Under the pieces are notes generated by a model that was not told where the DNA came from, ran no database searches, and saw nothing but the letters and a program-made list of their open reading frames with translations. This document shows positions 1 through 25,391 of a DNA stretch of 25,391 nucleotides, in pieces. How positions within the stretch are numbered: the first letter of the stretch is position 1; every line of letters starts with the position of its first letter. The DNA is from a virus, in the IMG/VR virus record IMGVR_UViG_3300050016_000038, positions 1 through 25,391 of that record; one strand, given 5' to 3'. A program made the translations under genes and the position numbers.

Positions 1-40
1 CCGTCTCTTGCTCCGGGGTTGGTTCGACGTAACGAGCCAT
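1..40 (-). CDS. 5' end of a reverse-strand gene, runs off the left edge
   Basis: Read on the reverse strand, a near-perfect Shine-Dalgarno AAGGAGGT lies about 5 nt before an ATG at 40-38. The open frame then reads MARYVEPTPEQET to the window edge. Only 13 residues are visible, so the function cannot be assigned. The opening resembles short conserved hypothetical phage proteins that begin with a similar VEPTPEQE stretch, but this is from memory and weak. The gene is divergent from the forward gene at 96, with 55 nt between the two starts. It would separate the capsid genes from any portal or terminase genes further left. The strength of the ribosome binding site is the main support. Confidence 0.6.
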   Translation of the reverse strand, partial: MARYVEPTPEQET

Positions 41-95
41 TGGACCTCCTTGTCATCATCGACGGCTAGCGATTTTATCATAAAGGAGACAGGCA

Positions 96-614
96 ATGGC
101 AGCGAACAACCCAGCCGATGCGGCCGTCTTGAAAGCGGACGAGCCCAAGGCCCCAGTGCTCGATCCTAACGCACAACAGCGCCTTGACGAGCAGAAGGCG
201 GCAGAACAGCAAGCAGCGGCCAGGAAGCCAAATGATCGCGTGGTGGCCGCCCGGAAAGCCGCCCAGCACCCGATGCTTTCCGCGGTCGCCGGCGCGAAGG
301 CGCTCGCCGAGACGGCGTTTAACCATCGCGACCTGACGGCCCTCTGCCAGGCGTTTCAGATGCTCGCCGACGGCTTGCACCGGGAACACGGCGGCACACC
401 CACCCGTACCTACGACGTGCGCTACCGGAACGCCGACGATCGCGTCATTACGACGAGCGTCGTTGTTGCGGACCCGTCCGGTGCGGCCCTGAGCCCCGAG
501 GACGAAGCGGCTTACACGGACGATTACGTCGCCGCGGAAATGCGCGACCGCTACGGCGCGACCGAAGAGACGCGGTTCGAGCGGCGCCCACACGAAGACG
601 CGCCCTGGGCGTAG
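96..614 (+). CDS. Hypothetical phage protein upstream of the protease
   Basis: This 172-residue protein starts at ATG 96 behind a strong AAAGGAGA site. I do not recognise the family. Residues about 20-50 are rich in Ala, Gln, Glu and Lys and look helical, possibly coiled coil. The middle is helical, and the C-terminal third is acidic and charged. No signal peptide or membrane segment is visible. It is the first forward gene of the head operon and lies about 120 nt before the prohead protease, a position where small head-associated or portal-linked accessory proteins are often found. The opposite strand is also open here, but it lacks a comparable ribosome site and its translation is Arg-rich, as expected of a shadow frame. 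The gene is likely real; its role is unknown. Confidence 0.7.
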   Translation: MAANNPADAAVLKADEPKAPVLDPNAQQRLDEQKAAEQQAAARKPNDRVVAARKAAQHPMLSAVAGAKALAETAFNHRDLTALCQAFQMLADGLHREHGGTPTRTYDVRYRNADDRVITTSVVVADPSGAALSPEDEAAYTDDYVAAEMRDRYGATEETRFERRPHEDAPWA

Positions 615-616
615 CG

Positions 617-748
617 GTGAAGAAACCTAGCGGCCCCTTGATTTATTCCATCTCGAAAGGGGCGGACTGTTGGGGTCGCGACGCTTTTTGGGCGGTCGTA
701 GCCATCGCCGCTGCCATCTGTTTTGGTGCCATTAGATGTCTGACCTGA
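617..748 (+). CDS. Possible 43-residue membrane mini-protein overlapping the protease start
   Basis: A GTG at 617, two bases after the previous stop, opens a 43-codon frame ending at TGA 746-748. It overlaps the protease start at 736 by 13 nt. The product begins VKKPSGPLIY and carries one hydrophobic helix around residues 24-39 (WAVVAIAAAICFGAI), with two Cys near its end. No clear Shine-Dalgarno precedes it, so translation would depend on coupling with the upstream gene. In turn it could couple translation to the protease, whose own start also lacks a good ribosome site. It may be real, or simply an open stretch in a GC-rich intergenic region. Confidence 0.35.
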   Translation: MKKPSGPLIYSISKGADCWGRDAFWAVVAIAAAICFGAIRCLT

Positions 749-2031
749 TCGCCGTCGATAAATTCCGGCAGGCGGCGCGCGCAGGCAAGAAGCCTGACGC
801 TGCCGTCTTTCGGGTCAGTGTCGGCGATACCGTCACCCTTGAAGGAGACAGACGGGCTGTCCGCTTCTGCTTCAGTGACGGCTCGGTCGATCGCATGGGC
901 GATACGATCGCCGCGGACGGCTGGGAAACGACTTCGTTCTCGAAGAACCCCGTGGCGCTGTGGGCTCATGACAGCTCGCAGCCGCCGATTGGCCGAGCGA
1001 GCAATATCGCGGTCGAGAACGCCCGCCTCATGGGCGATATCGAGTTCATGGAAGCGGACCTCTACCCGTTTGCCGACCTCATCTACCGGATGGTGCAGGG
1101 CAAATACATCAGCGCCGTGTCGGTCGGCTTTATGCCGCTCGATTACGACTTTGCCGATGACTCGGCGCGGCAGCGGGGTATCGATTTCAAGCGTCAGGAA
1201 TTGCTCGAAATTTCAGTCTGCCCCGTTCCGGCGAACGCCAACGCGCTGATCGACGCGCGGGCGAAGGGCATCGACACCCGCCCCTTGGTCGAGTGGGCCG
1301 AAAAGATGCTGGACGGCGGCGGCCGAGTGATTTTGCCGAAAGCCGAGCTTCAACGCTTACGAGACGCGGCAAAGGAGCCGAAATTCCGCCTCGATCCCAA
1401 AATTGTCGGGGAATCGGAGCAAAACATCCGTGACATCGCTGGAGTGCTCGTTATGGCGACGAAACCGAAATCAACCAAGCCGCAGCGCCGCGATACCGAC
1501 GTCGATCCGCTCGACAGCACCGATATTCCGGGCGATGGCGATGTGATGGGCAATTGCGGCCGCCAGCCCGGCGAAGAATGCGGCATGAAGAATTCCGAGG
1601 AGTGCATGGTCCACAAATCGGACCTTCCTGACGACGGGACCAATCCAATGGACGAAAAGCGCCTCCAGGTCATGATCGACAAAGCCATCGCCGCGGCTCT
1701 TCGCCGTTTCGCGGCAAAGCGGGTCGTTGTCCGCGATGCCGATGGCGACACCGACGACGACACGCCGGGGCACGAGGAAGAATTCCGCTCGGCTCACATG
1801 CACTTCAAGATGGCGCAGGACTGCTACGACGCCGGCGACGACCTGCACGACAAGGGCATGAAGTGCATGAAGCGCGGCCTCAAGGCGATGGACGAGAACG
1901 GCGTCGAAAACGAGCCGGAGCCCGAGGTCGAGCCGAAGCCGGAAGAAAAAGACGATGAGCCGGCCGACGATGACGCGGTCGCAAAAGCCAAGGCGAGAGC
2001 ACGAGTAAGAACGCTGCTCGCCGCCGCCTAA
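736..2031 (+). CDS. HK97-type prohead protease with a long C-terminal extension
   Basis: This is the maturation protease that cleaves the capsid delta domain inside the procapsid. Residues about 40-175 match the caudoviral serine prohead protease family: a WAHD block with the likely catalytic His78, an SAVSVGF block with the likely nucleophile Ser129, and the family signature LLEISVCPVPANANAL with Glu158. Relatives are usually about 180-250 residues, whereas this protein has 431. The extra 200 residues hold a Cys-containing stretch (Cys274, 282 and 290), a second His/Met/Cys-rich segment near 354-378, and an acidic Glu/Pro/Asp tail. The extension could act as a built-in scaffold or be a fused unrelated domain. 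No strong Shine-Dalgarno precedes ATG 736, so coupling to an upstream reading frame is possible. The family call is firm; the role of the extension is unknown. Confidence 0.9.
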   Translation: MSDLIAVDKFRQAARAGKKPDAAVFRVSVGDTVTLEGDRRAVRFCFSDGSVDRMGDTIAADGWETTSFSKNPVALWAHDSSQPPIGRASNIAVENARLMGDIEFMEADLYPFADLIYRMVQGKYISAVSVGFMPLDYDFADDSARQRGIDFKRQELLEISVCPVPANANALIDARAKGIDTRPLVEWAEKMLDGGGRVILPKAELQRLRDAAKEPKFRLDPKIVGESEQNIRDIAGVLVMATKPKSTKPQRRDTDVDPLDSTDIPGDGDVMGNCGRQPGEECGMKNSEECMVHKSDLPDDGTNPMDEKRLQVMIDKAIAAALRRFAAKRVVVRDADGDTDDDTPGHEEEFRSAHMHFKMAQDCYDAGDDLHDKGMKCMKRGLKAMDENGVENEPEPEVEPKPEEKDDEPADDDAVAKAKARARVRTLLAAA

Positions 2032-2058
2032 AGCCAACCGAACACACGACTTAACCCA

Positions 2059-2080
2059 CCCCGCCTCGCGCGGGGTTTTT
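2059..2080 (+). terminator. Intrinsic terminator between protease and capsid gene
   Basis: A perfect 6-bp stem CCCCGC/GCGGGG (2059-2064 and 2070-2075) with a 5-nt loop is followed at once by five T residues. It sits 28 nt after the protease stop and before the capsid leader. A terminator here should lower read-through from the protease, or mark the end of a processed transcript, so that the capsid message is made or dosed separately. Confidence 0.75.
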
Positions 2081-2091
2081 GCTGCCCGTCA

Positions 2092-2151
2092 GCCGCCTGG
2101 GCACCGGCACCGCAGCGTCGGACGACGCCGCATCCCACGATGGAGCCTCTC
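2092..2151 (+). promoter_or_regulatory. Two-hairpin leader, copy A (capsid gene)
   Basis: The structured 5' leader of the capsid gene. Hairpin P1 has a GCCG/CGGC stem (2092-2095, 2105-2108) around the 9-nt loop CCTGGGCAC. After the linker ACC comes hairpin P2: an outer GC/GC pair, an A/C mismatch, then GCGTCG/CGACGC (2115-2120, 2123-2128). The innermost pair probably opens to give a GCGTC stem with a tetraloop. A GGAG ribosome site follows, 6-7 nt before ATG 2152. Related leaders precede the genes at 3607 and 9377, with base changes that keep the stems paired. It is probably an RNA element controlling translation or stability of abundant virion messages; a DNA-level role is not excluded. Confidence 0.65.
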
Positions 2152-3516
2152 ATGGCGAAACTGGCAGACCTCCTCGCCGAGCGAGGGGCTATTTCTGACG
2201 AAATGAAGGCGCTTCCGGAGAGCGATGACTTCACACAAAAGAAGTTCGACGCTCTTGAAACGCGGTTTAAGGCCGTCAACGACAACATCCGCGCTGTCGA
2301 GCGGTCCCGCGAGGTTCAGGCCCAGCTTGCCCAAGCGAGTGACGGCAGCGATGTGCGCGGAGCGGAGAAGCTCGCCTCCCCGGTTCCGCTGCCGGCTCGC
2401 GATCAGCGCCGCGGCTGGGATGCGGACGACTACCTGAGCTTTGCCCGGCAGCGCACCGGTTTCCGGCCACAGCCCGACAAGCATTTCAAGACTCTCGGCG
2501 AGCAGCTGCTGGCGGTCGCGAAATACTACCTGCCCGAACACCGGCACATGGATGCCCGGCTCGTGCGCGCTCCGACAGGCGGAAGCGAGATGGACCCGTC
2601 GACCGGCGGCTTCCTGGTGCAGACCGACTTCTCGACCGCGATCTTCCAGCGCGCCTATGACCTCGGCGAAATCCTCTCCCGGGTGCAGAAGCTGACAATC
2701 TCGTCCAACGCCAATGGAATCAAGATCCCTGGCGTCGACGAGACCAGCCGCGCAACCGGTTCCCGCTGGGGTGGCGTTCAGTCCTACTGGGTTGCGGAGG
2801 GCACGAGCGTCACGGCAAGCAAGCCGAAGTTCCGCCTGATCGAGCTCGACCTCAAGAAGATGATGTCGGTGATGTACGTCACCGACGAGCTTCTGGCCGA
2901 CGCCTCGATCCTCAGCTCGATCGCCACGCAAGCGTTCTCGGAAGAAATCGTCTTCATGACCGAGGACGCGATCTGGGAAGGCACCGGCGCCGGCATGCCG
3001 CTGGGCATCCTCTTGGCCAACGCCACGGTATCGGTCGCCAAGGAAACCGGCCAGGCCTCCGCGACCCTGACGTACACCAACATTCTGGCGATGTGGTCCC
3101 GGATGTGGGCGCGTTCGCGGCAGAATGCCGTCTGGTTCATCAACCAGGACGTCGAGCCGCAGCTCTATTCGCTCAGCCAGGTCATCGGCGTGTCCGGCGT
3201 CCCGGTGTACCTGCCGGCAAACGGCATCTCGGGGGCGGCTTACGGCACCCTCTTCGGCCGGCCGGTCATTCCCATAGAGTACGGATCGACCCTCGGCACG
3301 GCCGGCGACATCGTTCTCGCGGACATGAGTCAGTATGTGCTGGCCGACAAAGGCGGCGTCGACTCGCAGTCAAGCATGCACGTGGCGTTTCTGACCGATG
3401 AGATGGTGTTCCGCATCACCTATCGGGTCGACGGGCAGCCTCTGTGGAACAGCGCGCTGACGCCGTTCAAGGGCAGCAGCACCAAGTCGCCGTTCATTAC
3501 TTTGGCGGCACGCTAA
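2152..3516 (+). CDS. HK97-fold major capsid protein with N-terminal delta domain
   Basis: The main head shell protein, 454 residues from ATG 2152. An in-frame ATG at 2140 exists, but aligning its leader with those of the genes at 3607 and 9377 places GGAG as the ribosome site and 2152 as the start. Residues 1 to about 75 are charged and predicted coiled coil (the ADLLAERGAISDEMKAL region), typical of the scaffolding delta domain that the protease removes. The capsid core begins around residue 149 with the family-typical DPSTGGFLVQTDFS. The N-arm, E-loop, P-domain and A-domain order fits HK97-like proteins, and the C-terminus ends SPFITLAAR. The gene lies directly after the prohead protease, as in most HK97-type phages, and has its own terminator-flanked leader, which suggests separate high expression. 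Confidence 0.93.
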   Translation: MAKLADLLAERGAISDEMKALPESDDFTQKKFDALETRFKAVNDNIRAVERSREVQAQLAQASDGSDVRGAEKLASPVPLPARDQRRGWDADDYLSFARQRTGFRPQPDKHFKTLGEQLLAVAKYYLPEHRHMDARLVRAPTGGSEMDPSTGGFLVQTDFSTAIFQRAYDLGEILSRVQKLTISSNANGIKIPGVDETSRATGSRWGGVQSYWVAEGTSVTASKPKFRLIELDLKKMMSVMYVTDELLADASILSSIATQAFSEEIVFMTEDAIWEGTGAGMPLGILLANATVSVAKETGQASATLTYTNILAMWSRMWARSRQNAVWFINQDVEPQLYSLSQVIGVSGVPVYLPANGISGAAYGTLFGRPVIPIEYGSTLGTAGDIVLADMSQYVLADKGGVDSQSSMHVAFLTDEMVFRITYRVDGQPLWNSALTPFKGSSTKSPFITLAAR

Positions 3517-3533
3517 CTCCTCGTGAATTACTC

Positions 3534-3606
3534 GGGGTTGCTGGTGTAGCCCCGGCATCCCGCAGCGTCGTGAGGCGCCGCATTCCCTAGAAGGAGGCCA
3601 CTCACC
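3534..3606 (+). promoter_or_regulatory. Two-hairpin leader, copy B (gene at 3607)
   Basis: The same kind of leader as the capsid gene. P2 is present as an outer GC/GC pair, an A/C mismatch, then GCGTC (3565-3569), loop GTGA, and GGCGC (3574-3578). The stem holds through one T-G wobble although its sequence differs from copy A. Upstream lies a different hairpin, GGGGTT/AGCCCC (3534-3539, 3548-3553) with one wobble, in place of copy A's P1. A strong AAGGAGG site follows P2 and precedes ATG 3607. Confidence 0.6.
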
Positions 3607-4092
3607 ATGGCTCGACAGTACAGTTTGCCACAGCACCAAAAGATCGTGCAGATGCTGCCCCCGCAGACGACGAACGCGGCGGTCAGTTCTCAGGTCATCA
3701 GCCTGAAGAACGCCCACAAATGCTGGGTGGTCTTCGACTTCCTCAACGCTGTTGGCTTTGCGTCGGTCCCGACCCTCAACCAGGCGACCAGCATCGCCGC
3801 CGGCACCAACAAGGCCGGCCCGACAGTGCCGATCTGGGCGAACGAGGACACCGCGGCGACCGACACGCTGGTCAAGAAGGCCGACGCCGCGTCCTACACG
3901 ATGACGAACGACATCAAGCATAAGCAGGTCGTGTTCGAGATCGACCCGTCGCGGCTCGATGTCAACAACGGTTACGACTGCATCTATTTCACGATGGGCA
4001 CGTCGAGCCAGGCGACCAACTTCGTCTCGGCGACCGCGTACCTGATGCAGCGGTATCCGCAGGCGACACCGCCGAGCGCGATCCTGGACTAG
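3607..4092 (+). CDS. Probable head decoration or minor virion protein
   Basis: This 161-residue protein starts at ATG 3607 behind a strong AAGGAGG site. I do not recognise a named family. The sequence is beta-rich, with no signal peptide and no membrane segment, and it has alternating hydrophobic strands (HKCWVVFDFLNAVGFASV, KQVVFEIDPSRLDV, CIYFTMGTSS). Its place right after the capsid gene, and the fact that it shares the capsid's special leader, suggest a protein made in large amounts, such as a head decoration or cement protein. The 139-nt gap that follows holds a G-rich stretch, a possible GGCGG/CCGCC stem and a 9-bp direct repeat GACTTTTGC (4200-4208 and 4222-4230), but no clear terminator. 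The virion role is inferred from position and leader, not from homology. Confidence 0.75.
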   Translation: MARQYSLPQHQKIVQMLPPQTTNAAVSSQVISLKNAHKCWVVFDFLNAVGFASVPTLNQATSIAAGTNKAGPTVPIWANEDTAATDTLVKKADAASYTMTNDIKHKQVVFEIDPSRLDVNNGYDCIYFTMGTSSQATNFVSATAYLMQRYPQATPPSAILD

Positions 4093-4231
4093 CCCTCTAC
4101 CCCTGGGGCTGGGGGGTGTGACGGCGGATGTTGGAGCCTGCGTAACAGCGGGCAATCCTGCCGCCGCTCCACTCTCGTTTTCTTCCGAACCGTTCAGCCG
4201 ACTTTTGCGCGGCATGTAGGAGACTTTTGCC

Positions 4232-4972
4232 ATGACCACCCAAGCGCGTTATAGCGGCGCCCGTCTGGCGTTCTTTGACCCCACTACGTTCGAGACGCTC
4301 AGCCTCGCGGCCCCGATCACGTTCAGCGACGACTTTATGAGCGCCGGGCAGCTCGTCATCCCGGCGGCAGGGTCAGCTGATCCGGGTGACTACTGGGTCA
4401 AGAAGCTCGTCGGAACACCGACCGGCGTGGCTGGTGTGGCCAATGCCGTTGGCGGCCAGGTGGCTTGCGCGCTCGCTGCAACCTCGGAGAAAGAGGATGC
4501 GGTCCTCTACTGGGGCGATCAACTTGGGCTTGACACGACCAAAGGCCTCGTTTTTGAGACCCGCTTTCAGCTGAGTGTGCTGCCGAGCGCCGCAGGCGTG
4601 CAGGCCTATGCCGGTCTCGCGTCCGCGTGGATTGACGGCATTAACAACAACACAGCTTACGCCCAGCTTTGTGCCACTGCGAACGGTGCGCTGCTGGTGC
4701 GGTCGTTCGACGGCGTCACCACGGTCTCGGCCGCGTCGGGGATTACGGTGCTGACCACGGATTGGGTGACGCTCCGGATCAATTTCGACGATTTGAACGA
4801 TGTCAAGATGTTCATCAATGGTGCCCAGGTGACGACTGCCGGGCAGATTAAATGGGCGGCGACCGGCACGCTTGCGGTCTTACAACCATTTATAGGTGTG
4901 TACAAACCATCAGGAACCGGTGTCGCGTCAATTTTGACGGATTATGTGAAATCCTGGATGAACCGAGTCTGA
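4232..4972 (+). CDS. LamG/concanavalin-like virion protein
   Basis: This 246-residue protein starts at ATG 4232 behind TAGGAGA. Residues about 30-245 look like a concanavalin A-like/LamG beta-sandwich: an early FSDDFMSAG segment, a central block of alternating strands (GLVFETRFQLSVLP), a WVTLRINFDDLNDVKMFINGAQV segment typical of these jellyrolls, and a closing TDYVKSWMNRV strand. Such domains occur in phage proteins that decorate heads or bind surface sugars. Lying among head genes, it is more likely a head decoration or surface-adhesion protein than a tail fibre. No signal peptide or membrane segment is seen. The fold call is moderately firm; the ligand is unknown. Confidence 0.75.
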   Translation: MTTQARYSGARLAFFDPTTFETLSLAAPITFSDDFMSAGQLVIPAAGSADPGDYWVKKLVGTPTGVAGVANAVGGQVACALAATSEKEDAVLYWGDQLGLDTTKGLVFETRFQLSVLPSAAGVQAYAGLASAWIDGINNNTAYAQLCATANGALLVRSFDGVTTVSAASGITVLTTDWVTLRINFDDLNDVKMFINGAQVTTAGQIKWAATGTLAVLQPFIGVYKPSGTGVASILTDYVKSWMNRV

Positions 4973-5040
4973 CCGATGATCCGCGGATACTTCAATCGAA
5001 TGCTGCGGCGCTGGCGCGATAAGACCGGGGAGCGTGATCA

Positions 5041-5436
5041 ATGGCCGGATCAATCACCGTCACCGCGACCGACCTCGGCGACGGCATCACGAAATACGGC
5101 GTCGCCTGGGTCTCCGACGCCAGCGGCGTCGTCTCGGCCAACACGTTCGGGGTCAAAAGGGGGGAAATCCTCCAGGTAAAATACATCCCGAATGGTGGTG
5201 GAACAGCCCCGACCGATCTTTACGACCTCACGATGCTCGATGCCGATGGCTTCGACGTCCTCGGGGGAACTGGCGCCAATCTGTCCGGCACGCTTGCGGC
5301 GCTCACTGTTCCGCTCTTTGGTGCCGGCGCGGCGTTGTCTTTCCGCATCTTCCTCGACCCAGGCCTTTTGACCCCGACGATTGCCAATGCGGGCAACGCG
5401 AAGGGTGGCACGATCAACCTCTACGTCGGCCTCTAG
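5041..5436 (+). CDS. Small beta-rich virion protein
   Basis: This 131-residue protein starts at ATG 5041 behind GGGGAGC. No named family is recognised. It is Gly-, Ala- and Thr-rich with alternating strands (SITVTATDLGDGITKYGVAW, ILQVKYIPNGG, ALSFRIFLDPG), as in small structural proteins of phage heads or necks. It sits between the LamG-like protein and the head-tail connector. An overlapping frame beginning at 4976 was considered and rejected because composition favours this frame. The next gene starts one base after its stop, so the two are likely translationally coupled. Similar small proteins are often found in virion preparations, but that is inference here. Confidence 0.75.
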   Translation: MAGSITVTATDLGDGITKYGVAWVSDASGVVSANTFGVKRGEILQVKYIPNGGGTAPTDLYDLTMLDADGFDVLGGTGANLSGTLAALTVPLFGAGAALSFRIFLDPGLLTPTIANAGNAKGGTINLYVGL

Positions 5437-5437
5437 T

Positions 5438-6091
5438 GTGTGGTACAGCACGCTCCGGGTCACGAGCCAGCCAGCGGTTGAGCCTCTAACGCTGGATATC
5501 GTCAAGGCTCACGTCCGGATCGACAACGACATCGACGATACGACGCTGCTGCCGATCTATCTCGCGACCGCGCGAGCGAGTGCCGAATCCTATCTCGGCC
5601 GCGCGCTGATTACGCAGACGCTGGTTTCAACGATACGCCGGTTGGAAACGGATGGCCCGGGTTGGCATTGGGATTCCTGGGGGACCGGCTGGCCTTCGAT
5701 ATCCCGTACTGGCCGGCGCGCCATCGAACTGGCGAGAGCGCCCGTTCAATCGTTCACGTCGGTATCGATCCTCGACGACGCCGGAACATCAACTCCGGTC
5801 ACCGCGAATGGCGTTTGTGATATCGGGCTTGACCCGGCTCGGCTTTACCTTGACTGGTCAGCGGTCCGCGACCTTGTCCCGCCCATTGCGTGGCCGATCC
5901 AGCATCTCGCGATCACGTTCACAGCCGGGTACGGGGCGGACGGCAGCTTTGTCCCTCAGCCCATCCGGAACGCGATACTGCTGATGACCGCAGCACTATA
6001 CGAGCGCCGCGGCGACGAGGCCGAGACCGAAATGCCGAAGGCGGCCCGCTATCTGCTTGACCCCTACCGCATCCAGTTCTTCGGCGGCTGA
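5438..6091 (+). CDS. Head-tail connector, gp6-like (phiE125 gp8 family)
   Basis: This adaptor protein forms a ring under the portal and links head to tail. The best start is GTG 5438, giving 217 residues that begin VWYSTLRVTSQPAVEPLTL. An upstream in-frame ATG at 5381 would run through the previous gene and adds only low-complexity residues. The family pattern is clear: a 'P(L/V)TLDIVKAHVRID' opening helix, DDTTLLPIYLATARASAESYLGRAL, a central beta insertion, and the closing 'PQPIRNAILLMTAALYERRGD' helix that ends many gp6-like connectors. Its place between capsid genes and head-closure genes agrees. The start follows the previous stop by one base. Confidence 0.88.
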   Translation: MWYSTLRVTSQPAVEPLTLDIVKAHVRIDNDIDDTTLLPIYLATARASAESYLGRALITQTLVSTIRRLETDGPGWHWDSWGTGWPSISRTGRRAIELARAPVQSFTSVSILDDAGTSTPVTANGVCDIGLDPARLYLDWSAVRDLVPPIAWPIQHLAITFTAGYGADGSFVPQPIRNAILLMTAALYERRGDEAETEMPKAARYLLDPYRIQFFGG

Positions 6092-6094
6092 GCG

Positions 6095-6253
6095 ATGCCC
6101 GTCTACATCGAATGGTACTACGCCTATCTGCATCCCTGGGGGGTGTGGGTTTCTACGGATGATAATTTGTGGTCCGGGCAGCGCATGCACGAACTCGTGG
6201 GTTTCCACATCGGCGAGTATTTGCGCTGGGAAACCGAGCGGCCATACGGCTGA
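6095..6253 (+). CDS. 52-residue aromatic-rich mini-protein
   Basis: ATG 6095 lies three bases after the connector's stop, and the frame ends at TGA 6251-6253, three bases before the next start at 6257. The product has 52 residues and is strikingly rich in Trp and Tyr (MPVYIEWYYAYLHPWGVW, then SGQRMHELVGFHIGEYLRW). No known family, signal peptide or membrane segment is recognised. The tight fit between two genes, with no spare bases, and the in-operon orientation argue that it is real. Its role is unknown; it may be a small neck or assembly factor. Confidence 0.7.
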   Translation: MPVYIEWYYAYLHPWGVWVSTDDNLWSGQRMHELVGFHIGEYLRWETERPYG

Positions 6254-6256
6254 GAG

Positions 6257-6625
6257 ATGCCGGAACCGATCAAGATCGGCCGGTTGCGCTGGCCGGTTCA
6301 GTTGCTCCGACGATCCCAGTTCGCCCAGCCTGGCGGAACCGGGATCGTCGAGGGCGAGGACGCCATTACCGTCCATGCCGATCTGCAAGCCCTGGGACCG
6401 ATCCTCTTCTATGGTGGCGTGACGGCAAGCGGGGACAAGGCACCAACGCATCGCGCTATCGTCCGCTGGGTCGACGGCATCGACATGACCTACGCGATCC
6501 GGCGGGTCACAAATCGGCCGAACGGGACTCAGAAAACAGAGATGTTCCGGGTGCGGCGGATCATGGAAATCGAAGGCCGTAAGCGGTTCGTCTCCCTGGA
6601 ACTTCAGTTGGAAACCGAGGCATAA
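6257..6625 (+). CDS. Head-closure / head-tail adaptor protein
   Basis: This 122-residue protein starts at ATG 6257 behind GAGAG. The pattern fits the SPP1 gp16-like head-tail adaptor family: an N-terminal 'GRLRWPVQLLRRSQ' strand, a short beta-barrel with PTHRAIVRWVDGIDMTYAIRR, and a final strand pair MFRVRRIMEIEGRKRFVSLEL, which matches the common closing '...V....e.dgr.r.l.l.c' of these adaptors. These proteins close the connector channel after DNA packaging and provide the docking face for the tail. The order, connector then closure protein then gp10-like neck protein, matches HK97-type phages. Members are short and diverse, so the call rests partly on position. Confidence 0.8.
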   Translation: MPEPIKIGRLRWPVQLLRRSQFAQPGGTGIVEGEDAITVHADLQALGPILFYGGVTASGDKAPTHRAIVRWVDGIDMTYAIRRVTNRPNGTQKTEMFRVRRIMEIEGRKRFVSLELQLETEA

Positions 6626-6631
6626 TAGATC

Positions 6632-6883
6632 ATGGTAACCGATACCAATCCACTCTTTGAACTCGCTGCCAAAGACCGGCATACTGAAGATTGCTGCTCA
6701 CGTCAGCGTTGCGGGGTCTGCGGCTGTCACGTCAGCACGTACAACGCGAATGCATCGGTCATCGCGCAGCGTCCAGAAGCCGATGACTGGGATTGGTGGG
6801 TTGCGTGTGACAACGCTAACTGCGAACACGCCTATGGCGAAGGGCTGTTTCAAAACCCGATCGGCTGGGTCACTAAGGCATGA
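6632..6883 (+). CDS. Small Cys-rich, probably zinc-binding protein
   Basis: This 83-residue protein starts at ATG 6632. It has Cys21, 22, 27, 30 and 32 with His33 (a CGVCGCH knuckle), and later Cys59, Cys64 and His66 (the CDNANCEH stretch). This could form one zinc ribbon or treble-clef site. A Trp-rich DDWDWWVAC segment precedes the second knuckle. It overlaps the next gene by ATGA. No family is assigned. It resembles in outline the small zinc-ribbon proteins some phages use against host restriction or as adaptors, but that is a guess. Confidence 0.7.
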   Translation: MVTDTNPLFELAAKDRHTEDCCSRQRCGVCGCHVSTYNANASVIAQRPEADDWDWWVACDNANCEHAYGEGLFQNPIGWVTKA

Positions 6884-7392
6884 TGCGCCTTGTCATCAAT
6901 GTGCCGTCGGGTTTCGTCCTCTCCTACGGCAAGAAGAACTTGCGCACGGTGATGCGCCGGGCTGGGGCTGAGGTAGCGGCTGCGGCTCGAGCGCTCCTGC
7001 GGGCGTCAAACGGCGGCGGCCGGTATTACGCGGTGCGCCACAATGGTGGGCTCGAGCTGCACCAGGCGTCTGCTCCCGGTCAACCACCGGCCTCGATGAC
7101 GGGTCAACTCGCGAGCTCAATCAGGGTCAAGGTCAACCGCACTGGTGATGGCGTTTCGGTCAAGGAAGGCCAGTTCTACGGCAAGTTCCTGGAAACGGGC
7201 GCACGTGGTGGTGGTCCCGCTCGACGCAATCGACGGGTGCGTCAAGCCGGCCTCACGACGATATTCCCGGTCGGCACCCGCATTCTTGCGCCGCGGCCGT
7301 ATCTGAGCGCTGCCCTGGAGCAGAAGGAAGCCGGGATCGCCGCCGACATCCAGGCGAGCGTGCTTCAAGATATCGAATTCAAGACGAGCTGA
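6880..7392 (+). CDS. HK97 gp10-like neck / tail completion protein
   Basis: This 170-residue protein starts at ATG 6880, overlapping the previous stop by four bases. Family marks: an N-terminal helix with 'LRTVMRRAGAEVAAAARALLR', the 'PPASMTGQLASSIRVKV' turn (in many relatives P..TG.L..SI), 'FYGKFLETGARGG', and the closing 'ILAPRPYLSAALEQKEAGIAADIQAS', very typical of the HK97 gp10-like/tail-completion family. Such proteins sit at the head-tail junction and help the tail join the head. Here it ends the head module. Its last 14 bases overlap the 3' end of a reverse-strand gene. Confidence 0.85.
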   Translation: MMRLVINVPSGFVLSYGKKNLRTVMRRAGAEVAAAARALLRASNGGGRYYAVRHNGGLELHQASAPGQPPASMTGQLASSIRVKVNRTGDGVSVKEGQFYGKFLETGARGGGPARRNRRVRQAGLTTIFPVGTRILAPRPYLSAALEQKEAGIAADIQASVLQDIEFKTS

Positions 7393-7606
7393 GCTTGTCA
7401 GCGGGATCGCCGTATTCTGATTCTAGGTTTTCCAGCCGGAGCACCTCTCTCAAACAAGAATGACATACGATACTAATGCTGTAAGTCGGCGGCCCATAGC
7501 GGCCATCCTCGCATTGATCCGCGCCATCTACGTCGAAAATATGAAAGTCACTGTAGGAAAACGGCGCTTTGCATAAAGGGCAGTAAATCGCCACCGGATC
7601 GGCCAT
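7379..7606 (-). CDS. Reverse-strand zinc-ribbon-like small protein (moron-like)
   Basis: This 75-residue protein on the reverse strand starts at ATG 7606 behind AGGGAGA with normal spacing. It has Cys9 and Cys12 (CPLC) and Cys48 and Cys51 (CHSC), plus Cys32; two CxxC knuckles about 36 residues apart fit a zinc ribbon. I do not recognise a family. The gene lies between two forward tail genes: its 3' end overlaps the stop of the gp10-like gene by 14 nt, and its start is 52 nt from the tail terminator start. Local GC is about 48-55% (lines 7441-7620), against about 70% in a 60-nt sample of the previous gene, which suggests later acquisition. It may be an accessory (moron) gene expressed from the prophage. 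Confidence 0.7.
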   Translation of the reverse strand: MADPVAIYCPLCKAPFSYSDFHIFDVDGADQCEDGRYGPPTYSISIVCHSCLREVLRLENLESEYGDPADKLSSS

Positions 7607-7658
7607 CTAAACTCTCCCTGGGCATACAGATTTCATAGTACCTCAAGGGGGCGTTCTA

Positions 7659-8477
7659 ATGAACCTGGACGCTCTCATAACTCAGCTTAAAACCGTCACG
7701 ATCTTCAACGGCAACGTCGCCGGCGCAGCTGAGTACGAGAAGGGCGTTCAGGACCAGGCTTGGTTGAATTTGCCGGCCGCCTACGTCATCCCGCTCGACG
7801 ACGAACCCGGCGAAAACCTCGATCTATCTGATAGCCAGCAAATCAGCGTCGAGCGGATCGGCGTCATCGTCGTCTTTAGCAATGCCGATGCGGTGGCCCT
7901 CGGTGATCGTCGCGGACAAGCGGCAAGCTCGCTTTTTGAACCTACCAAGTGGGCGATATTCAAGGCGCTGATCAACTGGCGGCCGGATTCCTCGGTTGAA
8001 AACCCAACCGTGATAAGTGCGACCGACCCCGGCGCCGATCACGCAGCCAGGGGGCTTTATTATGCCGGGGGCAGGCTGATCGGCTTCGACCTCGCGCGGT
8101 TGTTCTACCAGTGGGATTTTGCGCTCGAGGTCACGATCACCGACGACGACGGCTGGAAGGCCACGGGCGTCCCGCTCAACGAGGCGGATTTCCGCATCAC
8201 CGGCGAGCTGATCTGGCTGACGACAAACGCTATCACGGCGGCCGGAAGCCCGGTTCTTCATCTCGGCACGGCTCCGGCTATCGACATTCGAGGGTATGGC
8301 GCCAAAGACCGTATGGTGCTTGCGCTTGGCGTCATTCCAGCTGACACGACGGTTCTCAGCGTCAGCGGTACGACTGTGACCCTCTCGGCCAATGTTCTCG
8401 CGCCCGGCATCGGTAATGGCGATGTGATCGAATTCTACCCGGTCTTGGCCGGCGAGAACGTCGCGCTGCCTCAATAG
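7659..8477 (+). CDS. Tail terminator-like protein (Gp37 type) with C-terminal beta extension
   Basis: This 272-residue protein starts at ATG 7659. Residues 1 to about 165 fit the Mu-type tail terminator/Gp37 layout: a short N-terminal helix, then 'LPAAYVIPLDDEPGENLDLSDSQQISVERIGVIVVFSNA', a long helix with LFEPTKWAIFKALINWRP, and strands leading to 'FYQWDFALEVTITDDDGW'. Residues about 188-260 form an extra beta-rich segment (ITAAGSPVLHL ... VIPADTTVLSVSGTTVTLSAN ... GNGDVIEF) that clearly resembles an inserted segment in the tail sheath at residues 55-125. The protein should cap the tail tube and sheath at the head-proximal end. Its stop abuts the reverse-strand gene's stop with no spare base. 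The family call is moderate and rests on pattern and on position before DUF2635 and the sheath. Confidence 0.78.
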   Translation: MNLDALITQLKTVTIFNGNVAGAAEYEKGVQDQAWLNLPAAYVIPLDDEPGENLDLSDSQQISVERIGVIVVFSNADAVALGDRRGQAASSLFEPTKWAIFKALINWRPDSSVENPTVISATDPGADHAARGLYYAGGRLIGFDLARLFYQWDFALEVTITDDDGWKATGVPLNEADFRITGELIWLTTNAITAAGSPVLHLGTAPAIDIRGYGAKDRMVLALGVIPADTTVLSVSGTTVTLSANVLAPGIGNGDVIEFYPVLAGENVALPQ

Positions 8478-9002
8478 CTATTCGGGTCGACCAAGCGCAC
8501 GCTCGACGGTCGCCTGTTGTTCTTCGGTGAGCAGTTGCCAGGGGTCTTGGTGGTAGTTGCGAAACGCCTGCTCTCGGCCATCTGGGGCGCAAGCATATTG
8601 AACGTGATAGACCGCGTTCGCCTCGATGAAGAGATCAATTGACCAATTACCGAACCTGATCGTCGGCTCGTACACCTGCCGCCAATCGGCATCGTTCGCC
8701 GTGCCGATCTCGCCGTTCTCGACAGCCGCGAGGATCGCGGTTTTAACCTCCTCTGCCTCGATTGCCATAGGCAGCCGAATTGCCGATATGCGCTCCAGCG
8801 CATCGACCGCCACGAAATAATCGATGCGTCCTGGTTGAGTGGCCCGTGTCTCGACCTGGACATCGCCAGCCGCAAGCCCGAGCTCGCCGCAGATTTCGTC
8901 AGTCGCTCCCCTAATCGTGGAAGCCGGGAGCGGCTCGAATTGCATAGGAAACCGCTTGTGCAGCCGGTGCATTACCTCGGCCAGAAGTTGGTTCTGGGTC
9001 AT
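8478..9002 (-). CDS. Reverse-strand hypothetical protein inside the tail module
   Basis: This 174-residue protein on the reverse strand starts at ATG 9002 behind AAAGGAG. It has no signal peptide, no membrane segment and no recognised family. The N-terminal part is helical (MTQNQLLAEVMHRLHKRF). The centre is mixed alpha/beta and acidic. The end, DPWQLLTEEQQATVERALG, looks like a short helical motif that could bind a partner. Its stop directly abuts that of the tail terminator gene (8477/8478), and its start is 55 nt from the DUF2635 gene, so it fills the gap between two essential tail genes exactly. The forward strand in this interval has only poor open frames. It is likely an accessory gene with its own expression. 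Confidence 0.7.
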   Translation of the reverse strand: MTQNQLLAEVMHRLHKRFPMQFEPLPASTIRGATDEICGELGLAAGDVQVETRATQPGRIDYFVAVDALERISAIRLPMAIEAEEVKTAILAAVENGEIGTANDADWRQVYEPTIRFGNWSIDLFIEANAVYHVQYACAPDGREQAFRNYHQDPWQLLTEEQQATVERALGRPE

Positions 9003-9057
9003 CGTTTGGTAGCTCCTTTGTCACCGCAAATTCTACCTGAAATCAAGGAAATCCGCC

Positions 9058-9288
9058 ATGTACGTGATCCCCGCGCCTGGGCTGTCGATCGTCGACCCGG
9101 ATCGACACGACGTAATCCCGCCGGAAGGCCGTGACGTGCCAGAGCAGCCTTACTGGCATCACCGGTTGCGTGATCGAGATGTGACGCTCAAACCGGTGCC
9201 GGTCATCCTGCCGCCGCCAGCACCAGCACCGCCCGTGCCCCCCGCGCCGGCCACTGATGCCCCGCGGACGAAGGGTAGCGACGCCTAG
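9058..9288 (+). CDS. DUF2635 family small tail protein (Mu gp38-like)
   Basis: This 76-residue protein starts at ATG 9058 behind AAGGA. The opening 'MYVIPAPGLSIVDPDRHDVIPPEGRDVPEQPYW' split as MYV.PAPG, DP, LPxEGR.VP and YW is the DUF2635 signature. Members sit just before the sheath gene in Mu-like phages, as here. The C-terminal half is a Pro/Ala-rich tail (VILPPPAPAPPVPPAPA), longer than usual. The molecular role in the family is unknown; a tail-assembly part is likely. An 88-nt leader follows before the sheath. Confidence 0.88.
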   Translation: MYVIPAPGLSIVDPDRHDVIPPEGRDVPEQPYWHHRLRDRDVTLKPVPVILPPPAPAPPVPPAPATDAPRTKGSDA

Positions 9289-9307
9289 CCTCTAAACACC
9301 GCCCAAA

Positions 9308-9376
9308 TGCTGCCTGGGCAACAGCACCGCTAGCGTCGGATGACGCCGGCCATCCATCTCGAATGGAGCCCGTCAC
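9308..9376 (+). promoter_or_regulatory. Two-hairpin leader, copy C (tail sheath gene)
   Basis: The leader shared with the capsid gene. P1 has a TGCTG/CAGCA stem (9308-9312, 9322-9326) around the loop CCTGGGCAA; compared with copy A, one C-G pair has become T-A while the loop stays almost the same. After the linker CC comes P2: an outer GC/GC pair, an internal loop TA/CG, then GCGTC (9333-9337), loop GGAT, and GACGC (9342-9346). A GGAG ribosome site then precedes ATG 9377. The two-sided changes support an RNA structure. Confidence 0.65.
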
Positions 9377-11161
9377 ATGCCTGTCCCGTTTCAGCAGATC
9401 CCGGCCAATATCCGCGTACCTCTCTTCTATGCGGAGGTGGACCCGAGCCACGCCAACACCAACGAGCAGACCTATCGATCACTGCTGATCGGCCAGCTGC
9501 TGCCCAGCGGGACGTTGGCGTCGGTTGCCAACCTGACGACCAATGCAACCACGGCATCGGGCGCAGCCGTTTTGCATTTCGTGGCGGGACCGGTCGGGGT
9601 TGTCCCCGGCATGGTCGTCACCGACACGACCGCGCCCACGGTCATCCCGGCGAACACGACCATCCTCTCGGTCGACACGACCGCACATACCGCGACGATG
9701 TCCGCGAACGCAACCGGTGCGGGTGTCGGCGGGACCGATGCGCTGGTGTTCACCACGCCCTACACGCCAAACCCGATCCTCATCACCAGCAAGACGCAGT
9801 GCGACGGGTTGTGCGGCATCGGGTCGATGCTATCAAACATGGTCGCGGTTTATCGGGCGAACGACGCATTCGGCGAGATCCGCATCCTGCCCCTTCCCGA
9901 CGATCCCGCCGCTACAGCGGCAACGGGGACGATCACTTTCGGCGGTACCGCAACCGCGCAGGGCGTTCTCTCGCTCTACATCGACGGCACGCTGATCCCG
10001 ACGGTCATTACCACGTCAATGACGCCGACGCAGATGGCGACCGCCGTTGCGGCGAACATCAATCTCGCGAGCGACCTTGAAGTGACGGCGTTGGCGTCGG
10101 CAGCGGTTATTACCCTCACGGCGCGCAACAAGGGCGCGGTCGGGAACGATATCGATTTCCGCCTCAACTATCTCGGTTCTATGCAAGGCGAGGTTACGCC
10201 TGCTGGCGTGACCGTAGTGCTCTCGACCCTGAGCGGGGCGGTGTCCGGCGCGGCGACACTGACAGGGGGCGCAACCAACCCGTCGACGGCCCTCACGACG
10301 GCGCTGAACACGCTTCCCGAGGACAATTACGACTTTATCGCGCAACCCTACAGCGACACGACCTCGCTCGACGCATTCAAGACGTTCCTCAACGACATAA
10401 CGGGTCGCTGGGCGTGGTCGCGGATGCTCTATGGCCATGCGATGACGGCGAAGCGCGGCACTGTCGGCACCCTCACGACCGCGGGGCTGCTGCGCAACGA
10501 TCAGCACCATTCGATCATGGGCTTTTACGACAGCCCGACCGCGCCGCATGAATGGGCAGCGGCTATTGCCGGGGCCGTGGCAACGAGCACCCGCGCCACA
10601 ACCGGTCTCGGGCGCCCGATGCAGACGGTGCCGCTGGTCGGCGTCAAGGCTCCGCCGCGGGTGTCCCGGTTCATCCTCACCGACCGCAACACGCTTCTGT
10701 GGTCCGGCATCTCGACTTTCATGGTTGCGCAGGACGGCACTGTCGCGCTCGAAAACCTGATCACGACGTACCAGCTCAACGCCTTCGGCCAGCCCGACAA
10801 TTCCTATCTCGAAATCGAGACGCTGTACCTCCTGGCGTACATCCTGCGGTTCCTCAAGACGCGGGTGACGACCAAGTTCCCGCGCATGAAGCTCGCGAGC
10901 GATGGCACCCGCATCCCGGCAAACAGCGGCATCGTCACGCCATCGATCATCAAGGCGGACCAGATCGCGGCATTCTTCGATCTCGAAGCCCTCGGGGTTG
11001 TGCAGGACGATGTCGATTTCGTAGACGAGATCATCGTTGAGCGCGACTTGGTCAATCCAAACAGAGTAAATATTCTTTGGCCGGGTACGCTTTGCAACCA
11101 ACTGCGCATCTTTGCCTTGCTGGCACAGTTCCGCCTGATACCTGACTCGCTCGCCGCATAA
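9377..11161 (+). CDS. Contractile tail sheath protein (Mu gpL-like)
   Basis: This 594-residue sheath subunit contracts to drive the tube through the envelope. The N-terminus 'FQQIPANIRVPLFYAEVDPSHAN', 'YRSLLIGQ', 'NMVAVYRANDAFGEIRILPLPD', 'LPEDNYDFIAQPYSDTTSLDAF' and the C-terminal 'LRFLKTRVTTKFPRMKLASDGT' and 'PNRVNILWPGTLCNQLRIFALLAQFRL' parts match the Mu-type sheath family. Mu gpL is about 495 residues. The excess is largely explained by an insertion of about 80 residues (about 52-130) between SLLIGQ and ILITSKTQ that resembles the C-terminal extension of the tail terminator at 7659. The gene lies after DUF2635 and before the tube gene and has the special leader shared with the capsid gene. 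Confidence 0.93.
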   Translation: MPVPFQQIPANIRVPLFYAEVDPSHANTNEQTYRSLLIGQLLPSGTLASVANLTTNATTASGAAVLHFVAGPVGVVPGMVVTDTTAPTVIPANTTILSVDTTAHTATMSANATGAGVGGTDALVFTTPYTPNPILITSKTQCDGLCGIGSMLSNMVAVYRANDAFGEIRILPLPDDPAATAATGTITFGGTATAQGVLSLYIDGTLIPTVITTSMTPTQMATAVAANINLASDLEVTALASAAVITLTARNKGAVGNDIDFRLNYLGSMQGEVTPAGVTVVLSTLSGAVSGAATLTGGATNPSTALTTALNTLPEDNYDFIAQPYSDTTSLDAFKTFLNDITGRWAWSRMLYGHAMTAKRGTVGTLTTAGLLRNDQHHSIMGFYDSPTAPHEWAAAIAGAVATSTRATTGLGRPMQTVPLVGVKAPPRVSRFILTDRNTLLWSGISTFMVAQDGTVALENLITTYQLNAFGQPDNSYLEIETLYLLAYILRFLKTRVTTKFPRMKLASDGTRIPANSGIVTPSIIKADQIAAFFDLEALGVVQDDVDFVDEIIVERDLVNPNRVNILWPGTLCNQLRIFALLAQFRLIPDSLAA

Positions 11162-11201
11162 TCGAGCGCGCCGCTTTACTTCAGAATACAGGAGATAGTC
11201 T

Positions 11202-11582
11202 ATGGCGACGCCCGAGCGGTTAGCCGGCACAGCCTTCTGGAGCGTTGACGGCACGTCTTATCGTGTCGTTGGCGAGGTCGAATGGTCGCCGTCCCAGGTT
11301 GAGCGCGAGTCGCTCAGCGGGATGGATTCCGGCTTTCACGGCTATTCCGAAAAGCCCGTCCCGGCGTTCATGTCGGTGACGGGTCGCGATAGCCGCGGCG
11401 TGTCGGCTGCGGCCTATGGCGCGATGATCGGCGTCACGGTCGTCTTTCAGCTGGCGAACGGCAAGACCGTGATCGGGCCGAGCATGGTTCTGGTCCAGAG
11501 GGTCGACGTCAATTCGGTCGACGCGACGATCCGACTTCGCTTTGAGGGCGAGACGGTGATCGAAAGCGGAGTCGGCGGGTAG
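11202..11582 (+). CDS. Tail tube protein (Mu gpM-like)
   Basis: This 126-residue protein starts at ATG 11202 behind CAGGAGA. The family pattern of Mu-type tubes is present: the opening 'RLAGTAFWSVDGTSYRVVGEVEWSPSQVERESLSGMD', a central 'VPAFMSVTGRDSRGV' and the strand-rich close 'VVFQLANGKTVIGPSMVLV...DATIRLRFEG'. It forms the inner tube through which DNA passes, built of stacked hexamers inside the sheath. It lies directly after the sheath gene, as in Mu. It lacks the special hairpin leader found before the sheath, so it probably relies on the sheath transcript. The length is normal for the family. Confidence 0.9.
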   Translation: MATPERLAGTAFWSVDGTSYRVVGEVEWSPSQVERESLSGMDSGFHGYSEKPVPAFMSVTGRDSRGVSAAAYGAMIGVTVVFQLANGKTVIGPSMVLVQRVDVNSVDATIRLRFEGETVIESGVGG

Positions 11583-11598
11583 CTCTGGGTTGCGGTAG

Positions 11599-12261
11599 AT
11601 GCTGACGATCTGGCAAGAGCAACTACTGCCGGCGAGTTTCCGCGGCGTTCCGTTCGTCGTGCTCGATACCAATCTGCGCGGCGGTCGCCGTGTGGTCGAA
11701 CATTCTTACCCTTTTCGCGACGTTCCGTGGGCTGAGGATCTCGGCCGTAGCGCTCGGCGCATATCCTTTGATGGGTTTGTCGTCGGCGATGATGCCGGGG
11801 CACAGCGCGATGCCCTGGCTACCGCCTGCGAGCAGAAAGGTCCCGGACCTCTTGTTCACCCTACAAAGGGCTTTATTCAAGTCGCCTGTCAGGAATTTGA
11901 AACCGAAGAGCGCTGGGACAAGGGCCGGGTCATCAAGTTCCGCTTCGTCTTTGTCGAGGCGGGAGAACTGCTATTCCCTGGTACCAATACCGACACGCAG
12001 GCCAATTCTACCGCGTCCGCTCTTGGTGTCGATACCGCAGCAAACCAGGATGTCGCCAGTTCCAGTGCGGCTGTTGATGGCTCGCCGGCCCCGACCGGAC
12101 AGGTCGATATCGGGCTGCCGCAAATTGTTGGGCTTACTCCGGCAACCCCGCTCCCGGATCTGGCCGGCTCGACAAATCAGCTGGTGGTCGTCAACAGCCA
12201 GCTTAAACTTAACAGTGTCCCGCCGCTGGTCTCCGGCCCGGCTCTGAACCCGCCGACCTGA
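11599..12261 (+). CDS. DNA-circularization protein, N-terminal half (Mu gpN-like, split)
   Basis: This 220-residue protein starts at ATG 11599. The first about 110 residues match the N-terminal domain of the Mu gpN/'DNA circularisation' family: WQEQLLPASFRGVPFVV, GGRRVVEHSYPFRDVPWAEDLGR, 'FVVGDDAGAQRDALATACEQKGPGPLVHP', then CQEFETEERWDKGRVIKFRFVFVEAG. Relatives continue into a helical C-terminal part in one polypeptide of 400-500 residues. Here the frame ends after a Thr/Ser/Pro-rich tail, and the helical part is encoded by the next gene, in another frame. The two genes are separated by one base (TGACATG). In Mu, gpN belongs to the baseplate hub region. The N-domain assignment is firm. Confidence 0.85.
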   Translation: MLTIWQEQLLPASFRGVPFVVLDTNLRGGRRVVEHSYPFRDVPWAEDLGRSARRISFDGFVVGDDAGAQRDALATACEQKGPGPLVHPTKGFIQVACQEFETEERWDKGRVIKFRFVFVEAGELLFPGTNTDTQANSTASALGVDTAANQDVASSSAAVDGSPAPTGQVDIGLPQIVGLTPATPLPDLAGSTNQLVVVNSQLKLNSVPPLVSGPALNPPT

Positions 12262-12262
12262 C

Positions 12263-13105
12263 ATGCCCGCCAGCTCAACCCTCGAATCCTCGATCGGAGA
12301 GGCCGCAGCGCAGTTCGGCGCGCTGGTTCTGGCGGACGCGCAGGACGCGACGGCGCTCTATCGCGTTGTCTTTGGGCTCAACGACGGGAACGATTACGGC
12401 CGATATTTTGTCGGTCAGAACCCATTGGTAGCCTTTACCGACGCGGCGGGTAGTGTAACTGCCCTGATTGCTCAAAGCGTCACGCTCACCGAAGAGGTCA
12501 AAGCGGCGATTGAAGCTCTGAACGCAACGGCGACCAGTATCTCGGCATTCGGGCCGGCGACATCGGTATTGACCGAGGCTCTCCGGACGGCCTGTGCAAA
12601 TCCGGCCGACGCGGTGCGGGTTCTGATCGCCCTGGCTGGCTTCACCGCGGTGCTGCCGAGGCTGCTCAGCCTGTCGGAACCGATCGGTCAGCAAATCTAC
12701 GTGCTCAGCTCTTATGCGGCCCTGCGGCTTCGGCTGGCGGCTGCAGCGAGCCTCATTAGGGCGACGGCCGATTACATCCCGACCTCACAAGCCGACGCGC
12801 TCTCGCTGCGCGATGCGGTTGCGGACCTGCTCGATAATCTGGCGCTGGTCTGTGCCGATCTCTTCGATGACGCCAGCTACAGAGCGCTTGACGCGGCGCG
12901 GGTTGCGGTTATCGAGGATTTGACGGCACGCGGGGGCACTCTGTCGGATATCGTCGAGCAGCAATTCAACGCATCGCTACCCGCAAGTGTGATTGCGTAC
13001 CGGCTTTATGGCGATGCAACCCGCGCCAGTGATCTCATTGCGAGGAACGATGCGAACCCGCACCCGCTTTGCATGCCGGTGGTTATCGAGGCGCTGGCGT
13101 TTTAG
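12263..13105 (+). CDS. DNA-circularization protein, C-terminal half (Mu gpN-like, split)
   Basis: This 280-residue, mostly helical protein starts at ATG 12263. Its end is typical of the C-terminus of gpN-like proteins: a long helix pair (DALSLRDAVADLLDNLALV), 'ASYRALDAARVAVIEDLTARGGTLSDIV', then 'LPASVIAYRLYGDATRASDLIARNDANPHPLCMP', which matches the family's 'LA.RLYGDA.RA.ELV.RN...HP.F.P' end. It has no N-terminal gpN domain; that is the preceding gene. Its frame opens only 15 bases upstream of the ATG, so a single long ancestral frame is not visible and reinitiation at the TGACATG junction is the simplest view. The two products probably assemble together. The last 23 bases overlap the 3' end of a reverse-strand gene. 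Confidence 0.8.
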   Translation: MPASSTLESSIGEAAAQFGALVLADAQDATALYRVVFGLNDGNDYGRYFVGQNPLVAFTDAAGSVTALIAQSVTLTEEVKAAIEALNATATSISAFGPATSVLTEALRTACANPADAVRVLIALAGFTAVLPRLLSLSEPIGQQIYVLSSYAALRLRLAAAASLIRATADYIPTSQADALSLRDAVADLLDNLALVCADLFDDASYRALDAARVAVIEDLTARGGTLSDIVEQQFNASLPASVIAYRLYGDATRASDLIARNDANPHPLCMPVVIEALAF

Positions 13106-13385
13106 CCTTGGTCTCAAGCCACGCAATCTCAATCGTGAGCTGATCGTCGATCAACCCCATGAGGCACGCGAGACCTGCGGATAGCGGAGACGAGCCATCC
13201 CTAGCGCGGGCATCGTTAGCCAAAATTTTCTTGTCTTCGGTGATGATTTGATCAGGCGTCTTTGTCAGCAGCTTTTCGCTAGTTTCTATGGGCGGGTTTG
13301 GCAGATCCGCGACCGTACATTTTACCTGCGCCATAGCGGGAACGGACAGTCCGACTACGAGGGCGGCGGCGAGAAGAATTTTCAC
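13083..13385 (-). CDS. Reverse-strand small exported protein (moron-like)
   Basis: This 100-residue protein on the reverse strand starts at GTG 13385 behind TGGGAGA. The N-terminus MKILLAAALVVGLSVPAMA, followed by QVK, is a classic signal peptide with a likely AMA|Q cleavage. The mature part of about 81 residues has two Cys (in VKCTV and GLACLM), able to form one disulfide in the periplasm, and ends in a helical, charged tail. No named family is recognised. It sits between the gpN-like and gp44-like tail genes, opposite in direction, and its 3' end overlaps the forward gene by 23 nt. Such exported morons in prophages often change the host surface or exclude other phages; here that is only inference. 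GC is somewhat lower than in neighbours (about 50-62% over three 60-nt lines). Confidence 0.75.
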   Translation of the reverse strand: MKILLAAALVVGLSVPAMAQVKCTVADLPNPPIETSEKLLTKTPDQIITEDKKILANDARARDGSSPLSAGLACLMGLIDDQLTIEIAWLETKAKTPAPR

Positions 13386-13456
13386 GAGAATCTCCCAAGG
13401 CGTTCGATAAATGTGGCTCTCCGGGCAGGTCTGGAAAGCCCCTAAGTGGGTGATAT

Positions 13457-14572
13457 ATGCCGATCTCGCCCGATAGCGAAGAATTGACCATCAAGGTCGG
13501 CGGCAAGACCGTCGGGGGCTGGGAACGGTTTGCAGTTACCCGCGGGGTCGAGCTGCTGCCAAGCACCCTCACGGTAGACCTGACCGAGGCGTGGCCAGGA
13601 CAGGCAGCGAACATCACGCTCGCGCCATTTCAGGAATGCTCGGTCTATCTATCCAACGATTTGATATTGACCGGGTACGTCGATATTTACGAACCCCAAA
13701 TATCTGTTTTGCGGCACGAGGTCAGGATCGGGTGCCGGTCAAAGACCGAGGACGTGGTCGACTGCTCGGTCGATGTCGACGCGCTGAGTGCTTCAACCGG
13801 GACATGGGCGATCACCGGCGGGACGATCGGGTCGGTTGCCAGGATGTTGGTCAAACCCTATGGCGTCGCCGTCATAACGCCCGACGATGATCCTGCTCTC
13901 GACCCGCAATTCCCGGTCTCAGTCGAACCGGGGATGACCTGTTACCAGTTAATCGAGTTGCTCGCCCGCCTGACGCAAATGTTGGTCTGGGACAACGAAA
14001 AGGGCGAACTCCTCATCAGCCGGGTTGGTACGAAACGCGCGGGCAATCCGCTGGTTGAGGGCATCAATATCGAGGTTGGCGCCGCCCGGCTCGCTGGCGA
14101 TCAGCGATATTCACGCATCGTCGCCTTCGGTCAATATCGATGGTCAGACACGGCCGGTCCGCACATTAGCCTGAAATATGAGGCAAAAGACCCAAGCGTG
14201 CCTCGAAATCGCTTGCTGATGGTTCCGACTGACATGCCTGGCCCCGACGCGAAGTGGCTTAAACAAAAGGCAGAGTGGGAAATCGCCCGCCGTTACGGTC
14301 GCTCGCGGGCCGTGCGGTGCACGGTGAGCGGCTGGCGTGATGTCAATGACAAGCTCTGGACACCAAACACGCGCGTCAAAATCACGTCGCCGGCATTGAA
14401 GATCACCAACGAAGACATGCTGATATCTCAGGTAACGTGGATGCGTGACGAGCAGGGCACGCGGACGATGCTGTTTTGCATGCCGCCCGAAGGCTTGATG
14501 CCGGGTCCGTTCCACTTCAAACCGCTTGTTGATCTCGATCCGAACGCCCGCCCGAACCCGACTGGACAATGA
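13457..14572 (+). CDS. Baseplate hub protein (Mu gp44-like)
   Basis: This 371-residue protein starts at ATG 13457. Features of the Mu gp44/gpP hub family: an opening 'LTIKVGGKTVGGWERFAVTRGVELLPSTLTVDLTE', then 'VYLSNDLILTGYVDIYEPQISVLRHEVRIGCRSKTEDVVDCSVD', the central PGMTCYQLIELLARLTQMLVWDNEKGELLISR segment, and late 'RAVRCTVSGWRDVNDKLWTPNTRVKI'. The protein sits at the centre of the baseplate, where tube, spike and gpN-like proteins meet. The gp45-like spike gene follows 8 nt later, as in Mu. The start lacks a strong ribosome site (GTGG only), but the alternative internal starts would remove conserved sequence. Length is normal. Confidence 0.92.
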   Translation: MPISPDSEELTIKVGGKTVGGWERFAVTRGVELLPSTLTVDLTEAWPGQAANITLAPFQECSVYLSNDLILTGYVDIYEPQISVLRHEVRIGCRSKTEDVVDCSVDVDALSASTGTWAITGGTIGSVARMLVKPYGVAVITPDDDPALDPQFPVSVEPGMTCYQLIELLARLTQMLVWDNEKGELLISRVGTKRAGNPLVEGINIEVGAARLAGDQRYSRIVAFGQYRWSDTAGPHISLKYEAKDPSVPRNRLLMVPTDMPGPDAKWLKQKAEWEIARRYGRSRAVRCTVSGWRDVNDKLWTPNTRVKITSPALKITNEDMLISQVTWMRDEQGTRTMLFCMPPEGLMPGPFHFKPLVDLDPNARPNPTGQ

Positions 14573-14580
14573 GGTGAGCC

Positions 14581-15153
14581 GTGGAAGGTGAATGGGATTG
14601 GGCGGCCTACGATCGCCACCAGCGCACCGCAAACCGATCGCACAATGCGCTGGGCAGCGTGACCTTGACGCTGCCCGACGACACGACCGCGGTGCAGTCG
14701 CACCAGATCGAGGGTCATGTCGGCGAGGTCCGCAACGGCGCCATCAGGCTTCAGGCCCCTGGGTTCTCGTCCATGCCGCTGCCGGGCGCGAAGGGCATAG
14801 CGCTTTACCCCGGCGGCCAACGGGCTAACGCAGTCATCGTCGCGACCGAGGATACGCGATACCGGATGAAGGGGCTCAAGCCCGGCGAGGGCAATTTTTA
14901 CGGCGTGGACGGTGCCGACGCCAAGGGTGAGGGCGGCACGGCGTGGTCCGCGCTAAAGGCGCTGTCTGGCCAGATCGCGAAGCTGTGGGGCAAGACCATC
15001 ACCATAGGCGATGGAAACACGATAACGATCAACGTGAGCGGTCAAACGATCAACATGACCGTCACGCACGGCGATGTCGTGGTCAACGGCATCTCCATGG
15101 TCCATCACACCCACCCTGATCCGCAGGGCGGCTTTACCGGGCAGCCAGTATGA
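14581..15153 (+). CDS. Baseplate spike protein (Mu gp45-like)
   Basis: This 190-residue membrane-piercing spike starts at GTG 14581 behind GAGGTGA. The N-terminal OB-fold part (residues about 1-100) contains the 'ALYPGGQRANAVIVA' strand. The C-terminal beta-helix is built of short repeats (GKTITIGDGNTITINVSGQTINMT). The tip has the motif VHHTHPDPQGG, with His176 and His178 as the HxH pair that in Mu gp45 and P2 gpV relatives binds an iron ion at the spike apex. The protein is a trimer that leads the tube through the outer membrane. The stop overlaps the next start by ATGA. Confidence 0.93.
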   Translation: MEGEWDWAAYDRHQRTANRSHNALGSVTLTLPDDTTAVQSHQIEGHVGEVRNGAIRLQAPGFSSMPLPGAKGIALYPGGQRANAVIVATEDTRYRMKGLKPGEGNFYGVDGADAKGEGGTAWSALKALSGQIAKLWGKTITIGDGNTITINVSGQTINMTVTHGDVVVNGISMVHHTHPDPQGGFTGQPV

Positions 15154-15476
15154 AATCCATCACCGCCGAGCCGACTGAGATGGTGCTGATCCTCAGCAAG
15201 CCGCTGAGGGGCGCCGACGACAAGGATATCCTGGAGCTTCATTTGCGGGAGCCGACTTGTGGCGAGCTGGCAGAGGCCGGCAGCGCCGCCAATGGCTATT
15301 ATGGTGACATCACCTTGCTGTCGCTGCTTACCAATCAGCCCGATTTCGTCATCAAGCGTCTTGGCGCATACGACTTCACCAAGGCGTCAAGTTTTTTGGG
15401 AAGCTTCGTCAGGCGCGCCCTGACGGATGGGAACAGCTCGTCGCCGACCTCGGCAGGCACTACGCCGGCAGCCTGA
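15150..15476 (+). CDS. Tail assembly chaperone, short form (gpE-like)
   Basis: This 108-residue protein starts at ATG 15150, overlapping the spike stop by four bases. It fits the contractile-tail chaperone family (P2 gpE / Mu gp41 type): a strand-rich start 'EMVLILSKPLRGADDKDILELHLREPTCGELAEA', a middle helical part (DITLLSLLTNQPDFVIKRLGAYDF), then 'TKASSFLGSFVRRAL'. It helps fold and measure the tape measure protein during tail building. A slippery T TTT TTG at 15392-15398 lies in frame and leads to a longer product, described separately. The last 25 residues, Ser/Thr/Pro-rich, occur only in the short form. Confidence 0.85.
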   Translation: MKSITAEPTEMVLILSKPLRGADDKDILELHLREPTCGELAEAGSAANGYYGDITLLSLLTNQPDFVIKRLGAYDFTKASSFLGSFVRRALTDGNSSSPTSAGTTPAA

Positions 15477-15607
15477 CGGTTGCCGACATGATGAAAATGA
15501 CCGTCAGCAAGAAGCCGCTCACCGGCCTTTTGTGGTGGTTAGAACAGGCAAACCGCCAGATCGAGGCGCGCCGACCCCCAACACGTGTGGCCAGCGATGG
15601 CGAATAG
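15150..15607 (+). CDS. Tail assembly chaperone, -1 frameshift long form (gpE+E'-like)
   Basis: If ribosomes slip back one base on T TTT TTG at 15392-15398, the first 83 codons join a second open frame that runs from 15398 to TAG 15605-15607, giving 152 residues. The added 69 residues begin GKLRQARPDGWEQLVADLGRH and continue through a helical segment (LTVADMMKMTVSKKPLTGLL, WWLEQANRQIEARR), as expected of the T-domain that binds the tape measure protein. The second frame has no own start with a ribosome site, fills the gap to the tape measure gene exactly, and overlaps its start by 11 nt. P2 uses the same heptamer for E+E'. I think this product is very likely real. Confidence 0.82.
15392..15425 (+). 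promoter_or_regulatory. -1 ribosomal frameshift signal (slippery site plus hairpin)
   Basis: The slippery heptamer T TTT TTG (15392-15398) is in the correct phase for the zero frame (AGT TTT TTG). After an 8-nt spacer comes a perfect 7-bp stem CGTCAGG/CCTGACG (15407-15413, 15419-15425) with a 5-nt loop CGCGC. Heptamer, spacer and stem all match a classic -1 stimulatory layout. Confidence 0.85.
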
Positions 15608-17981
15608 CCAAGGTTTCGCAGTTCGCATCGGGGTCATTGACGAGGTCACGGCGCGCGCCGCACAGATCAATCAAGCTCTGCTTGGCATCGGCAGGACGGC
15701 GCAAAAGACTGAATACGCCGCTGGTGCCGCACTCGATCCTGGAAAGATGCGCCGCGCCTACGATGAGATGCGGCTCAATGTCCGCGCGACCGGCCTCATC
15801 GTCGGGCAGACGTTTGAGCGTAGTCGCCGAGTGCTCGGTGAATTTGGTAAATCCGCGCAGGAGGCGGCTGATCATCTCGGGCGCCTGAGCCCGGCTCTGG
15901 GTGCGCTGGGCGCGATCGGTACGGTCGGCGGCGTCGCCACGTTGATGAACAACTTTACGACTTTCTCAACCAACGTGACGCACGCGAGCACGGGCATCGG
16001 GATCTCGACCAAGGAATTGCAAATCTGGAACGGTGCGGCCGAGCGTGCTGGAAATACTGCGGCCGAGATGCAGACGGCCCTCGGTGGAATAAATAAGGCT
16101 AGCCAGGAAGCGCGGCTTTACGGCGGCCCGGCATTGGGTGTCGCAAACCGCTTTGGCATCAATCTCAAGGGGAACCCGGCGGAGACGATCCGGGACATCG
16201 CCGATGCCGTCAAACGCCTGCACGAACAGGGTCAGTCCGCCGAGACGCAGGGGCAACTCCTCGACGTATTCGGCATACCTCGCGACATGCTGTCATGGCT
16301 GCAAAAGGGCCGTGCAGGCCTAGACGAGCTGACCGACGCGCAGCGCAAGTCGTCGATTGTCACTGACGAAAATATCGCCAAGGGCGAGAAGCTGGCTTCC
16401 GCTCTGGCCGGCTTGAAAACCTCGGCGACGAATACCGGCTATGCGTTCGCCGGTGATTTTGCGCCGGCGGTAAAGACGGCGGCCGATACGGTCGCGCACT
16501 GGCTCGATGTACTACAGAAAATGCCGGCTGCGATGACGGCGATCGAGATCGGCGGCGCGGCGCTTGGGGTGCTATTCGGGGTCACTCTTGTCGCGCAGCT
16601 GGGTAGGTTCGCCGCGAAAGCATCGGCGATCTGGGCGCTCCCGCTCTTCCGGTTTTTAACCAGTCCCCTCGGCTCAGGGCTGATCATTGGTCAGGGGATC
16701 GGCGGCGAAATCACCTCGCACCCTGAGAAATACCCGTATTTGCAGTCACCGTCATCGCCGCGCCAGCCTGGTGAGACGATGGGCCAATGGCTTGATCGTT
16801 CCGAAAAAGAACGAGCCGCTCAGCAAGCCTCACCGGATAAGGGTGGTTCGATCTGGCAGCGCTTAGGCCGCGCTCTGGGCATCACCGCGTCGGCTGCGCC
16901 GATGCCCGGATTTGCGGCTGCCGGCGTTACCGCGAACCGGGCACTCCCTGTAGAAGCCCGCGCTTTTCTTGACACGATCGCGGGGCCAGAGTCGGCGGGC
17001 AGTTACAACGCGCGCTGGCCCGGTTCGACATTCAGCGATTTCTCGAAACATCCCATGATTCGCGCGCCTGGTCCCGAAGGCTCAAGCGACGCTGCGGGCC
17101 GTTATGAGCTGCTGTCGTCGACTTGGCGAGCTAATCTGAAAGCGATGAATTTACCGTTAAATACCCCGTTCGACCCCGCGCACCAGGACCTGGTGGGTTG
17201 GAATAACGCGGTCGAGGCATATAAGAAAAGCACCGGCGGCGATTTGCTGGCTGATCTTAGGGCCGGGAAGGTGAACCAAGCATTCGCTGTTATGCGTTCA
17301 ACTCGTCAATGGGATAGTGCGAACCCAGGACGATATGGAGCGAATCTCCAGCGCGAGGGGGTGAATACCCCTACTGCTACCGCCGCCGCACCTACTGCTA
17401 CCGCCGCCCCCACTGCTACCGCCGTCGTTCCTGCCGGCGCCGCAACCACTGCTACCGCCGTCGTTCCTACTGCCGCCGTTCCTGCCGGTGCCTCTCCTGC
17501 CGGCTACGGCGCCCCTGGCCGGCGGGCCGATGGCAGCTTCACGGACGATAACGCCGGCGTTAGAGCGCGAGCGGCGGCGGCGGCGGCGGCGGCTCCGGCC
17601 GCCGCTCCGACAATATCGCAAGCCGGCCTACCATCTCTTCCGGCTAGCTATGTTTTCGGGGACCATCCTCACCCTGGTAAGTACTGGAGAACCGACCGAA
17701 ATACCGGCCATCGCTATCTGGCAGAAAATCCGGTCCCGCCAGACCCGAAGGCGCCCTGGCTACAGCCGGGATACGTTTTGCCGCCTCTGACGAGCGGTGA
17801 TGCGCCGCCCGCCAAGCTGTCTCAGGAAGCCCAGCCACAACAGGGTGCGGGCGACACCTCGCACGAGGTCACCGTCCACATCGCCAACGCGCCTCCCGGC
17901 ACACGCGCGAACATCGCGACGGCGAGCGGGCCCGCGAAGCTGAATTTGCGGACGAGCCACTCTATGGACACTCCTTGGTGA
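15597..17981 (+). CDS. Tape measure protein with internal lambda-R-like lysozyme domain
   Basis: This 794-residue protein is counted from ATG 15597; a GTG at 15585 would add four residues. The N-terminal part (about 1-300) is helical with tape-measure traits (VLGEFGKSAQEAADHLGRL, TGIGISTKELQIWNGAAERAG, AETIRDIADAVKRLHEQG). A hydrophobic stretch lies at about 310-340. Residues about 450-587 form a lysozyme-like domain like the lambda endolysin family (GH104): VEARAFLDTIAGPESAG with the likely catalytic Glu465, FSDFSKHP, and the diagnostic AAGRYELLSSTW, then 'FDPAHQDLVGWNNAVE'. A low-complexity Ala/Thr/Pro linker follows (about 592-672). The C-terminal part is Pro-rich. The protein should set tail length and open the cell wall on injection. 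It follows the frameshifted chaperone, as usual, but lies after the spike gene, unlike in Mu. Confidence 0.9.
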   Translation: MANSQGFAVRIGVIDEVTARAAQINQALLGIGRTAQKTEYAAGAALDPGKMRRAYDEMRLNVRATGLIVGQTFERSRRVLGEFGKSAQEAADHLGRLSPALGALGAIGTVGGVATLMNNFTTFSTNVTHASTGIGISTKELQIWNGAAERAGNTAAEMQTALGGINKASQEARLYGGPALGVANRFGINLKGNPAETIRDIADAVKRLHEQGQSAETQGQLLDVFGIPRDMLSWLQKGRAGLDELTDAQRKSSIVTDENIAKGEKLASALAGLKTSATNTGYAFAGDFAPAVKTAADTVAHWLDVLQKMPAAMTAIEIGGAALGVLFGVTLVAQLGRFAAKASAIWALPLFRFLTSPLGSGLIIGQGIGGEITSHPEKYPYLQSPSSPRQPGETMGQWLDRSEKERAAQQASPDKGGSIWQRLGRALGITASAAPMPGFAAAGVTANRALPVEARAFLDTIAGPESAGSYNARWPGSTFSDFSKHPMIRAPGPEGSSDAAGRYELLSSTWRANLKAMNLPLNTPFDPAHQDLVGWNNAVEAYKKSTGGDLLADLRAGKVNQAFAVMRSTRQWDSANPGRYGANLQREGVNTPTATAAAPTATAAPTATAVVPAGAATTATAVVPTAAVPAGASPAGYGAPGRRADGSFTDDNAGVRARAAAAAAAAPAAAPTISQAGLPSLPASYVFGDHPHPGKYWRTDRNTGHRYLAENPVPPDPKAPWLQPGYVLPPLTSGDAPPAKLSQEAQPQQGAGDTSHEVTVHIANAPPGTRANIATASGPAKLNLRTSHSMDTPW
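17373..17481 (+). repeat. Tandem in-frame repeat in the tape measure gene
   Basis: Copies of ACTGCTACCGCCG start at 17373, 17394, 17412, 17448 and (as ACTGCC) 17469. The spacings of 21, 18, 36 and 21 nt are all multiples of three, so the frame is kept. They encode repeats of the kind PTATA / VVPAGAA in the linker after the lysozyme domain. Such repeats easily gain or lose units and probably vary between relatives. Confidence 0.75.
17571..17593 (+). repeat. GCG trinucleotide run encoding poly-Ala
   Basis: Seven uninterrupted GCG units, plus a partial one, encode most of an alanine run within the tape measure linker. It is a likely site of length change by replication slippage; the frame is safe because the unit is three bases. 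Confidence 0.7.
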
Positions 17982-18445
17982 TAGACCTTCGGCTCATCTG
18001 GAACCCACTCGCCGGCCGCGCTGACATCGCGATCGTGAACGGTCAGCCCGATATGACCGAGGTGCTGGCGACGTGGGTGATTGCTTCCCTGTTCACCGAT
18101 CGCCGCTCTGACCCTTCCGACCAATTGCCGCCGAACGTGACGGATCGCCGTGGATGGTGGGGCGACTCGTACGCCGATAATGCCGGGGATCAATTCGGGT
18201 CCCGGCTGTGGCTTCTGACGCGAGCCAGGTCGGATGCGAACCTGCCGATGATTGCACGCGGCTACATCCTGGAATCTTTGCAGTGGCTAATTTTGGACGG
18301 CATCGCGACCTCGATAGATGCGCAATGCGCCTTCAATCCTGGCGGTCAAAGTCGGCTCGACGCCTTTGTGACGATCAACCGAAGTAATGGGGATGCCGTG
18401 AACCTGCGCTTCGATAACGCCTGGCGAGAAGTAGCGAGCGCTTAG
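17978..18445 (+). CDS. Baseplate protein GP46 family (Mu gp46-like)
   Basis: This 155-residue protein is counted from GTG 17978, which overlaps the tape measure stop (GTGA); a TTG one codon earlier is less likely. It has the GP46 signature 'TDRRGWWGDSYAD' (about residues 55-67), an opening 'LIWNPLAGRADIAIVNGQPDM', 'VLATWVIASLFTDRRSD', and 'GSRLWLLTRARSD'. In Mu-like phages this small protein is part of the baseplate wedge, next to gp47. The order gp46, gp47, gp48 here matches Mu exactly, so position agrees with sequence. The protein is normal in length, and the following gene begins one base after its stop, which suggests coupled translation. Confidence 0.92.
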   Translation: MIDLRLIWNPLAGRADIAIVNGQPDMTEVLATWVIASLFTDRRSDPSDQLPPNVTDRRGWWGDSYADNAGDQFGSRLWLLTRARSDANLPMIARGYILESLQWLILDGIATSIDAQCAFNPGGQSRLDAFVTINRSNGDAVNLRFDNAWREVASA

Positions 18446-18446
18446 G

Positions 18447-19619
18447 ATGACCTTTGCTCGCGATACACTTTCTACCCTTCGGCAAAAGGTTCTTTCCGAT
18501 ATTGCCGCGCGGTTGCCCGGTTCCGACCCGTTTGTCCGCCGCTCGCCCTTGGGTGTGCTTGGGACCGTCCTGGCCGGGTTGCAGGATGCGCAGTTCGGGT
18601 ATCTCGATTGGCAATCAAAAGAGGGCGTGCCGTTTACCTCGGATGGCGAATATCAGGTTGCCTGGGGCGCATTGCGTGCTGTCGCGCTGGAACCACCCGT
18701 TGTGTCGGTCGGTACAGCGACAATCGCCGGCGCCATACCGACGACCCCTATTGCTATCGGCGCTTCCCAGCTTCAGCGCAGCGATGGCACGCTTTATGCG
18801 ATCACGACTGGCGCCACGGTCGCGGGAGACGGTACGGCGACGCTCGGAATTACTGCTGTCGTAGCCGAGGCAGCGGGCGATTGCACTCCCGGCCAGGTGT
18901 TGAACTTCGTCACCCCGATCTCCGGCATTCCCGGAACGGCTACGGTCGTCACGGTTGGGGGTGGGGCGGATATCGAGACGACTGACCATTTCCGCTCCCG
19001 CATGCTCACAGCCTGGTCGACCCCGCCACAAGGCGGCGATCTTGCCGATTACGTCAAATGGACGATGGACAATGTACCATCCGTGACCCGTGCTTGGGCC
19101 GGGGGGGTGGGAATCTTCGGCGCCGGGACCGTTACGGTCTATTTTATGATGGACGATACCGGCCACGCTCCCAACGGGATTCCAATCGGTACGAACGGTG
19201 TTTCGCAATACGAAAGCCGCGACACTCCGGCAGTTGGTGATCAACTGCTTGTCGCCGACGCGATCTATCCGCTGCGGCCGGTCACTGCCTTAGTTTATGC
19301 CGTAGCACCGACCAGCGTTCCGCTCAATCTGACGATCGCCGAGGTGCCGGTCGATGCGACGATCAGGGCTAATATAGCCTTGGCGCTGGAGGGGTTGATC
19401 CTGCGCGAAGCCTCGCCTGCCGGGGTGCAGATTGTCCGCCGAATGGCGAACGGCCTGCTGAGCTTGCAGGCAGGCGGAACGATCCCGCTGAGCCATATCG
19501 ACGACGCGATAAGCGCTGTACCCGGACTTGACCATTTTGTGCTTACAAGTCCCTCGGCGGATGTCGTGCTGTCGACCAACGGGCAAATATCGACCGCCGG
19601 CTCAATCACATTCAGTTAA
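18447..19619 (+). CDS. Baseplate wedge protein J-like (Mu gp47-like)
   Basis: This 390-residue protein starts at ATG 18447. It fits the baseplate J-like family: an opening helix 'LRQKVLSDIAARLPGSDPFVRRSPLGVLGTVLAGLQDAQFGYLDW', a beta-rich middle 'GAIPTTPIAIGASQLQRSDGTLYAI', 'TDHFRSRMLTAWSTPPQGGDLADYVKWTMD' (with the family's R....... PPxGG...DY..W block), then 'SVTRAWAGGVGIFGAGTVTVYFM' and a C-terminal helix and strand set. It forms the arms of the baseplate together with gp46- and gp48-like proteins and triggers sheath contraction. It lies in standard Mu order. The start has no strong ribosome site and probably depends on coupling with the gene before it. Confidence 0.93.
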   Translation: MTFARDTLSTLRQKVLSDIAARLPGSDPFVRRSPLGVLGTVLAGLQDAQFGYLDWQSKEGVPFTSDGEYQVAWGALRAVALEPPVVSVGTATIAGAIPTTPIAIGASQLQRSDGTLYAITTGATVAGDGTATLGITAVVAEAAGDCTPGQVLNFVTPISGIPGTATVVTVGGGADIETTDHFRSRMLTAWSTPPQGGDLADYVKWTMDNVPSVTRAWAGGVGIFGAGTVTVYFMMDDTGHAPNGIPIGTNGVSQYESRDTPAVGDQLLVADAIYPLRPVTALVYAVAPTSVPLNLTIAEVPVDATIRANIALALEGLILREASPAGVQIVRRMANGLLSLQAGGTIPLSHIDDAISAVPGLDHFVLTSPSADVVLSTNGQISTAGSITFS

Positions 19620-19631
19620 TCGGGAGCGCAG

Positions 19632-20300
19632 ATGTCCCTTCTGCTGCTCTTCAGCGGGCCATCAGGGCCACCCCCTCCCCCGCCGACACCGATCCCGCCG
19701 CCTCCGTTTCCCCCTACGGCCCCCGCACTTACCGAGGATGATTTTCTCGCGGGGTTGCAGAGCCTGCTGCCGCAGGGCAGGGCATGGCCCCGAGACGAAG
19801 ATGCTACCCTGACGGCATTGCTGCGCGGTCTCGCCAAATCGATGGCCGACGCGCACACTCGCCAGATCAATCTGCTGGTCGATGGCTTCCCGGCGACCAC
19901 GGAAGAATTGTTGCCGGAGTGGGAAGCAACCCTGGGCCTTCCCGATCCCTGTGCCGGGCCCCTCGCACTTGTATCCGAACGGGTCGCGCAAGTGGTGGCG
20001 CGGATCAAGGGCAAGGGCGGTCAGTCCATACCCTACTACATCCAGTTTGCCGCCGATCTTGGCTACACGATCACGATCACCGAATTCGCGCCATATCGGG
20101 TTGGCCATCCAATCGGGGTTCCGATCTTCGGTGAAGCCTGGGCGCATGCGTGGGAAGTCAACGCGCCGGCCTTCACGGTGAGGTATTTCCGCACCGGTAT
20201 CGATACCGCGGGGACGCCGCTGGCGGATTGGGCGGGCGGGGTCCTGGCCTGCGAGCTCAACCGGATCAAACCCGGCCAAACGATCCTCTTCTTCTCCTAA
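19632..20300 (+). CDS. Baseplate/tail protein DUF2313 family (Mu gp48-like)
   Basis: This 222-residue protein starts at ATG 19632 behind GGGAG. It has the typical DUF2313 (YmfQ-like) pattern: 'LLPQGRAWPRDEDATLTALLRGLAKSMADAHTRQINLLVDGFPATTEELLPEWEATLGLPD' (broken here by family spacing) and later 'YYIQFAADLGYTITITEF', and a close 'ACELNRIKPGQTILFF'. It links baseplate wedges to tail fibres. The N-terminus is unusual: a run of Pro-rich residues (GPPPPPPTPIPPPPFPP) precedes the conserved helix, which most relatives lack, and may be a flexible arm. The fibre gene follows 12 nt later. Confidence 0.9.
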   Translation: MSLLLLFSGPSGPPPPPPTPIPPPPFPPTAPALTEDDFLAGLQSLLPQGRAWPRDEDATLTALLRGLAKSMADAHTRQINLLVDGFPATTEELLPEWEATLGLPDPCAGPLALVSERVAQVVARIKGKGGQSIPYYIQFAADLGYTITITEFAPYRVGHPIGVPIFGEAWAHAWEVNAPAFTVRYFRTGIDTAGTPLADWAGGVLACELNRIKPGQTILFFS

Positions 20301-20312
20301 AGGGTTTCCTGC

Positions 20313-21518
20313 ATGGAACGTGTCATTGCCGCCGATACGACTGCGGTTGGCGCGGGCGATGCGCCGCCCGGCTCAGGTACGCCGGGGGAATTTACCAGCG
20401 GCACTCCTGGAGTAACCCCGGCGACCGTCTTTCCGGGTTGGTGGATTACTCTTGTTCAGAGAGAGCTCGTCAATATAGTTCTGGCGGGTGGCTTGGCGCT
20501 TGACCAGACCAAATCAAGCCAGCTTTTCCAGGGATTGCTTGCCGCTGCGTCGATGACCGATACGGGCAGCGCCAACGCGATGGTCGTGACGCCTCCGGTC
20601 GCCGTCGTGCTCAACGCCGGCATGCGAGTTATCGTCAAGGTCGCTGCCACCAACACTTCGACAGCAGTTACCCTCAACGCTTCCGGTACCGGCGTCATCG
20701 CGGTCAAGAAGGCGGACGGCGTGACCAACCCAGCGGTCGGAGACCTGCTCGCCGGAGTCTATCACGAAATCATCTATGACGGCACGATCTGGCGGGCAAA
20801 GAACCTGCCGAGCGATTTCCCAGAACCGTTTGTAGGGCCGCTCAATCTCTCCGGAACCTCGGCCGGCAGCGTCAAGACCGCCGCGTTTACGATGGATCAG
20901 GCCGTCGCAATCGTCTCGCTCGGCGGCAAGTCCTACAACGGCATCTCGCTCAGCCTCAGCTTCGACGGTGCCACCAGCGGCGCCAACGGCATGGCTGGAG
21001 CGCAGAGCTTCCCCGCCGCGGCTCAGCTCGACGTTTACGCGATCTACAACCCGACGACGAGTACCTGGGCGACTCTTGGCAATGCTTCGGGTGCGGTCGG
21101 AGCGAAGGTCTGCCCGGTAGCGATGCCGTCTGGGTATACGGCTTCGATCCTGCTTGGGTCCTACGTCACCACGTCGTCCTTCTTCCGGAACTTTATCCAG
21201 TACGGCAACGTAGTCTCGACGGCCATGATCACGCTCGCGTCGGGGCTCGCGGCGACGAGCTGGACGTCGATCAATTGCGCCGTCTATCTCCCGGTCAACG
21301 CCAAGAGCGTTGGCGGCGAGGGGGGTATTGGCGGTGCGGCCACGGCGCTCGAGGTGGCCGCCAACAGCACTGGACTCGGGCAGCAATTCGCCGCGAATGG
21401 CGCGATCTCGACCGGAGCGTCGTTCTTCGTGCCGATCAGTGTGCCGCAAACGATTTATTACCAGAACTCGGGCGGCGGCGCGACCAACACGATCCAGTTC
21501 TCTTCCTACACATTCTAA
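20313..21518 (+). CDS. Tail fibre protein
   Basis: This 401-residue protein starts at ATG 20313 behind AAGGG. The N-terminal attachment part reads 'TPGVTPATVFPGWWITLVQRELVNIVLAGGLALDQTKSSQLFQGL', which fits the common fibre start '..v..a.wlN.vQ.Ei.nvI..ag..ld......Ql..al'. It is followed by one fibre repeat domain 'GSANAMVVTPPVAVVLNAGMRVIVKVAATNTSTAVTLNASGTGVIAVKKADG' ending in 'VYHEIIYDGTIWRA'. The C-terminal about 200 residues are Ser/Thr/Gly-rich beta structure, probably the receptor-binding tip, and end in QFSSYTF. The protein should form trimers that recognise the host surface. It follows the gp48-like gene directly. The class is firm; the receptor is unknown. Confidence 0.85.
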   Translation: MERVIAADTTAVGAGDAPPGSGTPGEFTSGTPGVTPATVFPGWWITLVQRELVNIVLAGGLALDQTKSSQLFQGLLAAASMTDTGSANAMVVTPPVAVVLNAGMRVIVKVAATNTSTAVTLNASGTGVIAVKKADGVTNPAVGDLLAGVYHEIIYDGTIWRAKNLPSDFPEPFVGPLNLSGTSAGSVKTAAFTMDQAVAIVSLGGKSYNGISLSLSFDGATSGANGMAGAQSFPAAAQLDVYAIYNPTTSTWATLGNASGAVGAKVCPVAMPSGYTASILLGSYVTTSSFFRNFIQYGNVVSTAMITLASGLAATSWTSINCAVYLPVNAKSVGGEGGIGGAATALEVAANSTGLGQQFAANGAISTGASFFVPISVPQTIYYQNSGGGATNTIQFSSYTF

Positions 21519-21527
21519 AGGTCCGGC

Positions 21528-21977
21528 ATGACCCAATACGTGCTCCTCTCGCCCGATACGACAAAGGTCGCGACGTGGTTCGCCGGCCCGCAAGAAGGCC
21601 AGGACAACTACGCCGAGATCGAAGACACGGACGCCCGCTATCTCGCGTATGAGGTGATGCATGCGGCACCAGCGGCCTATGCTTCAGCGGTCGCGGCGGG
21701 GTGTCAGATCGTCTCGACCGGTACACCGTCGATCTCCGGTACATACGGGATCGGTTCCCAGGACGAAATCAACCTCAACAGCCTCCAGGCCGGCATCGCC
21801 GCCAGCGCTCCGTGGTTGGGCGGCTATCGTGATATCGCGGGGGCAAAGCACACGATGACCGCCCCGCAGTTCACCGCCATTGCGACGGCGATCCTGGGGT
21901 ATGTCGAGGCGCTCGACGAGTGGTACGCCGGAGGGTGCGTGGGTTCGGCGCCAGCTCAGCCCGTGACTATAAGTTAA
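21528..21977 (+). CDS. DUF4376-like tail fibre assembly/accessory protein
   Basis: This 149-residue protein starts at ATG 21528 behind AAAGG. The C-terminal half fits DUF4376: 'IVSTGTPSISGTYGIGSQDEINLNSLQAGIAA...PW', then 'HTMTAPQFTAIATAILGYVEALDEWYAG'. Proteins with this domain lie right after fibre genes in many phages and are thought to help fibre folding or to be part of the fibre. The N-terminal half is short, with beta strands (MTQYVLLSPDTTKVATWFAG). It has one Cys in the domain and one near the end (GGCVGSAP). Position after the fibre gene supports the call; the exact role is not known. Confidence 0.8.
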   Translation: MTQYVLLSPDTTKVATWFAGPQEGQDNYAEIEDTDARYLAYEVMHAAPAAYASAVAAGCQIVSTGTPSISGTYGIGSQDEINLNSLQAGIAASAPWLGGYRDIAGAKHTMTAPQFTAIATAILGYVEALDEWYAGGCVGSAPAQPVTIS

Positions 21978-21978
21978 A

Positions 21979-22380
21979 GTGCTCCTGCTGATGTCTTCGG
22001 TGTCGCCGGGTGGGGCTGACATCCCGCAGGGACATTGGTTTCCCTACACGCCGAGCGTGCGTACCGGGGCCGGGGTGCTGGGGGCCTTCACCGCGACCGG
22101 AATGTACGCGCAGGTCGGCGAGACTGTCTTCTTCCAGGCGCGCCTCGCGATCGCCGACAACGGCAACGCTGGGGTTTCAGTGATCCTGGGTTTGCCGCTT
22201 CCGGGAACTGGTGACGACATGGTGTTCCCCGGTCGGGCCCGCAGCATCAGCGGGAAGATGCTGCAATGCATGGTCGGCAGTCCGACCGAGATGGTCGTCG
22301 TCGACTACGCCAATCGCTACCCGGGACAGAGCGGTGAGGTCCTGGCTGTCGGCGGGTTCTATCCGACGAAGATCGGCTGA
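21979..22380 (+). CDS. Small fibre-tip or receptor-binding-like protein
   Basis: This protein has 133 residues from GTG 21979, or 129 from ATG 21991; neither start has a clear ribosome site, and translation is probably coupled to the previous gene, whose stop is one base away. The sequence 'GHWFPYTPSVRTGAGVLGAFTATGMYAQVGETVFFQARLAIADNGNAGVSVILGLPLPG' fits the small beta-sandwich common at the C-terminal end of tail fibres ('W..YTPt......G....sG.Y...G..v.f...'). Here it stands as its own gene, so it could be a separate fibre tip or a virion surface protein. It ends in AVGGFYPTKIG. No signal peptide is visible once the start is set. The fold suggestion is by pattern only. Confidence 0.75.
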   Translation: MLLLMSSVSPGGADIPQGHWFPYTPSVRTGAGVLGAFTATGMYAQVGETVFFQARLAIADNGNAGVSVILGLPLPGTGDDMVFPGRARSISGKMLQCMVGSPTEMVVVDYANRYPGQSGEVLAVGGFYPTKIG

Positions 22381-22381
22381 A

Positions 22382-22726
22382 ATGCTGGGACGATTGACCC
22401 GTCACGAGGAAGAGGATCGCGCGCAGTTCAAGCGGGTGCGAAAGGATATTCGTGCCGTCGTCGAGAAGCTCGACGATCACGCCGTAAAGGCCGAGGCGGC
22501 GGTAAATGCGGCAGCTGATACAGCCGCAGCGGCGGTCAAGGAAGCGGCTGAAGAGCAGACGCAAGCCCTGGCTGCATCGACCGCGATACGCGAGCAACAG
22601 CACGCCCAGAACCGGGCTGACATCGCGAGCCTGAAGCGGATCATCTATTACGCGACAGGCGGCGCGGCTGTGCTTCTGTTCATCGCGAAAGAAGTGATCT
22701 TGCCGCTGCTCGTCCACGCTCCGTAA
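22382..22726 (+). CDS. Coiled-coil protein with C-terminal membrane anchor (XhlA-like)
   Basis: This 114-residue protein starts at ATG 22382, one base after the previous stop; a longer upstream reading would overlap the previous gene and is unlikely. Residues 5-85 are charged and Ala-rich heptads (KRVRKDIRAVVEKLDDHAVKAEAAVNAAADTAAAAVKEA), predicted coiled coil. Residues about 87-110 (IIYYATGGAAVLLFIAKEVILPLL) form one membrane helix. This layout resembles XhlA-type and other lysis-helper proteins that sit beside holins. It is the first gene of the lysis region. A structural or fibre role is less likely. The function is inferred only from layout and position. Confidence 0.72.
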   Translation: MLGRLTRHEEEDRAQFKRVRKDIRAVVEKLDDHAVKAEAAVNAAADTAAAAVKEAAEEQTQALAASTAIREQQHAQNRADIASLKRIIYYATGGAAVLLFIAKEVILPLLVHAP

Positions 22727-22742
22727 AAGGGGAGAAATTCCG

Positions 22743-22901
22743 ATGGGTTTGATACTTCTGATCGTCGTCGTGCTGATCGTAGTCGGAGGATTTGGCGGAG
22801 GGTATTACGGCGGTTGGGGAACGCACGGCTATTACGGCGGCGGTATCGGCCTGGTCCTCCTGCTCGTACTGCTGCTCTTCCTCTTCAGCGGCAGGCTCTA
22901 G
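22743..22901 (+). CDS. DUF3309-type 52-residue membrane protein, holin candidate
   Basis: ATG 22743 follows a strong AGGGGAGA site, and the frame ends at TAG 22899-22901. The 52-residue product has a hydrophobic segment (LILLIVVVLIVV, residues 3-14), a Gly/Tyr/Trp-rich loop (GGYYGGWGTHGYYGGG), and a second hydrophobic segment (GLVLLLVLLLFLF) before GRL. This fits DUF3309, small proteins common in alphaproteobacteria, with the opening MGLILLI and the closing 'GLGLVL.....L..GRL'. Two membrane segments with a short loop and a place between two anchored proteins before the endolysin also suit a small class II-like holin. The family call is fairly firm; the holin role is inference. Confidence 0.75.
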   Translation: MGLILLIVVVLIVVGGFGGGYYGGWGTHGYYGGGIGLVLLLVLLLFLFSGRL

Positions 22902-22905
22902 TGCA

Positions 22906-23439
22906 ATGCCCCCTTTTGAATTTCATCACCACTATCACTTTGGGCCGGACCCCGAGGTCTTGCGCCGGCTCGATGCGATTGACCAAAAGCAAGACCTCAT
23001 CCTGGACTTACTGCGCCGTCCGCGGGGCATAAGTCTGGGTGCTCCTGTAACGACCGATCTAGAAGGAAATGTCATTATGACTGCATTCGCGACCAACCTG
23101 CTTGTCTACTTCCCCATCAAGGTCAACGGCGTTGCGCCGCCTGCGGTCGACACGTTCTCAGCGGCACCGAGCGATCCATCAATGCCGTTCACGACTTCGA
23201 TTGGTGTCACCCCCGGTACGGGGCCAGATGCTGGACTGCCGGCCGTCGTGGCAGCGGCAACGACGTTGGCCGGCGCGCCCAGCCTGAGCTTCGTAACCAA
23301 CGACGGTCAGGGCGACCTCCCGGTGACCGATACGTTCGATTTCGTCGCGCCTGTGGCGCCGCCTCCGCCTCCGGGCCAGATCAGCATCGACGATGCCGGC
23401 GTTCAGACCCAGGCAAATCCGTCACCGCCGATTGTCTAG
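22906..23439 (+). CDS. Protein of unknown role with His-rich start and beta-rich body
   Basis: This protein has 177 residues from ATG 22906. The opening FEFHHHYHFGPDPEVLRRLDAIDQKQDLILDLL shows a His-rich tip, then one coiled-coil helix. The body (about 60-150) is beta-rich, Ala/Pro/Thr-rich and Ig-like in outline (LLVYFPIKVNGVAPPAVDTF, TDTFDFVAPV). It ends in a Pro-rich tail. ATG 23077, behind GAAGGAAA, could give a second protein of 120 residues holding only the body, so this may be two overlapping products or two genes fused. Position between the holin candidate and the terminator suggests a late virion or lysis accessory protein. No family is recognised. Confidence 0.65.
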   Translation: MPPFEFHHHYHFGPDPEVLRRLDAIDQKQDLILDLLRRPRGISLGAPVTTDLEGNVIMTAFATNLLVYFPIKVNGVAPPAVDTFSAAPSDPSMPFTTSIGVTPGTGPDAGLPAVVAAATTLAGAPSLSFVTNDGQGDLPVTDTFDFVAPVAPPPPPGQISIDDAGVQTQANPSPPIV

Positions 23440-23468
23440 GCAATCGATTAGCTGAGCGAGGATATCGT

Positions 23469-23499
23469 CCCGGCCCCTTCGGGGGCCGGGGCGCTTTCG
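23469..23499 (+). terminator. Strong UUCG hairpin terminator
   Basis: A perfect 9-bp stem CCCGGCCCC/GGGGCCGGG (23469-23477, 23482-23490) is capped by the very stable TTCG tetraloop and followed by GCGCTTTCG, a poor T run. It lies 29 nt after the stop of the gene at 22906 and 30 nt before the next gene, so it is most likely a terminator or an RNA-end stabilizer. Confidence 0.65.
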
Positions 23500-23521
23500 T
23501 CAACTACACGGAGGGTAGGGA

Positions 23522-24175
23522 ATGGCTGAAACCGTACCGGCTCGCCCTCGTGACATCATTCCATCGCCTGATCCGAGTACGCTTACGACTGAGCAGCTTC
23601 ACGATATGGAGCGGCAGCTTCGGCGGGAAATTGAGTGCGCTGCCGAGATAACGCAGGTTCGTCTCGATGGCATGGACAAAGCGATTGTCCTGTTCACTGA
23701 AAATCTGACGCGAGTTCCTACCGAAACCGATAAGCAGGTCAGCCACCTTAAAGAGCTTCACAACGAGAAGTTCGACAGCATTCAGAATCAGTTCGTCGAG
23801 CGCGATGAGCGAACCGAGCAGGCGGCGATTGCGACCAAGATCGCGGTCGATGCGGCGTTGCAGGCGCAGAAAGAAGCGGCTGGCGCGCAGAACGAATCGA
23901 ACGCCGCGGCCATCAGCAAGAGCGAGGTGGCGACGGCCAAGCAGATCGATAGCATCGTTGCCCTTCTCAACAGCAACAGCAACGCAATCAACGACAAGAT
24001 TGCAGTTCTTAATGGCCGGCTCGACCGCGGCGAGGGGGTGGATCGCGGCGCGCGAGAGACGCGCACCGATGCGCACATGTCGTCCGGGCAGATGATCGCA
24101 ACCATTGTCGCGTGCGCCGCCGTAGCCATGCTGGTCTTGGGTATCATCGAACTTGTGCTGAGAACGTCGCACTGA
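23522..24175 (+). CDS. Long coiled-coil protein with C-terminal membrane anchor
   Basis: This 217-residue protein starts at ATG 23522 behind GGAGGGTAGG. Residues about 20-185 are charged, with Glu, Lys, Gln and Ala heptads (EQLHDMERQLRREIECAAEI; FVERDERTEQAAIATKIAV; DAALQAQKEAAGAQNESNAAAISKSE), predicted long coiled coil. Residues about 189-212 (IATIVACAAVAMLVLGIIELVL) form one membrane helix, then RTSH. It lies between the terminator and the endolysin, in the lysis region. The build is the same as that of the smaller gene at 22382 (helical rod on a C-terminal anchor), so it may be a holin partner, a spanin-like rod or an anti-holin. No cleavable signal peptide is visible. The role is inferred. 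Confidence 0.75.
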   Translation: MAETVPARPRDIIPSPDPSTLTTEQLHDMERQLRREIECAAEITQVRLDGMDKAIVLFTENLTRVPTETDKQVSHLKELHNEKFDSIQNQFVERDERTEQAAIATKIAVDAALQAQKEAAGAQNESNAAAISKSEVATAKQIDSIVALLNSNSNAINDKIAVLNGRLDRGEGVDRGARETRTDAHMSSGQMIATIVACAAVAMLVLGIIELVLRTSH

Positions 24176-24240
24176 GACAAGACGGCATCCGTCGCCGCTT
24201 TACCGACGACCTGATCCGCACCGTAACCCGAGAGGACAAT

Positions 24241-25014
24241 ATGCCCGCGATAGACCTCGCGACCCGCATCACGCCCGCGATGATCCCTGCGATGAAGGCG
24301 GCGGGTATTGAGGCTGTCTGCCGCTATTTGTCAAACAGCCCGGCAAAGAACCTGTCGCTCGACGAGGCGAAGCTGCTGTCTGCCGCGGGGATTAAGTGCG
24401 TCGTCGTCTGGGAAGCCCAGGGAGACCGCTACAGCAACTTCACGCCGGGTCAGGGATTTACGGACGCAGAGCGGGCGGGTACCCAGGCTGCGGCGCTCAA
24501 TGTTCCGCCTCTCACAACGATCTATTTTGCGGTCGACTTCGATGCGTCAGGTGCTCAGATCGCCAGCGGTATTACCGATTATTTTCGTGCGGTCAGCGCC
24601 AAAGTCCTGCTGGCTGGTTATGGGGCCGGCGTCTATGGCAATGGTGCTGTTTGCGCGGCCATGCTCGACGCCAAGATAGCCGACAAAGCGTGGGTATGGG
24701 GAGCAGGCGGAACGAACGGCACGCAGGCTTTCATCGCCTCGAATCGCTGGTCAATCCGCCAGCATCCGACCGTCAATGAATTCGGCGCATCCGTCGATCC
24801 CGATGACGTGCAGGGTGACTATGGCGGCTGGCTGTTCGGCGGAACCGCAGCCGCGCCGGTCTTACTGGCATCCCCAGGGCCGGTTATCGCGATACCCGAA
24901 GCGAAGGCACTCCAGACGGCGCTCAAGGCTGCTGGGCGCTATGTTGGGCTGGTCGACAATGACTGGGGGCCGAGGTCTTCCGCTGCCCTGACGGCGTACT
25001 ACGCGGGGGTATGA
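24241..25014 (+). CDS. Endolysin, DUF1906 (GH25-like fold) with C-terminal wall-binding-like part
   Basis: This 257-residue protein starts at ATG 24241 behind GAGAGGA; an upstream in-frame ATG is not used because it would start inside the previous gene. The core (about 1-205) fits DUF1906: 'PAIDLATRITPAMIPAMKAAGIEAVCRYLSN', 'GIKCVVVWEAQGDRYSNFT' and 'TTIYFAVDFDASG' (with likely active Asp4, Glu58 area and Asp100 area), and 'AGYGAGVYGNGAV', 'RWSIRQHPTVNEFGASVDPDDVQGDYGGWL'. The last about 40 residues (AKALQTALKAAGRYVGLVDNDWGPRSSAALTAYYAGV) resemble a peptidoglycan-binding domain. No export signal is visible, so release through a holin is expected. The next gene starts directly after its stop. 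Confidence 0.87.
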   Translation: MPAIDLATRITPAMIPAMKAAGIEAVCRYLSNSPAKNLSLDEAKLLSAAGIKCVVVWEAQGDRYSNFTPGQGFTDAERAGTQAAALNVPPLTTIYFAVDFDASGAQIASGITDYFRAVSAKVLLAGYGAGVYGNGAVCAAMLDAKIADKAWVWGAGGTNGTQAFIASNRWSIRQHPTVNEFGASVDPDDVQGDYGGWLFGGTAAAPVLLASPGPVIAIPEAKALQTALKAAGRYVGLVDNDWGPRSSAALTAYYAGV

Positions 25015-25224
25015 ATGGCCCACTCGCAAGCCTGCTCGAGCTGCGCCGGCACCGGACTCACCGCACGCCAGCGCCGGAGTTTGGAGAACGGCACCCCCGA
25101 CGCGGCTGACATCATCGGTCAGGTGCCGGGCCTCTGCGAGAAATGCGGCGGTTCGGGCGCGATGCCGCTTGATCTGAAGACGGTGACCGAGAAGAAAGCA
25201 GGGTTCGCGGCCGACAGTTTTTAG
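25015..25224 (+). CDS. Small protein with two DnaJ-type CxxCxGxG knuckles
   Basis: ATG 25015 directly follows the endolysin stop (TGAATG). The 69-residue product has CSSCAGTG near its start and CEKCGGSG in the second half, the two knuckles that form one zinc centre in DnaJ proteins. The rest is short and mainly helical, ending in KAGFAADSF. It has no J-domain, so it is not a co-chaperone as such; it could bind an unfolded protein or RNA, or serve as a small regulator. Such stand-alone zinc modules are common in phages but mostly without known role. Translation is probably coupled to the endolysin. Confidence 0.75.
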   Translation: MAHSQACSSCAGTGLTARQRRSLENGTPDAADIIGQVPGLCEKCGGSGAMPLDLKTVTEKKAGFAADSF

Positions 25225-25267
25225 CGGCGATTTAAGCCCCGCTGACGCACGTAAGCCTCCGACCCTC

Positions 25268-25282
25268 CCGGAGTAGCTCCGG
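25268..25282. repeat. Inverted repeat in the last intergenic region
   Basis: CCGGAG/CTCCGG form a perfect 6-bp stem around TAG. A direct repeat of GACCCTC flanks it (25261 onward and again directly after the stem). The 120-nt gap 25225-25344 contains only this element, the terminator-like stem at 25304 and the ribosome site of the next gene. Its role is unclear: perhaps an mRNA stabilizer or an operator. Confidence 0.45.
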
Positions 25283-25303
25283 ACCCTCTTCATCGCACCA
25301 CAC

Positions 25304-25327
25304 GGCCCGCGCTCGCGGCCTTTCTTT
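25304..25327 (+). terminator. Probable intrinsic terminator after the lysis genes
   Basis: The stem GGCC, bulged C, GC / GC GGCC (25304-25310 and 25315-25320), with a short loop GCTC, is followed by TTTCTTT. It lies about 80 nt after the last lysis-region gene and before the gene at 25345. The T run is broken by one C, so it is moderate in strength. Confidence 0.5.
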
Positions 25328-25344
25328 CCTGTCTGAGGACACAC

Positions 25345-25391
25345 ATGAATAACAACCCGCAAATCGTCTTTGTGAAGTCCCTTTTCACCTC
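25345..25391 (+). CDS. 5' end of a forward gene, runs off the right edge
   Basis: ATG 25345 follows GAGGACACAC, a fair ribosome site, and the open frame reads MNNNPQIVFVKSLFT to the window edge. Only 15 residues are visible and no function can be assigned. It lies after a probable terminator, so it likely starts a new transcription unit. Confidence 0.55.
   Translation, partial: MNNNPQIVFVKSLFT

Follow-up and report, generated by a model that had tools for sequence, protein, structure and literature searches.

A cis-acting structured leader RNA, with a conserved secondary structure and compensatory changes, lies on a fixed strand and at a fixed place before the start codons of head and tail genes in tailed phages of alphaproteobacteria. 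Judging from sequence comparison, it probably represents a new family of leader RNAs in which a pseudoknot at the ribosome-binding site (RBS) controls how virion genes are translated. The family layout comprises a hairpin P1 with a variable stem and a near-invariant loop CUUNGGCAA, usually a second hairpin P2 (typically with a GNRA-type loop and a 1x1 mismatch), a conserved linker of about UUCCCUNAGAU (typical form AUUCCCUNAGAU) and the RBS GGAGCC, which contains the Shine-Dalgarno sequence (SD) GGAG.

The window, that is the whole stretch of DNA analyzed, is a viral record of 25,391 bases, in which PHROG and Pfam annotation identified a protease-capsid region and a contractile tail module with genes for head maturation protease, major capsid protein, sheath, tube, tape measure and baseplate. 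Three leaders, copies A, B and C, are located between genes inside operons, in the gaps 2032-2151, 3517-3606 and 9289-9376. An alignment of 60 diverse copies (A1) yielded a consensus with two covarying hairpins, from which the covariance model R1 was built; its training set included copies A and C, and copy B was left out. R1 detected only copies A, B and C in the 25.4-kb record, the next match scoring 9 bits, and a motif pattern based on P2 gave three plus strand matches in the window and none in the control. Both searches thus returned, as sole copies, the leaders that the first-pass annotation had placed here. The features of the window are:

2058-2080, plus strand: terminator-like hairpin with T run (z -2.1), ending 12 nt before P1 of copy A
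2089-2153, plus strand: whole R1 match of copy A, before the capsid gene (55.4 bits, E 1e-12)
2092-2108, plus strand: hairpin P1 of copy A, stem GCCG 2092-2095 / CGGC 2105-2108, loop CCTGGGCAC 2096-2104
2112-2131, plus strand: hairpin P2 of copy A, outer GC/GC, mismatch A2114-C2129, stem GCGTC 2115-2119 / GACGC 2124-2128, loop GGAC
2142-2148, plus strand: SD of copy A, GGAG 2142-2145 followed by CCT (letters read directly)
2152-3516, plus strand: major capsid gene (phrog_10, 1.9e-43; Pfam Phage_capsid, 2.2e-45)
3533-3554, plus strand: first hairpin of copy B in the MFE structure, 9-bp stem 3533-3541/3546-3554, loop UGGU 3542-3545
3545-3604, plus strand: whole R1 match of copy B, outside the training set (35.7 bits, E 1e-7)
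3562-3581, plus strand: hairpin P2 of copy B, GCGTC/GGCGC with a U.G wobble, loop GTGA, followed by GGAGG 3593-3597
3607-4092, plus strand: gene for a 161-aa protein directly after the capsid gene (AlphaFold pLDDT 73.8, all-beta)
9306-9376, plus strand: whole R1 match of copy C, before the tail sheath gene (47.1 bits, E 2e-10)
9308-9326, plus strand: hairpin P1 of copy C, stem TGCTG 9308-9312 / CAGCA 9322-9326, loop CCTGGGCAA 9313-9321
9329-9350, plus strand: hairpin P2 of copy C, GC/GC, internal loop TA/CG, stem GCGTC 9333-9337 / GACGC 9342-9346, loop GGAT
9365-9371, plus strand: SD of copy C, GGAG 9365-9368 followed by CCC (letters read directly)
9377-11161, plus strand: tail sheath gene (phrog_165, 1.1e-158)

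The letters of the P1 stems in copies A and C, of the P2 stem with its wobble in copy B and of the GGAG downstream are as originally described. P1 had been reported for copies A and C only, which was read as copy B lacking a first hairpin; this reading did not hold, since copy B carries a different hairpin in the place of P1, with a sequence unlike P1. Its loop UGGU faces GCCA 3597-3600 after GGAG and could pair with it, so that the 9-bp hairpin may replace P1 functionally. Based on the relatives described below, the proposed pseudoknots would join loop GGGC 2099-2102 with GCCU 2145-2148 in copy A and loop GGGC 9316-9319 with GCCC 9368-9371 in copy C. The listed start of the capsid ORF, 2140, falls within the SD; the in-frame ATG at 2152 is the more likely start of this gene. 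The gene behind copy B had been called decoration-like. A leader does precede it, and its product is a candidate decoration protein; the 161-aa protein has no PHROG match, and its all-beta model of moderate confidence no named PDB match; its relatives also sit after capsid genes, this position being kept in L085-L092.

The secondary structure is supported by covariation. In A1, 95% of the pairs of P1, P2 and the proposed pseudoknot are standard pairs, 141 cells are changed on both sides (48 after shuffling), and the covariation score is 0.454, compared with 0.157 for shuffled and at most 0.14 for slid alignments. The P1 column pair 6-18 is CG in 36, GC in 19 and UA in five sequences and is broken in none of the 60; the P2 column pair 36-44 is UA in 33 and CG in 25. 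A further 61 distinct sequences outside the model, found in later scans with a loop and SD pattern and aligned to R1, contained 92% standard pairs, a percentage biased upward by the alignment to the model, and 120 two-sided cells, which are real letters, with a score of 0.383 versus 0.129 for shuffled alignments. Covariation in a wider alignment was what the first-pass annotation had pointed to as decisive; both P1 and P2 covary strongly, also in the set outside model building, and the P1 pairs covary among 121 distinct relatives. Several of the sets were picked by patterns fixing the loop or GGAGCC, which inflates the conservation of those letters, and the claims rest on the free positions; phylogenetic relatedness was handled by clustering only. 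Chance similarity in GC-rich intergenic DNA would fit the single-sequence folding energies of the three window copies, which are ordinary (z +0.5, -1.3 and -0.6), the structural support coming from covariation and not from single-sequence folding. Chance is refuted by this covariation together with R1 E-values down to 1e-16 in unrelated contigs, leaving it a negligible probability.

Conservation extends beyond pairing: the P1 loop has near-invariant bases that pairing does not explain, namely C8, U9, U10, A15 and A16, and among 121 P2 loops 100 have the form GNRA, with or without one additional base. AUUCCC, not a U run, comes after most P2 hairpins. Not every leader is complete: some with P1 lack P2, others have P2 but no canonical P1 (copy B, L008), and in some with P1 the SD is not followed by CC. 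At least two tandem P2-like hairpins lie between P1 and the SD in the capsid leaders L028, L029, L055, L057, L063, L069, L072 and L078. In L021 (~9935-10006), L023 (~5519-5586), L238 (128-190) and L322 (1462-1526) a terminator-like hairpin with a U run takes the place of P2 between P1 and the SD. A variant lineage (L260 7268-7338, L437 2363-2431, L514 2769-2839, L515 10070-10140) has the loop CUUGGGAAA, no GGAG and a downstream strand GACCCAA or GACGCAA.

The first-pass annotation had not described the relation between the P1 loop and the SD. In the relatives, loop bases NGGC face GCCN' at the 3' edge of the SD GGAG, which is almost always followed by CCN'. Since the first G of GCCN' is the last G of the SD, P1 and the SD would form an H-type pseudoknot with P2 within the third loop, and the geometry (4-5 bp, 3 nt, 4 bp, 2 nt and a long third loop holding P2) appears to fit such a fold. 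Because the GGC/GCC core never varies, covariation is possible at a single pair. In sequences selected with patterns that include GGAGCC this part was set in advance, and N' alone was free. With N=G, N' was C in 46 and U in 32 cases and never A or G; with N=A, it was U in 20, C in nine and G in one. With N=C, N' was G in six of 33, and with N=U pairing was weak, the fourth pair often being missing for both. Among about 80 columns, N' had the highest mutual information with N (z 6.9); N and N' formed standard pairs in 108 of 154 cases versus 88+-3.7 after shuffling, an excess that kept a p of about 0.003 after subsampling one copy per protein cluster. The energy of the native duplex between loop and SD was better than with swapped partners (z -4.3); for three other upstream or P1-flank control segments and the spacer/linker, native partners were no better than swapped ones. 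CC after GGAG was found in 13 of 21 capsid leaders with P1 and in 4 of 19 without it (p 0.010). One lineage has the loop UUGGGA and a pairable downstream CCCAA, and one relative there breaks the pairing. Taken together, three separate tests lend moderate support to a pairing of the P1 loop NGGC with GCCN', which would create a pseudoknot at the SD. Two other pairings were tried and rejected: GCC after the SD with the P1 3' strand or the spacer, as in some MFE folds (native versus swapped z +0.9 to +1.3), and the P1 loop with the CCC linker (no signal in the swap test).

A search with the capsid protein gave 80 related loci, and the regions upstream of these capsid genes showed P1 with loop CUUNGGCAA on differing stems, often together with P2. 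IMG/VR scans for the P1 loop plus TGGAGCC found many contigs with unrelated proteins downstream. R1 gave about 166 matches of at least 28 bits over the fetched loci, and more than 150 strong copies outside the window are present in viral contigs and alphaproteobacterial genomes, nearly all abutting an ORF start. As had been predicted, a covariance model thus finds further copies before capsid and sheath genes. In many contigs there are two copies, one ahead of the capsid gene and one ahead of the tail tube gene. The hosts, taken from a pattern scan of genome collections and R1, point to prophages of alphaproteobacteria (Mesorhizobium, Novosphingobium, Pararhodobacter, Acetobacteraceae, Bauldia, Rhodospirillales and MAGs); a few MAGs labelled outside this class could be misassigned. 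A prophage of Mesorhizobium sp. CA8 contains two elements, at G001:C1:175601 and 187915. In class-wide samples, drawn by organism and not by phage gene, R1 at E up to 1e-4 found matches in four of 289 alphaproteobacterial genomes, one of them the seed, and in none of 274 gammaproteobacterial genomes. Tail or head genes follow the strong matches; behind the two weakest (G291, G139) no gene was recognisable. Among 385 alphaproteobacterial genomes, a strict P1-SD pattern had a single match (L594 1517-1531), which lacks P2 and lies 24 nt before a major tail protein. For cultured phages blastn with the leaders gave nothing useful; of seven records searched with R1, that of Rhodobacter phage RcapNL alone contains a P1-SD core, which precedes a major tail gene similar to GTA orfg9.

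The elements could also be a DNA-level repeat (a protein site, part of a promoter or a recombination cassette) that mimics RNA hairpins. Copies within a contig are slightly more alike than copies from different contigs (0.77 versus 0.71), so cassettes may be copied. Against this reading, the strand is fixed and an ORF comes immediately after 113 of the 114 R1 matches scoring at least 60 bits, wobbles are about nine times as frequent as other mismatches within the inner pairs of P1, and the loop is coupled to the flank of the SD. Furthermore, no columns are conserved upstream beyond about -12 and no promoter stands at a fixed distance, which makes a DNA-level origin highly improbable.

The genes served belong mostly to unrelated families, which was also absent from the first description. 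The 231 distinct downstream proteins fall into 34 clusters with no alignment between clusters; 21 of the 31 clusters scanned, with about 192 of the 231 proteins, are head or tail families, and for the others no function was assigned. A Pfam scan of 122 downstream proteins gave Phage_capsid (46), Phage_tube_2 (13), Phage_tail_2 (10), cap_E (7), lambda-type tail tubes (7) and one each of GP7, Mu gpT, P22 coat and sheath. At least nine families of major head proteins are served (PHROGs 10/617, 1005, 283, 29, 212, 1357, 1328, 371 and 264), as well as major tail PHROGs 290, 1407/13196, 158 and 807, tube 185, sheath 165, scaffolds 3927 and 673 and one tail assembly chaperone. Two leader-bearing families have no known function, phrog_8234 (L357:2376-3167) and phrog_13692 (L573:3194-4729); from size and position, their members are likely tail tube and major capsid proteins, respectively. 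The motif alone can serve as an annotation handle that marks virion genes in alphaproteobacterial prophages, even without a recognised family.

The first-pass annotation had suggested high translation, stability or processing of abundant virion mRNAs. Of these roles translation is favoured, more precisely control of its initiation, since the elements end at the SD, the loop would hold the SD edge and most of the particle is made of the products of these genes. The P1 loop would grip the 3' edge of the SD, forming the pseudoknot at the RBS; the pseudoknot may govern ribosome access, and access in turn may set or gate the joint synthesis of the most abundant virion proteins, acting either by activation or by repression until a signal. 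As the downstream genes are unrelated, each gene's own product is a less likely partner than the ribosome, a host factor or a regulator shared among the phages. The usual account of phage late genes invokes promoters, terminators and simple RBS strength; one structured RNA, conserved including its loop, ahead of the principal head and tail genes in phages with unrelated virion proteins would imply a shared, probably host-linked control of virion protein dose. In a more far-reaching version, which we regard as unlikely, the leader is an exchangeable RNA switch common to unrelated alphaproteobacterial phages, in which the P1-SD pseudoknot docked with P2 senses a host factor or state and switches on the translation of capsid, tail tube, sheath and scaffold together. 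If so, phages of different families would share a virion-assembly regulon whose coordination takes place at the level of RNA.

Alternatively, the leader could be an operator at which an RNA-binding protein, encoded by phage or host, acts in trans; this protein would recognise the bulge and loop of P1 and the GNRA loop of P2 and switch virion translation on or off. The near-invariant loop bases and the prevalence of GNRA loops agree with this, as does the use of one element for unrelated genes; self-regulation by each downstream product is unlikely, the products being unrelated, and we consider such an operator possible, if doubtful. A CsrA-type GGA loop was rejected, because GGA occurs in a minority of P2 loops and GNRA dominates. 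For a T-box-like contact of loop GGC and UGGA with tRNA-Gly, which was considered as well and seems unlikely, no specifier or antiterminator architecture was seen.

Known stabilising 5' ends have stable hairpins close to the SD, and P1 and P2 resemble them in this respect. The two hairpins could accordingly mark or protect the 5' ends of virion mRNAs cut from a long late transcript, raising abundance and not the initiation rate. The location of the copies between genes within operons, before the most abundant products, would suit such a role, and a terminator-like hairpin was found at most 90 nt upstream in five of 90 elements versus about 0-1 of 80 elsewhere. Stabilisation or processing leaves unexplained the near-invariant loop, its coupling with the bases after the SD and the conserved linker, and is in our judgement rather unlikely to be the function. 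Transcription attenuation or antitermination, with P2 as a terminator-like hairpin controlled by P1, would find support in the terminator-like hairpin with T run seen before the SD in about six of 90 elements and in the hairpin 2058-2080 just before copy A, which is so close to P1 that no space for a promoter is left between them. Over the whole scan, terminator-like sites showed no excess over shuffles. Most elements lack the combination of a G+C-rich hairpin and a U run that defines an intrinsic terminator or attenuator, as most P2 hairpins are followed by AUUCCC, and the coupling of loop and SD would have no role, so attenuation is quite improbable. Antitermination of the Caulobacter GTA was rejected as an identity, since it rests on promoters and terminators, unlike the leader (PMC11150451).

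The first-pass annotation knew no named RNA family of this form, and at gathering threshold the 4227 families of Rfam 15 gave no match in the window and 15 relatives. Relaxed Rfam scans of two copies gave chance matches only, far below threshold, and no description of the leader was found in the literature, largely open-licence papers. Within Rfam 15 and the open-licence literature, the leader family is therefore undescribed.

In the preQ1-II, preQ1-III, SAM-II and SAM-V riboswitches the aptamer pseudoknot takes in the SD. As in the leader, a loop pairs at or beside the SD and invariant loop bases adjoin the pseudoknot; the phage leader differs in having no sequence or Rfam similarity to them, no metabolic gene and no known ligand. 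HK022 put and lambda nut boxB are likewise small phage hairpins, and the boxB loop is GNRA-like, as in P2; they act on transcription at the starts of early operons, whereas the leader stands at the SD of individual virion genes. The phage-associated Rfam families Mu-gpT-DE and GP20-a/b are structured RNAs which, like the leader, adjoin virion genes, but the leader matches no Rfam 15 family. The gene 32 leader of T4, T2 and RB69 is also a phage mRNA leader pseudoknot upstream of the start codon; it controls translation and is bound by gp32 (PMC3014915). There the gene's own product binds, the pseudoknot lies about 67 nt upstream and an A+U-rich RBS follows, whereas the pseudoknot proposed here would take in the final G of the SD, and the virion genes behind it are unrelated and number in the dozens. 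Autoregulation of the gene 32 type is unlikely, because the downstream products fall into more than 30 clusters. A pseudoknot is also found in the translational operator of rpsO (S15) (PMC3014915); rpsO and other ribosomal-protein leaders share this feature, but belong to host genes, are bound by the gene's product and have neither the P1 loop CUUNGGCAA nor such a P2. By analogy, the functionally closest systems would be pseudoknots at the RBS, for example that of the T4 gene 32 operator, and the SD-containing riboswitch pseudoknots.

Elsewhere in the window, the tape measure gene contains a long low-complexity stretch (17361-17600) of repeated Thr/Ala-rich units (CTACTGCTACCGCCGCC).

Follow-up and report, generated by a model that had tools for sequence, protein, structure and literature searches.

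A modular, structured RNA leader preceding genes for abundant virion proteins of tailed phages

The viral DNA analyzed here (IMG/VR record IMGVR_UViG_3300050016_000038; the whole stretch of 25,391 nucleotides is referred to as the window) contains three virion genes, each preceded by a pair of small hairpins, which raises the question of whether these hairpins belong to a functional RNA element and, if so, at which step of gene expression it acts. The original prediction, made from the sequence alone, described structured leaders before the genes for the capsid, a decoration-like protein, and the tail sheath, and all three copies are present as described: leader A at positions 2092-2154, leader B at 3534-3609, and leader C at 9308-9379. 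Hairpin P1 is common to copies A and C, with the different stem sequences that had been reported; hairpin P2 is present in all three copies, with GGCGC in B in place of the GACGC strand; and each leader contains a GGAG ribosome site (Table 1).

Table 1. Coordinates of the leaders, the adjoining hairpin P0, and the genes behind the leaders in the window
Feature	Positions	Strand	Description
P0, terminator-like hairpin and T run	2058..2080	+	directly upstream of leader A
Leader A, hairpin P1	2092..2108	+	GCCG/CGGC stem, 9-nt loop CCTGGGCAC (consensus CYUNGGCAA); P1 covariation in relatives
Leader A, hairpin P2	2112..2131	+	GC-A-GCGTC loop GGAC GACGC-C-GC; inner stem 100% paired in 57 relatives
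Leader A, 3' part	2132..2154	+	ATCCC box, conserved GATGGAGCC Shine-Dalgarno block, capsid start ATG 2152
Major capsid gene (HK97-type), behind leader A	2140..3516	+	phrog_10, E 2e-43 (major head protein); likely start 2152
Leader B, B-type hairpin	3534..3553	+	GGGGTT loop GCTGGTGT AGCCCC
Leader B, hairpin P2	3562..3581	+	GC-A-GCGTC loop GTGA GGCGC-C-GC; 28.4 bits
Leader B, 3' part	3582..3609	+	ATTCCC box, AAGGAGG Shine-Dalgarno, CTCACC, start ATG 3607
161-aa protein gene, behind leader B	3607..4092	+	predicted jelly roll, decoration/cement-like candidate
Leader C, hairpin P1	9308..9326	+	TGCTG loop CCTGGGCAA CAGCA
Leader C, hairpin P2	9329..9350	+	GC-TA-GCGTC loop GGAT GACGC-CG-GC
Leader C, 3' part	9351..9379	+	CATCC box, AATGGAGCC Shine-Dalgarno block, start ATG 9377
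Tail sheath gene, behind leader C	9377..11161	+	phrog_165, E 1e-158

Leader A stands before the capsid gene as described; the ATG at 2140 belongs to the conserved GATGGAGCC block, so that 2152 is a likelier gene start than 2140. The 161-aa protein encoded behind leader B has no PHROG match and is kept behind the capsid gene in many relatives. Its AlphaFold model is all-beta (mean pLDDT 84) and can be superposed on jelly-roll proteins of phages, namely YomS (Z 12.2), the Bordetella phage cement protein 3j4u (Z 8.8), and a capsid chain of Agrobacterium phage 7-7-1 (Z 8.8); on the strength of this model, “decoration-like” is a reasonable label for a candidate.

The folding energy of the three copies is unremarkable (z -0.5 to -1.5, not significant), and the significance of the leader comes from relatives. 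A model built from 57 leaders, which includes A and C and excludes B and was trained mostly on other phages, matches exactly three places in the window, at 53, 48, and 28 bits, the last being copy B, with the next best match at 7 bits. Both P1 loops of the window carry the unusual CCTGGGCA.

An initial alignment of 12 leaders (R1), the rows of which were padded with N to hold the stems in register and which therefore leans towards structure, had 92% of its cells paired and double-sided changes at 9 of 12 pairs, with at most 47% paired in slid controls. The covariation check proposed in the original prediction was then passed by a MAFFT alignment of 57 diverse leaders made without regard to structure, in which 99.1% of the cells at 8 pairs are paired and 103 changes are double-sided; the shuffle control gave 0 of 500, and slid controls reached at most 52% paired. 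For P1, 97 leaders were anchored ungapped on the loop, and pairing at positions 1-4 amounts to 100%, 100%, 98%, and 80%, where position 1 is fixed by the search pattern and the shuffle means at positions 2, 3, and 4 are 50, 59, and 44 of 97; C-G, G-C, U-A, A-U, and G-U pairs all occur. The covariation is unchanged when a single leader is kept per 40%-identity gene cluster, and a compensated change separates two related cultured phages, phiLM21 having GCCC/GGGC and RHph_N28_2 GCAC/GTGC around CTTCGGCAA and CTTAGGCAA. P1 and the inner stem of P2 are conserved by covariation, as befits a structured cis-acting leader.

Other parts of the leader are conserved as well. The P1 loop is more strongly conserved than its stem, a short YGCCY stretch lies between P0 and P1, and the GAUGGAGCC block of the ribosome site equals the hairpins in conservation, as does its spacing. 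In nearest-neighbour folding, P1 is present in only about 11% of the ensemble, and the Shine-Dalgarno sequence is no more open in the leaders than in shuffled ones. Because energy folding rarely predicts P1, the support for this hairpin is comparative, and P1 may be held by something beyond simple stability, for example an unusual loop, the binding of a factor, or folding during transcription. A pseudoknot between NGGC of the P1 loop and GCCN after the ribosome site was considered and rejected, since C or T follows GGAGCC whatever the loop N; several P1-only leaders, moreover, have no GCC. Separately, the UUCC box that follows P2 could pair with GGAG of the ribosome site in a weak hairpin over the Shine-Dalgarno sequence (2132-2147 of the window and related leaders), a pairing beyond the reach of covariation because there is hardly any variation on either side.

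IMG/VR contains at least 186 relatives of the capsid protein, and upstream of many of their genes the same layout recurs: a stem with the CYUNGGCAA loop, a GNRA-type hairpin or two of them, a UUCCC box, GATGGAGCC, and ATG. Additional copies, detected with the R1 model, precede tail-tube genes (L085, L100, L107, L111, L113) and, within the same records, small virion-type genes; a covariance model had been called for in the original prediction, and its wider matches indeed precede capsid and tail genes across relatives. Two pattern scans of IMG/VR, each giving a lower bound on abundance, together yielded more than 220 copies, which derive from many metagenomes; the carriers amount to hundreds of phages that otherwise differ, a good many of these being phages of alphaproteobacteria. 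The first pattern, CCTTNGGCAAG-N(20-50)-TGGAGCC-N(3-9)-ATG, had at least 125 matches, and all except 2 of the matches listed are real leaders; those listed stand before 20 protein families, some of which PHROGs place in nine types of major head protein and some in several types of major or minor tail protein, the others having no known function. The second pattern, which covers P1 and P2 without any ribosome site (CCTTGGGCAAG-N(6-20)-CGTCGTGA), gave at least 103 new matches, nearly all of which precede a ribosome site and a virion-type gene, with the start codon mostly 56-68 nt downstream, or 80-94 nt where a second P2-like hairpin is inserted; the reversed pattern, run as a control, had a single match.

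Across these copies, the downstream genes fall into about 20 unrelated families, nearly all of them major head, major tail, scaffold, head/decoration, or unknown small virion-like proteins, plus the sheath. Where an upstream frame was found, its stop codon usually lies within about 60 nt of P1 or overlaps it, which leaves little space for a promoter. The leader is an element of the sense strand at a fixed place before one class of genes, those for abundant virion proteins, again as for a structured cis-acting leader. As a separate observation, 101 of 102 scan-2 leaders (e.g., L291, L317, L319) contain a GCC triplet in the last 18 nt ahead of the start, and the triplet is kept even with a shifted Shine-Dalgarno sequence (GGAGCC, GGAGGCC, GGAGTGCC); it seems to be conserved apart from GGAG and is often missing in P1-only leaders.

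P1 and P2 had been taken as one two-hairpin element, and their separability into modules was overlooked. P1-only leaders occur in seven capsid relatives (L016, L019, L021, L022, L024, L025, L072) and in three cultured phages, namely Rhodobacter RcapNL, where the leader spans 9885-9928 ahead of the major tail gene, Sinorhizobium phiLM21, and Rhizobium RHph_N28_2, and P2-only leaders were found in L113 and at L121:5633, so the two hairpins may have different roles. P1 is present in 22 of 46 capsid relatives; since about half lack it, it is inessential for capsid production. Eight capsid relatives without P1 (L004, L005, L010, L014, L015, L023, L114, L115) have an alternative upstream hairpin, CCCT(GCC)...(C)TGGCGAGGG, with GGC paired with a local GCC, possibly as a related element or as a replacement.

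Copy B is a hybrid: it does share P2, as had been noted, and its other hairpin, with loop GCTGGTGT, which had gone unrecognized, is a separate conserved structure and not a degenerate P1. This B-type hairpin, YGCTGGTGTR, has covarying stems and occurs with CACC next to ATG in at least six relatives (sites: L002 4312, L003 4449, L027 4415, L028 2645, L114 11407, L211, L448). In the window, the loop GGTG is complementary to CACC at 3603-3606, adjoining the start codon, and relatives without the GGTG loop mostly lack CTCACC, too; a start-codon pseudoknot is possible on this sequence evidence.

Host genomes were searched with a second model, R2, which would miss P1-only copies in chromosomes. Among 297 genomes sampled from the order to which Roseiarcus belongs (Rhizobiales), 9 have convincing copies, as do 4 of 200 from the order of an Acetobacteraceae genome (Acetobacterales), and a 398-genome sample of the whole phylum contained none beyond the starting genome. 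All strong chromosomal matches lie before capsid or tail genes of prophages. Six weak matches of 27-32 bits (L274, L275, L278, L279, L286, L287) look like chance, and a 22-bit match in phage 16-3, antisense inside a gene, was likewise taken as chance, which makes the R2 E-values optimistic. Two Acetobacterales genomes (L284, L285) show a P2-like hairpin with TCCC and GGAG before genes for proteins of about 47 aa (DGRRIYARHFGLKAF / DGKKIYARDHGLKGF).

Among 50,697 cultured phages, a BLAST search with the leader, too insensitive for so short an element, gave no match, and the cultured carriers were found by inspecting the sequence upstream of protein matches. Rhizobium phages 16-3 and RHph_TM3/Y3 have homologous capsids and a different leader, itself conserved and structured, with GTAGTCACCCGGCA...AGCCGGAGGGC and flanks GCAGGAC/GTCCTGC (L408 3875-3995, L410 875-995, L411 875-995). 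P1 was not seen in the upstream sequences displayed for gene-transfer-agent-like tail genes of 17 alphaproteobacterial genomes. Four otherwise different phages, G034, G039, G057, and G060 (L402-L404, L405-L407, L394-L396, and L399-L401, respectively), have in common a conserved protein, radical-SAM-like by eye, in which an IEW(A/T)DAT-type motif at the N-terminus precedes a set of closely spaced cysteines.

The leader had been thought to be unnamed in RNA catalogues, and no Rfam 15 family reaches the gathering cut-off in the window; when four leader-bearing loci and window positions 1900-3650 were searched by E-value, only unrelated low scores resulted. No description of the leader was found in the open-access literature, the coverage of which was incomplete so that an earlier description is possible, and PMC8040213 makes no mention of capsid or tail motifs.

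That the leader lies in sense orientation, is linked to the ribosome site, comes shortly after a stop codon, and is found with genes for the most abundant virion proteins points to action at the level of mRNA, on initiation, 5' stability, or both; judging from sequence, translation, stability, or processing, as originally suggested, is the most likely functional class. We consider it probable that the leader is a modular cis-acting 5' element that acts via host machinery to set how strongly the most abundant virion proteins are translated, how stable their mRNAs are, or both. Its parts would be P1, a 4-5 bp hairpin presenting the fixed 9-nt loop CYUNGGCAA; P2, one hairpin or sometimes two in tandem with a GNRA-like loop; and, after P2, a UUCCC box and the GAUGGAGCC ribosome site 6-10 nt before AUG. 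Acting in cis on the mRNA, the leader would raise and/or time translation initiation, and it would protect the 5' part of a message cut from a late polycistronic transcript. The P1 loop would be read by an alphaproteobacterial host factor and not by a phage protein: in the available stretches of the seven leader-bearing phages compared, no protein is common to all (BLASTP E<1e-4, at which distant homologues could be missed), which makes a common phage regulator unlikely and, together with the unrelated target genes, favours a host factor.

The same features bear on several alternatives. If the leader were a processing or stability site, an endonuclease would cut between P0 and P1, and P1 and P2 would shield the new 5' end to give long-lived capsid and tail mRNAs; the RNase III sites of phage T7 and the T4 gene 32 leader are precedents. 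The leaders are intra-operonic, the upstream region folds at -10 kcal or below in 117 of 119 leaders (in GC-rich DNA), 16 of 119 related leaders have a terminator-like hairpin and T run upstream, and the conserved YGCCY stretch separates P0 from P1; however, P0 varies in form, and the GAUGGAGCC block and its spacing, needless for a pure stability element, are conserved like the hairpins, and we rate this account as a somewhat unlikely one. An operator for a phage-encoded RNA-binding regulator, repressing or synchronizing virion gene translation like the coat-protein hairpin of RNA phages, seems unlikely by a greater degree. P1 can be drawn as a stem with a bulged C, two U-A pairs, and an NGGC tetraloop, its loop is conserved above the stem with the unusual CCTGGGCA in both loops of the window, and one phage has the same hairpin at several unlinked virion genes. 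Autogenous binding, however, would restrict the hairpin to the binder's own gene and cannot explain about 20 unrelated downstream families; the absence of a protein common to the seven phages and the variation of the loop N between copies within one phage also weigh against it.

Action on RNA polymerase as an antitermination element, comparable to the two-hairpin put RNAs of HK022, would fit two adjacent hairpins in a late operon, sometimes beside terminator-like hairpins, but the element keeps a fixed distance to ribosome sites and recurs before selected genes instead of operon starts, which renders this reading improbable. For a DNA-level element without RNA function, a promoter or protein-binding palindrome, speak the conserved sequence directly upstream of genes and the ability of a palindrome to mimic a hairpin; yet the stem bases vary freely while staying complementary, G-U pairs in P1 exceed A-C on the sense strand (13 versus about 3), and the element is in every case oriented in sense and linked to the ribosome site, so that this possibility is scarcely credible.

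Beyond the cis-acting leader itself, we tentatively propose that an RNA module read by the gene-expression machinery of alphaproteobacterial hosts has spread across unrelated tailed phages as a “virion gene” tag that singles out the most abundant capsid and tail proteins for high late translation. If true, this would be a widespread RNA family carried by phages and read by the host. Phages need capsid and tail tube proteins in great excess over other proteins of the same operon, and a single leader common to unrelated virion genes of hundreds of phages would explain in general how many alphaproteobacterial phages achieve this. It would also point to a host factor that recognizes the hairpin with the CYUNGGCAA loop, serve as a marker when the main capsid and tail genes of dark phage genomes are annotated, and be of use as a portable element for expression in alphaproteobacteria.

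Several known systems resemble the leader in part. The leaders of T4 gene 32 and T7 gene 10 and RNase III sites are phage 5' hairpins that stabilize mRNA or promote translation, and here, too, hairpins lie just upstream of the ribosome site of abundant phage proteins; the T4 and T7 leaders are specific to one phage lineage or gene, whereas here one loop is common to about 20 unrelated virion families in many phages. The MS2/R17 coat-protein operator is likewise a small hairpin with an invariant loop, possibly with a bulged base in the present case, near the ribosome site of a virion gene, but the leader lies 40-60 nt upstream of the start and not over it, serves unrelated proteins, and is known here from sequence. 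HK022 put RNA shares the two neighbouring hairpins in a phage transcript and acts on RNA polymerase with no tie to ribosome sites, unlike the leader. Finally, ribosomal-protein leaders and other cis-regulatory families in Rfam have, as here, a covarying structured 5' UTR before one functional class of genes; the leader differs from them in matching no Rfam 15 family and in that its gene class is that of virion proteins.
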